This document shows, in pieces, positions 1 to 64,000 of a stretch of 64,000 bases of DNA. Position numbers and translations under genes: made by a program. Positions within the stretch are counted from its first letter, which is position 1. Each line of letters starts with the position of its first letter. The notes beneath the pieces are model-generated. The model did no database searches. It saw only the letters and a program-made list of their open reading frames with translations, and was not told where the DNA came from. This DNA comes from a virus. The stretch covers positions 21,117-85,116 of IMG/VR virus record IMGVR_UViG_3300025707_000655. One strand, given 5' to 3'.

Positions 1-1
1 C

Positions 2-109
2 AGAGAACCCATCTGCGAAACACCAGAGCACGCGATAAGTTGCTTCCTAGGTACAGAAATAGATTATTTATATTTTTATGATCTCGATTTGTTAGTGAGG
101 AGAAAATAA
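2..109 (+). CDS. C-terminal end of an unidentified gene (partial)
   Basis: Reading frame 2 is open from the window edge to a TAA at 107-109, one base before the next start codon, in the same packed arrangement as the rest of the cassette. The visible tail of about 35 residues ends in DLDLLVRRK. The other frame that is open at the edge stops earlier, at 79-81. The Shine-Dalgarno sequence of the next gene (TGAGGAG) lies inside this tail. Too little is visible to assign a family; the position suggests another carbohydrate-cassette gene. Confidence 0.55.
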   Translation, partial: REPICETPEHAISCFLGTEIDYLYFYDLDLLVRRK

Positions 110-1057
110 GTGAAGATTTTGGTGACAGGCGTCCAAGGCGTCATTGGTAGTAAATTGGAGGAGATACTAAAAATCCGAGGACATAAAGTTTTTGGTGTTG
201 ACTTGTTTCATACAGATAGAAAATACGGCCATGGTATGGGAAAAATCAAGGATGACGATTACTTCCGATGTGACATTGGAGAGTACAGGCAAATACAAGA
301 GGTTATTGAGTATGTTAAGCCTGATCTGGTCTACAACTGTGCCGCAGAATTTGGTCGCTGGAACGGTGAACATTTTTATGAAAAAGTTTGGAAATCCAAT
401 GTCATTGGAATGAAAAATATAATTAGATTGCAAGAGAAGCTTGGGTTTAAATTGGTCCACTGTTCTTCGTCAGAGGTTTACGGCGACTATGAGGGTGTTA
501 TGTATGAAGACGTGCTTGAGAAAACCCCTATTCCTCAAATGAACGACTATGCTATGAGTAAGAGGGTCAACGAGATGCAGGCATTCAATTCTCGACAACA
601 ATTCAGTACAGAGACTGTCCTAGTCAGGTTTTTTAATACCTACGGTCCTGGAGAATGGTATCATCCGTTCAGAAGTGTCAACTGCCTGTTTACATACGAC
701 CTGCTGACCGGCAAGCCAATTACCGTGTATAAAGGCCATTCTAGAACGAGCACATACATATACGACAGTGTTAGAACGCTCGCCAATATAGCTGACAATT
801 TTATTGATGGGGAGGTTTATAATATTGCTTCTAAATCAGAACACACAATCGAGCATCTTGCTGAGTTACTGGTCAAATTCACACAAGCGGATCCAAACCT
901 CGTCACCTATAAGGCGCATAGCGAGATCTTGACAACCAAGCACAAACTGGTGGATAATTCAAAATCGGTAAGAGATTTAGATCACAAAGATACAGTATCA
1001 CTGGAAGAAGGTGTTTGGGAAACAGTGCAATGGATGAAAGAGCATTATAGATTATGA
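110..1057 (+). CDS. NAD-dependent epimerase/dehydratase (extended SDR)
   Basis: A 315-residue protein of the extended short-chain dehydrogenase family, the fold of UDP-glucose 4-epimerase and dTDP-glucose 4,6-dehydratase. The N terminus has the NAD-binding glycine motif GVQGVIG (residues 7-13). A CSSSEVYG segment near residue 120 supplies the catalytic serine region, and YAMSK near 147-151 supplies the Tyr-x-x-x-Lys pair. The start is GTG, supported by TGAGGAG about 8 bases upstream and by the preceding stop at 109. It overlaps the next gene by four bases (ATGA). It probably converts a nucleotide sugar for the cassette; the exact substrate cannot be read from the sequence. Confidence 0.88.
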   Translation: MKILVTGVQGVIGSKLEEILKIRGHKVFGVDLFHTDRKYGHGMGKIKDDDYFRCDIGEYRQIQEVIEYVKPDLVYNCAAEFGRWNGEHFYEKVWKSNVIGMKNIIRLQEKLGFKLVHCSSSEVYGDYEGVMYEDVLEKTPIPQMNDYAMSKRVNEMQAFNSRQQFSTETVLVRFFNTYGPGEWYHPFRSVNCLFTYDLLTGKPITVYKGHSRTSTYIYDSVRTLANIADNFIDGEVYNIASKSEHTIEHLAELLVKFTQADPNLVTYKAHSEILTTKHKLVDNSKSVRDLDHKDTVSLEEGVWETVQWMKEHYRL

Positions 1058-1611
1058 TTTGGAATGAAATACTTTGTCTTGGTGATTCGATCACATATGG
1101 CGCGAGAGACGAGTTCGGGAGGTCCCCAACTATAGAACTATCCAGGATATTGACTGGACACACTGGCGAACACTACATATGCCATAACTACGGCATCAGT
1201 GGTGAGACCAGTGTAGACCTCCTTAAAAGAACTTGGGGGGCTTGTAAGTCCCACAAAGATTCAAAAATAGCCCTAATACTTATTGGTACAAACGACACTC
1301 AAAAAAACACACCCAGTGAAGTCTATGAAGACAATTTAAGACAGATCATCAATATGTGCAAGATCCACGGAATGCATGTTATGGTTGGAACCCTTCCAAG
1401 ACTAGGCTTCACACCCTTGTATTATAAGAACACTGACAAAATAGAGGTTTACAATTCTGTTATACACAAATTGAGTGTGGAAATGGGCTTTTCCGTTTGT
1501 GATATGTCTGGTGTAGAGGTGGACTACATTGACAATGTTCACTTTACTAACAAAGGTCACAAGGAGATAGCGAGAAGATGGGCAAGCAAGATACTGTCAG
1601 GCCAGACTTAA
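1054..1611 (+). CDS. SGNH/GDSL-family hydrolase
   Basis: A 185-residue esterase/lipase-type protein. The four consensus blocks are visible: block I with the nucleophile Ser in LGDSITYG (around residue 12), a Gly in GISGETS (block II), the Asn in GTNDTQ (block III, near 78-81), and the Asp/His pair in VHFTNKGH (block V, near 163-169). Proteins of this size act as acyl esterases or O-acetyl esterases on carbohydrates. No signal peptide is seen, so it probably acts in the cytoplasm on a sugar intermediate. It is coupled by ATGA to the epimerase before it and overlaps the formyltransferase after it. Confidence 0.85.
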   Translation: MIWNEILCLGDSITYGARDEFGRSPTIELSRILTGHTGEHYICHNYGISGETSVDLLKRTWGACKSHKDSKIALILIGTNDTQKNTPSEVYEDNLRQIINMCKIHGMHVMVGTLPRLGFTPLYYKNTDKIEVYNSVIHKLSVEMGFSVCDMSGVEVDYIDNVHFTNKGHKEIARRWASKILSGQT

Positions 1612-2543
1612 GGGTAGTTGTTGTCGGCTGCACACCATTAGCCAGAAAAGTAATAAATTGTTTAGAGGGTATATGCGAGATTGCTGGCGTCATAGGCCTA
1701 GATGAATCTAAGGGGAGGTCTAAATCAAATTACGACAGCCTTGGAGACTTTGAATCTAAATACAGAATGCTGTGGACTGGTGATATAAACTCCGAACAAG
1801 AATGGATTAAAGGGACTGACTGTGATTTGATCATACAGTGCGGATGGTCCCAAATTTTCAAACAAAGCATACTAGACATTCCCAAAAGGTATTGTCTTGG
1901 AATACACCCCTCGCCATTACCCGCCGGCCGAGGCGCAGCCATAATGAATTGGAAAATAATTGAAAGTAACGGTTGTGAATTTGAGTGGGGTAATAGTCTT
2001 TTTGTTATGGAATCAAAGACTGACACTGGCGATATTGTTGACTTTGAGCCGTTTGTTATAAGGTCGAGAGACGACATAAGAACCGCCTACCATAAGGTTG
2101 ATGAGACAGCTATAAAGATGATAAAGAGGACGATCCCAAGAATAGCTTCAAATTCGGAGGTGCTAAACCACCAGGACGAAAGTGGGGCCACAAGATATTA
2201 TAAAAGAACGCCAAAAGATGGTATAGTGGATCTAAGCTGGCAAGCTACAAAGATCTCAGATTACGTTAGAGGGTTGACACATCCATATCCTGGAGCCTTT
2301 GTTCCTCTGGAATTTGGCGATTTGAGATTGTGGACGATTAGTACCACAAGGTGTGCCACCAGTTTCGAACCGGGTACAATCGTCAGGACGGACTTTAACG
2401 GGGTTGTGGTCAAGACTGGTTGGTTTTCTGCAATAGTTTTGCACAGGGTAGGCTTTGAAGGTCAAGAATACTGGGCAGACGAATTGTTCAAGAAGTTAGG
2501 TTTAAAAGATGGTGATAACTTGATCGCAAGGGGGGTAATATAA
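1578..2543 (+). CDS. Sugar N-formyltransferase-like protein (Fmt/ArnA fold)
   Basis: A 321-residue protein of the formyltetrahydrofolate-dependent formyltransferase family. It has the HPSPLPAGRG loop (His at residue 110) and a DTGDIVD segment (near 148), followed by an Fmt-like C-terminal domain with GLTHPYPGAF. The family transfers formyl to methionyl-tRNA or to amino sugars such as UDP-Ara4N and dTDP-Qui3N/Qui4N. The carbohydrate setting favours an amino-sugar substrate. The usual catalytic Asn two residues before the His is Gly here (LGIHPSP). The ATG start lies 34 bases inside the previous gene and has AAGGAG at about 1561-1566; no later start is in frame before the conserved N-terminal strand. 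Confidence 0.82.
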   Translation: MGKQDTVRPDLRVVVVGCTPLARKVINCLEGICEIAGVIGLDESKGRSKSNYDSLGDFESKYRMLWTGDINSEQEWIKGTDCDLIIQCGWSQIFKQSILDIPKRYCLGIHPSPLPAGRGAAIMNWKIIESNGCEFEWGNSLFVMESKTDTGDIVDFEPFVIRSRDDIRTAYHKVDETAIKMIKRTIPRIASNSEVLNHQDESGATRYYKRTPKDGIVDLSWQATKISDYVRGLTHPYPGAFVPLEFGDLRLWTISTTRCATSFEPGTIVRTDFNGVVVKTGWFSAIVLHRVGFEGQEYWADELFKKLGLKDGDNLIARGVI

Positions 2544-3223
2544 TGGCATACTGGGGTTATTTCGATGTTATCAAAGTGTTTCTAAGAGATATAGAAAATC
2601 CAAGGGTCCTGGAAGTTGGAGTGGACAAAGGGCAGATGCTTTTACCCTTGTTGAACTGGTTGTCTATCAATAAAGATAAATTTCACCTTGTGGGAAATGA
2701 CATTATTACACGCGACGAGCTTCTTGTTCAATTGGAATTGATGAAAAATAGTACGACAGCCGAGCAATCGTTTGATTTTTATCGTATGTCGAGTCTGGAG
2801 TATTTGCCGAATATGACATCCGAGCTGCGAGATATGGGTGCGACTAACGGGTATTTCCACCTGATGCTTATCGATGGGGATCATAATTACTATACTGTAA
2901 AGAGAGAGCTTGAACAAATCAACGATCTTCTTTTGCAAGGAGGTATTGTTATATTCGATGATTATGACGGTAGGTGGTCTGAAAAAGACGAGTACTTTGC
3001 AGACTTTGAAGAATACAAAGACAATCCTGATGCAACAAAAAGAATCGAAACCGAGTCTGAAAAAAAAGGTGTTAAACCTGCAGTTGATGAGTTTTTAAGA
3101 GAGAACAAGGACTGGAGCGCAGCGAAATACAAACCACTGTCCGACCACGAGCCAATTATTATATACAGAAATCAAGAATATCCAAATCTCTTAAATGGAG
3201 AATTTGTAGGAGTAAAAATATGA
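2543..3223 (+). CDS. Class I SAM-dependent methyltransferase-like protein
   Basis: A 226-residue protein with a Rossmann methyltransferase outline. The motif I strand and glycine loop are RVLEVGVDKGQ (about residue 20). The motif IV region is MLIDGDHNYYTV, followed by QGGIVIFDDYDG. The IDGDH...FDDY pattern is that of the Methyltransf_24/CmcI group, which modifies sugars and small molecules. The ATG overlaps the previous stop (TAATG), and the end overlaps the next gene by four bases. The likely role is O- or N-methylation of a cassette sugar; the target is unknown. Confidence 0.75.
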   Translation: MAYWGYFDVIKVFLRDIENPRVLEVGVDKGQMLLPLLNWLSINKDKFHLVGNDIITRDELLVQLELMKNSTTAEQSFDFYRMSSLEYLPNMTSELRDMGATNGYFHLMLIDGDHNYYTVKRELEQINDLLLQGGIVIFDDYDGRWSEKDEYFADFEEYKDNPDATKRIETESEKKGVKPAVDEFLRENKDWSAAKYKPLSDHEPIIIYRNQEYPNLLNGEFVGVKI

Positions 3224-4149
3224 GTCAACCTAAAGTGTCATTTGGTTTTGTCAATTGCAATAGGCTACACTACTTGAGAAGTTGTGTGGAATCTTTTCTT
3301 TTATGTACAGAAGATTACAAAAACAAAGAAATATTGGTCGTAGACAATGCTTCGACGGAAGATGGTACAGACGAATACTTAGAAGAATTGAGGGATCGAG
3401 GCTTTAAAGTATATAAACAAAAAGAAAGAGACCCTTCGAACGAATATGCTAGGGCGTTAAATATCTTGGCAGAGAACTCCACTGGAGACTATGTCGCTAT
3501 GATACCCGCAGACGTACAGTTTGTCATTCGCGGCGGTTGGCTGAATGAATACGTTGAGTTCTTTCAAAAATTTGATGATACGACTGGCTGTGTTTCTTTC
3601 GACGCCCAAAGGACAGTAAGAAATCAGTCTGGAGTGTTTTCAAACATCCTAGGTGATGATTTCAAGTTCACTTATCATTACAATCGCCCCCCAGTTATGG
3701 GAGCAATGAATTGTATGATTTCGAAAGAAACACTACAGCAGATGGCTCCGTGGTCGACCAACAACGACTCGCACGAAGGTGGCCAAGATTCTGAGACAAA
3801 AATGCTTAAAAAGATGCAAGAACTCTTTAAAAGTAAGGGTACTGTAAAGTACTATGCGTCCGGGATGATCCCTGTTTCGATTGGCATTTTTAATGAGCAA
3901 GGCGGGAACGCAAGAGTTAGAGGCGATTTGAGATACGGTGATTACTGGACTCCCCCCAATGACCCAAACGGCGTCCTGTATTACGAAATACACGATTATG
4001 AAACCTTAGTGGAGGTTCACGAAGATGCAACTGTACCTGTGGGTATAGAGGAGATAGCTATTTCCAACGGCTGGAAACTACCCATCGATGACCACGGCCA
4101 ATGGATAAAGCTTAAGTCCGACCCTAATTTAGTCGGAGCCCAGATTTAA
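3220..4149 (+). CDS. Glycosyltransferase family 2 (GT-A fold)
   Basis: A 309-residue protein that opens with VSFGFVNCNRLHYLRSCVES and continues with EILVVDNASTEDGTDEY, the nucleotide-binding half of GT2 enzymes. The metal-binding region corresponds to MIPADVQF, a variant of the Asp-x-Asp segment with only one Asp. The start is coupled by ATGA to the methyltransferase. It probably transfers a sugar from a nucleotide donor in the cytoplasm. Because the DxD is incomplete, activity is less certain than the fold. Confidence 0.82.
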   Translation: MSQPKVSFGFVNCNRLHYLRSCVESFLLCTEDYKNKEILVVDNASTEDGTDEYLEELRDRGFKVYKQKERDPSNEYARALNILAENSTGDYVAMIPADVQFVIRGGWLNEYVEFFQKFDDTTGCVSFDAQRTVRNQSGVFSNILGDDFKFTYHYNRPPVMGAMNCMISKETLQQMAPWSTNNDSHEGGQDSETKMLKKMQELFKSKGTVKYYASGMIPVSIGIFNEQGGNARVRGDLRYGDYWTPPNDPNGVLYYEIHDYETLVEVHEDATVPVGIEEIAISNGWKLPIDDHGQWIKLKSDPNLVGAQI

Positions 4150-4150
4150 G

Positions 4151-4228
4151 ATGCTCGAAGCGTTGCGGATTGCAGGTATATTTTTCGGCTCTTGCTACAT
4201 TATAGGTTACGTAGCTTACGGAGGCTAA
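4151..4228 (+). CDS. Possible 25-residue membrane peptide
   Basis: A short reading frame starts at an ATG one base after the preceding stop and ends at a TAA two bases before the next ATG. The predicted peptide starts MLEALRIAGIFFGSCYIIGY and is mostly hydrophobic, enough for one membrane span. It fills an otherwise unexplained 81-base gap in a cassette where most genes touch. It could equally be chance translation of leader sequence, and no family is recognised. Confidence 0.35.
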   Translation: MLEALRIAGIFFGSCYIIGYVAYGG

Positions 4229-4230
4229 CT

Positions 4231-5139
4231 ATGAAGATCTATATAAACAGGCAACCAAAGCAGGGCCCCTGGGGCGGCGGAATAAAGACCGTCAACAAGT
4301 TGGTTAAACAACTTAGCCAAGAAGGCCACACCGTATGTTTCAGGCTTGAGGAAAACATAGATGTTATATTCTGTATTGATCCGCGACCAAATGATTACGG
4401 AGAATGGTATCAACACTTCATAAATTATCGTAACGCCAATCCAAACACAAGAATCATCCAGCGAGTCGGAGATCTTGGCACCCACAGTAAGCCGGAGTTG
4501 ACGAAGTTGGTGGCTCAAACTTTGGAAATATCCGACTTTATGATATTTCCAAGCGAGTGGGCAAGAGACTGGATAGGTTTCAAAGGGGATAACTGTGAGG
4601 TCGTTCACAACGCGCCAATGTCGATATTTTATGCAAACAGACAGCCAGAGCTTGATATATCCAATAGACCGCGCCTCGTGACCCACCACTGGTCCAAGAA
4701 TCCCAAAAAAGGATTTCATTTTTACAGTTTCCTGCAGAATCACATCGACAAGACATTTGAGTTTGACTTTAGATACATCGGCAGATTACCAGAAGAAGTG
4801 CTGATCAAGAATCACACTGCCCCGATAGCAGCTATAGACCTGTCTTTGGAATTGCCGAAAAGCGAAATATATATCACAGCTAGCATCGAGGAAGCGGGCG
4901 CGAATCACGTAGTGGAGGCTTTAGGTTGTGGCTTGCCGATCGTTTATCACGACGAAGGTGGTAGCATAAATAATTACTGCAAAGATTACGGAGAGTCGTT
5001 TAACACTTTCGAAAGCTTGTTGGAATCAGTTAGGCTTGTAGCCTCCTCATATAGTACTTATAAGAATAGGGCTATGTCCTACGATAGGAACAACGATGAT
5101 GTTGTATCCAAGTACCTGGAGGTGATTAATAACATATGA
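4231..5139 (+). CDS. Glycosyltransferase, GT4-like (GT-B fold)
   Basis: A 302-residue protein starting MKIYINRQPKQGPWGGG, with the Gly-rich acceptor-side loop of GT4 enzymes. The C-terminal donor half has EAGANHVVEALGCGLPIV followed by YHDEGG, the Glu-x7-Glu type nucleotide-sugar signature. The start at 4231 is preferred because GGAG lies at 4220-4223. An in-frame ATG at 4192 adds an unrelated basic stretch inside the short upstream frame. It overlaps the next gene by four bases. The inferred role is retaining glycosyl transfer in glycan assembly. Confidence 0.83.
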   Translation: MKIYINRQPKQGPWGGGIKTVNKLVKQLSQEGHTVCFRLEENIDVIFCIDPRPNDYGEWYQHFINYRNANPNTRIIQRVGDLGTHSKPELTKLVAQTLEISDFMIFPSEWARDWIGFKGDNCEVVHNAPMSIFYANRQPELDISNRPRLVTHHWSKNPKKGFHFYSFLQNHIDKTFEFDFRYIGRLPEEVLIKNHTAPIAAIDLSLELPKSEIYITASIEEAGANHVVEALGCGLPIVYHDEGGSINNYCKDYGESFNTFESLLESVRLVASSYSTYKNRAMSYDRNNDDVVSKYLEVINNI

Positions 5140-5843
5140 AATACAGAGTAAACATAAGCATTGATGACGTTTCTCCGCACCCAAAAGCGTCAACAAAAGT
5201 TTTAAAGATGTGTGAGAAGCTGATTCGGAGATTTCCAAACATAAAGTTTAGTCTGTTTGTTCCGATAGCATATTGGAGAACGAAGAGACCGGGAGTAATA
5301 ACACAACACCCGCTGGTGATTTGGAAATACCCAGAATTTTGCGAAGAGATAAAAAATCTTCCAAAAGAAAATTATGAAATTTGCTACCACGGGTACTATC
5401 ACGGGATCCCAGGCGAAAACGACAACAACGAGTTTTTAGATATTACGTACGACGAGGCTGTAAAAAGAACTAAAAGTATGAAGAATCAAGTGGAGAAGGC
5501 AGGATTGTCAGATGTGTTTAAACCAATATTCAGACCACCCGCTTGGCGAATGGGCCCACGAGCCTGGGACGCGCTAAGTGAGCAGGGAATCGAGTTGTTC
5601 GCTGTTTCAGACATAGATTATGCGCTAGAAAGTTATCAAGGGAAAGACAAAGAATACAGGTCGAACTATTCCACTGTGTTCCCACCATTCAGAGAACTAG
5701 AAATTAAAGAAAGTTGTGGCATAGTTTATCACGCCTGCGAATGGGACAGGAACTATCTCAGCGAGGACCATATGGTGAATCTGTCAGATTTTTTAGAAAG
5801 TCACGAGAATAACATTGATTTTGTTTTTATGGAGAATTTATAA
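5136..5843 (+). CDS. Polysaccharide-deacetylase-like (NodB/CE4 fold) protein
   Basis: A 235-residue protein with the order of motifs of carbohydrate esterase family 4 and the related DUF2334 group. An early Asp-Asp pair is in NISIDDVSPH, a metal-type histidine motif is in YHGYYHG, and FRPPAWRMG matches the conserved FRPP segment. No signal peptide is present, unlike secreted cell-wall deacetylases, so an intracellular sugar or nucleotide-sugar substrate is likely. It follows a glycosyltransferase by ATGA coupling. It could remove an N-acetyl group and so expose an amine for the formyltransferase encoded nearby; that link is inference. Confidence 0.78.
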   Translation: MKYRVNISIDDVSPHPKASTKVLKMCEKLIRRFPNIKFSLFVPIAYWRTKRPGVITQHPLVIWKYPEFCEEIKNLPKENYEICYHGYYHGIPGENDNNEFLDITYDEAVKRTKSMKNQVEKAGLSDVFKPIFRPPAWRMGPRAWDALSEQGIELFAVSDIDYALESYQGKDKEYRSNYSTVFPPFRELEIKESCGIVYHACEWDRNYLSEDHMVNLSDFLESHENNIDFVFMENL

Positions 5844-6454
5844 TGGGAATGAGCGATAAAGTAGTTATGCCGTTGTACTCGCAGAAAGTTTCTGAGTACA
5901 TAAACGAAAATCTAGAAGAGGGTCACAGGATCGCCTGGCTCGGACAACAGGACAGGAATTACACAGAAATGTTCGACGGTATTGTTTCGAAGACTGACAT
6001 AGATGGGTTAGAACACCACTTTTATGATATTGACAATGATCAGGGTGGTAATTCTTTTAAATGGGATGTACACGGTCCTTGGAATATCGAAGGGTATGAC
6101 CTGGTTGTGGGGTTAAGAATATTATTTTTATGTAGCTCGGCTAAGATGTTGGTCTCCAACATTAAGCATACCTGCAGTAAAAATGACAGGGTTGTATTTG
6201 ACTTCATGACCGGTAATCCCGAATTAATAGGGGGCAAGACAGTCTTTGTGAAGAAGAACAACAGCAAGACAATATTGCCATTCTTTCCCGACCTGTATGG
6301 AGAAGACTTTGGAGTCCAATCAAACCATCAAGATCAAATTATCACCCAAACCATGCTCACTGACGATGGGATACATTTAGAAAACCTGCTGACGTTTCGA
6401 GATACAGTTAAACACAGGTTCTACACTTTGGCGGAGTTGAAGATTGAATCTTAA
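5843..6454 (+). CDS. Unidentified protein, possible degenerate methyltransferase
   Basis: A 203-residue protein starting at a TAATG overlap; an ATG at 5852 is an alternative. A central stretch (IEGYDLVVGLRILFLCSS, then NDRVVFDFMTGNP) looks like the middle strands of a Rossmann methyltransferase that reports a scheduling or state check. The N-terminal strand HRIAWLGQQDRNY lacks the usual Gly-rich SAM loop. It could be an inactive or unusual methyltransferase. It lies between a deacetylase-like gene and a glycosyltransferase and is translated through the next start. Confidence 0.5.
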   Translation: MGMSDKVVMPLYSQKVSEYINENLEEGHRIAWLGQQDRNYTEMFDGIVSKTDIDGLEHHFYDIDNDQGGNSFKWDVHGPWNIEGYDLVVGLRILFLCSSAKMLVSNIKHTCSKNDRVVFDFMTGNPELIGGKTVFVKKNNSKTILPFFPDLYGEDFGVQSNHQDQIITQTMLTDDGIHLENLLTFRDTVKHRFYTLAELKIES

Positions 6455-7466
6455 TTTCTTACTTCTTGAGATGACTCACCTTAGATATTTTGCACCGCTA
6501 GTCAAAGCGGGCAACGATATGGGCTTGAAATCAACTTTCTTTGTCGGACCTTCAGGTAAATACAACTGCCCCTTGCGACATAAAAAAGAATTATCAGCAT
6601 TCACGTCAGAAAACAGAGTTAGTCTTGGTCATTTTTCGGCAGTCACAGCTTGCGCAGGTGTGTTGTTTTCTAGTGAAAAGACGGGCATCGACCTGGTTAG
6701 GGCAAACGAGGTAGCTAAAAAAGCGGTCCTAACTTATCAAACTGATTTTATTGAAAGTCACCACCTGTATGAGCCTTTTGTTGATCATATACTGATGCCA
6801 AGCAAAGCAATATCTGAATATTACGGACTTGCTAGTAAAAAGAACCTGTATCTTGGGATTCCAAAATATGACATAAAAATATCAAAACAGGAAGTCTTGG
6901 AGAAGTATAATCTGAGCGACTCGAAAAATGCGCTCATAGTGTGGCCTAAAACGCGAGATGCAAACAATGTAGATGTGGATAACATTTTGAACACTGTCAA
7001 ATCAATGGGTTATACCTTACTTGTAAAAACCAGAGGCAAAGACCCTTTGAACGCCACCGCTATTAAGACACTTAGAGATAACGGGGATTATTACTTTGAA
7101 GACGATTCCTGGCACCCACACACAACACAAGAACTTTTAGAGGTTAGCGACTTTGTTATTAATTTTGGATCAACCACGATAGAAGAAAGTGTGATGAACG
7201 ACACCCCAATACTGAATTTTGATGTAAAGCCAGAAGTTAGACACGGGGTTAAGAAACAATACAGGGTGACACACGACTATTTGTATAAATATAAGTACTG
7301 CATAGAAGCAAATAATTCAAACGTTGACCTACGAGCAGCAATACTTCATCTTACATCGAATGATTTTGCAGATGAGTTTGCAAAAGCTAGATTAGAACAT
7401 CTGTTTGATAACAAGAATGTGAGTATGAGAATCATAGAAAGGTTGGTCAAAAATGTCAAAAATTAA
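6444..7466 (+). CDS. GT-B fold transferase, CDP-glycerol glycerophosphotransferase-like
   Basis: A 340-residue protein with a TTG start that has GGAG 7 bases upstream at 6433-6436. The first half contains LTYQTDFIES and FVDHILMPSKAISEYYG. The second half has the donor-site pattern FVINFGSTTIEESVMNDTPI. These features match the GT-B family of CDP-glycerol:polyglycerophosphate transferases and related surface-polymer enzymes; a UDP-GlcNAc 2-epimerase-like fold is the alternative. It overlaps the previous gene by 11 bases. The likely role is transfer of a glycerol-phosphate or sugar unit; the substrate is not known. Confidence 0.68.
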   Translation: MNLNFLLLEMTHLRYFAPLVKAGNDMGLKSTFFVGPSGKYNCPLRHKKELSAFTSENRVSLGHFSAVTACAGVLFSSEKTGIDLVRANEVAKKAVLTYQTDFIESHHLYEPFVDHILMPSKAISEYYGLASKKNLYLGIPKYDIKISKQEVLEKYNLSDSKNALIVWPKTRDANNVDVDNILNTVKSMGYTLLVKTRGKDPLNATAIKTLRDNGDYYFEDDSWHPHTTQELLEVSDFVINFGSTTIEESVMNDTPILNFDVKPEVRHGVKKQYRVTHDYLYKYKYCIEANNSNVDLRAAILHLTSNDFADEFAKARLEHLFDNKNVSMRIIERLVKNVKN

Positions 7467-7530
7467 TCTAGTATCACTAGTAACCTGTTCGGGTGATTTT
7501 TTACTTGACATTAAGATGAATTTAGGGTAG
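7453..7530 (+). CDS. Possible 25-residue peptide or remnant of a gene start
   Basis: An ATG inside the end of the previous gene opens a 25-codon frame (MSKINLVSLVTCSGDFLLDI...) ending in TAG at 7528-7530. The first half reads like the start of a normal cytoplasmic protein. It may therefore be the truncated beginning of a lost gene. The upstream Shine-Dalgarno is weak. A promoter-like element overlaps its end. Confidence 0.25.
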   Translation: MSKINLVSLVTCSGDFLLDIKMNLG

Positions 7531-7533
7531 TAT
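7505..7533 (+). promoter_or_regulatory. Candidate sigma70-type promoter inside the cassette
   Basis: A consensus -35 box TTGACA (7505-7510) is followed after exactly 17 bases by TAGTAT (7528-7533), a four-of-six match to the -10 box. The expected transcription start falls at or next to the ATG of the NeuA-like gene at 7540. The gene also has only a weak Shine-Dalgarno (AGGG 12 bases upstream), so a leaderless transcript is possible. Confidence 0.4.
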
Positions 7534-7539
7534 TTATAA

Positions 7540-8088
7540 ATGATAATAGCTATTATACCCGCCCGAGGCGGCTCCAAAAGGCTACGTAAAAAGAACATTT
7601 ACCCTATTTGGGGTAAGCCCCTCCTGCACTGGTCTATAAAAGCCGCACTGGACAGCAAGAAGGTAGATGCCGTCTGGGTCACGACAGAAGATGATGAGAT
7701 AGCAGAGGTTGCTGTAGAATCTGGAGCGAACCTGTTCAAAAGAAATCCAAAGTTTTCAGACGACAACACGTACAAAATGGTTGCGATTAGAAATTGTTTC
7801 AACTCTATAGAGTTTAGCGGCAGCGCTGTTGTTTCGCTGCAAGCAAACTCACCAGAGATAACCGGAGACATTTTAGACGAGGCAATAGACACGTTCTTTA
7901 AATATGACAGAAATGAGCTGATAAGCGTTGACAAGAATCTTATGATGAACGCTGCTTTTAGGATTATGAGGCCCTGGTATGTAAACCAGAAAGAGTTGAG
8001 TACAAAGACCGGTGTCTTTGTTTGTGATGTGCACGATATACACACCATCGACGACATAAAACTAATAGAAGGGAGAACCCAGAGATGA
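7540..8088 (+). CDS. Acylneuraminate cytidylyltransferase-like (CMP-sugar synthetase)
   Basis: A 182-residue NeuA-family protein. It starts MIIAIIPARGGSKRLRKKN, the CTP-binding signature of CMP-sialic/nonulosonic acid and CMP-KDO synthetases. VSLQANSPE replaces the usual LLQPTSP-type segment, and TGVFVCD lies near the C terminus. Family members usually have about 220-230 residues, so this one is short. It would activate a nonulosonic acid with CTP to give a CMP-sugar donor. The matching NeuB-like synthase lies two genes downstream. It is coupled to the next gene by ATGA. Confidence 0.85.
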   Translation: MIIAIIPARGGSKRLRKKNIYPIWGKPLLHWSIKAALDSKKVDAVWVTTEDDEIAEVAVESGANLFKRNPKFSDDNTYKMVAIRNCFNSIEFSGSAVVSLQANSPEITGDILDEAIDTFFKYDRNELISVDKNLMMNAAFRIMRPWYVNQKELSTKTGVFVCDVHDIHTIDDIKLIEGRTQR

Positions 8089-8750
8089 AGCACGGCCTAG
8101 ATGGGATTAATTTTTTAAAGTTTAGATTTTCTGAAGAAGTTTTATCAGACAAATATTCGGATCGAGAAAAGACTGCAATGCAGACTAAAGAGTTGATAGA
8201 AATAGAGTCCCTAAACTCAGATTCGATCGTTCTTGATATTGGGGCCAACTACGGCGAAGTAGAGAGGGTTTTGTCGCCCGTTGGCTGCAAGGTGTATGCT
8301 TTTGAACCCCACCCACTGTTCTTTTCTATGCTTGAGAAGAATTATGCAGATAACGACAATATTGTATTGTCTAATTCTGCGATATGGAAAACTAACGAGA
8401 AAAAGACTTTCTATTTCAAGAGGGCAGCTTCAGCGCTTAACGGCGGAGCTACACTCATGTCTGAAAAAACCAATATAACAGATTTGAGTTTAAACGTGGA
8501 AGTGACCTGCCTGGATGTTTCCGAGCTTATTGCCACCATCGACAAGCCCATAGACGTGTTGAAAATGGACGTAGAGGGCGCGGAATATGAGATATTACAA
8601 AGATTATATGAATCTGGCGCGTATAAGAACGTTAAATCAATATATTTCGAGGATCATTCGAGAAAAATGCCTAGTAACGTTTTTCGCCAACTAAAAGCTA
8701 ACGTGTTAGAAAGTTATAAAAACGAAAACATAAGCTTGTATTGGTGGTAG
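8085..8750 (+). CDS. FkbM-family methyltransferase
   Basis: A 221-residue SAM-dependent methyltransferase. The SAM loop is VLDIGANYGEVERVL (about residue 50), followed by the acidic strand end VYAFEPHP. The FkbM signature DVLKMDVEGAEYEILQRL is clear, and IYFEDHS follows it. FkbM enzymes usually methylate sugar hydroxyls in polysaccharides and natural products. It sits between the NeuA-like and NeuB-like genes, so O-methylation of the nonulosonic acid or a neighbouring sugar is a reasonable inference. Confidence 0.87.
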   Translation: MKHGLDGINFLKFRFSEEVLSDKYSDREKTAMQTKELIEIESLNSDSIVLDIGANYGEVERVLSPVGCKVYAFEPHPLFFSMLEKNYADNDNIVLSNSAIWKTNEKKTFYFKRAASALNGGATLMSEKTNITDLSLNVEVTCLDVSELIATIDKPIDVLKMDVEGAEYEILQRLYESGAYKNVKSIYFEDHSRKMPSNVFRQLKANVLESYKNENISLYWW

Positions 8751-8751
8751 T

Positions 8752-8856
8752 ATGAACATTCCAGTAAAACTGTTTTATAATGCGGCTCTTGTCAAGTTGA
8801 GTCTGAGTTATCAAAAGATGGTCTGTATAATATTACTAATAACAAGGAGTACTTAA
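8752..8856 (+). CDS. Possible 34-residue peptide between neuA- and neuB-like genes
   Basis: The only sizeable gap in the cassette (about 106 bases) contains a 34-codon frame from an ATG directly after the FkbM stop to a TAA that abuts the TTG start of the next gene. The peptide (MNIPVKLFYNAALVKLSLSY...) ends in a hydrophobic stretch. Its 3' end carries the AAGGAG of the next gene. It may be a real leader peptide or spacer sequence; no homologue is recognised. Confidence 0.3.
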   Translation: MNIPVKLFYNAALVKLSLSYQKMVCIILLITRST

Positions 8857-9564
8857 TTGGAAATAATAGTCGATTTATGCAATCAGCACCATGGTTCTTT
8901 GTCTGAACTAAAACGAATGGCATTGAATGCTTCTATTTCGGGTGCTGACGTCGTGAAAGTGCAATTGATAGACTCCGAAAAACACTTCGGAACAAAAGAC
9001 AAGAAATATCGAGATGTGACTAAAACACAGTTTTTTGAACTTACAGAGTTCTGTGACCAACACTCAATTGAACTGATGGCGACCCCTTTCGATTCAGAAA
9101 GACTGAAGTGGATACTCGATGCCGGAATCAAAAGGATGAAGATAGCTAGCAGAACAGTCAGAGAAGACAGGTCTCTGTGTGAATCCATACTTGGTTTAGA
9201 CATACCAACGATTATTTCTACAGGTGCCTGCGCCCTTAACGAATTTCCATTTGGGTTTTCGGAGAACATAAGGTACTTGTTCTGCGTTTCTAAATATCCT
9301 ACTTATTTAGATGACCCTCTGTTGAAGATTATGCCAAGCAGGTTTTCTGAGAGTGGATACCACGGCTACAGTGACCACGCGATCGGAATAGTGCCTGCAC
9401 TCAAGGCCTACTTGAACGGCGCAAAGATATTAGAGAAGCACTACACAAGCAGTATTTTTTCACAGTCAAATAGAGAAAAAGGTCACCTTGGGTCTTTCGA
9501 CTACGAGTCTCTAAAACAATTTAAAGATTTGATCAGACAATTTGATATTATGGAGGCGGTATGA
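8857..9564 (+). CDS. NeuB-like N-acetylneuraminate/nonulosonic acid synthase, barrel only
   Basis: A 235-residue protein with the NeuB TIM-barrel pattern: DVVKVQLIDSEKHF near the N terminus, ELMATPFDSERLKWILD, KIASRTV, STGACALNE, and the hallmark GYHGYSDHAIGIVPA followed by ILEKHYT. NeuB enzymes condense phosphoenolpyruvate with an N-acylated hexosamine to give a nonulosonic acid. Typical members have about 340 residues and a C-terminal antifreeze-like SAF domain; this one stops after the barrel. The start is TTG, supported by AAGGAG 7 bases upstream (8844-8849). It would provide the sugar activated by the NeuA-like protein. Confidence 0.85.
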   Translation: MEIIVDLCNQHHGSLSELKRMALNASISGADVVKVQLIDSEKHFGTKDKKYRDVTKTQFFELTEFCDQHSIELMATPFDSERLKWILDAGIKRMKIASRTVREDRSLCESILGLDIPTIISTGACALNEFPFGFSENIRYLFCVSKYPTYLDDPLLKIMPSRFSESGYHGYSDHAIGIVPALKAYLNGAKILEKHYTSSIFSQSNREKGHLGSFDYESLKQFKDLIRQFDIMEAV

Positions 9565-10178
9565 GTCCAAAGGTTTCGATCATCGTTACAAATTACAATT
9601 ATGGAAAATATTTACCAAGATGTCTAAGGAGTTGTCTAGATCAACACGGCACCGGCACTGAGGTTATATTGGTTGATGATTGCAGTACTGATGACAGTCT
9701 CTCAAAGATAGAACCCTTCGGAGATCAGATAAAGACATTCAAGACAAACACGAATTCTGGAGTTGCCACAGCAGCAAATTTAGGAATTTCAAAGGCTCGT
9801 GGCCAATTCTTCTTTCGTGTAGATGCGGATGATTACATAAATAAAGATATGTCTTTTATAATGTCTAAATATCTTGAGGCTAATCATGACGCTTTTTGCG
9901 TCTCTTCCGACTACCTGATAGTCAACAATTTTGAAGATACGATCGACAGGAAATATGCAGAAAAAAACAACATCTCTTGTGGTATAATGTACAGAACTGA
10001 TCTTTTTTTGTCCTCTGGCGGCTACAATGGTAAAATGAGACATAGAGAAGAAGAGGAACTGAGGAAAAGACTGGGAGAAGAATACAAAATCCACCACTTG
10101 AGGATTCCATTTTATAGGTATAGAATGCACGACTCAAACAAAACAAAAGAACCAGAGTACAAGACTTGGGAGATATAA
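9561..10178 (+). CDS. Glycosyltransferase family 2
   Basis: A 205-residue GT-A protein: VSIIVTNYNYGKYLPRCLRS, then VILVDDCSTDDS, then RVDADDYIN, which contains a full Asp-x-Asp metal/nucleotide motif (near residue 90). The C terminus has the RHREEEELRKRL and YRMHDSNKT segments seen in many short GT2 enzymes. It is short but apparently complete. ATGA couples it to the NeuB-like gene. It probably transfers a sugar from a nucleotide donor. Confidence 0.87.
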   Translation: MSPKVSIIVTNYNYGKYLPRCLRSCLDQHGTGTEVILVDDCSTDDSLSKIEPFGDQIKTFKTNTNSGVATAANLGISKARGQFFFRVDADDYINKDMSFIMSKYLEANHDAFCVSSDYLIVNNFEDTIDRKYAEKNNISCGIMYRTDLFLSSGGYNGKMRHREEEELRKRLGEEYKIHHLRIPFYRYRMHDSNKTKEPEYKTWEI

Positions 10179-10864
10179 TGAGTAAAAAGATTTTTATCAC
10201 AGGTTGCGCAAAGTCGGGCACCACACTGTTATTAAGGATGTGTTACGCCTTCAGGGACACTGAGGTCGTTTACAAAGAAGGTTTTGATGGCCACGAGCTA
10301 AGCTTTGAAGAGTTTCTAGAATACAAAAGCAACCAAGACTTCGTTATAGGAAAGAGACACCCACCAGCATTTCTCAGTACGACTTACCACAAATCCGCTC
10401 AATATCAAGCAGCCAAGGTTCTTAAAGACAATATCAGCATAATCAACGTTGTTCGCGACGGTCGAGATGTTATCTTGTCAGATGGTAACTATGTAAAGCC
10501 GGAAAGGTGGATTAGCTGCATCGAGCAAAGGGATAAAGTTTTGTTTGGCAACCTTGTAGATTTGGAAATTTCCTACGAAGACCTGGTTAGAACACCTAAC
10601 CAGGTGCAGAAAAAAATAGAGGCCAAGTTTGGATTGAAATCTAAAAGCTCCTTTTCGGAATATCCTGATTATGTAGAGGATTGGGTTTTTGACTGGAATG
10701 TTTCGGTTCTGGCTCGGGCGGGTTTGGGTAACGAAAAGAAGTACGGCAAAAGAAAAGTCAGCGACAAAGCTATTGGCAAAGATTCGGAAGCCTACAAATC
10801 TATCTGTACACCTGAAGAATTACCAGTTTTTGAAAAATATCTAAAGGAATTGGGATATCTATGA
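10178..10864 (+). CDS. Sulfotransferase (PAPS-dependent)
   Basis: A 228-residue sulfotransferase-family protein. The 5'-phosphosulfate-binding loop is FITGCAKSGTTLLLRM (residues about 6-21). The 3'-phosphate site is INVVRDGRDVILSDG (near 90). WISCIEQRDK and ISYEDLVRTP are also typical. The ATG at 10178 overlaps the previous stop (TAATG), with GGGAG upstream; an in-frame TTG at 10166 is less likely. The reaction would move sulfate from PAPS to a hydroxyl or amine. The cassette also encodes an APS kinase that makes PAPS, so the acceptor is probably the sugar built here. Confidence 0.87.
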   Translation: MSKKIFITGCAKSGTTLLLRMCYAFRDTEVVYKEGFDGHELSFEEFLEYKSNQDFVIGKRHPPAFLSTTYHKSAQYQAAKVLKDNISIINVVRDGRDVILSDGNYVKPERWISCIEQRDKVLFGNLVDLEISYEDLVRTPNQVQKKIEAKFGLKSKSSFSEYPDYVEDWVFDWNVSVLARAGLGNEKKYGKRKVSDKAIGKDSEAYKSICTPEELPVFEKYLKELGYL

Positions 10865-11733
10865 GAGCACTAGTCACGGGACACCTCGGCTATATTGGTG
10901 GAAACTTTGTTAAAAAGTGGGAAGAGCTTGGTCACACCTGGGTCGGATACGATTACAAGAATAATCACGCATTTGACATTTGTAGCGGTATAAAGGGTAT
11001 CCACGTTGGGCACGAGGCAAACGCGATAGATGTCGTAGTGCATTTCGCCGCAATACCTAGGGTGGCTTTTAGTGTAGAGTTTCCCCGTCTAGTTATGGAA
11101 AACAATGTAAACTCTACAACTGTTATATTGGATTGGGCAAAAAAGAAAGACATACCAGTAATATACAGTAGTTCATCGTCCGTTATAGGGAATGGTGATG
11201 GCCCTGCAAGCCCATATGCCCTTTCTAAATATGTTGGTGAGATGGAAACCCTGCTCTACAACAAGCTTTATGGTTTAAAGACTGTCGCTCTTAGGTATTT
11301 CAATGTTTATTCTTACGACCAAGAGGCCAATAGTGAGTATGCTACTGTGGTCTGTAATTGGAAAAAGTTTATAACTGAAGGTAAAATCCCATTCATCACT
11401 GGTGACGGAAAGCAGAGGAGGGACATGACACACGTTGATGACATCGTTTCTGCAAACATCTTTTGTGCCGAGAATATAAGTGATAAAAAACTGTGGGGTA
11501 CGTGGTATGATATTGGTTCTGGTGACAACATAAGTTTACTAGAACTGGCAGACGTTGTTAAGGAATATTTTCCAGAGGTTAAATTTAATTTTGTCGAACC
11601 AAGAGAAGGCGATGTTATGTATACCGAGGCAGATCTAGGGAAGTTTAAAGCTCTAGGGTGGGTCCCGAAGGTCTCACTCAAGAGTGGACTTAAAAATGTT
11701 TTTGAGAGATTAAAAGAAGATTTGACAAAATAG
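10861..11733 (+). CDS. NAD-dependent epimerase/dehydratase (UDP-glucose 4-epimerase-like)
   Basis: A 290-residue extended SDR. ALVTGHLGYIGGNFV carries the NAD-binding glycines at residues 6-13. VHFAAIPRVAFSV, YSSSSSVIG and YALSKYVGE follow, the last giving the catalytic Tyr and Lys. ALRYFNVY and the DMTHVDDIV segment match the GalE/WbpP group. It is coupled by ATGA to the sulfotransferase. It is a second, divergent epimerase/dehydratase in the cassette, probably acting on a different nucleotide sugar. Confidence 0.88.
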   Translation: MRALVTGHLGYIGGNFVKKWEELGHTWVGYDYKNNHAFDICSGIKGIHVGHEANAIDVVVHFAAIPRVAFSVEFPRLVMENNVNSTTVILDWAKKKDIPVIYSSSSSVIGNGDGPASPYALSKYVGEMETLLYNKLYGLKTVALRYFNVYSYDQEANSEYATVVCNWKKFITEGKIPFITGDGKQRRDMTHVDDIVSANIFCAENISDKKLWGTWYDIGSGDNISLLELADVVKEYFPEVKFNFVEPREGDVMYTEADLGKFKALGWVPKVSLKSGLKNVFERLKEDLTK

Positions 11734-11760
11734 TTTAAATGTCAAAGAAGGGTTAGAGGT

Positions 11761-12621
11761 ATGAAGTTAGGTATTATTGGGAACGGCTTTGTTGGGAATG
11801 CGATCGCACACGCATTTATTCCGTTTATGGAGGTCAAAGTCTACGACAAAGATCCAGACAAGTGCTCAGGTGACGGCTTTACGCAAGGCCTTGCAGGGGT
11901 GGTTAATGATTCTGATGTGGTGTTCGTCTGCGTCCCAACTCCGATGACAAGTGATGGCTTGATAGACTTGTCTATTGTTGAGAGTGTATTCGACGATATA
12001 AAAAGACTGAAGCACCCAGAGAGCCAAACAGTATTTGTGCTCAAGTCCACAGTTACACCGGGTACAACCCGCAGGCTGACAGAAAAATACCCAGACATCA
12101 ATGTTGTTTTCAACCCAGAGTTTTTGACTGAACGCCACGCTAGGTTCGACTTTCTCAACCAGAGCAGAATTATTCTTGGTTCAACCGCCGGACAAGGCTC
12201 TGCAAAAGTGAAAGAGCTTTATGAAACTAGGTTTAGTTCAAATTATTTTATTGAAACAACGTACGAGACAGCCGAGATGATAAAGTATTTCAACAATCTC
12301 TTTTTTGCTGTCAAGGTTTCTTTTATGAACGAGATGAAGTTAGTAGCTGATAAACTGTTAGATGTCGACTGGGACAAGGCAGTTGAAGGTTTTGTATCTG
12401 ACGGCCGCGTTGGGGACTCCCATTTACAAGTACCTGGGCCCGACGGGCGTAGAGGGTTTGGCGGTTCCTGCTTTCCAAAAGATATTAATGCATTTATGAC
12501 TTACGCAGACTCAATCGGAATAAATATGAACGTCCTCAAGGGGGCTTGGAAAACAAATTTAAATGTAAGACCAGAGAAAGACTGGGAAAAATTAAAAGGA
12601 AGGGCAGTTTCAGATGGATAA
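11761..12621 (+). CDS. UDP-glucose/GDP-mannose dehydrogenase family, lacking the C-terminal domain
   Basis: A 286-residue protein with the two N-terminal domains of UDP-sugar dehydrogenases. It starts with KLGIIGNGFVGNAIAHAF (NAD loop), then VVFVCVPTPM, FVLKSTVTPGTTRRL, NPEFLTE, and the catalytic Cys in GFGGSCFPKD (Cys about 237). Full-length enzymes have about 390-450 residues with a C-terminal UDP-binding domain, which is absent here. It may oxidise a nucleotide sugar to a uronic acid with two NAD+, or work on a different carrier. ATG 11761 follows AGAGG. It overlaps the next gene by 8 bases. Confidence 0.85.
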   Translation: MKLGIIGNGFVGNAIAHAFIPFMEVKVYDKDPDKCSGDGFTQGLAGVVNDSDVVFVCVPTPMTSDGLIDLSIVESVFDDIKRLKHPESQTVFVLKSTVTPGTTRRLTEKYPDINVVFNPEFLTERHARFDFLNQSRIILGSTAGQGSAKVKELYETRFSSNYFIETTYETAEMIKYFNNLFFAVKVSFMNEMKLVADKLLDVDWDKAVEGFVSDGRVGDSHLQVPGPDGRRGFGGSCFPKDINAFMTYADSIGINMNVLKGAWKTNLNVRPEKDWEKLKGRAVSDG

Positions 12622-13015
12622 AAGAGCAATGTTTATAGGCAGATGGCAACCATTTCACAACGGACACAAGTGGCTGATTAATGAAAAGTTATCTCAAAAC
12701 AAACCGATCCTCATCGCAGTGAGAGATATACCACCAGATGAAAAAAACCCGTTTACAACCCAGCAGACAGTAGAGATGATCAAAAAAGTCTACAAAGATA
12801 ACGATGTTGAAGTTGTTACCATCCCAGACATTGAAAGTGTCAATTGGGGACGCGGCGTTGGGTACCAACTTAACGAGCACGTCCCTCCGCAGAACATTGG
12901 TTTTATATCTGCAACAAGCATACGAGAAGGCGTTAGAATTGGTAACGATTCTTGGAAAGACAATGTAGATTCTTCAATTCATAATTTGGTTGTTAAGTAT
13001 TTAGGGGATATGTGA
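12614..13015 (+). CDS. NadM-like nucleotidyltransferase (HxGH family)
   Basis: A 133-residue adenylyltransferase-superfamily protein. MFIGRWQPFHNGHKWLI carries the nucleotide-binding His-x-Gly-His. KNPFTTQQTVEMIKKVY and IPDIESVNWG resemble NadM-type NMN adenylyltransferases, and ISATSIREG is the second ATP-binding motif (I-S-x-T-x-x-R). NadM proteins usually have about 165-180 residues, so the middle is shortened. The best guess is NMN adenylyltransferase for NAD+ supply. Because it is fused by overlap to an APS kinase gene, another nucleotidyl transfer cannot be excluded. Confidence 0.75.
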   Translation: MDKRAMFIGRWQPFHNGHKWLINEKLSQNKPILIAVRDIPPDEKNPFTTQQTVEMIKKVYKDNDVEVVTIPDIESVNWGRGVGYQLNEHVPPQNIGFISATSIREGVRIGNDSWKDNVDSSIHNLVVKYLGDM

Positions 13016-13554
13016 TGAGTGGTATTTTTGTTCAAATGACGGGTATGTCCGGCGCTGGGAAATCTACAATGGGATTCAAGGCGGTTAGTAGGTTAAAAGA
13101 GATGGGCCATAATGTAGAAATTATTGATGGCGACGAATATAGAGAAGGTTTGTGCAAGGACCTAGGTTTCTCAAAAGAGGACAGGAACACAAACATTAGA
13201 AGACTATCTTTTGTAGGAAAAGTGTTATCCAGAAACAATGTAATCTGCATCATGTCTGCGATCAATCCATATGACAATGTTCGCAAAGAGGTTACCCAGC
13301 AGAACAGCCTCGCGAGAACGGTGTATGTCGAATGCGATATCGAGAAGCTGATCGAAAGAGACCCGAAAGGACTGTACGCCAAGGCACTTCTTCCCATCGG
13401 CGACCCAAACAGAATAAACAATTTTACGGGAATATCGGACCCTTTCGAAGAACCAAGGAGCCCAGACCTCGTGATCAACACAATGAACCAGACAGTAGAT
13501 GAATCCGTTGACAATTTAGTCAATTTCATTCTGAAAAACATAGGAGAAGACTAA
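13015..13554 (+). CDS. cysC: Adenylylsulfate (APS) kinase
   Basis: A 179-residue CysC-type kinase that phosphorylates adenosine 5'-phosphosulfate to PAPS. The P-loop GMSGAGKST is at residues 10-18. EIIDGDEYREGLCKDLGFS and DRNTNIRR match the APS-binding and kinase signature. NNFTGISDPFEEP corresponds to the FTGxxDPYEAP segment near the C terminus. ATG 13015 overlaps the previous stop (TGATG); the GTG at 13012 is too close to the ribosome site. PAPS made here would feed the sulfotransferase at 10178-10864. No ATP sulfurylase is recognised, so APS would come from the host. Confidence 0.9.
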   Translation: MSGIFVQMTGMSGAGKSTMGFKAVSRLKEMGHNVEIIDGDEYREGLCKDLGFSKEDRNTNIRRLSFVGKVLSRNNVICIMSAINPYDNVRKEVTQQNSLARTVYVECDIEKLIERDPKGLYAKALLPIGDPNRINNFTGISDPFEEPRSPDLVINTMNQTVDESVDNLVNFILKNIGED

Positions 13555-13757
13555 TGAAACTTTCAAACCAAGCGCTAGGTGCAGTCATGATGGCCTTGCA
13601 AAAAAGCATCTTATCAGAGACGGACATCGTTCCAATTTTAAAGTCATTCGACTTTTCGGTCTCTGACGACGAAGAGCTTCAAGTTGTCAACCCACCAACC
13701 TTTGAAGTACCCGAAGAGTACCTTTCGGAAACCAAAGCAACCTCGGGTAGTGATTAG
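13554..13757 (+). CDS. Small conserved phage protein, function unknown
   Basis: A 67-residue protein with MKLSNQALGAVMMALQKSIL at its N terminus and an acidic, proline-containing C terminus. A very similar start is, from memory, common in small proteins of marine T4-like phages next to an FmdB-type gene, as here. It begins on a TAATG overlap with the APS kinase and ends in TAGTG, the start of the next gene. The fold is probably a helical N terminus and a disordered tail. Its function is unknown. Confidence 0.7.
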   Translation: MKLSNQALGAVMMALQKSILSETDIVPILKSFDFSVSDDEELQVVNPPTFEVPEEYLSETKATSGSD

Positions 13758-14011
13758 TGCCCATTTATACCTATAAGTGTCAATGCTGTGAGGGTGTTTT
13801 TGAAGCTTTTCACTTAATGAGTGAGGCACTAGAAGTCTGTTCTTTGTGTGAGCAAGTCGATACAATCGAAAAGATTCCATCTATGTTGGTTAGTAAACTT
13901 ACCGTACCTGTTGTGACGGCCAAGGTCGGAGATGTGGTGGAGAACTTTATTAAAGACGCCAAAAGAGAAATTCGACAGGAAAAGAAAACTATCAAGAAGA
14001 AGGAGATGTGA
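13757..14011 (+). CDS. FmdB-type zinc-ribbon protein
   Basis: An 84-residue protein with a GTG start that overlaps the previous stop (TAGTG). MPIYTYKCQCCEGVFEAFH and VCSLCEQVD form a CxxC...CxxC zinc ribbon of the FmdB regulatory-protein family. The rest is a lysine/glutamate-rich helix ending in KKKEM. Such small zinc-ribbon proteins are frequent in marine T4-like phages near structural genes; a nucleic-acid or protein-binding role is usually assumed, without proof. Confidence 0.82.
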   Translation: MPIYTYKCQCCEGVFEAFHLMSEALEVCSLCEQVDTIEKIPSMLVSKLTVPVVTAKVGDVVENFIKDAKREIRQEKKTIKKKEM

Positions 14012-14013
14012 CT

Positions 14014-14316
14014 ATGGAGTATCTGTTCTTAGCAGTTTCAATAACTCTTAATATTATTTTGATATACTACGCAGCAAAAGTGGCCAAGAGGTTAATGATC
14101 GCGAGCACTAACACCGATATGTTGAAGGAGACTTTTGAATCTTTCCTAGCGTCGGTGCAGGCTATGCACGAATCAGAGATGTATTATGGAGACCAGTCAC
14201 TTCAGACTCTAATGGAACAAACAAAAGACATAATAGTCGACTTGCAAGAATTTGAAAGCATATTTTCTTTAGAGTCCTTAACGGAGGAAGAGGAACTTGA
14301 AGAAGAGGAAAGCTAA
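14014..14316 (+). CDS. Small membrane-anchored acidic protein, unknown
   Basis: A 100-residue protein with an N-terminal hydrophobic helix (MEYLFLAVSITLNIILIYYA) and a soluble, acidic C terminus ending in a run of Glu. ATG 14014 is chosen because AAGGAG sits 8 bases upstream; the GTG at 14008 is only 2 bases from it. It overlaps the sigma-factor gene by 20 bases. One membrane span with a cytoplasmic tail is expected. No family is recognised. Confidence 0.62.
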   Translation: MEYLFLAVSITLNIILIYYAAKVAKRLMIASTNTDMLKETFESFLASVQAMHESEMYYGDQSLQTLMEQTKDIIVDLQEFESIFSLESLTEEEELEEEES

Positions 14317-14998
14317 AACTAAAAACCATTATTTCACCAAGGATCACGAAAATGCCATAATCCAATACAATGAGGCAAATGATCTTTCTACGAGGTCGCA
14401 ACTCTATATCGAGTTCATCCAACCTGCGTTCAGTGAAATGGTTGAGAAGATCATCTACACTTATAAATTTACTAACCTGCCAAACATAGATCCGTTGAAG
14501 GAAGAGTGCAAGGTTTGGCTAACTACTGTTCTAGACAAATATAATCCAGACAAAGGCTCCAAGGCGTTTTCTTACTTTTCTGTTATAACAAAGCATTGGT
14601 TTATTCACAAGATAAAGAAGAACTCAAGCAGAAATAAAAAAGAAATAAGCTATGATGAGGTGATACAAGAGGCGAATCACGAAACTCTAATTGAAGACCG
14701 TAACTATTATATCGAGAGAAGAGAGCAGCAGGAGTTCTGGCACTCACTCATGACAGAGATCGACAGGTGGGATTCTGTTAATTTAAAAGAGAACGAGAAA
14801 AAAGTAGTAGAGGCTATAAAGATCTTGCTGAATAGTGCTGAACAGATTGAGATATTCAACAAGAAAGCTGTATATCTTTATCTTAGAGAATTAACAGGGT
14901 TGAACACCAAACAAGTCGTTAACAATCTCAATAAACTTAGGGACAAGTATAGAATCTTTAAGACGAGATGGGATCGAGGGGACTATGATAGGATATAA
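14297..14998 (+). CDS. 55: Late-transcription sigma factor, T4 gp55-like
   Basis: A 233-residue protein with the small sigma-factor architecture of T4 gp55. A region 2-like stretch runs from about residue 30 to 110 (YIEFIQPAFSEMVEKIIYT, LDKYNPDKGSKAFSYFSVIT, KHWFIHKIKK). It is followed by a helical C terminus ending RIFKTRWDRGDYDRI. The KGSKAFSYFSVITKHWF segment is the DNA-melting/-10-reading hallmark. In T4, gp55 directs host RNA polymerase to late promoters together with gp33 and the sliding clamp. TTG start; GGAGG lies 9 bases upstream inside the previous gene. Its place before the tail module fits late-gene control. Confidence 0.8.
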   Translation: MKKRKAKTKNHYFTKDHENAIIQYNEANDLSTRSQLYIEFIQPAFSEMVEKIIYTYKFTNLPNIDPLKEECKVWLTTVLDKYNPDKGSKAFSYFSVITKHWFIHKIKKNSSRNKKEISYDEVIQEANHETLIEDRNYYIERREQQEFWHSLMTEIDRWDSVNLKENEKKVVEAIKILLNSAEQIEIFNKKAVYLYLRELTGLNTKQVVNNLNKLRDKYRIFKTRWDRGDYDRI

Positions 14999-15025
14999 TT
15001 TCTATCTTGTCTAATTATTAGTACG

Positions 15026-15325
15026 ATGAATGACTTAGAAACTTTTATAGCAAATTCTATTAAGAATATTAAAGATGATCGCGCAGCGACCAAGACGCTC
15101 TTAACCAATCTTATGAAATATATGATGGTCACTGAAGAGCGTCACGAGAAGGTGGGAATGATAGCGGCCAAATACGTAGAAACCCTGCAAAGGTCCAACG
15201 AGCAGCTTGTTAAGTTGACAGCGATTTTACAAAAGCAGGTATCTAGACACGAAGGTATTACTGATAAGGAGAAGGATGAACTCTTCGATCTAATACAATT
15301 GGACGACGACGAAGCGGAGGATTGA
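15026..15325 (+). CDS. Small helical protein downstream of the sigma factor
   Basis: A 99-residue, almost entirely helical protein (ETFIANSIKNIKDDRAATKT, then ERHEKVGMIAAKYVETLQRS) with an acidic end DELFDLIQLDDDEAED. Its location directly after the gp55-like gene and its acidic tail suggest a partner in late transcription (a gp33-like co-activator) or a structural chaperone. There is no clear sequence support for either. ATG start, 27 bases after the sigma gene. Confidence 0.55.
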   Translation: MNDLETFIANSIKNIKDDRAATKTLLTNLMKYMMVTEERHEKVGMIAAKYVETLQRSNEQLVKLTAILQKQVSRHEGITDKEKDELFDLIQLDDDEAED

Positions 15326-15327
15326 TT

Positions 15328-17001
15328 TTGGCTCTCACTGAAAAAGAGATTGAAGAACTCAAGCTTATAGCCAACCCAGATGCAGGTCTTTCCGGTAGAA
15401 GGTTTAGCACGTTTGACGCCAAATATGGTCTAGATCCCGCACCCGGCCTAGCTAACGGTGTGGATATGTTTTCTTTATTGTTTCAAGACTTGTCTAGGAA
15501 CTCTACCCCTTTAAGAATTGATGATGGTGTCACCGGCGAACGTGTTGCCAGAATAATACACGTAGAAAAGAAAGACCCAGCCTCTTGCCCGGATATAGAG
15601 ACCATAAACGAACTAAAGGAAATGCTAACAGAGGAACAAAAACAAGAGTTCGAGTCCGGCGACGGACTAGTATACGTATTCTATTGTATCCCCGCTGGCG
15701 GAACTGCGACCTCTAATGAAATTCCAAGCGCCCTATCATCTGGGGGCTCCCCAAATGAAATAGACTACGCAAAGATAATAAACTATCCAAGATTTTACTC
15801 CATACTAAATCCTGTTTCTAGTGATTTCGGGGATGTGTTAACTGCCGCCGTCGGCAAAACTGCTCGCGTTGAGTTTCTGGACAGAGATGAACACAGATAC
15901 GGTGTCTTCAAAGGATTGGTAGGTGAAACGTCCCAAGGACCAGCCTCTGGTGGAGGAGGGTCAGGTGGTCCAGGAGGACCTAGTGTACCCTCACCGTCGG
16001 GTGCTTTTGTCGGTGGCTCCGCCCGAATCACTCCTGCAACAATGTTCAATATGGAAGACTTCGCTTCTATCGGTCCAATCCCTGGCTCCAAAAGTTTTAA
16101 AACAGATCCGATCCCAGAGGGGATCCCTTTGCCACCTGCATATATAGCTGACGTCAAAAGAGGAGTCAATCCGAAAACTAACAGATACTACTTCAAACCA
16201 TCAAAAGCAAATCGAAAGCCAGAGACGAACAAATTAAGGGCTGATATTGAAGCTCAATTTCAAAAGGCAATGAAGGTACCACGCGAACTTGGCGTCCCAA
16301 TTTGTACGTCAGGCGGACTTGTGCAGCGCGGCGGGGGTAGGCCTGGCAGCACTAGTTTGCACACTTTGGGCAGAGCGATTGATTTTAATACAAATCTATT
16401 GATAGAACACAAGGGAAATTATCAAGATAATCAGGTTTTGTACATAGCGTCCCCTGAACCTGGCAATTCTGGTAAATTTAGATTTTACGCTAGGGCTGGA
16501 GTAAGACAAGCTTTTTCAGACTTTTTGAACCCTGGGGCACCTTCCACCCCTGCAGTTCCAAACAAACGTATACTTGCTTGGATTCCAAGTAATACTCGTG
16601 GGGGTCACTACCTGGAGTATGTCGAAGGTCCGTTTGTAGACATGACACACTATTTAGAACTTTACGGGTTTAGCAGAATAGGATCCTTAAAAGGCTTCCC
16701 AGGAACCAGAAATCCGCTTCAATTTTATGGCGGCGCATTGAGCGAAGGTGGTCGGCTAGTGAAGGGTTACGGTGATCCAAAACAGCAAGCTGAGTGGTGG
16801 CACTACCAGTTTACAAAAGATTTGGTGCGACGAAAATCTAACTTTGCAGACGAGTTTTTAAAAGTTTACGGATTCGGATACACCAGGAACTACTTCGCTA
16901 GCGGAAAAACTATCCAATCTAAGCTTGGCGGAGGACGACGAAGAATGAACAGATCCCTTCAAGAAATGAAGGATGTCATATATGGAATAAACTTTTTTTG
17001 A
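15328..17001 (+). CDS. Baseplate hub protein with M15-type D,D-peptidase domain
   Basis: A 557-residue protein. The N-terminal part (to about residue 200) resembles an OB-fold hub domain (VGKTARVEFLDRDEHRYGVF). A Gly/Pro/Ser-rich linker follows at about 205-230. The C-terminal part is a VanY/VanX-type M15 peptidase: SLHTLGRAIDFN (near 342-353) supplies the zinc-binding His and Asp, and EWWHYQF (near 488) supplies the catalytic Glu and third His. This would cut peptide cross-links in peptidoglycan during DNA injection. TTG 15328 is chosen over 15322 because GCGGAGG is 7 bases upstream of it. T4 gp5 carries a muramidase in this role. Confidence 0.78.
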   Translation: MALTEKEIEELKLIANPDAGLSGRRFSTFDAKYGLDPAPGLANGVDMFSLLFQDLSRNSTPLRIDDGVTGERVARIIHVEKKDPASCPDIETINELKEMLTEEQKQEFESGDGLVYVFYCIPAGGTATSNEIPSALSSGGSPNEIDYAKIINYPRFYSILNPVSSDFGDVLTAAVGKTARVEFLDRDEHRYGVFKGLVGETSQGPASGGGGSGGPGGPSVPSPSGAFVGGSARITPATMFNMEDFASIGPIPGSKSFKTDPIPEGIPLPPAYIADVKRGVNPKTNRYYFKPSKANRKPETNKLRADIEAQFQKAMKVPRELGVPICTSGGLVQRGGGRPGSTSLHTLGRAIDFNTNLLIEHKGNYQDNQVLYIASPEPGNSGKFRFYARAGVRQAFSDFLNPGAPSTPAVPNKRILAWIPSNTRGGHYLEYVEGPFVDMTHYLELYGFSRIGSLKGFPGTRNPLQFYGGALSEGGRLVKGYGDPKQQAEWWHYQFTKDLVRRKSNFADEFLKVYGFGYTRNYFASGKTIQSKLGGGRRRMNRSLQEMKDVIYGINFF

Positions 17002-17018
17002 GAATGGTGATAAACTAA

Positions 17019-18629
17019 ATGCTTACGGTTAGAGCACACATTGAGAACAACAATTACGAGTCTGTGTTGGTCCGCATCTTGGGGCGACACACCGGAGCGG
17101 TATTTGAGACTTACGAGATACAGAGGAAGCCGTCCGAAGAGACCTTACGCGAGGCCTACGACTGGATAAATTCGAAATACTTGAATATCGATATATCAAC
17201 TCAGGGGTTTTCAGGAAACATAACCAAAAATAAGTTCAACTCCAGCGGGAAATTAAGAGAAAAGAGCACAACATTTAATCCATCAGCGTCATCTTCAATA
17301 GTCACATTCGAAGAATATGTTCAGCAAAACACTCTCTCGGTTGCCTCGCCAGCAGAGATCCGACTATCTCTGCAAGGGTATAATGAGTTCATTAAACAAT
17401 CTGGACTTTCAGGTGTCGCCAACCAGCGTCCTGACACCGAAGAAGAGTGTTCGGATACGGAGACGGTTCAATTGCGGCAGGGGTTAGATGGATCGATATC
17501 TACTATCAGTGGTGTAGAATACTCAACCCGAGCACCGGACACTGCAGACAGCCTGATACCGACAGACATTGAAGCAGATTTAGATCTAAACCAAGAGGCG
17601 CTGTCCAGACATTCGATAGACTCTACGATTAATGCCACTTATGGCCGTCTTCTCAATCGGGCTACTGGTATATTACCCAGCACTAAACCCTTGATTGATT
17701 TGACCGGTATGCCTGGTTTTTCAAAACAAGGCTCAGTCGGAGCTAAAGACGCTTCTGACGGAAGAAAGGGGGTCGCCGGCGATCATATGGCCGAGCCGGT
17801 GCCAAATTTCAAACCGTTCAAGGGAGATAAGATAATATCAAATAGCAACAATGCTTCAATAGTATTGACTAGGGACAGGAACTCTGTATTGACATCTGGT
17901 TACGGTGGTAAGGGCAATTCCCAAGCAGCAGCAATAGACATAGTATGCGGTCGAATGTCACCGAGCCCTAGAGCAGTAGACGACAAAGACTCACCTCTAG
18001 AAGTTTCACCGATGTTTGTGCCTGTGGAAACTGAATATGGTACCCTTGTTGATGCAGCTAGAATATACATTTCTCAAAAGTCTGATATCGATTCCTACTT
18101 TAATATAGTTGAAGGCACGATTGGAAGTAGCGAGGCGAGATCGGCAGTGGGCATAAAGGCAGATTCAGTGAGGTTGGTGGCCAACGAGGGTATAAAACTC
18201 GTCACTAAAACGGATAAGATGAATTCGCAGGGTGGTAGAATTAAGAAGATACGCGGCGTCGACATCATAGCAAACAACGATGACAAAAACCTCCAGCCAA
18301 TGACACTTGGCGACAACACTGCAGAATGCATCAACGATCTTGCCAACATCGTTGATTCTTTGGTTGGAGCGCTGCAGACTACTGTAAATAACGTAGCCCA
18401 ACTTGACGTAGCGCTGTCCACTCACGTTCACCCTTCTCCGTTTTACGGTGTCCCGACGTTACCATCTCCAAACGGAGGACCACAGTGCGTCGCATCGCTT
18501 ATTGAATTTGTAAGTGTGGAGACCTTTTCTAATTCTGCAATGAAATGGAACATAAATTCTTTTAAATGGAAATATTTAAGACAAGGCTCAGCACGCTCGA
18601 TAAGGAGTAAATTCAACAACGTAAATTGA
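17019..18629 (+). CDS. Baseplate spike/hub protein, gp5 C-terminal-like
   Basis: A 536-residue protein directly after the peptidase-bearing hub gene. The C-terminal half has short alternating hydrophobic strands (SNSNNASIVLTRDRNS, AVGIKADSVRLVANEGIKLV) like the beta-helix of membrane-puncturing spikes. It also has STHVHPSPFYGVPTLPSPNG, which matches the HxH...P segment common near the ends of gpV/gp5-type spikes. It may supply the puncturing device, with the enzyme on the previous gene. ATG start; Shine-Dalgarno is weak. Confidence 0.62.
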   Translation: MLTVRAHIENNNYESVLVRILGRHTGAVFETYEIQRKPSEETLREAYDWINSKYLNIDISTQGFSGNITKNKFNSSGKLREKSTTFNPSASSSIVTFEEYVQQNTLSVASPAEIRLSLQGYNEFIKQSGLSGVANQRPDTEEECSDTETVQLRQGLDGSISTISGVEYSTRAPDTADSLIPTDIEADLDLNQEALSRHSIDSTINATYGRLLNRATGILPSTKPLIDLTGMPGFSKQGSVGAKDASDGRKGVAGDHMAEPVPNFKPFKGDKIISNSNNASIVLTRDRNSVLTSGYGGKGNSQAAAIDIVCGRMSPSPRAVDDKDSPLEVSPMFVPVETEYGTLVDAARIYISQKSDIDSYFNIVEGTIGSSEARSAVGIKADSVRLVANEGIKLVTKTDKMNSQGGRIKKIRGVDIIANNDDKNLQPMTLGDNTAECINDLANIVDSLVGALQTTVNNVAQLDVALSTHVHPSPFYGVPTLPSPNGGPQCVASLIEFVSVETFSNSAMKWNINSFKWKYLRQGSARSIRSKFNNVN

Positions 18630-18643
18630 ATTTTTTGTAGACT

Positions 18644-21600
18644 ATGATTAATAAAAAACTACTAACTCAAAAAGACTTTCTCCTCGTTTCAGACGTCGGT
18701 ACGAGTGTAAACTTTCACTTGCCTCTGTCAATGGGAGCCAAAGACACTAATATTTTGGTCCTAAAAAAGTTTCTTGGACTGCCTGACAGTAATGCCCTGT
18801 TTGACGCGGACACGAAAAGCCACCTTATGAGGTGGCAGAGGCAGAACGTTGATACTATAAGTAAGATTGCGGGCTGGTCACCACTCGACAACAGCAGTCT
18901 AGATACTCCTGCTGAATTTGACTTTGAGCTTGGTTCTCTTGGCCCAGCAACATTTAGCGCAATGTCCGTCGCTGGCCTGAGCCCCCTAACCTCAGATTTC
19001 TTTTACAGTGACCCTCACACTGTAGTCACACTACCATCGGTAACGCTACCAGAGGGGGGGATCACCCTTGCTGACTGTGTTGATCCGGTCTTGAGGGAAC
19101 TGGAATCAGTAACACCAGAAGCGATTCTGGAACCGGACAATATATTAGAAAGCTTGAGACCGTCAGAAGTCGTCAACGAGCCGTTTAAGGATCCAGATTA
19201 TTACTACGTTGTTACTTCAATCGGCGTAACTCGAAGCCAGCTCGGCGGCACAAGCATCGAGTCGTACCTTAAGAACAACGGAACTGATATCCTTGCTCGC
19301 GGCGTAAGGGAAATGTTCAAATATTATAATAAAGAAACCCAGTGGGAAGTAGACTTATCTACAGATGCGGGAAAAGCGTTCTTGCCCATAATCAAATACC
19401 AAAAAAGACCACTAGAGAACACAAGGTGTGTCTTAACTGTCGACGACCTAAACATTCTTGAAACGGTAGGTGCAGATGAGTCGGGAAAATCCATCAATGT
19501 TTTATTTGGCCAAAGCACTGCAGAAGGTGACCAGCCCATCTTTGCAGCCGTAAAAAAAATATACATACCAGAGACTCGCGCAAGCTCCACCTTTAAAGCG
19601 CTTGTTCGTGTTAGAACAGAAATGTTTGACTTAATTCCGCGAGCCCCTATAACAAGCACTACCGCCTTTACTGAACTGGTGGATATAGACGAGGAAATTG
19701 CCCCAGTATTGGAAGAGGTTGCGCTTAGGTTAAAGTCACTAGGCTTGGATGTAAGCAATTATGATGAGGACGCTCTAATCCAGAAGTCTAGAGATGCTCT
19801 GGCTGTAAAAAAGTTTCTTAAGAAGTATGAGAGAGAGTTGTCAATGCTGAGACAACAATACGATTTGGGGATAAAATCTGCATCTGAGTTAGTGGATCTA
19901 GAATCTGCGAAGGAAGCCGCAGATTTTGCAAAGAAAAGGATGGACTTCGAGCCTTTTCCGGTGACAATCCCGTACAAGATTTCAGATATTGAACAGGATG
20001 TCAAAGCTGCTATTAAACTGATGAAGTCGTACGACAAACAGGTAAAGTCATTCTCCGAAACCGGAATTAAAATAAAGCCCGAGAACTTGTCATTGAACAA
20101 GGAGGCCGATCGTTTATCTCGACTTCTTGGTAAACTAAAGAAGTTGGCAAAAGATAACGATTTTATAATAAGCAAGGAAAATTCTGGAACGTTATTGATA
20201 TCTTATGAGCCGACCATAAGACCGGGTGAGGGCATAGGGGGATTCGCTGGTGCAAAAATAAAGAAAATCGCACTGGTGTCTTTAAACGATGTGCCTGGTG
20301 TTTTAACATCTGGATTTGAAAGTTTTCTCAACTCTAGTCCGATTACAAACTCTACGACAGTCAGTTACTTAATGCAATTACCACTGTTGAAGAAGCAAAG
20401 AAATGTTCAATCAAACAACACATCGATCTCTCAAAGCCCCAGTAGTTATGGAAATGCGTCCGCATTCCTGTTGAAACACCATCACCCTACGCCGAAGATT
20501 GATTTTAATTTAGCAGACGTGGACGTAAGACAGGTGTTGAATAGTCCTATCAACCTTGTTTCCAAATCTTTAAATGTTGATTTAGACCCTGGGTTTTTAA
20601 ACGCGAAGAATACGCTTTATAAAAATGCAATTGAAGGTGCCTACTCTGTGACTGACAAACTGAACTACGATATGGACTTCTCAGATCTTGGAGAGTTGTT
20701 TGCTGAGTTTTTCGATAGGTACGATTTCTGGGCACTGTTTATAGACTATCTTAAAATATTGCCCGACGTGAATGCGGAAGAGGTTTTGTCGGAATGGGAT
20801 TTTGATTTTAAAATACCTGAAATACCAAAGCTCCCAACGTTTGATCCAATTAAACTTATCGTTAAGAATCTAGAGGTCGCGATTTCAGATATACTTACAA
20901 GTCTCTTAAGTGGGTTGATCAGGGATATTTTAAAGACGTTATCGAAGAACGCGCCAGATCTTCTTGGAGGTGCCGTTGGAGACATAAAGATAAATGATCT
21001 CATAAACGGTAAACTATCAAAAGACTTGATGCCTAGCATTTCAAACTCTCAAGTGTACGGGGGCACAGGCCCCAGCGAAGTAGCGAGAATAACGACGGTT
21101 GCAATAAAGTCTTTTGAAAGAGTTGGGGTTCCAACAAATATGCTGGCCAATATCGCTAACATATTTGAAAGCATATCCTTGGCCTTGACTCCAAACGAGA
21201 TATCCTCGTTATTAACCGGCAACGCGGACAAAGACACTCTAGGCATAATATTGACTGTAATAAAATCAGATTGCTCAGACCTAAAGAATTACGTTCAAGA
21301 TACGGGAGTCGTTCAAGAAATTTTTGAAACTGTTGGTGATTTTGTAAGTGATGACCTTTTAAACAAGATTTCACAAAACCCAGACATAGTGTTAGGCGAT
21401 GTTCGATGTCCAGATGATATCGGCGCTGGCGATATACTTCTTAGAGAAACCTTAGAGTCAGCGAATGCATCTGAGGATGAAATATCAAGAGCGCTTGCCG
21501 ACGCATCTGCAAGAAGGGAGGCGATGAGAGGTTTGCTCAAAAAGAACCCTATGGATGCCCTTGTGGCGGAGTTAGGGCCTCAAAGCTTGCCTAACCCATA

Positions 21601-24600
21601 TATGAACGAAAACAGTCTCAAACTGGCGGGATTGGCCTCTAAGGGCGTGTTTGGAAACATAGAGATGGTGTTTGACAACGATCTATCTGGATATGTCCCG
21701 ACATTTTATGAAGCTTCACAAAGACCGCTAAATCCAGATGACCCAGAATATGACCACGTTGGTATGGCACAACACGAGTTTGTACGCCGTCAGGTCGAAG
21801 AACCAAATCCGGCCGATGATCATTTTACCAAAATTAAAAAACCAGGCGTCATCACTATTGATGATAATGGGAGAGTTACAAATGTAGAGCCAGCCCCTGA
21901 CTTAGTTTTCAATTTAGCTGACAAGATTGACTCGGACTTGTTTGAAAAGATAATGCTAATCCCTTCAAAGAACATCAGACAGGAGGCGAGTATCTTTCCC
22001 TCATTTAGGAACTATCTTTTGGAGCCAAAAAACAACTTTGTTGGAATAACCTCTGGACCATATCCAAAGTTTACAGGCATAGAGTTTACTGGCCTTCTTG
22101 AATTAGCGTTCGATCTTGCTGGGACATACGACCTCGAAAAGCAAGGCCCACAATTACAATATAGAATAAACTCTACAACCAAGTTTCCACAAGATAATTT
22201 GGAGCAGTTTACTGATTCAGTTGTGGACAATCGTGTTAAAGATCAATTCAATTGTCAAATAGTAGATCAGTTCTTCGTCCACACTCCAGAGGACTGCTTT
22301 CAGGTTGATAGACCTGCTCGCGTTTTTGAAAGTGAGTTGAGACAAATGCAGACCTTCAATTATCACGAAGAGATGTCTGAACAATTAAGAGACCTCAGAT
22401 TGTCTGCACCGGATATGCAAAACACTGATACAAAGAAGCTTTTAAGGCCAGAAGCCTTTGCGCAATTTGTAAGGAACTCCCTTGAGAAAAGCGTGGAAGA
22501 ATCAAAAATTAACAGGCTATATTTCAGGGACCTGGCGGAGAATAGATACTTTACAGAGCCAATGTTAAAAAACTGGAACACTGACTCAATTCTATGGAAA
22601 GCGATTTCATACGGAGATACAGATGAATCGAGCTACGAACTTTCTCATTTTACAATGTTGTCTCAAAACTTTATGGACAAGATTGCCGAAAGCGTCTCGA
22701 CTTCCAGATACTTTAATGTAGGACAAATAAGCGAATTATCAACAAGAATCTCCGAAAAGTATTTTGAAGATGTAAGGTCTGATAAGGTTTGTCTTATAAA
22801 GAACAAAGATCGCCCAATAGACTTCGAAAAGATAAGACAACAAGCAATGGAAGACTATAAAGATTCGTTAAGTAGGGAAGAAAATAATCCAATAAATAGA
22901 GACTTCAGCAAACCAGGCCCTCTCGAAGAAAGCTTTTCTGATCAACTAGTATTTTTGTATATCAGAACTTTTGTCATCGAGTTTATTTTGAAGGGTATCT
23001 TTCTTTTTTCTAGATTTAGACCTTCACAAATTCTAGGTCAGGATTTTATTGTACAGTACCTATATGATTATATGGAGACGACTCTTGAGAGAGATTTTCA
23101 AAACTCTCAACAATATAAGATAAACTTTTATGACAGAGTTAAGAAAATAGCAAATCAATCTGACAATAAGGATGCGTTGGTGTCGGTTATAGCTAAACTA
23201 ATGCAAGACGTTCAGCAGGAAGTTATCACAATGGCAGAGGATTTGTTTGAACCAGAGTTCTCATCTTACAAAGAAGAATTCTTTAGTCAATTAATTGATC
23301 AATATGAGTCGAGCAAGAGTGTCTTGTCCCGCTCTCAAATTTTTGGCGATTCCAGACCTAACAGTTTGTACTTGGACTACTCATCCTATCCTACCCTAGG
23401 TCGGCAAAATCCTCACGGACAATTCAGGGTAGAACAGTATTTTTATGTAAAGCCACCGCAAAATGATCCAAACTATTTGGCAAAAGCGATTGATGCTCTG
23501 TATTATGCTTTGGCGACCGCGAACGGTCAAAGAGACTCGTCCGAAAACAGATACAGGCTTTATGCTAAAAGGCAAGATGGACAAAGAGATAATAGATTAG
23601 TTAATCCAGACTTGCACTTCGCTTTAAGCAGGAGAATGACACTTGGCGAGTATGAACAACTGTTAGAGGTTCTCAACACCCCAGTCGCACCGGATTTTAT
23701 AAACAATGAAAGCGGAACAAGTTTTCAAAATGCGCTGCATTATGTTTTGGAAAATACTGTAGTTGGTTTACGATTGATTTACATCCCTGGATATGAAACG
23801 TTTCAGTTGACCGCCCCTGTGTTTACAAATTTCGACGAATATCAAGGCGACATCGGCATTTTTGGTAGCACGTCTAGCAAAGAGGTTGTTATTGGCGAAG
23901 GGGGTGGGTCTATCCCAATAAACCTGTCTAATTACTCTCAATATTTATCATCTATGAAGCTCGGACCAGTCAGAGTCGATCAATTTGAACACTTTGTATT
24001 TGAGTTAGCAAAGGTAGAAAACCTTGTTGATTGTATGGGCAATTTTGCCATATACACAAACAGCAGAATACAGCCAAGAGAAACAGCGGAGAACGTATTT
24101 AATTCATATGAGGACACACTAATAAACTCTTTACTTGGATTGAAAGATGGAAAAATTATAAGCGAAGACTACAATTCCGACGTCAAAATGTTATTCGAAG
24201 AGATTTTCCCACTAAATCGTATGGCTGCACTGTATTTTATAAATGAAGAAAACTTTTTCGATTCAAAACGTGGATTTAGAGACTTTCTTGGTGGGACTAG
24301 AGGGTCGATAAGATCTATGTACAGGATACTGCAAAACAAAAAATCTATAGGTTCTGGCGATGAAGGCCTCATAAGTGGCGATGAATATCCTGCTGTGATG
24401 AAGGGTAACCAAGGCGCTTCTGGTCCTTTTGGGAACGTAGCGGAAGCACTCTTGGGTGATCTGGTTCCGCAGATAGCAAAGATGGTGGTAATGGCACCTA
24501 TAATCGCTATAAAGGGACAGGCAGCACTCGTAGACCCAGCATTCGCTCAGATGAAGAAGATATACGACAGAGACCCCTGTAAGTTGAGAGATGGGTTGTC

Positions 24601-25012
24601 TTGGGGCTCCATAAAGAGTCCTCCATATTTATCTTCAAATTCGAGCAGATCATTCACGTCTGGATATTTAAACACCGATGACAATACAGTTGCACCACTG
24701 ACTTTGGCAGCACCCGTTGATATTTCTTTGTCTGTACTTCAGATAATCAGCGGCATCTTTCCGCCCAATGCAGGCAAAGTCCGACGAGGTGTAGCGAGTT
24801 TATTAAAGTCGGTGAACCATACAGTAAACTCAGTTTCCCAGAGATCAGGCAATGCGTACGGACCATTTCTCGGTCCAGTTGGATTTTTAGCACTTTCGTT
24901 ACCACACTTACCAGGCGAAGAGCCAGGAAGAAGACAAAAACAAGCAAACTGCACGGTCGAAGGGGCAAACCCGGCAGGACTACCGGTAGAGATTTGCGAG
25001 GAGGAAGAATAA
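18644..25012 (+). CDS. 2122-residue tail/baseplate structural protein with PG-binding-like N terminus
   Basis: A very long protein in the baseplate module. Residues about 30-115 look like a peptidoglycan-binding_1 type helical domain: DTNILVLKKFLGL, DADTKSHLMRWQRQN and GSLGPATFSAM give the repeated Thr/Trp-Gln/Gly-x-x-Gly-x-x-Thr pattern. The middle contains charged helical segments (about residues 360-510). The C-terminal region has hydrophobic stretches (PQIAKMVVMAPIIAIKGQAA and PFLGPVGFLALSLP). It lies between the spike and gp25, so a hub, wedge or tape-measure-like role is possible. It does not match a known T4 protein over its length. Confidence 0.6.
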   Translation: MINKKLLTQKDFLLVSDVGTSVNFHLPLSMGAKDTNILVLKKFLGLPDSNALFDADTKSHLMRWQRQNVDTISKIAGWSPLDNSSLDTPAEFDFELGSLGPATFSAMSVAGLSPLTSDFFYSDPHTVVTLPSVTLPEGGITLADCVDPVLRELESVTPEAILEPDNILESLRPSEVVNEPFKDPDYYYVVTSIGVTRSQLGGTSIESYLKNNGTDILARGVREMFKYYNKETQWEVDLSTDAGKAFLPIIKYQKRPLENTRCVLTVDDLNILETVGADESGKSINVLFGQSTAEGDQPIFAAVKKIYIPETRASSTFKALVRVRTEMFDLIPRAPITSTTAFTELVDIDEEIAPVLEEVALRLKSLGLDVSNYDEDALIQKSRDALAVKKFLKKYERELSMLRQQYDLGIKSASELVDLESAKEAADFAKKRMDFEPFPVTIPYKISDIEQDVKAAIKLMKSYDKQVKSFSETGIKIKPENLSLNKEADRLSRLLGKLKKLAKDNDFIISKENSGTLLISYEPTIRPGEGIGGFAGAKIKKIALVSLNDVPGVLTSGFESFLNSSPITNSTTVSYLMQLPLLKKQRNVQSNNTSISQSPSSYGNASAFLLKHHHPTPKIDFNLADVDVRQVLNSPINLVSKSLNVDLDPGFLNAKNTLYKNAIEGAYSVTDKLNYDMDFSDLGELFAEFFDRYDFWALFIDYLKILPDVNAEEVLSEWDFDFKIPEIPKLPTFDPIKLIVKNLEVAISDILTSLLSGLIRDILKTLSKNAPDLLGGAVGDIKINDLINGKLSKDLMPSISNSQVYGGTGPSEVARITTVAIKSFERVGVPTNMLANIANIFESISLALTPNEISSLLTGNADKDTLGIILTVIKSDCSDLKNYVQDTGVVQEIFETVGDFVSDDLLNKISQNPDIVLGDVRCPDDIGAGDILLRETLESANASEDEISRALADASARREAMRGLLKKNPMDALVAELGPQSLPNPYMNENSLKLAGLASKGVFGNIEMVFDNDLSGYVPTFYEASQRPLNPDDPEYDHVGMAQHEFVRRQVEEPNPADDHFTKIKKPGVITIDDNGRVTNVEPAPDLVFNLADKIDSDLFEKIMLIPSKNIRQEASIFPSFRNYLLEPKNNFVGITSGPYPKFTGIEFTGLLELAFDLAGTYDLEKQGPQLQYRINSTTKFPQDNLEQFTDSVVDNRVKDQFNCQIVDQFFVHTPEDCFQVDRPARVFESELRQMQTFNYHEEMSEQLRDLRLSAPDMQNTDTKKLLRPEAFAQFVRNSLEKSVEESKINRLYFRDLAENRYFTEPMLKNWNTDSILWKAISYGDTDESSYELSHFTMLSQNFMDKIAESVSTSRYFNVGQISELSTRISEKYFEDVRSDKVCLIKNKDRPIDFEKIRQQAMEDYKDSLSREENNPINRDFSKPGPLEESFSDQLVFLYIRTFVIEFILKGIFLFSRFRPSQILGQDFIVQYLYDYMETTLERDFQNSQQYKINFYDRVKKIANQSDNKDALVSVIAKLMQDVQQEVITMAEDLFEPEFSSYKEEFFSQLIDQYESSKSVLSRSQIFGDSRPNSLYLDYSSYPTLGRQNPHGQFRVEQYFYVKPPQNDPNYLAKAIDALYYALATANGQRDSSENRYRLYAKRQDGQRDNRLVNPDLHFALSRRMTLGEYEQLLEVLNTPVAPDFINNESGTSFQNALHYVLENTVVGLRLIYIPGYETFQLTAPVFTNFDEYQGDIGIFGSTSSKEVVIGEGGGSIPINLSNYSQYLSSMKLGPVRVDQFEHFVFELAKVENLVDCMGNFAIYTNSRIQPRETAENVFNSYEDTLINSLLGLKDGKIISEDYNSDVKMLFEEIFPLNRMAALYFINEENFFDSKRGFRDFLGGTRGSIRSMYRILQNKKSIGSGDEGLISGDEYPAVMKGNQGASGPFGNVAEALLGDLVPQIAKMVVMAPIIAIKGQAALVDPAFAQMKKIYDRDPCKLRDGLSWGSIKSPPYLSSNSSRSFTSGYLNTDDNTVAPLTLAAPVDISLSVLQIISGIFPPNAGKVRRGVASLLKSVNHTVNSVSQRSGNAYGPFLGPVGFLALSLPHLPGEEPGRRQKQANCTVEGANPAGLPVEICEEEE

Positions 25013-25013
25013 T

Positions 25014-25409
25014 ATGCCAGGTATAGCACCAAAACTACCACTTCAACTAGATAAGACTGACGGGTATAGATTAACAAAGACGATAAAAGAAACCGTTCAG
25101 CAAAATTTGAAGATGATCGTGTTGACATCGCCAGGAGAGAGGGTTATGGACCCAGCCTTTGGCGTAGGCCTGAGAAACTATCTATTCAGGAATATAGACG
25201 AAGGGCTTTACGGGGATATAAGCGCCAGAATAAGAACTCAAGTAAAAAAGTATTTATCTTTCATCAGGATAGAGGAAATTATGTTCGAAGGTCCAGACGG
25301 AACATTTAGAACTGATGATAGTTTTTTGGGTATTCACGTCACATACACTATTTTGCCAACAGATGATGTCAATACTCTCGCAATAAATTTGACTGAAACT
25401 ATTTATTAG
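25014..25409 (+). CDS. 25: Baseplate wedge protein gp25
   Basis: A 131-residue member of the GPW/gp25 family. The conserved pieces are LTKTIKETVQQNLKMIVLTS, PGERVMDPAFGVGLRNYLF, and a pair of beta strands near the C terminus (GIHVTYTIL). T4 gp25 joins the sheath initiation site of the baseplate wedge. ATG is one base after the previous TAA. The family is well conserved between T4-like phages, P2 and type VI secretion systems. Confidence 0.92.
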   Translation: MPGIAPKLPLQLDKTDGYRLTKTIKETVQQNLKMIVLTSPGERVMDPAFGVGLRNYLFRNIDEGLYGDISARIRTQVKKYLSFIRIEEIMFEGPDGTFRTDDSFLGIHVTYTILPTDDVNTLAINLTETIY

Positions 25410-25423
25410 AGAGGAAATTTCCT

Positions 25424-27217
25424 ATGGCTAAAAAAATTATTCCCATAAATTACACTGATAGAGATTACAGTTCTATAAGGCAATCTCTCTTGCAGCACGC
25501 AAAAAGATATTACCCGAACTCTTATAAGGACTTCAATGAGGCCTCGTTCGGTTCGTTGATGATTGACACAGTTGCTTACGTTGGCGACGTAATGTCGTTC
25601 TATTTAGACTATCAGGCAAATGAGAGCTTTCTAGAAACGGCAGCAGAGTATGACAATGTCATAAAACTGTCCAGGGCTATGGGGTATAAGTTTAGTAAAG
25701 CCCCATCCTCTTATGGCGTCTGTCAGTTCTTTTGTTTAGTGCCTGCGATACCGAACACAGCCGAGCCTGACTTAAATTATTTACCAGCTATAAAGAAAGG
25801 TAGTCAGGTCTCCAGTGACACCGGCGCAGTTTTTACTTTATTGGATGACGTGAGGTTTAGCGTCGCCACAAGTGAATTCGTCGTGGCCCAAGTTGATGAG
25901 ACCAACGGCACTCCTACATATTACGCGGTTAAATCCGATGGCCGGGTCGTCTCTGGGGTTACAAAAACCTACACGCAGACTGTGGGAGCGTTCCAGAGAT
26001 TCCTAAAAGTTGAAGTACCGGGCGAAAACGTCTCGGAAATATTATCAGTAATTGATTCAGACGGAAACGAATACGCACAAGTGGACGACCTGACTCAAGA
26101 AATAGTGTATGTTCCGGTTACAAACCCTGGCTTCTCCGCCGACAGGATACCTAATTTATTAAAAACAGTTACAGTACCGAGAAGATATACCGTAGAGAAC
26201 AACAGGTCTTCCACGATCTTGCAGTTCGGCCACGGATCTCCAATTCAAGACTTAAGCGGTTCTGTCGCAGACCCCTCCAGTGTTGTGTTAAAGAGGCATG
26301 CCCGCCCACACATATCTGACGCAACCTTTGATCCGACGAAACTTACATCAAATGACAAACTTGGAGTAGCTCCAGCGAATACGGTACTGTCAATATCTTA
26401 CAGAGAAAATACACAAGAGTTTGTCAATGCGTCGGCAGGATCCGTTAAGAACAAGACTTCGATTTTGGCAGAGTTTGATAACCTGACAATACTAAACAAG
26501 TCTGTTCGTGATTATGTAATAAACGGAATAGAGGTCTTGAACGAAGAACCGATAGTGGGAGATGTTAGTTTGCCGACCGTAGATGAGGTCAAGATCCGGG
26601 CACTGGGTGCATTCTCCTCTCAAAACAGGGCAGTGACAAAACAGGACTACATTAATTTAACTTATGCAATGCCTGGCAACTTCGGCGCTATCAAGAGATG
26701 CACTGTCATTCGCGATGCAGATTCTTTCAAGAGGAACTTGAATCTCTACGTATTGTCGGAGGATACCGAAGGTAAATTAGCAGTATCAAACAGAACTTTG
26801 AAAAATAACTTAAAAACTTGGCTAAACGGTGCAAGAATGATTAGTGATACAATCGATATCCTTGATCCGTTTATTATAAACTATGGAGTCGAGTACAAGA
26901 TAATTGTCAAAAGAGACCAAAATAAGTTTGACGCATTAAGTGCAGCAAACCTAGAGTTGAAAAATTTGTTTACCGTTAAGAAAGAAATTGGAGAACCTAT
27001 ATACATCTCCGAGTACTATGAGGCGTTGAAAAGAGTCCCTCAAGTTCTTGATGTTATTTCAATTGATGTTATTAACAAGAACGGATACCCCTACTCTGGC
27101 GTCTCTTTCAGTGTAGAAAGGAACACCTCCCTGGATGGTAGAGTTATAACTTTGCCCGAAACCCACATATTCGAGTTGAAATACCCGAACAGGGACATAA
27201 AAGGGACGGTTGTATAA
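25424..27217 (+). CDS. 6: Baseplate wedge protein gp6
   Basis: A 597-residue protein of the Baseplate_J/gp6 family. The N-terminal signature reads NYTDRDYSSIRQSLLQHAKR and ASFGSLMIDTVAYVGDVMSF followed by YLDYQANESF, as in T4 gp6. The central/late region carries VTKQDYINLTYAMPGNFG, the typical J-type loop. gp6 forms the ring that joins the baseplate wedges. GAGAGGAAA lies upstream of the ATG. It is slightly shorter than T4 gp6 (660 residues). Confidence 0.92.
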   Translation: MAKKIIPINYTDRDYSSIRQSLLQHAKRYYPNSYKDFNEASFGSLMIDTVAYVGDVMSFYLDYQANESFLETAAEYDNVIKLSRAMGYKFSKAPSSYGVCQFFCLVPAIPNTAEPDLNYLPAIKKGSQVSSDTGAVFTLLDDVRFSVATSEFVVAQVDETNGTPTYYAVKSDGRVVSGVTKTYTQTVGAFQRFLKVEVPGENVSEILSVIDSDGNEYAQVDDLTQEIVYVPVTNPGFSADRIPNLLKTVTVPRRYTVENNRSSTILQFGHGSPIQDLSGSVADPSSVVLKRHARPHISDATFDPTKLTSNDKLGVAPANTVLSISYRENTQEFVNASAGSVKNKTSILAEFDNLTILNKSVRDYVINGIEVLNEEPIVGDVSLPTVDEVKIRALGAFSSQNRAVTKQDYINLTYAMPGNFGAIKRCTVIRDADSFKRNLNLYVLSEDTEGKLAVSNRTLKNNLKTWLNGARMISDTIDILDPFIINYGVEYKIIVKRDQNKFDALSAANLELKNLFTVKKEIGEPIYISEYYEALKRVPQVLDVISIDVINKNGYPYSGVSFSVERNTSLDGRVITLPETHIFELKYPNRDIKGTVV

Positions 27218-28755
27218 TGGCGATTAAGAGATTTTTCTGCACTGCGGACAATACAATCACAAATGCCTTCAAGCACGGCCTTATAAATAGGGGGACGGGT
27301 TCTAATATGGGGGCCTCTGACGTTTTGGAAGTGTTTTCTATTCTCGGCCAGGCATCAACAAGCTCAGTTGAAAAATCGAGAGCGTTATTAAATTTTCCAG
27401 TTTCCGACATCCTTACGAAGAGGAACAGCGGCGACTTGCCGTTGTCTGGGAACGTGAAGTTTTTTCTTAGAGTGTTCAACGCCCCTCACGGTCAGACCCT
27501 TCCAAAGAATTTTGATATGGCTGTATTGCCAATTTCAAAGTCTTGGGACGAAGGCCCTGGGTTGGATATGGAGGGTTACTCTGACGAGTTTGCATCAAAT
27601 TGGATTAAACCAACTCAGGCAACTAGTTGGGTAGCGCAAGGTGGGGACTTTCACGAGGTGGGGTATACTGCTGGAAGAAATCTCCCACATTACAAACAAA
27701 CTTTCACAAAAGGGGTAGAAAACCTAAGCGTAAATGTTACTGCGTTAGTCGAAGAATGGCTGGTCGCAGAATCAACAGTAGACCCAGATCGAGAGAATTA
27801 CGGCGTGATGCTCAAAATGTCTGGCACGTTCGAAGATGGTTCAAAAAACAGGTCATTTTACACAAAGAAATTCTTTTCTAGATCGACTGAGTTCTTCTAC
27901 AAACGGCCTATGATAGAAGCCAGATGGGATGATTCGATTCCCGACGATAGAAACAGTTTTTATCTTAGCAGTTCTTTAATGTCGGGCGAGGATAACTTGA
28001 ATACATTGTACTTGTACAACGTTGTGAGGGGTCGACTCAAGAACATACCCGCCCTCGGAGCGAATTCTGGAAGCAATAGTGCACACACATCGATACATTT
28101 GCAAGTATTTCCGTCTGGCAACATAAAAAATCAAGTGATCAAGCCTAAAACCCTTCCAATCGGAGGTGGCGTCACCGTCGCCGGAGCAACTGTAGTCACT
28201 GGGGGTTGGGTTTCTACGGGTATATACTCGGCATCTTTTGCTTTCACAGGCTCTGAAAAAGAAATATTTGATGTGTGGAGCAAGCCAACTAGCGTTGTGC
28301 AAGGTGTGCAGCTCGTAACAGGGTCAAACTTCAGGGTAAGGACGCACACAGCGGCAGATTACAACCCAAGCACAAGTTATACAACTACGATAACAAATTT
28401 AAAGACAGAGTATCAACAGTCCGACAACACTAGAATTAGGTTATTTGTTCGTGAAAAGAATTGGCAGCCGAATATTTATACCGTCGCATCAAATAACATA
28501 GAGGGTTACACGATAGAAAACGGTTACTACAGGATCTTCAGGATTATTGACGATCTTGACATAATACCGTTCGGTACTGGCAGTGGCCAGCAAACCGACT
28601 ACACCAAACTCTCTCACGATAAGAATGGAAACTATTTTGATTTAGATTTTTCTAATTTAGAATCTGGTTATTCTTACGGAATTCAGTTTATGTATGAGAC
28701 AGATGGCAAGAACACAGTTCAGGATAAAGTTCATAAGTTTAGAGTAGGGAAGTAA
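27217..28755 (+). CDS. Baseplate/tail protein with DNRLRE-type beta-sandwich domain
   Basis: A 512-residue protein that starts on a TAATG overlap with gp6. Residues about 50-230 follow the DNRLRE/CBM96 pattern: SRALLNFPVSDI, then FFLRVFNAPHG, then PISKSWDEGPG, then VNVTALVEEWL and ENYGVMLKM. This domain binds carbohydrate in other proteins. The C-terminal half has further beta-rich sequence. Its place between gp6 and the giant tail protein suggests a wedge-attached fibre or adaptor that may touch a glycan. Confidence 0.65.
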   Translation: MAIKRFFCTADNTITNAFKHGLINRGTGSNMGASDVLEVFSILGQASTSSVEKSRALLNFPVSDILTKRNSGDLPLSGNVKFFLRVFNAPHGQTLPKNFDMAVLPISKSWDEGPGLDMEGYSDEFASNWIKPTQATSWVAQGGDFHEVGYTAGRNLPHYKQTFTKGVENLSVNVTALVEEWLVAESTVDPDRENYGVMLKMSGTFEDGSKNRSFYTKKFFSRSTEFFYKRPMIEARWDDSIPDDRNSFYLSSSLMSGEDNLNTLYLYNVVRGRLKNIPALGANSGSNSAHTSIHLQVFPSGNIKNQVIKPKTLPIGGGVTVAGATVVTGGWVSTGIYSASFAFTGSEKEIFDVWSKPTSVVQGVQLVTGSNFRVRTHTAADYNPSTSYTTTITNLKTEYQQSDNTRIRLFVREKNWQPNIYTVASNNIEGYTIENGYYRIFRIIDDLDIIPFGTGSGQQTDYTKLSHDKNGNYFDLDFSNLESGYSYGIQFMYETDGKNTVQDKVHKFRVGK

Positions 28756-31700
28756 TGAGTTTAAATAATTTATTTGATAAAAATAAATCAAAACATATCC
28801 AAAAGCCCACAAACTCTAACCAACTGTTAGAAGATGTTGAGTCTATTGACTATATCGAAGAATATATTCGCAACAAATATAAGTATGAATCTGTTGTAGA
28901 CTATTCTACTGCATCCAACTTTGCAGTGTACGGCTCCGCAGAAGAGTACTACAAGTCATCTATAGAATCTATTTACCAGAACTATCCATACGACGGATCC
29001 GCCAAAGAGAAGCTAGAGTGGGTAAACGATTCAAATCCGCTCCAGATTTACCTCTTTGAAAAGGAATATCCAAGAACCAACGGCTTTGTTAGGTTCAACC
29101 CAGGAAGTAGTATATCAACGGTTTCTACTTCAGGTTCGGTCAATAACCATAGAAACCCGACAGTAAAAGAATATATCTCTTTAAAGGGTGGTCCTCACAT
29201 CGACAATATCTGGAACACTTCCAGTTACAGGACCTCAAACCTTGAGATAAACGCAAGCAAAGGCAACACTGTAGAGTTCTGGCTGAAGAAAGACGCTTTC
29301 AGTGCGAGCAATCGCAGAGAAGTCTTACTGGACATTTGGTCTTCGTCTTCATTGCCAGATCATCACGAGTATGCGAGATTTACCATTGAGCTTGACCAGC
29401 AAAACGCTGCTGCTAGTTCTACACCCTTTGTAGTCACCTACAAATCTGGATCCGCAGGTGTTCACCAAGCGGAATTGGGAAGCTCACACTTAGCGACCAG
29501 CGCTTCCGATGGAAAGTGGCATCATTACGCAATCACAGTTCAAAATACAGGTAGCAATCTTTCTTGGGGTGTCTACGTTGACGGAGCTTTGGATAAAGCG
29601 GTTTTGTCTGGTTCGACGGTTGACAAGGTAAATCGAAGACTAGTGGGCACGATCGGCGCTCTTGCAACGGGTAAGGCCGGAAAGGGCGAAGCTGAAGATC
29701 CTCCGTATAACACAGTCGGCAACTCTAACTTGGGATGGGGCAAGCTGTCTGGATCACTAGACGAATTCAGATACTGGAAGACTAAAAGGTCTCCGAAGGA
29801 GATCGCGAGACACTGGTTTACACAAATCAATGGCGGTACTAATACAGACGAAGCAAACTCCAAGTTGGGTGTTTATTATAAATTCAATGAAGGTGTGTCC
29901 TTAACATCGAGCGTGGACAGTTTGGTTTTGGATTACTCTGGCAGGCTTTCTAACGGTATTTTTGTCGGGTATACAGACAGCAATAGATCGACTGACTCTG
30001 CGATAGTCAAGTCTGGTGTTGCTAGTAGCGAGTTTAAAGATCCTATAATACACACAGAAAACCCACGACTCAACAAGTTCGTGGATGAGAAGACTGATGC
30101 AGGTCTACAAAGAGACTTGGCAAATTCTAGTTGTCTAATTCATACAATCCCTGCTTGGGTTTTGGAGGAGGACGGTGAGAGAGGCCAAACAAGAAAACTG
30201 TTACAAATAATAGGATCCTATTTCGACGTCCTTCACGCTCAGATTGGACAGCTTCCAAAACTTAAGCATCTAGAATACAACGATTATGATGAGGTGAAGC
30301 CGTTTCCTTTCATGTCACAAGTACTGGCCTCTCACGGTTTAGATACTACGGAGATGTTTTTAGACGCCACCGCCCTAGAAGTACTGGCCGATAAAACAGA
30401 AGAGTTCGAGTTCGAGCAAAAGCTTCACGATATAAAGAATTTTATATACAGAAATCTCTACAATTCACTAGTAACAATAAATAAGTCGAAGGGAACCGAA
30501 AAAGCATTCAGAAACATACTGAGGACTCACGGTGTGGACGAAGAGCTTATAAAGCTCAAGGCGTATTCCGATAACGCTACTTACGAGTTAAAACCGAACT
30601 ACGAGGCCGATTCTGTCAAGAAAAGGTATGCAAACTTTCAAGGTGTGAACAAGTCAGCGACAATTTTTCAATACAGCTCAAGTTTTGGTTTGGATACAAC
30701 ATCTGCAGAGTTGCCAACAAGAGGGTTCATAACCGGATCAACTCTTGGCGACACAGGTTTATCCTTCACTACACAAGCTGAAATAATATTTCCCCATTTG
30801 TTTCCAGAAAATGACAACACTGGAAGGTATAAGTCTACGCCCATATCGTCGTCCTTGTTTGGGGCACACACGGTTCAACAGGGAGACTCGACAAGTAACC
30901 TTACGTTTAGAGCTTCTGACAAAGACTTTGCCAACTTTGAAATCTTAGCTGCAAAAGAGGAAGAAGACTCAAAGAATGCTAGGTTTATATTAAAGTCGAC
31001 CTCTGGGATAATATCTGAACAACAAACCAAAGTATTTAGAGATGTGTACGATGGCGAGAAATGGAACTTTGCCTTTAGAATAGCTCCATCTGGTAGTTCC
31101 TTTGGTAGTTTAATTAGTGGTTCAAATGCTGCGTATACAGTCGAATTGTTTGGTGTAAATGTAGAAGCCGGACAGGTAAAAGACAAATTTAAACTATCTC
31201 AAGACATAACCAAGGCCCAAGGCGCAGACTTTCATAAGTTCTCTAAAAGAATATTTGTGGGCGCACATAGGAGAAACTTTACAGGATCAGTCCTACAACA
31301 ATCAGATGTAAAGATATCTTCAGTACGACATTGGGTAAAGTACTTAGATGATGAGACCATCACAAAGCACGCTGTAGACCCAAAAAATTATGGAGTAAAA
31401 GATCCTTATGAGAGCGCATTCTCTCTGCAGCCGGGTATAGACAATCACATACCGAATATAGAGACTCTCGCGATGAATTGGGACTTCGCAATGATTACTG
31501 GCTCTACTGCTGGAGGCCAGCTAGTAGTTCAAGATTTCTCTTCTGGTTCAATTGATAAGGTGACGAGCTATGGAGATATAGGTCAGATAGTAGCGTACAA
31601 CCATCCAGCTAGAGGTGATTTTTTTGAGGCGAGTTCTACATCCAGCATAGCATTGGAATACGTCCCGGCATACAGACAAAGGGAATTCGAGAACATTGTC

Positions 31701-34700
31701 TCATCGGACATGATAAGAATTCTCTCGGATGATGACAAGACCTTTACCAGAGGCTCCAGGCCCGTAAACTATGTCTTCTCCTTTGAAAAGAGTATGTACC
31801 AGTCTATCTCACAGGAAATGATCGATCTCTTTTCATCGATAAGAGATTTTGGCAACGTCATAGGGGAGCCTGTAGACAGGTATCGCCAGACCTATAAACC
31901 ACTAGACAAACTGAGAGCGTTGTTTTTTCAAAACGTAGAAAACGACCCAGACGTAGAAAAATATATCGAGTTCTATAGGTGGATTGACGACTCGTTGTCC
32001 ACCATTTTGGACCAGTACAAACCAGCTAGTACGACGTTCACTGACGGTATAAAGAATGTTATCGAGTCCCACGCCCTAGAGAGAAATAAGTATTGGGCTA
32101 AATTTCCTACTTTGGAGATGAAGCAGGCTGATCCCGAAGGTAGAATCTTAGGTATAAACGAACTGACATATGACTGGGAGCACGGTCACGCGCCTCTTCC
32201 CTCGACCGTTGGGCCCGTCAGTGCTACAGCTACAATTACCTTTGCTGACGTTGATGGTGGCAGTATTGACGGCGGTGCAATTACAATAATATCTACAGAT
32301 GGAACAAGCAGGGTGTATATCCCAAAGTCTGACGCAACAGCTTCGGATCTACACTTCGACCAGGATAACGGATTTGATGACAAGGCGGCAGCACTAAAGA
32401 CAGCTATTGAAAGCGCTGGTGGGCACAATGGAAAAATTACTGTATCCCGAACTGATAATGTTTTAACGCTAACTCAGGCAATCTCAGGGGACACCGGAAA
32501 TACTACCATAACAGAAACCGTTACCGACTGCACGGCGGTTAGCTTTACAGGCGGCGCTGACATCTTGCTGGAACAAAGTGAGAACTGCCGATGGTGGAAA
32601 GACAGGACCAACAGAAAGGCAACAAGAATCTCGACAGGCGATGCTGCCGTCGACGCGCAAAGAGAGACATTAAGAAAGAGGATAAATACAGTCGCCTCCG
32701 GGTCGACTTATACTCTCAGAAGGCTTACAAAACCATACAAACTAGAGGCAGGTATCCAGCACGTTCTTCACGGCGGATCAAACTTTCACCTGAACAAAAA
32801 GTTGGACTTCTTTAAGGGAACGACAAACCCTGGCAGCAACGACTACATAAGAGTTAGTGGATCAGACATTGATGCGGGCCCAGTTTGTGATGATGTTAAT
32901 ATTCCTAAGTATAGATTGCAGGGCGGACAGGTATTTGAAAAGAAGAAGTTCCGAGGCACTGCTGATATAAGCGACACAAACAGAGATTTTGATATTGGTA
33001 CGGTTCTTCCATTCAGCCTTTACAGTAGTTCTATAGACGTTCCGACAGATTATAAGAAAGAGATATACGACAACTTCAAGAAGGGTGTTGAGATAACAAA
33101 CCTTCACGATGACGCTTACGGCGATGACAGGGAGATACCAATACAGGGCCCGTTCACCCAGCATCACGTCGGTGGCCACTTCCACAGGCACATAGAACTG
33201 AACAGAAGCGCAAGTGTTAGTATAGGGAGAAAGTCAAAGGCAGGTACATACAAAACTGGGCTAGACGGGAGATCGGACAGAAGGGAAGCTTTTTTTATAA
33301 GCGCCTCACACAATCAATTGTATGTTTTAAACCCAGATATGGAAGGTTCGAATTTTACTGGGCAGTCCCCATCTCTATTTAAAGTATCTTTGACTAGTTC
33401 GTACGCTGGTCGTTCAAACGTACTGAGAGATCCTCTTGCAAAGAGGCCAGTCAACATTCGAAACATAAAAACATCTACAGCTAGTTTGAATCTCGGCAAC
33501 TACCAGCACGACTATCAGATCGTTCTTGGCACTTCTGTTGAGATGTCGAAAGATCACATTGTTGAGAATGAGAAGAAGACTTATTCGGTTGATCACTTCC
33601 TCTCTCACTCTTCCGATAAGGGTGGGTATGTAGCCACTAACTTCGGACTAACAGAAGAGTTCTCTTCATCCTACTTTTATGGATATAAAGATACAGTGAG
33701 ACCAGAAAGAGAAGTTAAAAAACATTTAATTACTAGCAGATTTTCATCGCCAGGTGGCCCTGAGACTGCAGGGACAGCCCACGGCGGCCCTCACATAGAC
33801 ACTGCGACAAATCAGATATCAGCATACAGTTCTCTAAACTACAGGAATCTAACTCAAAGAATGATGTTGGATGTTTTCGCAGCGGAGAGATCAGAAGCTT
33901 TCGGTCATAGGTTTTTAAGTTCTGTAAGCTCTTCGACACCTAGTGCGTCTTACCACAAGACTAACAGAAACCACAGATACGCTGCGATTTCTAATGGAGG
34001 CAGCGACGATATATTTGTAAGGTCTGACAACCTCTTTGTTCAGCATCAGATACCGCAAACTGACCTTGGCTACGCCTGGATTAGGAATTCGACCATAGAG
34101 ACTACAGGAAGTTACAGAAGGTTCGAGTCTGATTTTACTGAGCCAGTTGAGTTTGGGACAAGTGCTCAAACATCCTCTTCACCACTGTTCTTAAGTGCTA
34201 GTGAAGTTGGGTCGTTCAAAACGAATATCAATATGGATTTATTTGGCGCTGCCATTCAGGATGGAGCATTACAATCGTCTCCACAATCAAGATTGCTTTT
34301 GGCTACGAAACAGATCATCCAAAACGATAAAAATAGATTCATTGATTTCACACCGGTTGACTTTGCTGGCTTGAGAACGATAATTTTGGATAATGTTGAC
34401 AAAGACAGTAATATACTTGGATATGACGCTGCATCAAAAACAACAGTAAATGTTGGAACGAGCCCATCACCAAACAAATTCGACCTCAGTGATTTCAATT
34501 ACATCAATGACGAATTTTTGAATTCGAATCAAACCGTCAACGAAGGTGCATCGACTGTTGACCCATCTGGACAAATGATTGATGGTCTAACCGGTTCTCA
34601 AGGCGCTATTGGATCTCATTTGTTGTTAAATGCTATAATCTCAAACCGAGGCGGGCAATATGGATACCCTTCTTGGAAACAATTAAGGGCCGGGCAACAT

Positions 34701-37700
34701 CCGATAGCCACTAGTTTGAGAAGAAATAATATCTACTCTTTCGTTGCAACGGAACTTGAAAGCAATCCTGCAATATTGGAGGCTTCCGACCCTTCTAAGT
34801 ACAAGAGAAGAGCAATGGATTCTTTCGCAGTCAGCGCGTACAACTGGCCAGACAGTATAGAATTCTCAAAGAGAACATCCTCTAGGCGTGTAGACAGCAC
34901 TCTAACAAGATTTACAGAGTCTGCTTTAACAAATCAAAACATACCGATAAGATTCATAAAGAACTACTCGACAGATGAAAATAATAATTTTATTCCAATC
35001 CCAGTAGGAAATCCAGACAGGTTATCCACCACGGCAACATCATATACGGATGTGAGTTACGGAAACCTTGTAAGTAACTTCTCCAATTTAAATTTGAAGA
35101 GCTTTTTAAGGCTCGATCAAGAAGTGCACCCGAAGTATTTGCAGTCTTTTAAGGGAATAGAGTCTGTAGCGGACGCGAACTCCATCTCCTACAAAGAGGT
35201 TCTATTCCCTCAAGAACAGAATGCGTTCCTTAAGAGTACCAGGGAAAGAGAAGATTTCGACACTAATTGGTGGTCACTGAAAAGATCCGACAGAGTTAAA
35301 ACGAAATCATTTAACTCCCAAGGTCAGCTTATAAGAAACTCCTCAAAGTGGCCTCTTGACGCGCAGGAAAACTTTGGAACCTCTAAAGAAATTAGTTTAG
35401 GTGTCGACCATCCAGGTAGGTTTGGAGAAGGTGAGTTAGTTTCTGCGACTGGTTTGTTTAGGGGAATCGAGGGCCACGCCGATTCTGGTGTTGAAAGCGG
35501 CTTCCTCCAGAATACTCAAACATTCCCAAGTGCTTCAGCTACGTATGCTAGAAGGTTTCCTGAGACGCCGAAGGTTTTTAAAATACACATAAAACAGGAC
35601 GGATTTACTTATGCTGATATGTCAGGCACGCACAATTATTCGGCACCCTTGTACACAATCTCAGAAAGCGCACAATCGTATAGGGAAAACGAATCAGAGG
35701 GGGGCTCAGACGCAGCATACTTTGGACACTCCTTACGCTTGGCAGATGCGACAACTCTGTATGTCGGCGGCTGGTCTGGACCTGCCTCCGGCACAAACCG
35801 GGGCAGGGTTCATAAATTTAACTACACTCCAGACAGCGGAGACACGAGAGCCAATGGTGCCCCTGGTATACCTTGGGTTGAGGACTTGGCGTTTGAGCTA
35901 ACAATGAGCGATGCTCCTAGCCAAACTGGTCCCGCCAACGCAGAGTTTGGCTGGCATATAGACACTCAAGGGGACTATCTTGCTGTTGGAGCACCCGGTC
36001 GCCAGTCGTCATCGGGTCAGGGCTCAACTAACGGAGCCGGTGGTATATACATATATAAGCTCTCTACAGTTAGAAACTCTCAGCACGAAGCTCTTATCTT
36101 GAAAGGTGAGGCCACAGCACAATCCGTTGGCAAAAACCTTGCACTCGGTAAGGACGGAACTTCTCTAATTTACGGTATGTATAAGAGCAGTTCCTCGGGC
36201 GTGATGACCTCTGGAACTGGTAAAGCCTTTATAGTGTCTAGTGGTGCAGTGGGCGGCTGGCAACAAGAAGCGGAAATTGTTTCAGATGACCCGAGCACTG
36301 GTCAATACTTTGGTAGAGAGGTACGATTCTCAGGTTCATATGTTGCTATTAGTGCCACGGGGCAGTATGTAAAATCAAACAGTTCAGACCAAATGGTCCA
36401 AGGCGGCGTCGTTCATATATATAAGTCGGGCTCAACACCTGTCAACGGATCTACATCGGGTTCCTGGGCACCCGTCTGTGTGTTTACATCGTCCCACCCA
36501 ACCCACACTACTGGTCCGAGATTTGGAGCAAACGTTTCGTTTGGACTGGGCAACAAACACGTTGTTATCGGTGAACCTGAAGGTATACGAGGCGGCGCAG
36601 GCGCTGGAACAGGTTCGGTACAAATTTGGAGATTCAAAGATGATGGAACGAAGGTACACGTTCAGACTATCACCAACCCAGTAACCACGGAAAAGAATTA
36701 CTTTGGGGCATTTGTATCTGCGACTCCAAGCTGGATTTCAATATCTAGACCAGTAAGTGGGAACGACACGGATAACAACGACGCAGAGGGCAGCAGAGCA
36801 GTGCTCCTCTACGAATCTGGATCTACACCCGGTTCGTTCACTTTGTCGCAAACGTTGACTAGGAATCCAAACTTTACTAGCTACTATGGCACCAACACTG
36901 GTAAATGGGTCGATGCAATCGGAAACATAGGCGGCACAGATGTTGTCAAGAACTCGATGCATATGACTGTAACTTCCGACAATCTACCAATTGTCATCCA
37001 CGGCTTGCCAGACGTTGGGGACAGTCCACTGCACGATCACGATGGCAGCCCATTCGGTTATAACAAAGGTGAGTTCAGATCTTGGTATGCTACAACATCT
37101 GCATCACTAAACGTTTTAAGGGAGGCCACATTCTATATGAAGCCTGCTGTCACCGATTTCCGAGCAGAAAGTATAAACTATATAACGATTGTACCCCCAC
37201 ACCACCCAGATACTGAGACTAATTTCCCGGACAAGACTTTGGCATATATCAAGCTTTCCGAAAGCGCCACCACGACTGGAAAAGCAGTTGAGCAAATCGT
37301 GGACGGCTTAAACTCTTTCGAAGGAAACGACTCTTTTTCTATGGGGCTTAGGTTTAAGGACGTAGGCAAGGCCACTTTTGATGCTGACAAAAGAACAATA
37401 ATATTAGAAATGTTTCAATCTTATCAAAATTCTAGAAAACCATCAGCAAAAGAGTTTGGCAAAAATATTGGCGCTCAGGGCTCAATAGGCAACTCTGGTT
37501 ATTTCACCGACGGAGAAGAATTTGGAATCACCCCGCTCCGCGCCAACATGCCCACAACGATGGACAAAGTATCAAGTTCGCCTACACCTTTAGAGGACAG
37601 ACGACCGGTTGGTGATGCTTATTTCTCTGCATCGATTTCAAACAGCACCTACCTTGCTGGCGCTACAAAATGGACTGCAGGAGACCTGGCGAAAAGATAT

Positions 37701-40700
37701 CCATTTAACTTTAGCGACTACAAGAGTTATGCAGAACAGATAAGATTGATGGGGCAAGATTATTCATTGGTGTCCGAGTATAGAATCAGTGAAGAAATGA
37801 ACAATTACATTGGTACAGATTCAGAAGACCCATTTTTTAATTGTCCGCAAAGAGATTTCTTGACAGTCACCGGCTCCAAAAACGATTTTTCAGATAGCTC
37901 TAAAGATAAATTTTACGAAGTTTATGGTCACTCTGATTTTATGAAGTATTTTAACGTAGTTCAGGATGAATTAGAAGAGATGGATTCTAGGACAAACCCT
38001 GCTACCTTTAGTCTGAGTTGCAAGGGGCTGAAGAAATTGCTTCCCTATGAGGGATTCTACCCAGTGCAGAGAATGACTCAATTAGCAACATTGTTTAGTC
38101 AATCTTACGGGCCTGGTTCGCAAGTTATGCAAGAGAATCACGACAACACTAGAACCTCAATGGGTAGTTTTAGAACAGCACTCGCGCCTTTTTACGCGCC
38201 CGGTATCGGATTCAATTCAGTAAAGTCCGGCATTGCCGTTGACTATCCCGTCTTTGTTCCGAAAAAAGACCGACCATTTATGGAGGTTTGTACAAAGTTT
38301 TCAGGCTCTGCTGTAAATAGGGTAGAAATCGGAGACGGATTGGAATGGGCACAAGTCTTTTCTGGCTCTGCAAGGTCAGCAACCTCTTTAAGCTCGTCTG
38401 CGATATCTGTTTCTATGTGGATTTATCCAGACCCTGCATCCTCGACTAAGAGCGAGCTGTCTCAGATTCAGGGAACATTAGTTCAGTTCGGCGGCAGAGG
38501 CAAGGATGGGGAAACAGAGCTAAACAACGGTTTTAATTTTTATATGTCCGGCTCTAATCTCAAGCTTTATGTCCGGGACACGAGCGGAAAGAAGGCCTAC
38601 TTCTCGATGGGATCTTCTGGCTCTGCTGCCGCTAAGAGGAGACTCATAGGTGATTCGTGGAACCATGTAGGCGTAACGTTGCCTCTAGGCAAACTAAAAA
38701 CTGACGGCTCACGAGAGCCTCCGATATTTTTTATAAACGGGTTGAATTTTACCGGGTCTCAAATAACAGCAGCGTCATCAACGGGCGCAATGCCGAACTT
38801 AAATCAGTTAGACATAGACGGTTACGACAACTGCACAATAGGTAACTCTAGATCTTGGTCAACAGGTTCGTATTCTGGTAGAGAATTTGGATCACCAGAA
38901 GCGTCCATCGCAGAGGTTTGCATATTTAACAAAAAGCTCGCACCAGCAGATGTGGTGGGTCTGTATGGATCTGGATCAAGATATAGAGGCCCGTGGCGTC
39001 CAGATATGTGCGTTAGGCCAAGAATGAGAAACAGTTTGGTCGCTTGGTATAGGATGGGCAACGATACTGGAATAATGACCTTATCTGGTACAATTTCGGA
39101 CGATGCAAACAGAACAAATAGAAAGCCAATGTCAAATAAGGCCTGGCTGAACTATTCGAGAAAACACAGAACGTTTAATAATCTGAGTTATCACAACACC
39201 GGTTCGGAGACCCGCACAAACAGTATATCAGACCACGGTTTAGAATACCCTCACGGAACTCAACTTATAGGGAGTTCTGATTATTCTTCTTCACTATCCA
39301 CGGCAAAGTTTAGAGGGTTCTCTGGCGGGTATGGTGTAACACTGTTGTCATCTATTTCATCTCAGCACCAGTTAACAGGTGCGTTTAAGTACCCATCATA
39401 TATAACCGGGTCACAGTTTAATGAAACTGCAGATGGTGGCATACCGAGAATAGGTTCTGCATCTTGGGCGAACTTCTTCAACTCAGATCAAGATCAGACA
39501 TTAACCACCTGGCAAAGAGGTTCGGGCCAATATGGTATTCAAAGAGTGGAAAGAATTCCTTTCGAAGCTATTGTAGATCCAGCAAGGTCTTTATTTTCTA
39601 ACGGTCAAAGAGAGGTCACGGAGGGCCAATTTGATGAAACTCTTGTTCTGTATGAAACAGAGCCACACCCCAGCGCAAGTCTCCAACCCTGTTCTTTTGT
39701 TAGGGTGGTGCCGGAAGCTATGCTTGGCTACAGGACGGCGATTAATTCTGGATTAGACTTCAGGAAAATTTCGGTATCTACGGACGACGCCAAAGCCGAT
39801 GCTGCCGAAGGAGGTTATGCATTCTTTGGGATGCCAAACACTTCTTCTATGATGACATCTAGCTTCAGTTTGACAGCTATGAGGGCGCTCGGAAAGACTC
39901 TCTACTCAGAGGCTGCCAATAACTTTTATGCTGAAACTATGAACTTCTTCTTGGAAAACGGACATTCAACAGTTATAGCCTCTGAGGACACACCTCAAAG
40001 ACCAATAGAGTACGGAAAGACCTACAGGATGAAATTAAGAATGTCGAGAAAGTCTGACAGAAAGGATTTCCCAATATACAACCTACCCCAGGCTTTCGGG
40101 CCACCAGTCGACGCCTCTGCAAAGTTGCAGTCGGGAGAGACCAGCGACTATGGATACGACACGCACTTTGCTCACGGATATAGCGGTTACACTCCACCGC
40201 ATTTTGATGCTTACGCGGAAGTTGAATACTCTTTTACTCCAGATGAGGGCGAGAACTATGAAATGAGTAACCCTGGTGCCATTGAATCAATTTTAACCAG
40301 AATTGCAATAGACAACAAGACGACGCCAACTATAAAATACAACAGGTTCATTAAAGCTACAGGTTCAGTTCATAGTAGCTTTTCTGATGCAAGCCTGCAG
40401 AATTACAAAGATAGTGGCTTTTATGGTGCAGCCGGACTGGGCAGTAGGACAATTTACTCTGGGCCTACTGACTCAAGTTTTGCAACAGCGGATGTCAACC
40501 CGGTAACGTCGTCACTCAACAAGGCAGTTGCGATGCAGATGTCTGCAAGTTTCAGAGGCTTGGGGTTAGATGACGCGGCATTCGTTAGCACTTTCGAGAA
40601 CAACGACTCAAGCCGACCCATAATAAGGAAGTCGCTCTCAATACAATCCAAGTGGGAATGTCCAAATATAGACTTTAAGGGAGTTGCCACAACAAGAGCT

Positions 40701-41690
40701 TCGTCTGTTGGTTTATCCGTGCCAAAGGGTATGTGGCATCAAGTGGGTAACATCGACACCCAGTCAACGTTTGTTGAAATACTACCACCTAGCAACCCCT
40801 CGGATGGCGACTTGTCAGAACTCCTAGGTATGCATTTTAAAGTTGGGGGGCAAAAACTAGATAGCAATGTTAAGCAGAAGGCAATCGGAACAATACAAGA
40901 AAGAAAGGTCATTTCAGAAGCAGTTATTGCGATACCTTTCCTAGAAACACAAACGGGCACCAAAAAGTTCTTAGAGCTTGGCGACGCAACTGTGAAGAGA
41001 ATATATCAAGAAGTCAAAAACACCCAAGGCTATGAACAATACAGGGAATGGGACTCGGAAATAAAGTCTGGTCTGAGGAGGTCCGAAATGGAAGACTTGG
41101 GGCTCTTTACAAATAGTTTTGTTTCTGGAATGGTCAGAACTATGCTGGAACATGTAATCCCTCCAAGATTTAATTTTCTAAAGTACAACGACAGTAGATC
41201 TGGAAAGTATATAAAACCATTTATGATGTACACTTTCCCGTTTACTCACACGCTCACGAAAAAGGATTTGGGATTTATTTGGCAAAACTTGCCGCCTGAT
41301 ATAGCTCTTGACGACTACAACAGGGATGGAGACGAAATCAATCAAGAAGTTAGAAATGCTCACTCTATCAAGGGAACACCAATTGAGCAATACATTCGTG
41401 ACGGGAGGATGCAGGAAATTCAGTGGATGGTTTTTAAAGTTAAGAGAAGCGCTGAAAAGAATTACTTTGAAAAGATGGACACAGACCGCCTGCCAACTAA
41501 TCACCCTGAAAGAAGCAGGTCGGAGAAAGACTTATTCAATTACGGGTTTAACTGGCCTTATGATTATTTCTCGCTGGTTGAACTAATTAAGATTGATGCT
41601 AACACAGTATTTGACAAAAGTCGCGCTCAGAGGCTAGAAGGCACAGCCCAGCGCACAGAGGGTCCGAGCATTAGTTTGCTAGAGGAGTAA
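28755..41690 (+). CDS. Giant 4311-residue tail protein with LamG-like and beta-propeller domains
   Basis: By far the largest gene in the window. A first LamG/jelly-roll domain lies at about residues 165-355 (NTVEFWLKKDAFSASNR, KWHHYAITVQNTG, GSLDEFRYWKTKRSPKEIA). A second, more diverged one is at about 665-870. A beta-sandwich insert with DVDGGSIDGGAITI is at about 1150-1270. Six to seven FG-GAP-like blades are at about 2318-2690. A third LamG domain is at about 3215-3415 (SISVSMWIYPDP, DSWNHVGVTLPLG, ASIAEVCIFNKKL). The rest is beta-rich and Ser/Gly-rich. The content fits a receptor-binding or fibre-like baseplate protein. The N terminus (1-130) may attach to the baseplate. Confidence 0.7.
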   Translation: MSLNNLFDKNKSKHIQKPTNSNQLLEDVESIDYIEEYIRNKYKYESVVDYSTASNFAVYGSAEEYYKSSIESIYQNYPYDGSAKEKLEWVNDSNPLQIYLFEKEYPRTNGFVRFNPGSSISTVSTSGSVNNHRNPTVKEYISLKGGPHIDNIWNTSSYRTSNLEINASKGNTVEFWLKKDAFSASNRREVLLDIWSSSSLPDHHEYARFTIELDQQNAAASSTPFVVTYKSGSAGVHQAELGSSHLATSASDGKWHHYAITVQNTGSNLSWGVYVDGALDKAVLSGSTVDKVNRRLVGTIGALATGKAGKGEAEDPPYNTVGNSNLGWGKLSGSLDEFRYWKTKRSPKEIARHWFTQINGGTNTDEANSKLGVYYKFNEGVSLTSSVDSLVLDYSGRLSNGIFVGYTDSNRSTDSAIVKSGVASSEFKDPIIHTENPRLNKFVDEKTDAGLQRDLANSSCLIHTIPAWVLEEDGERGQTRKLLQIIGSYFDVLHAQIGQLPKLKHLEYNDYDEVKPFPFMSQVLASHGLDTTEMFLDATALEVLADKTEEFEFEQKLHDIKNFIYRNLYNSLVTINKSKGTEKAFRNILRTHGVDEELIKLKAYSDNATYELKPNYEADSVKKRYANFQGVNKSATIFQYSSSFGLDTTSAELPTRGFITGSTLGDTGLSFTTQAEIIFPHLFPENDNTGRYKSTPISSSLFGAHTVQQGDSTSNLTFRASDKDFANFEILAAKEEEDSKNARFILKSTSGIISEQQTKVFRDVYDGEKWNFAFRIAPSGSSFGSLISGSNAAYTVELFGVNVEAGQVKDKFKLSQDITKAQGADFHKFSKRIFVGAHRRNFTGSVLQQSDVKISSVRHWVKYLDDETITKHAVDPKNYGVKDPYESAFSLQPGIDNHIPNIETLAMNWDFAMITGSTAGGQLVVQDFSSGSIDKVTSYGDIGQIVAYNHPARGDFFEASSTSSIALEYVPAYRQREFENIVSSDMIRILSDDDKTFTRGSRPVNYVFSFEKSMYQSISQEMIDLFSSIRDFGNVIGEPVDRYRQTYKPLDKLRALFFQNVENDPDVEKYIEFYRWIDDSLSTILDQYKPASTTFTDGIKNVIESHALERNKYWAKFPTLEMKQADPEGRILGINELTYDWEHGHAPLPSTVGPVSATATITFADVDGGSIDGGAITIISTDGTSRVYIPKSDATASDLHFDQDNGFDDKAAALKTAIESAGGHNGKITVSRTDNVLTLTQAISGDTGNTTITETVTDCTAVSFTGGADILLEQSENCRWWKDRTNRKATRISTGDAAVDAQRETLRKRINTVASGSTYTLRRLTKPYKLEAGIQHVLHGGSNFHLNKKLDFFKGTTNPGSNDYIRVSGSDIDAGPVCDDVNIPKYRLQGGQVFEKKKFRGTADISDTNRDFDIGTVLPFSLYSSSIDVPTDYKKEIYDNFKKGVEITNLHDDAYGDDREIPIQGPFTQHHVGGHFHRHIELNRSASVSIGRKSKAGTYKTGLDGRSDRREAFFISASHNQLYVLNPDMEGSNFTGQSPSLFKVSLTSSYAGRSNVLRDPLAKRPVNIRNIKTSTASLNLGNYQHDYQIVLGTSVEMSKDHIVENEKKTYSVDHFLSHSSDKGGYVATNFGLTEEFSSSYFYGYKDTVRPEREVKKHLITSRFSSPGGPETAGTAHGGPHIDTATNQISAYSSLNYRNLTQRMMLDVFAAERSEAFGHRFLSSVSSSTPSASYHKTNRNHRYAAISNGGSDDIFVRSDNLFVQHQIPQTDLGYAWIRNSTIETTGSYRRFESDFTEPVEFGTSAQTSSSPLFLSASEVGSFKTNINMDLFGAAIQDGALQSSPQSRLLLATKQIIQNDKNRFIDFTPVDFAGLRTIILDNVDKDSNILGYDAASKTTVNVGTSPSPNKFDLSDFNYINDEFLNSNQTVNEGASTVDPSGQMIDGLTGSQGAIGSHLLLNAIISNRGGQYGYPSWKQLRAGQHPIATSLRRNNIYSFVATELESNPAILEASDPSKYKRRAMDSFAVSAYNWPDSIEFSKRTSSRRVDSTLTRFTESALTNQNIPIRFIKNYSTDENNNFIPIPVGNPDRLSTTATSYTDVSYGNLVSNFSNLNLKSFLRLDQEVHPKYLQSFKGIESVADANSISYKEVLFPQEQNAFLKSTREREDFDTNWWSLKRSDRVKTKSFNSQGQLIRNSSKWPLDAQENFGTSKEISLGVDHPGRFGEGELVSATGLFRGIEGHADSGVESGFLQNTQTFPSASATYARRFPETPKVFKIHIKQDGFTYADMSGTHNYSAPLYTISESAQSYRENESEGGSDAAYFGHSLRLADATTLYVGGWSGPASGTNRGRVHKFNYTPDSGDTRANGAPGIPWVEDLAFELTMSDAPSQTGPANAEFGWHIDTQGDYLAVGAPGRQSSSGQGSTNGAGGIYIYKLSTVRNSQHEALILKGEATAQSVGKNLALGKDGTSLIYGMYKSSSSGVMTSGTGKAFIVSSGAVGGWQQEAEIVSDDPSTGQYFGREVRFSGSYVAISATGQYVKSNSSDQMVQGGVVHIYKSGSTPVNGSTSGSWAPVCVFTSSHPTHTTGPRFGANVSFGLGNKHVVIGEPEGIRGGAGAGTGSVQIWRFKDDGTKVHVQTITNPVTTEKNYFGAFVSATPSWISISRPVSGNDTDNNDAEGSRAVLLYESGSTPGSFTLSQTLTRNPNFTSYYGTNTGKWVDAIGNIGGTDVVKNSMHMTVTSDNLPIVIHGLPDVGDSPLHDHDGSPFGYNKGEFRSWYATTSASLNVLREATFYMKPAVTDFRAESINYITIVPPHHPDTETNFPDKTLAYIKLSESATTTGKAVEQIVDGLNSFEGNDSFSMGLRFKDVGKATFDADKRTIILEMFQSYQNSRKPSAKEFGKNIGAQGSIGNSGYFTDGEEFGITPLRANMPTTMDKVSSSPTPLEDRRPVGDAYFSASISNSTYLAGATKWTAGDLAKRYPFNFSDYKSYAEQIRLMGQDYSLVSEYRISEEMNNYIGTDSEDPFFNCPQRDFLTVTGSKNDFSDSSKDKFYEVYGHSDFMKYFNVVQDELEEMDSRTNPATFSLSCKGLKKLLPYEGFYPVQRMTQLATLFSQSYGPGSQVMQENHDNTRTSMGSFRTALAPFYAPGIGFNSVKSGIAVDYPVFVPKKDRPFMEVCTKFSGSAVNRVEIGDGLEWAQVFSGSARSATSLSSSAISVSMWIYPDPASSTKSELSQIQGTLVQFGGRGKDGETELNNGFNFYMSGSNLKLYVRDTSGKKAYFSMGSSGSAAAKRRLIGDSWNHVGVTLPLGKLKTDGSREPPIFFINGLNFTGSQITAASSTGAMPNLNQLDIDGYDNCTIGNSRSWSTGSYSGREFGSPEASIAEVCIFNKKLAPADVVGLYGSGSRYRGPWRPDMCVRPRMRNSLVAWYRMGNDTGIMTLSGTISDDANRTNRKPMSNKAWLNYSRKHRTFNNLSYHNTGSETRTNSISDHGLEYPHGTQLIGSSDYSSSLSTAKFRGFSGGYGVTLLSSISSQHQLTGAFKYPSYITGSQFNETADGGIPRIGSASWANFFNSDQDQTLTTWQRGSGQYGIQRVERIPFEAIVDPARSLFSNGQREVTEGQFDETLVLYETEPHPSASLQPCSFVRVVPEAMLGYRTAINSGLDFRKISVSTDDAKADAAEGGYAFFGMPNTSSMMTSSFSLTAMRALGKTLYSEAANNFYAETMNFFLENGHSTVIASEDTPQRPIEYGKTYRMKLRMSRKSDRKDFPIYNLPQAFGPPVDASAKLQSGETSDYGYDTHFAHGYSGYTPPHFDAYAEVEYSFTPDEGENYEMSNPGAIESILTRIAIDNKTTPTIKYNRFIKATGSVHSSFSDASLQNYKDSGFYGAAGLGSRTIYSGPTDSSFATADVNPVTSSLNKAVAMQMSASFRGLGLDDAAFVSTFENNDSSRPIIRKSLSIQSKWECPNIDFKGVATTRASSVGLSVPKGMWHQVGNIDTQSTFVEILPPSNPSDGDLSELLGMHFKVGGQKLDSNVKQKAIGTIQERKVISEAVIAIPFLETQTGTKKFLELGDATVKRIYQEVKNTQGYEQYREWDSEIKSGLRRSEMEDLGLFTNSFVSGMVRTMLEHVIPPRFNFLKYNDSRSGKYIKPFMMYTFPFTHTLTKKDLGFIWQNLPPDIALDDYNRDGDEINQEVRNAHSIKGTPIEQYIRDGRMQEIQWMVFKVKRSAEKNYFEKMDTDRLPTNHPERSRSEKDLFNYGFNWPYDYFSLVELIKIDANTVFDKSRAQRLEGTAQRTEGPSISLLEE
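35709..36815 (+). repeat. FG-GAP/integrin-alpha-like repeats inside the giant tail protein
   Basis: Six visible repeats of about 55-65 residues, each with a Phe-Gly-like start, a hydrophobic Val-Gly/Ala-Pro/Gly core and a closing strand: AYFGHSLRLADATTLYVGG, AEFGWHIDTQGDYLAVGAPG, SVGKNLALGKDGTSLIYG, QYFGREVRFSGSYVAISA, RFGANVSFGLGNKHVVIG, NYFGAFVSATPSWISISR. A weaker seventh may follow (TSYYGTNTGKWVDAIGN). This is the pattern of a seven-bladed propeller as in integrin alpha chains. Calcium sites are not complete in every blade. Confidence 0.7.
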
Positions 41691-41698
41691 TTTAGTAG

Positions 41699-42763
41699 AT
41701 GGCTTTTTTTAACAAAAAAGAAGATGTAATAGATATAGAGCTGACACAATACGGCAGGTACCTACTTTCTAAAGGGAAGCTGAAGCCAGCGTACTATGCA
41801 TTTTCTGATGATGAGATAATCTACGACCCATCTTACAACACTACTGGATCTACTGAGTCAAAGCAGGAAACTTTCGAAAGAATAGTGAGAAAGAATATAA
41901 GAACCAAGACCCTCTATGACAGTGACAGTGCAGAAGAAAGGGTGTTGAAGTTAAATGGACATTCTTTTGAAACTAACAAAAGCAGTGGCCTGGTCACTAG
42001 GAGTGGTAAGATAAACAAAATCCCTGTTGATGAGCTTTATGGTAAAGACTATATCGACGACATTGGGATGGAGCCAGAAAAAAGAAGTTTATTCAGAAAC
42101 ATACTAGGCAAAGCCCAGATCGGAAACCAGAATGTACCAGCGTGGAAGATAGAATCACTAAACAATCAAAAATTTAAATCTCCTATATTTCTTAGTTCCT
42201 CAAGAGACACTGGCGTTGGTCCATCGTTAAAGACACCCCTCATTGAAATAGACATAGACTATCGTACTTTTACTTACGAGGACACGGAAGATTACACCGA
42301 AGAAATGCTAGACTCGCAACCCGCTACATCAAGAGACATAACTTTCAAAGACGCCAAGAGAGTGCTGGTAGACGATCAAAAAGTGCTTCTCGACTTTTTT
42401 GAAGAAAACATAGAGCTTCAAAAAGAAAACTTTGATATAGAGTTTTACATTGTAGAAGAGGAAACAGTCGAAACTGAAAACTCATCAGGAGTGGTAGTTA
42501 GAGAAGAAAAGGAATCGTTGAGAAGGCTCCTGTTTGCACCACCATATGAAAAGTTTAGTGACAAGCAAAAGTACATCGATACTTACTTCCACATAGAATT
42601 TGATGCAGAAATATCAGAACAAGAATTTGCCGACAAGGGCACTGATGACGTTCTTAGGCCTGGTGATAATTTTGGACCTGCAGGTTCAGGCGAGAATGAA
42701 AATCTTGTAGGTAATCTGTATGACAACTTTCTTCCGACAGAAGACGACGAGGATTGTGACTAA
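41699..42763 (+). CDS. Tail-associated protein sharing an N-terminal module with the gene at 50430
   Basis: A 354-residue, acidic protein. Its first 50 residues (MAFFNKKEDVIDIELTQYGR, then LLSKGKLKPAYYAFSDDEI) can be aligned with the N terminus of the protein at 50430-51452: both have MAF, an LTxxGRY motif and a (S/G)DDEIxY motif followed by YN. The rest is rich in Asp and Glu and ends in TEDDEDCD. It lies between the giant protein and another large structural gene, so a virion or assembly role is likely. Function unknown. Confidence 0.6.
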   Translation: MAFFNKKEDVIDIELTQYGRYLLSKGKLKPAYYAFSDDEIIYDPSYNTTGSTESKQETFERIVRKNIRTKTLYDSDSAEERVLKLNGHSFETNKSSGLVTRSGKINKIPVDELYGKDYIDDIGMEPEKRSLFRNILGKAQIGNQNVPAWKIESLNNQKFKSPIFLSSSRDTGVGPSLKTPLIEIDIDYRTFTYEDTEDYTEEMLDSQPATSRDITFKDAKRVLVDDQKVLLDFFEENIELQKENFDIEFYIVEEETVETENSSGVVVREEKESLRRLLFAPPYEKFSDKQKYIDTYFHIEFDAEISEQEFADKGTDDVLRPGDNFGPAGSGENENLVGNLYDNFLPTEDDEDCD

Positions 42764-45700
42764 TGTATGATATTTTAGGTGCGCTACTTCCAACCATAAA
42801 TACGAACAGGGTCACGCTTACCACCTCGCCCTCTGGAGATATAAATTTAAGCGTCAACCTTTACTCGGAGGACAAGACGTTTGACGATATCGACCCCGCT
42901 GTAACCGGTAGGGTCGTATCAACAACTGGGGAAATAGTAGAGCCTGGCGATTCATTTGGTATCGCGGACACCATCAAGGTAGCGATAATAGTGTCAACAT
43001 CGCTGGAGGCAAAACTAGCGGCAGATCAAATCATAAGAAGCGGAATACAAATTTCAGGACCAGCATTCGGCGATTTGATAGAATCCAATTCGGTATACTT
43101 CACTACCGCCCCCGCTAAGAGATCTTCGAGGTTAAATTTTATATCAAATGATATAACGATCCTACAAACACCAGAAGCAAGTTCCGACGCAGTGTTAGAT
43201 TCAGACAACGACCTCGGCGCAAGATACCCGATCAGGTTTACTATCGAGGGCTTACCGAAAGACTTGAACTATCTTCACATACAATCTTTTTGCTACATCG
43301 ATAAGAATAGGTTGTTTGACATATTTCCAGAGCTAGGTCTTATTGGAAATCCTGTTGCATCCGATTCTATAACAGAAACGGGAGCGTATTTAGTTTCATC
43401 GATCAGGGGCCCTGGCATTGAGGATTTGATTATTTCGGACGGAAGACTAAATCCAACTTCGTTTGTCTTAGTTCGAGAGAACGGTGGTCAATATACTGGG
43501 CCGTACCACTATCACCCGCCAACCGAAACATATATGGAGGGATCTTTCCACCAGCAGACTCCGCATAGAAACCTGAAAAAGGTTGCAGTAAGAAATGATA
43601 AGGTGCAAGATTTTAGAACTTTTTCTAGAAATCAGCCAAATCCATACGACTTCAACAACCTCAACAGCCTGTTGAACAACTTCAGCGCAATTGCCAACGA
43701 ATCGGTAAAAGCAATGAAAGAAAAGATAAAGCTAAGAAACAGGACTAGTGATAGTTACGAGCTTAATAACACGTCAATCGAAACGCAACTTTTCTCTGAT
43801 AATGTTGTTTCAGGGCAAATCAAGATAGATCAGGTTGAGATTATGAGAGAGAGATCAGCTTTTGGGTTTCTGTTTGATGCGTTGCTACCAAGACAGAAAC
43901 TATATTCTCTTTGGTGGAGAGACATGTTTCGTCTAGTAGATGCTAAGATAATCAGAAGAAGGTTGACGAACGAATACATCGGTCATGACAAGAACGGGTT
44001 TCCTGACAGGAAAGTTTTTGATTCGAACGAAATAGAAGAAGTTATTGTCAGCGCAGGGGAGACAAACTCCACCGTGATAGATCAAATTAGAACGACTCCC
44101 AGACTGGACGCCGAAAGACAACAGAGGTTATCTTCCACCGACTACTACGATCCAAGCTCGCTTTTAGACTCAACAAGGTTAAGTACAGAGCTAGACAGCC
44201 ATCGCCGCGAAGTTGAAAATAGACTTTATGTGGCCAACAAGGTTTTCGGCGAGAGCAAAAAAGATTTAACTATAGCAACAGCCGACTACAAAAGGGCAAG
44301 AGTTGATCTAGACAATGTAAGAAAGGTAGGAAGTGCATTTGGGTTAAGAAAAGCAAAGAGCCTATTTAGGGACGCGGAGTCAGCAGCGCAGCAGGCTGCC
44401 TCGGACAATTCTCTTGCGGAATTAGAACTAAGTTCCGCCCAGTCCGCCGTAGATGCTTTGCCTGTATCTGAACCTGTAAAGGCAACACTTAGAGATCATA
44501 ACTGGATTACGAGAGGTTTGCCGTTACAAGGTGCGATACAGTCTTCTCAAACGTACGGTACGAACCCTGACGACCCGTCAGAGGTACTTTTCCCTTGGGT
44601 TAGGAACTTAGTGATGGAAGATTACACGTTTGAGCAAAACAAGAATCTCACAGGTGTATATCAATACGGTGTGGAGTTGACTTACGAAGACGGACTAGTA
44701 AAATATATTTTTGAAGTGATAGACAATCTTAAAAAGAATCAGACGTTCTTGAAAGAACTTTCTTCCGAAACAAAAAACACTTCAAATTACGATAGGCCTG
44801 GCAGGTTTAACGATCAATTTTTGGAGTACCTTAGAAATAATACTGTAACTAGGCTGTTTATGATCAGTGCCTATGCTGACGCAATGATGCTGTTCACTTC
44901 ATATACGATGAGTCAAGACGAAGAAACTATTACGAGATACGCTAACGCCTACGCTGGTGATGAGTTTTCTGGCTCGGTTTTTGAAAGAGGCGTTTTGCAA
45001 TTTATGTTTGAATTCGTAGGCACTGGAGACAGAGAAAGCCTACCAGGGTTGCTGTTGGACAGACTAGTGCAGGGAATTTTTAACTCTGAAAACGGTGCGT
45101 TTAGTCCAGAAAATCTGGAAAACTTTTATTTGTTCGAAAGTCACTACGATTTACTTATCAAGAGTCTAACTGAAATGTTAGACCTAGCAAGCAACGTCGA
45201 CGCTGCCGGACAGACTTTTGACAAGTCTCATGTTTCTGGTAGGACCCCATCGCTTATAAAGGCTAAAAAATTCTTTAAAGAAGTTACAGGCGGACAGTTT
45301 ATATCGGATCCAAGAATGGGGCAGTTTTTAACACAAATGGACACAGAGGGGGTTGTAGACCTCAGAGTTCCAACTAAAGCGAGAGCGGCCATTTTACCAG
45401 GTAGGGTCAACCCTTTTCTAGAATCATACGAGTCGGAAACGTTGGCGGAACTTCAAGAAAACGAGATTCGAAGATTTGAAAGTTCAAATGTTTCAGAAGA
45501 AGACTTGGAAACCTTAAACGAGTCTATCGCTTATTTTGCACCATTCGAGTTTTTTGGATCTATGATGTACTCTTTTGGTTCGACGACAAGTGCCCCAACA
45601 GGTGGAAACAGCTTGGCAACAGAGCAGATGTTTCTTTTAGACGCGGTAATTTCAAACAACTCTTTTAGTAGAGCAGGGTATGGAGAGATGCATTCCTACA

Positions 45701-46584
45701 CAAGAGAGCGAACCCAAGGCGCACTACAACAGATCCAAGCAGAACAGCCTGCCCAAAGCGGAGTTGTGACAAGGAGCTTCAATATAATATCCCAGGACGG
45801 AGATGACCCGCGTGATATTTCACCGGCTGCACTAAGTGAGTGCGAATCTTTATCACGGTCTAGTATCGACGCACTGATATCTTCCCAAAGAATGCAGGAA
45901 TCGACACAAAGGTCCGAACGGGCTATGGAATTACTTCGAAATAGAACAAACTCTATTATGAATATGATTGGGCAAGCCCAGCCTCAGATTAGAGATGTCA
46001 GTAGAGAAACTTCTGAATCCACTACGTTCCCTGCGCTGACCAGAGAAAGTTCTATTTTAAGGATGTTCGACAAGGCATCAATCATCAACGGTCCCCTGCC
46101 GGAAGTAGAAAAATTGCCTTGGCAGATAGCTGGTGCGATAAAGAAGCCACAAGTTTTAGGAGTCACAAAAGAAGGTCTTTTGTCGAGGAGTTTGTATGGA
46201 AATATGATGTCTGTACAGAAGCAGGTTGGCTTCGAGAAAGATGCTTTTGGGACACCCAAACTTGACAAACCTATTCTGAAACCAGTCACGGTCGGAGAAA
46301 TGAGAGCCGGATTAAAACCGGGGACATACAAGACGCTGCCGTTTGAAAGCCCAGCTTTGGGAATAACACAGGACAAGAATGTAAGTTTAATTGATTCTAC
46401 CTTCGTTGTAAAGTCAAAGGCGACAGTCGAAGCCGCACCATCAGCGGCCCTGGCTACCACTACCGCCAATTCGACCACTGCAACGAGTGCAACAGTTCAA
46501 TCTACACAAACCACAGCAGCTACCAGATTCAGAGCCAGCAGGGTAGGAAGTTTTTCTGGTGTAACCGCGAATAGATTTTATTAA
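42763..46584 (+). CDS. 1273-residue structural protein with a coiled-coil segment
   Basis: The N-terminal 120 residues are beta-rich (VTLTTSPSGDINLSVNLYSE, TIKVAIIVSTSLEA), like an Ig-type domain. A long helical, coiled-coil-like stretch lies at about residues 475-560 (HRREVENRLYVANKVFGESK, KSLFRDAESAAQQAASDNSL). The C terminus is low-complexity Ala/Thr/Ser. It starts on a TAATG overlap with the previous gene. It is probably a virion protein of the tail module; no T4 counterpart is recognised. Confidence 0.55.
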   Translation: MYDILGALLPTINTNRVTLTTSPSGDINLSVNLYSEDKTFDDIDPAVTGRVVSTTGEIVEPGDSFGIADTIKVAIIVSTSLEAKLAADQIIRSGIQISGPAFGDLIESNSVYFTTAPAKRSSRLNFISNDITILQTPEASSDAVLDSDNDLGARYPIRFTIEGLPKDLNYLHIQSFCYIDKNRLFDIFPELGLIGNPVASDSITETGAYLVSSIRGPGIEDLIISDGRLNPTSFVLVRENGGQYTGPYHYHPPTETYMEGSFHQQTPHRNLKKVAVRNDKVQDFRTFSRNQPNPYDFNNLNSLLNNFSAIANESVKAMKEKIKLRNRTSDSYELNNTSIETQLFSDNVVSGQIKIDQVEIMRERSAFGFLFDALLPRQKLYSLWWRDMFRLVDAKIIRRRLTNEYIGHDKNGFPDRKVFDSNEIEEVIVSAGETNSTVIDQIRTTPRLDAERQQRLSSTDYYDPSSLLDSTRLSTELDSHRREVENRLYVANKVFGESKKDLTIATADYKRARVDLDNVRKVGSAFGLRKAKSLFRDAESAAQQAASDNSLAELELSSAQSAVDALPVSEPVKATLRDHNWITRGLPLQGAIQSSQTYGTNPDDPSEVLFPWVRNLVMEDYTFEQNKNLTGVYQYGVELTYEDGLVKYIFEVIDNLKKNQTFLKELSSETKNTSNYDRPGRFNDQFLEYLRNNTVTRLFMISAYADAMMLFTSYTMSQDEETITRYANAYAGDEFSGSVFERGVLQFMFEFVGTGDRESLPGLLLDRLVQGIFNSENGAFSPENLENFYLFESHYDLLIKSLTEMLDLASNVDAAGQTFDKSHVSGRTPSLIKAKKFFKEVTGGQFISDPRMGQFLTQMDTEGVVDLRVPTKARAAILPGRVNPFLESYESETLAELQENEIRRFESSNVSEEDLETLNESIAYFAPFEFFGSMMYSFGSTTSAPTGGNSLATEQMFLLDAVISNNSFSRAGYGEMHSYTRERTQGALQQIQAEQPAQSGVVTRSFNIISQDGDDPRDISPAALSECESLSRSSIDALISSQRMQESTQRSERAMELLRNRTNSIMNMIGQAQPQIRDVSRETSESTTFPALTRESSILRMFDKASIINGPLPEVEKLPWQIAGAIKKPQVLGVTKEGLLSRSLYGNMMSVQKQVGFEKDAFGTPKLDKPILKPVTVGEMRAGLKPGTYKTLPFESPALGITQDKNVSLIDSTFVVKSKATVEAAPSAALATTTANSTTATSATVQSTQTTAATRFRASRVGSFSGVTANRFY

Positions 46585-46591
46585 TTAAGAG

Positions 46592-46601
46592 AGTATTTAT
46601 A
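46592..46601 (+). promoter_or_regulatory. AGTATTTATA element in front of the gene at 46604
   Basis: The 10-base string AGTATTTATA ends two bases before the ATG at 46604. The same string ends one base before the ATG at 7540. Its reverse complement is TATAAATACT, the core of the T4 late promoter, but that would point away from the downstream gene. Whether it acts as a promoter, an AT-rich start region or nothing is open. Confidence 0.25.
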
Positions 46602-46603
46602 TT

Positions 46604-49600
46604 ATGTCAGATATTCAAGATCCTTGCGAAGTCCAAACCCCCGGAGGGGGGACAACACCAAGCTCAAACAATCCACGCCAAGGATTTATTGAAGGTGTTA
46701 GAGAAACTGCAGCAGAAAACCCTGAAGCGATCATCACTGTTGAGCCGCCAGGCTTAGGTCTGACACCAAATCCCATAGATCTAACGCCGCCAGAATTTGA
46801 ACCAGGTCCCCCTCGACCAAGAGTTGAAAGCGAAGAGAACTTTACAAAAAGTAGATTCATATTTCCCAATGGTGGTTCACATCTCAACACAAGAGTTCGG
46901 TTTCTGGCGCAAGAGTTTGCGCCATACGCATACAACGCTCCAATTATGGGAGAGTATTTTTTAAAACAAAGTCAAAGCCTTCTGGCAAGACAGGCTTTGG
47001 CTTTCGGGCTCGTACGACCCGGCAGTCAAACTTTAGGTCCAAGGCCATATACCTATCAAAAGTCGTGGCTTAACCCGTCCACCAAGCTACCCTTGTACTC
47101 ACCGGGTTTTGATCTACACAAATTCGATTCTTTTAGATATGTTACTGGTAAGCATTTTTCATATCTGGATGAGACAGAAAACGGATTATCTGCTGTGTTG
47201 ACTTCGATCCCATCAAGGAATGGTGTAACTTTCCTTAATAGGGGTACTAGCATTTTACCGAACCAATCGTTAGGATCAGCAGAAATAAGACCAGCAACCC
47301 CACAAGAAAGTGAAAACAAATTTAAAAGCTTGAGCGACATTGAGGAATTGACTGAGCTTCTGGACAATGAAGACTTTAAAGATGCAGAGGACAGTATAAT
47401 AAAATTTGAACCCAAGTTTGAAAAGTATGCTATTGAGTGCGAAAACGTAGAGAGACCTGCATCAGTCGAGTTATTACCTGCATCACTCGACGCCGCTGGA
47501 AATTTATATTCTATCTCGCACCCGGAATATCAAACCTACATGAAGTCAGGTTGGAGTTGGAGAAACTATTTTTATGGCTTCTACCCACTTGTCAGTCAAA
47601 GATATAGTGATATGAAGCACTTTAGAAATTTTTTGACAGAGCCGTTAGTAGACAATTCTCTTTATCATCCGAATGACAAGCTGTTACGAATGAATGAGTC
47701 TATGGTATCTATAACGGGACAGAGAGACTTGTACCGACAGTCAGGTGCTGGTTTCGGAGCCATAAACGATAAATCGTCTATGGCCGCAGATCTTATGTCA
47801 CGCAAAAGGGCCGGAGAGTCCATGGTCGATTTTAATGAAAGCTATTCTGAAAACCTATTCCCTGTAATCCCGTTTTGGGGCAACAGGTATCTTCCAGATG
47901 AAGTTGAAGTGGAAAGCGCCGCAACGCATTTGCATATTCCTGATTTAGAATTGCCACCACCAGCAGCGCAATTTCTTGCACAAGGCTACACAGAGGAAAT
48001 TACGAAGCAGGGCGTCAACGCCTGGACCGCATCACCTCAGATGTCACCGGGCCAACTGCAATTTAGTCCGCATACCTCGTATTATACCAGGCCTCCTAGG
48101 GTTGGCAAGGACGCTATTTTTGTAGACCTTGCGACAAAGATGCAAACTTTTGCATCGAGAGTTGAGCTTGAAACAAACGACCAAGCTATTTCTGCTTATT
48201 GTGATGCTAAAGGCCACTACAACTATTACGATGAATTTTATGAAAACAACATATTGGCAAACATAGAAACAGTAGAAGATATTAGATCCTTACCAGATCC
48301 ATACTCTTTTAATTTTGAAGACTATGAAGCTAATGGTGGGCAACTTTCATTCAGAAGGACAGTAGAAAATGGCATTGGGCCAAGCTCAATTATATGGTCT
48401 AGGTATGCAAATTATGCAAATTTATCTGACAGATCAATTAAAGATTACAACATCCCCCCAGAACCACTTCCACCAGTTCAAGTCTTTGGTTCTTCGAGGC
48501 TAACATCTCAAGACTTTAAGCAAAGGTACCTGTTAAAGAACACATCACCGATGGTGATTGATTTTGAACTCAAACAGAAGAGTAAGAGTTTGTTGGTTGA
48601 CCTTTTTAATGCGTATGGCAAGATAGATTTTTCTACCCCACTGTTAAAGACCTTGGGAGAATTTGGACAAGAATCAAATCCGGTTAGAAACAAGTCTGCT
48701 ATTATTTTAAATACAAGAGATCAGTTCACATTAAGGTCAGAGCAGAGAGATGAAGAGGGGAACATAACTTCCGAAGAGGAGCTTATCAGATCTACGGAAG
48801 TTCAAGACCAGAGTCCGGTGACGCCGAAACAGGTCAAGACGGTAAAACTGGACACTTGGCTGAAAGATGTCAAAGATTCGCTTCAAAATCCAAACAACTT
48901 TTCAAGCTATCTGGAAAGGATAAACTCATCTTTTGGCTTTCTTTTAACCAAGGCAAAGCTGGAAGATTTTATCGAAAAGCACTCTAGAAGTTATGCTGAC
49001 ATAATGAGAGGCAAACTGGCACATTCTGAGGTCTTAGGGTACAAGGTTGACAAATATAGAATCATCGCTGGTGCATCTGCCGCAGAAGGCAATCGAGAGT
49101 TAGTGCAAACAGAATACTTCTCTTCAACGAATGAAGATGATCTGATAAAGTACTTTGACAGTCAAGTAGAATATGGAAAAATTTATCAACTAGATATAAG
49201 CACTGTTCTTATGACTGTAGGCAACAAGTACGCTTATATCGATGGAATGACTCGTAGAGCAGTCAGGTCGTTTAATCGTGATGGGAGGGTTAAAGTTTCA
49301 GTCGCGAACCCCCCCACTGAGGAATTTGCCCTGTTGGACATTATTAGAAGGTGGGACAACTGGCACAGCGAAGGTATGGGTGGCCCAGAGGGTCCGATTC
49401 ATCTTAGCCCAAAATTGTATTTCGGCGTAGTCAATAAACCTGAAGTCACTATAAGTGAAATTTTCGACAAGACCCTAACAGTCGCTATCCTTGACAAGCC
49501 ACCGATACCACCAGACGTAGATGTGATTCCGTACAAGGGGGTCAAAAACAAGGTTCTGCTTAACGTCAACAGTATGACTGGCGAAATGTTTGCCAAACCA

Positions 49601-50353
49601 GTCATCCTAAAAGATTCGGACGCCCTCGATTATGCACTCCTCGCGGCAAATCAAGGCCTACAGCCGGCTATAGTGCTCGGCCCGTCTGATGATGATTCTC
49701 CGATGGAAGCCTCTTTGATACATTTTAAGAATGATGACTTAACTTTGGAATTCGAAGTGTATAGGCTAGATACTGAGCCAACAAGCTTGAGCGATTTCAA
49801 AGACAAGGAAATCCAAACCATAGATAACGGTGCCCCATCCGGGGCGTTTATAGACACGATTTCTCCAAACAAGAAGTATTGGTACACGTTTAGATCCAAA
49901 GACATTCACGGACACGTATCTATGCCTAGCAACGTGTATCAAGTCGAACTTGTTTCGGATGGTGAGGTTATGTACTTGTTATCTGATGTACACAAGATTA
50001 AAGAAAAGGAAGAAAAGATATTTATTAAATCTTTTCAGAGATACTTACACCTTAGACCTGCTTTGTTGCAGACAGAGTTAGATTTCTCTAATGCGGGAGA
50101 TCTGTCATACTCTAGGTGGCGAACGGCCGGTCGTCGATTAGGTGTTTCAACAAACCCGCTTTGGGGAAAGAAATTTGTAATAAAGGTAAAATCTAAAACA
50201 ACTGGTAAGATGGTTGAATTAAAACTAAAATTTACGAGAAAAGATGGTATTGTTGACGCTGACGGCAAGATAGATTACGATGATTTTGCCAATGGAGCGG
50301 CGGCTTCGACACGCGGAGTTAACACGAACAGCGGTTTCGACTTTGATGCTTGA
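46604..50353 (+). CDS. 1249-residue structural protein with proline-rich N terminus
   Basis: The first 75 residues are Pro/Gly/Glu-rich (VEPPGLGLTPNPIDLTPPEF). The middle is mixed alpha/beta and carries many Tyr and aromatic residues. The end (about residues 1040-1130) includes DTISPNKKYWYTFRSKDIHG and SMPSNVYQVELVSDG, an arrangement like a fibronectin-III strand pair. An AAGAGAG lies upstream of the ATG, next to the AGTATTTATA motif. It belongs to the tail module by position; the family is not recognised. Confidence 0.55.
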   Translation: MSDIQDPCEVQTPGGGTTPSSNNPRQGFIEGVRETAAENPEAIITVEPPGLGLTPNPIDLTPPEFEPGPPRPRVESEENFTKSRFIFPNGGSHLNTRVRFLAQEFAPYAYNAPIMGEYFLKQSQSLLARQALAFGLVRPGSQTLGPRPYTYQKSWLNPSTKLPLYSPGFDLHKFDSFRYVTGKHFSYLDETENGLSAVLTSIPSRNGVTFLNRGTSILPNQSLGSAEIRPATPQESENKFKSLSDIEELTELLDNEDFKDAEDSIIKFEPKFEKYAIECENVERPASVELLPASLDAAGNLYSISHPEYQTYMKSGWSWRNYFYGFYPLVSQRYSDMKHFRNFLTEPLVDNSLYHPNDKLLRMNESMVSITGQRDLYRQSGAGFGAINDKSSMAADLMSRKRAGESMVDFNESYSENLFPVIPFWGNRYLPDEVEVESAATHLHIPDLELPPPAAQFLAQGYTEEITKQGVNAWTASPQMSPGQLQFSPHTSYYTRPPRVGKDAIFVDLATKMQTFASRVELETNDQAISAYCDAKGHYNYYDEFYENNILANIETVEDIRSLPDPYSFNFEDYEANGGQLSFRRTVENGIGPSSIIWSRYANYANLSDRSIKDYNIPPEPLPPVQVFGSSRLTSQDFKQRYLLKNTSPMVIDFELKQKSKSLLVDLFNAYGKIDFSTPLLKTLGEFGQESNPVRNKSAIILNTRDQFTLRSEQRDEEGNITSEEELIRSTEVQDQSPVTPKQVKTVKLDTWLKDVKDSLQNPNNFSSYLERINSSFGFLLTKAKLEDFIEKHSRSYADIMRGKLAHSEVLGYKVDKYRIIAGASAAEGNRELVQTEYFSSTNEDDLIKYFDSQVEYGKIYQLDISTVLMTVGNKYAYIDGMTRRAVRSFNRDGRVKVSVANPPTEEFALLDIIRRWDNWHSEGMGGPEGPIHLSPKLYFGVVNKPEVTISEIFDKTLTVAILDKPPIPPDVDVIPYKGVKNKVLLNVNSMTGEMFAKPVILKDSDALDYALLAANQGLQPAIVLGPSDDDSPMEASLIHFKNDDLTLEFEVYRLDTEPTSLSDFKDKEIQTIDNGAPSGAFIDTISPNKKYWYTFRSKDIHGHVSMPSNVYQVELVSDGEVMYLLSDVHKIKEKEEKIFIKSFQRYLHLRPALLQTELDFSNAGDLSYSRWRTAGRRLGVSTNPLWGKKFVIKVKSKTTGKMVELKLKFTRKDGIVDADGKIDYDDFANGAAASTRGVNTNSGFDFDA

Positions 50354-50380
50354 TAAAATTTGTATGTTTTATTTTTTAAA

Positions 50381-50394
50381 AAACTAATTAGTTT
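50381..50394. other. 14-base AT-rich palindrome in the longest structural-module gap
   Basis: The 76-base gap between 50353 and 50430 is very AT-rich and contains a perfect palindrome AAACTAATTAGTTT (50381-50394), flanked by TTTTTTAAAA and by T-rich DNA. No standard loop terminator or sigma70 box pair is clear. The Shine-Dalgarno of the next gene (GAGGAG) is at about 50417. It may mark a transcription boundary (weak terminator or operator) in an otherwise tightly packed region. Confidence 0.35.
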
Positions 50395-50429
50395 GTGTTT
50401 TAGGTGCATTTTTGTGAGGAGTAAAAAAT

Positions 50430-51452
50430 ATGGCGTTTCTTGATAATTCTGGTGATATACTTTTAGATGCGGTTCTGACCGACACCGGTAGATACAGAAT
50501 GGCTCGCGGCGACTTTAGAATAACGAAGTTCGCCCTCGGCGATGACGAGATAGATTATTCTTTATATAACAAGGCACACCCCAGTGGATCGGCTTTTTAT
50601 GACCTTGAGGTCCTGAAGACTCCGATCTTAGAAGCCTTCACTAACAACACATCTGGAATGAAGTCAAAATTGATGACGATCTCCAGAACAAATATATTGC
50701 ACTTGCCGGTATTAAAGCTTCACAACGGCGGTCTAAACGGCACAGCAGCGGGCAGCCTAAACACAAAGCTAAGCGGAGACCTCTCTTCCTACCTTATCAC
50801 TGTCGACGAAAACACTGAAGATACATCTGACAGTCTTGCGGACGTGAATATTAATGGGTTAGGTCTGATTAAAGGTTCAACGGTTCAGACAGTCGCCGCA
50901 TCTGATTCGGCAACCATTGCAGTCGAGCTTGGGTTAGACACGACTCAATTGTCACCGACCCAGCTTTACCCATCTGACTTGCAAGAGACACAATTCATAA
51001 TAGAGCTTGATTCTAGGTTGGGCACCCTCGTTGATGTAACTGGACAACCAGTATCGGTCTCTTTTATTGACGACGATCAGATTGCATCTTACTTTGTGGG
51101 CGCTGCAGCCGGAAGCAATATCATTGGCGGGCCCCTAGACACGCTCACTTCCACAAACGATAACAATCAAGGTACAACACGGCAAAGAATTAGAGGACCT
51201 AGAGACAAGGTGGTATCGTTTAAGATTGCACCTAATCCAACTCTTGCAAATTCAACATATTTGTTTGAGAGGCTTGGATCTACTCTGACGACCACCACTA
51301 CTTTGCTAGGCGGCACCGCCGCCACCGCAGGTGACCAGCTATTCAGGTCTGGCGTTGCGCTTTACTACATTGACACGTTTGTTAGATTGACCGCCGCAAC
51401 TGTCGGCGTCTCTGTAGACATTCCAATAAGGTTCTTGAAGAAGACTACATAA
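50430..51452 (+). CDS. Structural protein, N-terminal module shared with the gene at 41699
   Basis: A 340-residue protein with the start MAFLDNSGDILLDAVLTDTG and then RYRMARGDFRITKFALGDDE. This N terminus is, from memory, a recurring one in unassigned marine phage structural proteins. The body is beta-rich (VVSFKIAPNPTLANSTY, SVDIPIRFLKKTT), like a tail-tube or fibre adaptor. GAGGAG lies 8 bases before the ATG. It follows the AT-rich gap and heads a three-gene set of mid-size structural proteins. Precise role unknown. Confidence 0.6.
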   Translation: MAFLDNSGDILLDAVLTDTGRYRMARGDFRITKFALGDDEIDYSLYNKAHPSGSAFYDLEVLKTPILEAFTNNTSGMKSKLMTISRTNILHLPVLKLHNGGLNGTAAGSLNTKLSGDLSSYLITVDENTEDTSDSLADVNINGLGLIKGSTVQTVAASDSATIAVELGLDTTQLSPTQLYPSDLQETQFIIELDSRLGTLVDVTGQPVSVSFIDDDQIASYFVGAAAGSNIIGGPLDTLTSTNDNNQGTTRQRIRGPRDKVVSFKIAPNPTLANSTYLFERLGSTLTTTTTLLGGTAATAGDQLFRSGVALYYIDTFVRLTAATVGVSVDIPIRFLKKTT

Positions 51453-51467
51453 TATAAGGATTTCGAT

Positions 51468-52751
51468 ATGGCAACTACGTTTAAAACTTTTCTTAACAGC
51501 GACCTTGTAACGACAAAGACGCTACTTCACGAAGCAATTCCGATCACGGGAGCGCTTGTATCAGGTACTTACAACGGAGGTTCGCCAGACGGAACAGAAA
51601 TAAACATAAAAAATTATTCTCACGGAATGTTTCAATCGGTGTTTGACTATCCTTTTTTAAGTTCTTCTGCCAACCACATATTTGATATCACTTCTGGGTA
51701 CTCCACTGGCAGCGCACTTTCTGGAAACGTCTATGAGGTAGCGAGAACACAGCAGGAAAAGAAGATTCAAATTTACAACCAGATGGCGCAAGTTCTTATG
51801 GGGCATGATAAAGATGGAAACATCAGAGCCTTTGACCAAGATGGAAACACTGCTGGTCAAAACCCATCCGAGGGTAAGATTCACGAATGTTTCTTTTTGA
51901 ATTTTTCAAGACTTTTAACCAAGGATGAGATAAAGAAAGGCTCCTTCTCTATGGATGTTGGCGTCTCACCTCATTACATTGGTCCGGTCGAACAATCAGG
52001 TGATCTAAGGAAGTATGCCTCAAGAATTATAACCATTAAGGATACAAACGCGGCAAACGACTATAGGGTAAACTCTCCCGCAGGAGAATTCGGTATACTT
52101 TCAGCTTCTACTGGCGCGGGCAACATCGCTGGCGCAATTGCCCACGGCCTAACTACAGGCTCTGCTCACCCAACCAAGCCTTCAAATATCGGATTGATTT
52201 TCTATCAAGCTGGTATCGTAGTTCTCGATGCAAGAATGTTTGCAAAAGCAACACACGACGGCGGCGGCGACGCCGGTGTTCGTCAAGTCACTGCTTCGAC
52301 AGGAATTGTACATCATTTAACCGGAGGTCTTTTGAACTCTGCCAGTTGTATGATGCACAAGCAGATCACAGACGCAGCTGGCTTGGATATCACAGCTACA
52401 GCGCAGTCGGATGTGTACTCCTTATTTACAGGGTCTACAATCCAAACTGCCTGTGATTCGTTGCGACACAGAATAAAGTCAGTGTCTTTCAACAATACCA
52501 CAGAACTTAATTCTTCAGTGTATTTTTGCAGAGCGCACCACAATGAATTCAATTACAGTTCTAATCCAACGTATCTCCAGGAGAGCAAAATTCGTGTAAA
52601 GAACGTATCTTCCGATATGCCGATAAGTTACGTAACATCTGTGGGGCTTTACTCATCAGACAATGAGTTGATGGCCACAGCGAAGCTTTCTGAGCCACTC
52701 AGAAAGGATCCCACGAACGAACTCACTTTAAGAGTAAGGTTGGATTACTAA
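51468..52751 (+). CDS. Virion structural protein, paralogue of the next gene
   Basis: A 427-residue beta-rich protein. Its C terminus (SVGLYSSDNELMATAKLSEP, then LRKDPTNELTLRVRLDY) can be aligned with that of the next protein (KIGIYDDNMNLIAIAKLASP, then VRKTETRDLTFKLKMDF). Both also have a Gly/Ser-rich middle that includes a GLI/LVLY(N/Q)xGI/FI strand (IGLIFYQAGIVVLDARMF here). AAGGA precedes the ATG. The size and pairing suggest a repeated virion subunit. It has not been matched to a T4 sheath, tube or capsid protein. Confidence 0.6.
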   Translation: MATTFKTFLNSDLVTTKTLLHEAIPITGALVSGTYNGGSPDGTEINIKNYSHGMFQSVFDYPFLSSSANHIFDITSGYSTGSALSGNVYEVARTQQEKKIQIYNQMAQVLMGHDKDGNIRAFDQDGNTAGQNPSEGKIHECFFLNFSRLLTKDEIKKGSFSMDVGVSPHYIGPVEQSGDLRKYASRIITIKDTNAANDYRVNSPAGEFGILSASTGAGNIAGAIAHGLTTGSAHPTKPSNIGLIFYQAGIVVLDARMFAKATHDGGGDAGVRQVTASTGIVHHLTGGLLNSASCMMHKQITDAAGLDITATAQSDVYSLFTGSTIQTACDSLRHRIKSVSFNNTTELNSSVYFCRAHHNEFNYSSNPTYLQESKIRVKNVSSDMPISYVTSVGLYSSDNELMATAKLSEPLRKDPTNELTLRVRLDY

Positions 52752-52755
52752 TGCT

Positions 52756-54051
52756 ATGTCGACTGTATACAAGTTCAATCAAGAAGACTTATTTTACAAC
52801 AGAGTAAAGACTTACCCGAAAAAAGACTTTCTAATATATGATGCGAAAGTCTATATCGACGGCGGTAAGAATGCTGGCGTAAAAAACCACACTACCACAG
52901 TTAACGAGAACAATGTGCCACAAGGCTTCATCAGCTTGTATGAACTTAACGTTGCCTCTAACATAAGTGTCGGAACCCAAGCCCCTCCAGATGGAACCTC
53001 TATTTACCCCTTTGTAACAAAAGAAGGGGCCAGAACTGCGTTTAGGTCAATAAGCACATCGGTGTTCGACTCTACGTCGCAGTTTGCTTATGGAGATTTT
53101 ATCAAGTCTCACTACCCGCTCAGCTCTAGTATCTTCAGGACTCGATTCGCGCCGACGACAACAAGTACATCCACAGTCGAAGAGGAAAATGGAAGTTTTG
53201 TCAAAGCGTCATTGAACAAACAAAGGATCATCGCGCTCAAGAACACATTCAACAATTATGTACCACAAAGTATTCACCACGCTTTTAACACATCATCGAT
53301 AGACGATCACTTAAATGCCAAGGTCTCCTGGGACAAATCGAACCAGGAAATGAGCTTGATAGAGATACCGTCAATATTTTACGGATCTTCCATAAGAAAG
53401 GGGTCTGTTAGTTTAAAATTTTACATAACTGGCACACTCGCAGCAGAACTGCAGGATGTAAACCAGAACGGAGAATTGGTTCAAGTCTCTGGGACGATTG
53501 GTTCGACCACAAACAGCAACAAGGTGGCAGGCCTGGTGCTCTACAACGAAGGTTTTATCGCGCTGACTGGAAGCTGGGACATAAATCCTAATTTTCAAGA
53601 CAAGTATGTTGGCAATGATTACTCAAGTCCAAAGTGGTATAACTTTGGCGCTGGAGCCAACGACGGAAAGGCTGCAGCAGTCTTGACAGGTTCTGCCTTC
53701 GCCGTGCATTTCGAAGGTACGAATCAAATTCCAACTGTTACAATGTTTGCCCACGCGAAGAGAGGTGAACTTAACAACTCAACGAATCCAACTTTCATCC
53801 AGAAAGATCAGAACGAGCCCTCAACACCTAGCACATCTTCTTATCATTTTTATGAAAACTCGAACTTAAAGATAAAGAGTCTAGAACACAACAAATATGG
53901 AGATTCGGGATCTTTTGACAAGCAAACATATATATCGAAGATCGGAATTTACGATGACAATATGAATTTGATAGCAATCGCAAAGCTGGCCTCCCCAGTC
54001 AGAAAAACAGAAACTAGGGACCTGACGTTTAAACTGAAGATGGATTTCTAA
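52756..54051 (+). CDS. Virion structural protein, paralogue of the previous gene
   Basis: A 431-residue beta-rich protein starting MSTVYKFNQEDLFYNRVKTY. The middle has VAGLVLYNEGFIALTGSW, which parallels the strand pair in the previous protein, and the last 40 residues are clearly related. It starts four bases after the previous stop. The two genes probably arose by tandem duplication. It overlaps the J-domain gene by one base (TAATG). Confidence 0.6.
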   Translation: MSTVYKFNQEDLFYNRVKTYPKKDFLIYDAKVYIDGGKNAGVKNHTTTVNENNVPQGFISLYELNVASNISVGTQAPPDGTSIYPFVTKEGARTAFRSISTSVFDSTSQFAYGDFIKSHYPLSSSIFRTRFAPTTTSTSTVEEENGSFVKASLNKQRIIALKNTFNNYVPQSIHHAFNTSSIDDHLNAKVSWDKSNQEMSLIEIPSIFYGSSIRKGSVSLKFYITGTLAAELQDVNQNGELVQVSGTIGSTTNSNKVAGLVLYNEGFIALTGSWDINPNFQDKYVGNDYSSPKWYNFGAGANDGKAAAVLTGSAFAVHFEGTNQIPTVTMFAHAKRGELNNSTNPTFIQKDQNEPSTPSTSSYHFYENSNLKIKSLEHNKYGDSGSFDKQTYISKIGIYDDNMNLIAIAKLASPVRKTETRDLTFKLKMDF

Positions 54052-54740
54052 TGTCTTCGGTTAGTGAGCAGCAAAAGTTTAAACTACTAATACTACAGAT
54101 AAGGTTCCTAAAAGAAAAGCTGACACTCCACAGGCAGACAGAGAGTGAAGCGGGGGCTTTGTTCTCAAAAGAGTTCAAGGAAACCCTAAAAGGAATGCCA
54201 GATGAAATTAAGGAATTTTTTAAGAAACAGGAGGAAGGTGAACAGCCAGGAGAAACAGCCAATCAGCCCGAGCAAGAGAGCGCCCAAGAACGCCACCAGG
54301 AGCCGGAGGCTAGCGCTGAAACCGAATCAGCCTCCACGCCACAAGAAGCTGATCGAGAAGTCGAGCCAAAGAGAGAAGCTCCGAAGCACTTGAAATCTGT
54401 CTACCGGGAAGTAGCGAAAATCACTCACCCTGACAAACTTAAAGATCTGCCAGAATTAGAAAGATTACAGAAAGAGAATCTGTTCATAAGAGCACAAAAG
54501 GCGTTCAATAATGAAAACTTTATAGATTTGATGGACGTCGCACTGCATTTGAATGTTAAGTTCCCAGACCCAACAGAAGAGGATGTCGACTTGGCCAAGG
54601 GCAATGTGAACAAAGTTAGGCTAAAAATAAAAACAATAGAAAAATCTACGGCCTGGAGATGGTATCATAATGACGAGGACGAGAAAATTTTGCTGATGAA
54701 AGATTACATAAACTACGTCTACCACAATATGGGGAATTAA
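54051..54740 (+). CDS. J-domain-like protein
   Basis: A 229-residue protein. The N-terminal 60 residues are helical. Residues about 60-105 are a Gln/Glu/Pro-rich linker. From about 108, KHLKSVYREVAKITHPDKLK contains the His-Pro-Asp of DnaJ J domains with the preceding helix II pattern, followed by LFIRAQKAFNNENFIDLM (helices III/IV). J domains stimulate DnaK-type ATPases. The phage has no DnaK in this window, so it would recruit the host chaperone, perhaps for head or tail assembly or replication-protein remodelling. Confidence 0.72.
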   Translation: MSSVSEQQKFKLLILQIRFLKEKLTLHRQTESEAGALFSKEFKETLKGMPDEIKEFFKKQEEGEQPGETANQPEQESAQERHQEPEASAETESASTPQEADREVEPKREAPKHLKSVYREVAKITHPDKLKDLPELERLQKENLFIRAQKAFNNENFIDLMDVALHLNVKFPDPTEEDVDLAKGNVNKVRLKIKTIEKSTAWRWYHNDEDEKILLMKDYINYVYHNMGN

Positions 54741-54741
54741 A

Positions 54742-55278
54742 ATTAAGCATATACTAGGACTAGATATATCTACGACCATCACCGGTATCACAATTATGGA
54801 TGAGGACGGTGTTATGGTTTTTAACGAACAATGGGACACAAGAAATAAAAATCACTTTCCAACATTGTACCAAAAAGCAGACCTTATCAAAAAGAACCTG
54901 AAAGAAGTAAAAAAGAGTTACAACGTAAGGTCGATTTTTATAGAGCAATCTTTGCACTCGTTCCGTTCTGGTTTTTCCTCTGCACAGACCCTCTCGACAC
55001 TATCTAGATTTAATGGTATTGTATCCTGGCTTTGTTTTGAAATTTTTAAGACCGAACCGGAGATGATAGCTGCAACTTCCGCAAGGAAACAGGCCGGGGT
55101 AGAGATCAAAAGAGGTGACAACGCCAAACAAAAAACTTTAGAGTTTGTACTTGACCGGGAGCCTTCCTTCGTCATACAATATACAAAAGCTGGAAATCCG
55201 AAACCAGGAACAATGGATCGGTCTGACAGCTACGTTATTGCAAGGGCGGGTTATCTACAATGGAATCTGAAAAGGTAA
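54742..55278 (+). CDS. RuvC-like Holliday junction resolvase, apparent ATT start
   Basis: About 178 residues with the RNase H-like RuvC core. The first acidic residue is in HILGLDISTTITGITI, the second in SIFIEQSLHSFRSGFSS, and the last pair in TMDRSDSYVIARAGYLQW. The first motif lies upstream of the first ATG (54796), and the frame is closed by a TAA at 54709-54711 with no ATG, GTG, TTG or CTG between. The best start is ATT at 54742 (or 54736), with GGGGAA at 54731-54736. It resolves branched recombination intermediates before packaging. It overlaps the primase gene by 19 bases. Confidence 0.78.
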   Translation: MKHILGLDISTTITGITIMDEDGVMVFNEQWDTRNKNHFPTLYQKADLIKKNLKEVKKSYNVRSIFIEQSLHSFRSGFSSAQTLSTLSRFNGIVSWLCFEIFKTEPEMIAATSARKQAGVEIKRGDNAKQKTLEFVLDREPSFVIQYTKAGNPKPGTMDRSDSYVIARAGYLQWNLKR

Positions 55279-56192
55279 GTATACTAGAGAGCATCCTCGG
55301 CAGGTATTATGTCTCTGGCGAGGAATACTTGTTTGAGTGCCCTAGTTGCAAACATCACAAGAAGAAATTCTCAGTAAATCTAGACAAGGGTGTGTACAAG
55401 TGCTGGGTCTGTGACTACTCTGGCCTGAAGCTTTCCTCCCTGGTAAAAAGGTATGGAGACAGGAGTCACTTCGCCGCGTGGTCAGAACTAGATGAGGTTG
55501 TGGACTTAAGCTCTTTTGATTCCTTGTTCGAAGAGATTGATCCAAACGACATCCCCAAAAGAACAACAAGCCTCCCAGAAGATTTTTTCTCTTTGACGAA
55601 AAGAATGAACGATGTCGAGTACAGGAAGGCTCTTAACTATTTGAAGTACAGGAACGTAACCAGGGATGACATTGTGAGGTGGAGAATCGGCTTCTGCCGC
55701 ACGGGAGCGTATGCAGGAAGGGTATGCATACCCTCTTTTGACGAGGGGGGAAATTTAAGCTACTTTATAGCAAGAACTTACAAGAACGATTTTCCTAAAT
55801 ATAAAAACCCTCCCGTAGATAGGAACGTGGTATTTAATGAATTGTACATAGACTGGCAAGAACCTGTCATACTTGTTGAGGGTGTGTTCGACGCGATAGT
55901 CGCGGGCAATGCGCTACCACTGTTGGGGTCGACACTCTCAGAAAGAAGTCAGGTGTTCAAGAGAATAATAGAGGAGTGCCCAACAGTTTATATGGCCTTG
56001 GACGCAGATGCAGCCAAAAAAGAAATGAGAATTATAAAATTATTACTCCAATACGATTTAAAGGTTTACAAAGTGAGCACGTCGGGCTATGATGATGTTG
56101 GGTCTATGACTAAGGGTGAATTTCTAAAAAGAAAAGAAGGTGCGGCTCTTATTGATCAAACCAACTATTTATATCAGTGCTTAAGTTTATAA
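55260..56192 (+). CDS. 61: DNA primase, DnaG/gp61-like
   Basis: A 310-residue primase. The N-terminal zinc ribbon is YLFECPSCKHHKK with VYKCWVCDYSG (residues about 22-55). A helical domain follows (ALNYLKYRNVTRDDIVRWRI). A Toprim domain starts at about residue 200 with PVILVEGVFDAIVAG (conserved Glu), and ALDADAAKKEM gives the Asp-x-Asp. It makes RNA primers on the lagging strand, probably with a gp41-like helicase encoded elsewhere. T4 gp61 has 342 residues. The ATG lies inside the end of the resolvase gene. Confidence 0.88.
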   Translation: MESEKVSILESILGRYYVSGEEYLFECPSCKHHKKKFSVNLDKGVYKCWVCDYSGLKLSSLVKRYGDRSHFAAWSELDEVVDLSSFDSLFEEIDPNDIPKRTTSLPEDFFSLTKRMNDVEYRKALNYLKYRNVTRDDIVRWRIGFCRTGAYAGRVCIPSFDEGGNLSYFIARTYKNDFPKYKNPPVDRNVVFNELYIDWQEPVILVEGVFDAIVAGNALPLLGSTLSERSQVFKRIIEECPTVYMALDADAAKKEMRIIKLLLQYDLKVYKVSTSGYDDVGSMTKGEFLKRKEGAALIDQTNYLYQCLSL

Positions 56193-56202
56193 GGAGGTTA
56201 TT

Positions 56203-56394
56203 ATGCAAATCACTAAATCTCAAATAAGAAAGATGATAAAAGAAGAGGTCACCCGCTTGACTGTTGAAGAAGAGAAAAGCAAGGGGCTTGAAATGGCCAA
56301 CGGCCTATTTGAACAGTTCGCCAACCTTGACTCATCCAACCAACAAATATTTTTAGAAAACTTTGTAAAATTAGTTAACGACAAAATATCTTGA
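56203..56394 (+). CDS. Small helical protein with marine-phage MQITKSQIRKMIKEE start
   Basis: A 63-residue protein with an AAGGAGG just upstream of its ATG, a strong ribosome site. The first 15 residues, MQITKSQIRKMIKEE, match a short basic/acidic helix motif (K-I-T-K-S-Q-x-x-x-x-I-K-E-E) that, from memory, recurs at the ends of many otherwise unrelated marine phage proteins. The rest is helical (MANGLFEQFANLDSSNQQIF). Function unknown; a peptide docking tag is a possibility. Confidence 0.65.
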   Translation: MQITKSQIRKMIKEEVTRLTVEEEKSKGLEMANGLFEQFANLDSSNQQIFLENFVKLVNDKIS

Positions 56395-56419
56395 TTTAAA
56401 AACAGTAATACAATATAAT
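56391..56419 (+). promoter_or_regulatory. Sigma70-type promoter before the fused recombination nuclease
   Basis: TTGATT (56391-56396, four of six matches to TTGACA) is followed after exactly 17 bases by a perfect TATAAT (56414-56419). The -35 box overlaps the stop codon of the previous gene. The transcript would start near 56426, with GGAGG before the ATG at 56442. It fits host-polymerase (early/middle) transcription of the recombination gene. Confidence 0.6.
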
Positions 56420-56441
56420 AATAAAAAAAGATGGAGGCTGA

Positions 56442-59400
56442 ATGCGTTTTGCCCACATAGCGGATACTCATATCCGAAATTTGAAGTATCATCATGAATA
56501 TAATGAAGTTTTTGATCAATTATACAAATCTCTAGAGGAGCAAGATGTCGATTACATAGTCCATTGTGGGGACATCGCACACACGAAGACTCAAATATCA
56601 CCAGAGTTCGTCGAGATGTGTTCCAAGTTTCTATCCAGGCTTGCCAACATCGCCCCAACGTACGTGATCCTGGGAAATCACGACGGTAACCTGAAAAATG
56701 CAAGTCGTCAAGATGCGATAACGCCCATCGCTGAAGCTTTGCAAAACCCTAATCTGTTTATACTTAAACGGGCCCAAGAGGTAGTGCTGGAGGACAAGTT
56801 CGCTTTAAACGTCTTGTCTGTGTTCGATGAGGAGAACTGGAGTGAGCCCTCCAACAAACAGCTTGTCAACATTGCCCTGTACCACGGTGCAATCGACAGA
56901 TCGAAAACTGATTTGAACTGGACATTGACCGGCGACCACGACATCAGTATCTTCGACAGGTTTGACTTTGCCTTTTTAGGAGACATACACAAGACTCAAA
57001 TTCTGGATCATAAAGGCAAGGTAAGATATGCCGGCTCGACAGTTCAGCAGAATTTTGGAGAGTCTCTAGACAAAGGCTACTTGCTTTGGGATATCACAAG
57101 TAAAGATAAATTTACCTGTAAGTTGCACACGTTCAAGAATCCCAAACCCTTTGTTACCATCTTCTTAAACTCCAAGGGCGAGCTTCCGAACAACATAAAC
57201 GCTCCTCCTGGGGCACGTCTCAGGGTCGTATCGGAAAACAACATTCCCTTGGCCAGAATGAGAAGGGCCCTTGATCTTGTAAAACACAAGTACAAGCCAG
57301 ACACCTTGACGTATATGAACAGGGCAAGCTCAAAAGGTTCTGAGGTGGATGTTAGTTCGGTTTCCACTAAAGAAGATCTAAGAGACATCGAAGTACAACA
57401 ACGCCTAATCAGGGAGTACTTGAATGATTACGAAATAACTGACGAGGTTATGAACAGGATCCTGCTCCTGAACTCAAAGTACAACACGTCTATCGAGGAG
57501 GAAGAAGAGGTTTACAGAAATATAAACTGGTCCCTCAAGAGTGTCGAGTGGGACAATCTGTTTAACTACGGAAAAGGCAACAAGGTAAATTTTGACAAGT
57601 TGTCGGGTATCGTCGGTATTTTTGGTAAGAACTTTTCAGGCAAATCTTCGATCATAGATAGCCTGCTTTATACGATGTACAACAGCACGTCAAAGTCCGT
57701 CAGGAAGAATCTGAATTTCATCAACCAGAACGAGGTCAATGCGTTTGGCAGGACTGTTATCGAGATTGGAGATAGGACTTATACGATAGAACGAAAGTCG
57801 GAAAAGTATCTCAAAAAATTAAAAGGTGTGGAAACAATCGAGGCAAAGACGAGTGCTGACTTTGTTTGTGTCGACGCAATGGGGCAGGTCGAAGAACTCA
57901 ACGCCTTGGCCAGAGGAGGTACGGACAAAGAGATCAGAAGGTATTTCGGGACGTTAGAAGACTTTTTGATGACTTCTATGACCAGCCAAATGGATTCTCT
58001 AACCTTTATCAATCAAGGCGTCACAGAGCGGAAGAAGATTCTGGCAAAGTTTTTAGATTTAGAAATTTTTGATAAAAAGTTTAAGATGGCTAAAAAAGAT
58101 TCAGCGGAAGCGAAAGCTCTTTTGAAAAAGCTCGAAGAGATAGATTTCGAGGGGCAACTTGAGGAAGCGAATGAAGCTCTTGAACTCAGCAACAAACGCC
58201 TAGTGGAGAGCCAGAGTAAGTGTTCGTCCCTGGAGGAACAAGCCCAACAGTTGGCAATAAAGATGGAGGGCATCAAGGCAAAGGTAGATTCGGCCCCGTC
58301 GGAACTGATAGACCCAGTTAGACTGAAAAAGCAGATACGTGCTAAAGAGAATACGATATCCACTGCCAAAGTTGAAAACGAGTCGTATACTGAACAGATA
58401 AGCTCAGACTCCGTGACTTTAGAGAAAATGGAAAAGTTTGTAGAGCAGTTTGATGTAGGTTCGTACCAAGAAAAACTGAACCTGATAAATACAAAGTCGA
58501 AAGACCTGGACCTCTTGCTGTCGGAAATCAAAAGCTATTCGGAACAGAGGACGAGACTTTACAAGAAACAAGACTTGTTGTCAGAGGTTCCTTGTGGTGA
58601 CAAGTTTCCTAATTGTAAATTTATTAAAGACGCTTACGGTTCTTTAGACCTGGTGAAGGTCGTTGAATCCAAGATGTCTGTCGTTTCCAAAAAGGCAAAT
58701 GAAGTCGGAAACGAAATATCTGAATTGCAGCCAGACAAGGTTGGAGAATATTTGGAGAAATACAATCAACTTGTAGAGAAAAAGAACAGATTAGCTTCGT
58801 CTCTGGCCAGTTTGAAATTAAACAAGGAAAGAAACGAAGGTTTAATCTACAAAGAAGAGGCAGACTTAAAGCCGTTGAATTCCAGGATGGCAGAATATGA
58901 AGGCAACAAGGACGCGATGGAGAGCCTAGAAGAACTGTTACTTGAAAGGCAGGCCCTACAGACAGAGTCACCAAAAGTCAAGAGGGAATGGGACGCTTGC
59001 AAATCAGATACGAACGATCTATTTAGGGAGATAGGTTCTAATGAACAGGTGGTCAAGACACTGCAGGCCAAAAAGCTGGAACTACAATCTCTGAGGGAAG
59101 AATATTCCGCTTTTGAATTGTATATAAAATGTTGTCATTCTAATGGCATATCTTACGACATTATTAAAAACAGACTCCCGGTAATTAACGAAGAGATCGC
59201 AAAAATACTGACGGGTATTGTTGACTTTGAGACGTTTATATTGGATGACGACAAGGATTTGAACATATTTATCAAGCACCCGAAGTATGACCCAAGGCCA
59301 TTAGAGATGGGCTCCGGTGCCGAGAAGACAATAGCCTCTATGGCAATTAGGCTTGCGTTACTAGCAGTTACGAATTTACCAAAACCGGACCTATTTATTA

Positions 59401-59582
59401 TGGACGAACCGGGCACGGCTTTGGATGAGGACAATATGGAAGGTTTTGTTAGAATTATCGATATGGCCAAGACTTATTTTAAGACTGTCATTTTGATATC
59501 GCATTTAGATGCGCTCAAGGACTCTGTAGATACTCAAATTAACATTGACAAGCTCGGAAGTTACGCTCACGTAAACGTTTAG
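56442..59582 (+). CDS. Fused SbcD/Mre11-gp47 nuclease and SbcC/Rad50-gp46 ATPase
   Basis: A 1046-residue single chain. Residues 1-340 are the metallophosphoesterase: HIADTHIRN (7-15), CGDIAHTKT (about 42), GNHDG (about 77), LYHGAI and FLGDIHKTQ. From about 365 the Rad50 half begins (SLKSVEWDNLFNYGKGNKVN). Its Walker A is FGKNFSGKSSIID (about 393), a long coiled coil spans 540-900 with CGDKFPNC as a hook-like Cys pair (about 717-724), the ABC signature is EMGSGAEKTIASMA (about 955), and Walker B is LFIMDEPGTALDE (about 983). In T4 the two subunits are separate genes 47 and 46. The complex resects DNA ends for recombination-dependent replication. Confidence 0.92.
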   Translation: MRFAHIADTHIRNLKYHHEYNEVFDQLYKSLEEQDVDYIVHCGDIAHTKTQISPEFVEMCSKFLSRLANIAPTYVILGNHDGNLKNASRQDAITPIAEALQNPNLFILKRAQEVVLEDKFALNVLSVFDEENWSEPSNKQLVNIALYHGAIDRSKTDLNWTLTGDHDISIFDRFDFAFLGDIHKTQILDHKGKVRYAGSTVQQNFGESLDKGYLLWDITSKDKFTCKLHTFKNPKPFVTIFLNSKGELPNNINAPPGARLRVVSENNIPLARMRRALDLVKHKYKPDTLTYMNRASSKGSEVDVSSVSTKEDLRDIEVQQRLIREYLNDYEITDEVMNRILLLNSKYNTSIEEEEEVYRNINWSLKSVEWDNLFNYGKGNKVNFDKLSGIVGIFGKNFSGKSSIIDSLLYTMYNSTSKSVRKNLNFINQNEVNAFGRTVIEIGDRTYTIERKSEKYLKKLKGVETIEAKTSADFVCVDAMGQVEELNALARGGTDKEIRRYFGTLEDFLMTSMTSQMDSLTFINQGVTERKKILAKFLDLEIFDKKFKMAKKDSAEAKALLKKLEEIDFEGQLEEANEALELSNKRLVESQSKCSSLEEQAQQLAIKMEGIKAKVDSAPSELIDPVRLKKQIRAKENTISTAKVENESYTEQISSDSVTLEKMEKFVEQFDVGSYQEKLNLINTKSKDLDLLLSEIKSYSEQRTRLYKKQDLLSEVPCGDKFPNCKFIKDAYGSLDLVKVVESKMSVVSKKANEVGNEISELQPDKVGEYLEKYNQLVEKKNRLASSLASLKLNKERNEGLIYKEEADLKPLNSRMAEYEGNKDAMESLEELLLERQALQTESPKVKREWDACKSDTNDLFREIGSNEQVVKTLQAKKLELQSLREEYSAFELYIKCCHSNGISYDIIKNRLPVINEEIAKILTGIVDFETFILDDDKDLNIFIKHPKYDPRPLEMGSGAEKTIASMAIRLALLAVTNLPKPDLFIMDEPGTALDEDNMEGFVRIIDMAKTYFKTVILISHLDALKDSVDTQINIDKLGSYAHVNV

Positions 59583-59591
59583 GAGGATATA

Positions 59592-59789
59592 ATGGTGGCG
59601 GTACTAAAATCAATTGCAGATAAATATACGGAGAGGTTTATTTCTCGAAAATTCTTGGCTTGGATAACAGCAACGGGACTTTGTTATGTCGGCACGGTTA
59701 CTAGCAGTGACTGGGTTGCGGTAACTTTAGCGTACATTGGAACCCAGGCGCTTGTAGATATGGCAGCTCAATGGAAACACGGCAAGTGA
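59592..59789 (+). CDS. Small membrane protein, holin candidate
   Basis: A 65-residue protein with a positive N terminus and two short hydrophobic segments (KFLAWITATGLCYVGTV and DWVAVTLAYIGTQALVDMA), ending in a charged KHGK tail. AGGAGG lies just before its ATG. The size, topology and position directly upstream of spanin-like genes fit a holin that permeabilises the inner membrane at lysis. There is no sequence-level match to a named holin family, so the call is from context. Confidence 0.5.
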   Translation: MVAVLKSIADKYTERFISRKFLAWITATGLCYVGTVTSSDWVAVTLAYIGTQALVDMAAQWKHGK

Positions 59790-60178
59790 TGATGTCGAAG
59801 CTTGAATTCATTTGGCTTTGGGCCAAGAAGAACTGGAAGGTGTCCGCACTAATTGTCTGGACTTTAATAGTGTGGATAGTGTCCAGAGGAAATTCAAAGG
59901 TCGCCCTTGAAGTACTGAATGCCAAGAAGAAATCGTATGAAGATCAAATCAAGGCCCTAGAAGAACAACAAGCGATAAAAATTAAAAAAATAGAACAACT
60001 TGACTTAAATTATCGACTAACTCTTGGTAAGATAGATGAAAAGTACAATCTCAAAGAAGAACAGCTTTCTAGAAAAAATAAAAAGAAAGTCAAAGAGATT
60101 GCAAGAATAGCAAAGGAACAACCAGATGAGATTGACAAAAAGCTTGAAAACCTTTTTGGTTTTACTAACGCTAACTAG
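59789..60178 (+). CDS. Membrane-anchored coiled-coil protein, inner-membrane spanin candidate
   Basis: A 129-residue protein. It has a single N-terminal membrane helix (VSALIVWTLIVWIVSR, about 16-31) and then a long charged coiled coil (KSYEDQIKALEEQQAIKIKK, VKEIARIAKEQPDEIDKKLE). The ATG at 59789 overlaps the previous stop (TGATG); an earlier in-frame ATG at 59771 is less likely. This is the layout of an Rz-type i-spanin. The next gene, with a signal peptide, overlaps its end by 53 bases in another frame, as in Rz/Rz1 pairs. Confidence 0.55.
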   Translation: MMSKLEFIWLWAKKNWKVSALIVWTLIVWIVSRGNSKVALEVLNAKKKSYEDQIKALEEQQAIKIKKIEQLDLNYRLTLGKIDEKYNLKEEQLSRKNKKKVKEIARIAKEQPDEIDKKLENLFGFTNAN

Positions 60179-60569
60179 TTTCTTGTCGACTTCATTAGCA
60201 TCCCCACCAAGTTTCGCCCGACTAAAGAAGGGCGAACCCACTCCATTTGATTCGTACTGTTTCGACTTGCATGCAGCAGCGCAGCTATTAGCCGACAAAG
60301 AGACAGAACCAGAAAGATGCCAATTGAAAATCGATACCGCGATCTCTAGACAGAAAGCGGAATTCACCTTGAAAATGGGAAAGCTTCAGGTAGAATATGA
60401 GTATTACAAATCGGTAAGCGGCAAAAAAATACAGATTTTGAAAGTTGAAAATAAAAAACTAGAGGCACTTGCCCTGAAACAACCGAACAGTTATTGGTAT
60501 GTTTTTGTTTCAGCAGGTTTTCTTGCAGGTGTTGTATCCTCTATCCTGATCGTGGAAGCTGTAAATTGA
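60126..60569 (+). CDS. Signal-peptide protein with C-terminal membrane helix, overlaps the spanin candidate
   Basis: A 147-residue protein. Residues 9-25 (FLVLLTLTSFLSTSLA region) form a signal peptide with a plausible cleavage after SLA; no lipobox Cys is present. The exported part has two cysteines (YCFDLH and ERCQLK) and a helical region. A membrane helix closes the protein (YVFVSAGFLAGVVSSILIVE, about 122-142). It could be an unusual partner of the spanin candidate or another envelope protein of lysis. It is coupled to the next gene by a four-base overlap. Confidence 0.55.
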   Translation: MRLTKSLKTFLVLLTLTSFLSTSLASPPSFARLKKGEPTPFDSYCFDLHAAAQLLADKETEPERCQLKIDTAISRQKAEFTLKMGKLQVEYEYYKSVSGKKIQILKVENKKLEALALKQPNSYWYVFVSAGFLAGVVSSILIVEAVN

Positions 60570-60961
60570 AGAAAGATCTTAATCAGGTGGCCAAAATAGA
60601 AAAGGCCGTAAGAGAGAAATATGGCGAAGAAGCCGTTGCTCACCCCAAGAACGACTGGACTGATGAAAAAGAGAAAACCTATATAGAACAAATGAAAGAG
60701 TTTTACAAAAAACTTGAATTAAGTAAGGTGGAGTCTGAAAGGGAAGAGAGGTCTGGGTTTTTCATATCTAGGAAGTCGGAGGTTCAAACTATGGACCGCT
60801 CCTGTAAAACGTGTGACTCATACTCCTTTAATTCTAGAGACGACGTGTATTTTACCAAGTACGATTGTTGTTTTGGGTGCTACATACAATATGTGGAGGG
60901 TCGTACACAACGTTGGCTCTCTGGTTGGAGACCCAATAATACTAGGGGTTTTGGTAAATAA
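60566..60961 (+). CDS. Small protein with a Cys-rich putative zinc site
   Basis: A 131-residue protein from the TTG at 60566 (overlapping the previous stop as TTGA). The N-terminal half is charged and helical. The C-terminal half has SCKTCDSYSF and DCCFGCYIQYVEGR, four or more Cys that can bind one zinc ion. An ATG further upstream (60494) would translate the out-of-frame membrane-helix DNA of the previous gene and is rejected. Similar small zinc proteins lie before the terminase of marine T4-like phages. Function unknown. Confidence 0.55.
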   Translation: MKKDLNQVAKIEKAVREKYGEEAVAHPKNDWTDEKEKTYIEQMKEFYKKLELSKVESEREERSGFFISRKSEVQTMDRSCKTCDSYSFNSRDDVYFTKYDCCFGCYIQYVEGRTQRWLSGWRPNNTRGFGK

Positions 60962-60963
60962 AA

Positions 60964-60979
60964 ATACTATTTATAGTAT
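60964..60979 (+). promoter_or_regulatory. Inverted repeat with promoter-like bases before the packaging module
   Basis: ATACTA (60964-60969), TTTA loop, TAGTAT (60974-60979) form a perfect 6-base inverted repeat in a 34-base gap. TTGGTA at 60951-60956 lies 17 bases before TAGTAT, the same -10 sequence as in the promoter-like element at 7505-7533. It contains CTATTTATA, related to the AGTATTTATA sites. It may be a promoter or operator for the packaging genes. The match is modest. Confidence 0.3.
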
Positions 60980-60995
60980 AAAGCGAGGTTTTTAA

Positions 60996-61577
60996 ATGGC
61001 TACTATATTAGACGTTATCAACGGAATATCACAAGCGCTGTCAAGCAATTACGACGGAGCGACAGACAAAGATGGAGAGCCAGTTAAATCTGGCCTCAAA
61101 AGAGAGGACGGGAACCCTATATTTGACCCTAGGGTTATGGATGGGTTCAACGCTAGAATACAGGGTGAGACCCTTGTTCTCACTTACAACCTTGAAACTA
61201 AAATCAAGGAAGTGCACAACACGTCATTTGAAAGCGACATTGAATCTACTATGGCTGACCTTGCCAAGCACTTAAAGAAAGAATACAAGAGCGCAACTGG
61301 ATCAGCCTTGCAGTTAACAAAGGATGGAGAGGTAGATATACTAGTCCAGTATATTTCTAAAATTAGAACTAGTGTCACCGCCGTTCAGAAGTTTAAGCTA
61401 GCGTCAAGTTTACTTGCGAAAGAACCAGAAAGAAAACTAGATGACACTTTTAAGAAATTCTTGGAGCTTGGCGGTAAAGCTAAAAGGCCACAGAATGATA
61501 AGTCAAAAAGCGATAACTATAAACAGTTTGACCCTTTTAATGTGACCACAGGGCAAAGAAACTCAGACCTAAAGTAA
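60996..61577 (+). CDS. Unidentified protein directly upstream of the terminase
   Basis: A 193-residue protein. Residues 1-70 are mixed (MATILDVINGISQALSSNYD, IFDPRVMDGFNARIQGETLV). The middle is helical (FESDIESTMADLAKHLKKEY) and the C terminus is basic and disordered (GGKAKRPQNDKSKSDNYKQF). In T4 the small terminase gp16 occupies this position, but the sequence does not resemble gp16 in an obvious way, and a virion protein is equally possible. GAGG lies upstream of the ATG. It ends four bases before the terminase. Confidence 0.5.
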   Translation: MATILDVINGISQALSSNYDGATDKDGEPVKSGLKREDGNPIFDPRVMDGFNARIQGETLVLTYNLETKIKEVHNTSFESDIESTMADLAKHLKKEYKSATGSALQLTKDGEVDILVQYISKIRTSVTAVQKFKLASSLLAKEPERKLDDTFKKFLELGGKAKRPQNDKSKSDNYKQFDPFNVTTGQRNSDLK

Positions 61578-61581
61578 CTAG

Positions 61582-63168
61582 ATGTCTTTTAAACTCACCA
61601 AGCAAGATATCCGCAAAGAAATAATAAAGTGTGGCAAGAATCCAAACTACTTTATCAATAACTACGCCAAGATCACTCACCCGCAGCGTGGGCTGATTCC
61701 ATTCAAGTTATACCCATTTCAGGAAGACTTAGTAGAGAATTTTATAGATCACCGTTTCAATGTTATATTGAAGGCTAGGCAGCTAGGTATCTCTACGATT
61801 ACTGCAGGCTTTGTTGTATGGCAAATGTTGTTTCATAAAGAAAAGAACGTTCTGGTTATTGCTACAAAGTTCGGCACCGCCGCAAACCTGGTTAAGAAGG
61901 TCAAAAACATACTAAGAAACGTTCCCGACTGGTTGACCATCGCACATGTGACTATAGACAACAGGACTTCCTTCGAATTATCAAACGGCTCTCAAATAAA
62001 AGCTTCTTCTACCTCCGGCGACGCAGGGCGTTCAGAGGCCTTGTCTTTGTTAGTTATAGACGAAGCTGCTCACATCGACGGACTGGATGAGTTGTGGATG
62101 GGGCTGTATCCTACACTGTCTACTGGTGGGCGATGCATCGCGCTTTCCACTCCAAACGGCGTCGGTAATTGGTTTCATAAAATATACTCAGAATCTGAAT
62201 CTTCGGTTAACGATTTCTTTCCAACTGTGTTGCCCTGGGAGGTCCACCCAGACCGAGACAAAGATTGGTTTGACAGAGAGACAAAAAATATGTCTAGAAG
62301 AGAGATCGCGCAAGAGCTTGAGTGCAGTTTCAATATGTCTGGTGAAACCGTTTTCCACCCAGAAGATCTAGAGTGGATTGCGGAATTGATCACTGAACCC
62401 AAATACAGGACTGGATTCGATAGAAACTTTTGGATTTGGCAAGAATATCAGCAAGGTGTGCAATACTTAATCTCTGCAGACGTCGCTAGAGGCGACGGGC
62501 GAGACTACTCCGTGTTTCACATAATAAAACTTGACAGTATGGAGATAATTGCAGAATACCAAGGAAAAGTTACCCCCGACATATTCTCTGAACTGCTTTT
62601 CAACGCTGGTGTCGAGTACGGAAATTGTATGTTGGTGGTCGAAAATAACTCTGTTGGATATTCTGTGCTTGAAAAGTTGGTAGATAGAGGGTATCCAAAT
62701 GTTTATTTTTCTGTAAAGTCTAGTCACGACTACATCGACCCCATCGAGGCTGAGTATAGAAGTAACACAATAGCTGGCTTTACGACATCATCAAAGACTA
62801 GGCCACTAATAATAGCTAAATTTGAAGAATTCGTGAGAAACAAGCTAATTAAGATATATTCGTCGAGACTTTTAAGCGAGATGAAAACGTTCGTATGGCA
62901 CAACGGTAAACCTACTGCTATGAGATCTTACAATGACGACTTAATATTAGCTTGTTCGATTGGTTGTTGGGTCCGAGATACAACACTCTCTGAAAACTAC
63001 AAGGCTATAGAATACAAAAAGGCGGCAATGGGGGCTATGTTTAGTACCAAGACGAATTTGAATACAAGTATACCAGGTATGAATTCTTACAAAAAAGATA
63101 GTGTATTTGATGGTATAGTAAAAACAAAAAGCAATCACGAAAACTTTCCGTGGTTATTTAAGGGATAA
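61582..63168 (+). CDS. 17: Large terminase subunit, T4 gp17-like
   Basis: A 528-residue DNA-packaging motor. The ATPase half has LKARQLGISTITAGFVVWQM (Walker A-like, about residue 63), SLLVIDEAAHIDGLDELW (Walker B and catalytic Glu, about 156), and ALSTPNGVGNWFHKIY (coupling motif). The nuclease half has ISADVARGDGRDYSVFHIIK (first Asp, about 297), MLVVENNSVG (about 351) and MRSYNDDLILACSIG (last Asp, about 450). It cuts concatemers and drives DNA into the prohead. T4 gp17 has 610 residues. It is directly followed by the portal gene. Confidence 0.95.
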   Translation: MSFKLTKQDIRKEIIKCGKNPNYFINNYAKITHPQRGLIPFKLYPFQEDLVENFIDHRFNVILKARQLGISTITAGFVVWQMLFHKEKNVLVIATKFGTAANLVKKVKNILRNVPDWLTIAHVTIDNRTSFELSNGSQIKASSTSGDAGRSEALSLLVIDEAAHIDGLDELWMGLYPTLSTGGRCIALSTPNGVGNWFHKIYSESESSVNDFFPTVLPWEVHPDRDKDWFDRETKNMSRREIAQELECSFNMSGETVFHPEDLEWIAELITEPKYRTGFDRNFWIWQEYQQGVQYLISADVARGDGRDYSVFHIIKLDSMEIIAEYQGKVTPDIFSELLFNAGVEYGNCMLVVENNSVGYSVLEKLVDRGYPNVYFSVKSSHDYIDPIEAEYRSNTIAGFTTSSKTRPLIIAKFEEFVRNKLIKIYSSRLLSEMKTFVWHNGKPTAMRSYNDDLILACSIGCWVRDTTLSENYKAIEYKKAAMGAMFSTKTNLNTSIPGMNSYKKDSVFDGIVKTKSNHENFPWLFKG

Positions 63169-63173
63169 AACTG

Positions 63174-64000
63174 ATGGCTTCTAACAAAAAGAATATAAAC
63201 ACAAACAACACCAGAAATCCAGAAAACAGCTTATTTAAAAGTTTGACTAGGTTGCTTTCTGGGCCACTAGTAGTTCACCGCACCCAGACAGCTAGAAGGT
63301 TGCGACGCCGACAATTAGACAAATACGCACAGAGATTCAAATCAGCGAGCGGTCAGCAGTTCAAAAAGACCCAATATAATCCATTCGACAATCTTATGGC
63401 TGGCGTCATGGCCAATCAAAACCGGCTTGAAAGATATGTAGACTTCGATCAGATGGAGTACACACCTGAGATCGCTTCTGCTCTTGACATCTATGCAGAT
63501 GAGATGACCACAAGTTCTAACTTGCAGCCTTTGCTTACGATAGATTGTCCTAATGACGAAATCAAAAACATACTTGACTCTCTATATCACAATATAATGA
63601 ACATCGAGTTTAATCTCTTTGGTTGGTCAAGAACGATGTGCAAGTATGGAGACTTCTTTTTATATATGGACATCGATGAAACCCTTGGTATAAAAAGTTG
63701 CATAGGTTTACCCGGTCAAGAGATAGAACGTCTTGAAGGGGAGGATAAATCAAATCCTAACTATATTCAGTACCAATGGAATAGTGCCGGAATGACTTTC
63801 GAAAATTGGCAAATTGCTCACTTTAGAATCCTGGGCAACGACAAACACGCACCATACGGGACGAGCGCCCTCGAACCTGCCCGACGAATTTGGCGTCAAT
63901 TAACTCTCCTTGAGGATGCTATGATGGCGTATAGAATTGTAAGATCTCCAGAGAGAAGGGTGTTCTACATCGACACTGGAGGTATCGCACCACAAGATGT
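63174..64000 (+). CDS. 20: Portal protein, T4 gp20-like (cut by the window end)
   Basis: The first 275 residues are visible. ATG 63174 overlaps nothing and lies after AGGGATAAAACTG. Characteristic parts are DFDQMEYTPEIASALDIYAD, WSRTMCKYGDFFLYMDI, and APYGTSALEPARRIWRQLTL, followed by LEDAMMAYRIVRSPERRVFY and IDTGGIAP, the last a hallmark of gp20. The portal forms the dodecameric vertex through which DNA enters. Gene order terminase-portal without sheath or tube genes between is noted elsewhere. Confidence 0.93.
   Translation, partial: MASNKKNINTNNTRNPENSLFKSLTRLLSGPLVVHRTQTARRLRRRQLDKYAQRFKSASGQQFKKTQYNPFDNLMAGVMANQNRLERYVDFDQMEYTPEIASALDIYADEMTTSSNLQPLLTIDCPNDEIKNILDSLYHNIMNIEFNLFGWSRTMCKYGDFFLYMDIDETLGIKSCIGLPGQEIERLEGEDKSNPNYIQYQWNSAGMTFENWQIAHFRILGNDKHAPYGTSALEPARRIWRQLTLLEDAMMAYRIVRSPERRVFYIDTGGIAPQD

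Follow-up and report, generated by a model that had tools for sequence, protein, structure and literature searches.

A full-length phage member of the Mimivirus R555 class of fused Mre11-Rad50 proteins

The fused gene and its neighborhood

The window analyzed here is a 64,000-nucleotide stretch of viral DNA, part of an IMG/VR record of 85,116 bases that is itself probably incomplete. On its plus strand, a fused Mre11-Rad50 (SbcD-SbcC) gene (56442..59582) encodes 1046 amino acids plus stop in one uninterrupted open reading frame (ORF), with a GGAGG Shine-Dalgarno sequence (56433-56437, plus strand) directly 5′ of its ATG. Pfam matches to both partners lie in the same frame: Metallophos (PF00149, 8e-13) at amino acids (aa) 1-152, and AAA_23 (PF13476, 7.5e-9) or SMC_N (2.3e-12) from aa 372 toward the C terminus. 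Among PHROGs, the gene matches phrog_77 (SbcC-like, 3e-47).

All domains follow one another on the plus strand. The Mre11/SbcD calcineurin-like nuclease domain (aa 1-230; 56442..57131) was delimited by PF00149, column conservation, and alignment with Mre11/SbcD proteins of known structure. It is followed by a capping-domain equivalent (aa 231-315; 57132..57386), whose probable boundary comes from the elements and pLDDT of an AlphaFold2 (AF2) model and which includes a low-confidence loop (aa 294-309). The model and alignment then place a Rad50-binding helix-loop-helix (aa 316-330 and 334-354; 57387..57503) with a Glu run at its C-terminal end, and conservation together with the model defines a linker (aa 355-361; 57504..57524). 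The Rad50 N-terminal ATPase lobe (about aa 362-545; 57525..58076), recognized by PF13476 and conservation, carries the Walker A motif GKNFSGKS (57624-57647) and the Q-loop residue Q516. AF2 helices form a coiled coil (about aa 541-898; 58062..59135), within which alignment identifies a putative zinc hook, C718-x6-C725 (CGDKFPNC; 58593..58616). The C-terminal ATPase lobe (59136..59579) holds the signature SGAEK (aa 958-962), Walker B (D988-E989), the D-loop (D995), and the H-loop (H1021).

Upstream on the same strand lie a RuvC-like gene (54742..55278), named from its LGLDISTT motif and synteny and without a Pfam or PHROG match, and a DnaG-type primase gene (55260..56192; phrog_47, 2e-46; synteny). 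Nearly all relatives with enough flanking sequence share this arrangement, with the primase and RuvC-like genes upstream and the terminase large subunit gene a few genes downstream. The RuvC-like gene has no ATG, GTG, or TTG ahead of LGLDISTT; its start is likely the ATT at 54742, which has GGGGAA upstream. Two relatives (L091 and L092) have an apparent ATG start for this gene. One of them, L091 (CP070664.1, WOR-3), carries the RuvC-like gene, the primase gene, a viral-type fused gene, and N-masked stretches inside a 2.8-Mb metagenome-assembled (MAG) chromosome; this viral-type segment is either a provirus or a misassembly.

In each of eight large relatives (155-204 kb), AAA_23 and Metallophos both match only once, in the fused gene. 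We found no second, unfused Mre11/Rad50 pair in these eight or in the window's 85-kb record. RecA is encoded in all eight; none was found in the window's own 85-kb contig, a likely fragment. A search for plasmid homologues yielded one weak Vibrio match only.

The reading frame through the junction

An IMG/VR search returned 438 relatives, from which 80 loci were kept (50-100% identity, a few ending at a contig edge). Both halves lie in one frame in all 80, one of which is an identical sequence on a second contig, and likewise in Microcystis phage Mel-JY01 (29% identity) and the 735-kb phage LR756501. A further 25 loci came from scans that used two divergent relatives as queries; 24 of these have a single frame, and the exception (L130) is described below. 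The claim of the earlier note that Mre11 and Rad50 halves are fused in one 1046-residue frame is thus borne out by the ORF, the Pfam matches, and the 80 loci, and the fusion that it proposed to seek in other phages turned out to be the rule in a large marine phage group.

Selection acts on the frame across the junction. For codons 340-372, pN is 0.066 against a pS of 0.92 (pairs 75-97% identical). Because dS is saturated, dN/dS values were set aside and pN was compared with pS alone. Low pN against saturated pS indicates that the frame is selected through the junction, and the codon comparison argues for strong purifying selection on it.

Could the gene nevertheless yield two proteins, with an internal start, a frameshift, or a protease freeing the Rad50 half beside the full-length protein? 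Some features of the junction would suit such an arrangement: its Glu codons create an internal GAGGAGGAAGAAGAGG, which is Shine-Dalgarno-like, and in 20 of 81 relatives codon 358, immediately ahead of the Rad50 half, is ATG, with a Shine-Dalgarno-like site upstream of 7 of the starts at this codon. However, the window gene has no in-frame ATG, GTG, or TTG from codon 338 to codon 386, so translation from any internal start would truncate the Rad50-binding helices or leave out the Rad50 N terminus. Codon 358 itself varies among relatives (Met, Ala, Tyr, Ser, or Gly), and no conserved internal start with a Shine-Dalgarno-like site was found across them. The saturation of synonymous sites at the junction (pS 0.92-0.94) shows that no embedded signal is conserved, and no relative examined is split there. 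We therefore consider two products exceedingly improbable. The start scan, the relatives, and the pN/pS comparison exclude, as far as sequence allows, a junction frameshift, an assembly or sequencing error, and a hidden second start. The earlier note had named a hidden frameshift, an internal start, and a sequencing error near 57500 as grounds for doubt; each was checked and none was found.

Some relatives are interrupted elsewhere. In the 484-kb phage LR756508 (L085), the break in the fused gene (5944-10169) lies within the nuclease domain and away from the junction of the two halves. Just after GDIHKRQ comes an ORF of 305 aa, in which a TnsA-like endonuclease domain (PF08722, 6e-6) is accompanied by zinc-finger-like Cys pairs; the break resembles one made by insertion of a mobile endonuclease gene. 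No Rfam family reached the gathering threshold in the window or in L085, and there is no Rfam intron at the LR756508 break. In relative L130 (3313-6547), the break falls in almost the same loop of the nuclease, after GDIHKMQYM, and leaves two overlapping frames; a remnant of an insertion, a programmed frameshift, and an assembly error are all conceivable. In the MAG contig L094 (1-130), residues reading NGKISISGN|C stand ahead of the extein and resemble the C terminus of an intein, which would have entered the GNHD motif of a fused Mre11-Rad50 gene.

Active sites, hook, and junction structure

The nuclease residues D8, H10, D44, N79, H80, H148, and H183 are invariant in every covering row of an 83-sequence alignment. 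By alignment, the metal-ligand set is complete save for the position of Pfu His206, which is Asp181. Here, the motif GDIH (D181-H183; 56982..56990, plus strand) has Asp in place of the first His of GHxH. Asp occupies this position in all 83 aligned sequences, and GDIH occurs in 24 of 24 further relatives. GDIH or GDVH is found in most of a second group of fused phage proteins, and GDLH in the unfused phage PG07; GHxH is kept in T4 gp47, E. coli SbcD, and cyanophage proteins. The same His206 to Asp change has been reported for Mimivirus R555 (PMC3175470). We treat Asp181, from these comparisons, as a subfamily trait shared by R555 and other viral members. The earlier description of all active-site motifs as intact thus holds for nearly all of them, the exception being this family-wide His to Asp replacement. 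Another substitution, H47, has Asp at the same position in SbcD and His in T. maritima Mre11. Loss of the active site through a GDxxD to GDxxH change was rejected, since T. maritima Mre11 likewise has His.

As judged from the alignment, Asp181 lowers the certainty of canonical exonuclease activity and could alter metal use or exonuclease activity. The fixation of GDIH in the 83 aligned and 24 further proteins, and the presence of GDxH in PG07 and in most proteins of the second fused group, would also fit a larger shift, in which the nuclease half is catalytically altered and the protein is mainly an end-binding, bridging, or SMC-like structural machine, or an endonuclease without exonuclease activity. 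We think this unlikely: all other ligand positions are invariant, which indicates that selection on metal binding persists; Asp itself can bind metal; and GDxH recurs in several lineages, not in decaying copies.

On the ATPase side, Walker A, Q-loop, signature, Walker B, and H-loop are near-invariant in the alignment, in halves split by the coiled coil. In place of LSGGE, the ABC signature reads SGAEK. At the putative hook, the window protein and 65 of the 83 aligned sequences have C-x6-C, and 16 of the 83 have CxxC. The cysteine spacing switches among close relatives, and most of the proteins with CxxC are some 14 aa shorter.

The AF2 model is a monomer with a mean pLDDT of 80 and a pTM of 0.47, and it does not fix the domain arrangement. 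In it, the Glu run (352-356) mostly finishes the second Rad50-binding helix (aa 334-354), the first Rad50 strand begins at residue 362, and residues 355-361 lead into that strand. The Rad50 half had been said to start directly after a Glu-rich linker; a Glu run does lie near the junction, but in the model it is the end of a helix, and the linker proper spans about aa 355-361. R359, N360, and W363 are invariant across the 83 sequences. A pattern match found RN-x-x-W in 19 of 24 further fused relatives; it is absent from the second fused group and from two-chain proteins. For the T. maritima complex, it has been estimated that a span of 9-12 residues could connect the Mre11 C terminus with the Rad50 N terminus (PMC3175470), so a covalent link at this junction fits the known interface.

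Relation to known complexes and probable function

Fusions of Mre11 and Rad50 have been described in Mimivirus, Bacillus phage 0305phi8-36, bacteria, plasmids, and eukaryotes by Yoshida, Claverie and Ogata 2011 (PMC3175470). Homologues of R555 were abundant in aquatic viral metagenomes, and some, on scaffolds with phage primase genes, were suggested to be phage-borne (PMC3175470). The window protein resembles the R555 type in its single ORF and domain order, with Mre11 first, in the His206 to Asp change and the His of GDxxH, and in its retained helix-loop-helix and short linker. It also has aquatic viral homologues with a phage primase nearby, and its best structural matches are such giant-virus proteins. 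In the comparison with viral models (BFVD), the best matches align over nearly their whole length; they comprise long Mre11/Rad50-type proteins of giant viruses, among them Tupanvirus and Harvfovirus, and proteins of Tenacibaculum phages pT24 and PTm1. Unlike R555, it is encoded in a phage genome and is shorter (1046 aa versus 1351 aa). The protein is thus a full-length phage member of the fusion class described in 2011, neither rare nor new. The rarity implied by the earlier note does not hold: the fusion is the rule in the marine group and occurs in several cultured phages and in giant viruses. Among the open-access papers searched, we found no later experimental study of such fusions.

The second fused group comprises cultured phages (Rhizobium RHph_TM30, Vibrio 1.031.O, Escherichia IME392, Thermus phiLo, and Cobetia Carin-5). 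Its proteins also have Mre11 followed by Rad50 in one ORF, but they are very divergent from the window gene, with an LSGGQ signature and no RN-x-x-W junction, and they form a separate clade (support 100/100). The best tree needs two changes for the fusions, although the AU test does not reject a single clade of all fusions (p 0.53), so that independent origins of the two groups are not established. Members of the second group (866-1054 aa; L100, L105, L106, L107, and L108) are annotated as SbcD-like, SbcC-like, coil-containing, or hypothetical, which hides the fusion.

Like T4 gp47/gp46, the window gene provides both activities with the nuclease first, and presumably has the same role. As the earlier note had stressed, the T4 genes are separate; 46.1 and 46.2 lie between them, and their products have GHFH in place of GDIH and SEGEK in place of SGAEK. 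Fold, motifs, and clamp-nuclease architecture are shared with E. coli SbcCD and archaeal and eukaryotic Mre11-Rad50, which differ in having separate chains, GHIH, a CxxC hook, and an LSGGE signature (E. coli). Foldseek matches of the AF2 model in the PDB include Chaetomium Mre11-Rad50-Nbs1, E. coli SbcCD, and Thermotoga Mre11:Rad50. The separate complexes are already M2R2 assemblies, held by the Mre11 C-terminal helix-loop-helix. This element is retained in the fused protein, according to the AF2 model and alignment. Thus, the proposal that fusion fixes a one-to-one stoichiometry and brings the nuclease to the ATPase head adds little, as two-chain complexes already achieve this.

With considerable confidence, we regard the protein as an R555-class fused Mre11-Rad50 (SbcDC) of a T4-like marine tailed phage, probably in the role of T4 gp46/gp47 and acting as a predicted homodimeric, ATP-gated nuclease. 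It would most likely form an M2R2 homodimer, in which ATP-dependent engagement of the two ABC heads would clamp a DNA end and gate DNA access to two metal-dependent nuclease sites, with the coiled coils joined via the cysteine hook. Double-strand ends would be processed or resected to 3′ single strands for the phage RecA/UvsX. In T4 recombination, gp46/gp47 are regarded as the main enzymes of resection (PMC3016280), and by analogy the fused protein most likely takes over their job in recombination-dependent replication. The fusion would add a covalent tether of about 7 residues where the separate proteins normally bind.

A different role, as a host-DNA-degrading or defense-related SMC nuclease rather than a recombination enzyme, might be read from the annotation of T4 gp46/47 as also needed for host DNA degradation, and from structural matches that include Lamassu and JetABC heads. 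The full Mre11 and Rad50 architecture, the core context with primase and terminase, and the presence of the gene in all large relatives tested make such a role highly unlikely. More speculatively, the junction of the fused protein might be a functional element beyond a tether, with R359, N360, W363, and the short link coupling the ATPase state to the nuclease in cis, alongside an Asp-substituted metal site. We raise this tentatively and think it improbable; if true, the junction and Asp site would make a regulated end nuclease unlike the two-chain complexes.

The many phage contigs confirm at full length the conclusion drawn in 2011, mostly on short-read evidence, that aquatic phages are a main home of fused Mre11-Rad50 proteins. 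A 1046-aa single-chain complex would suit structural and single-molecule work on Mre11-Rad50 allostery.
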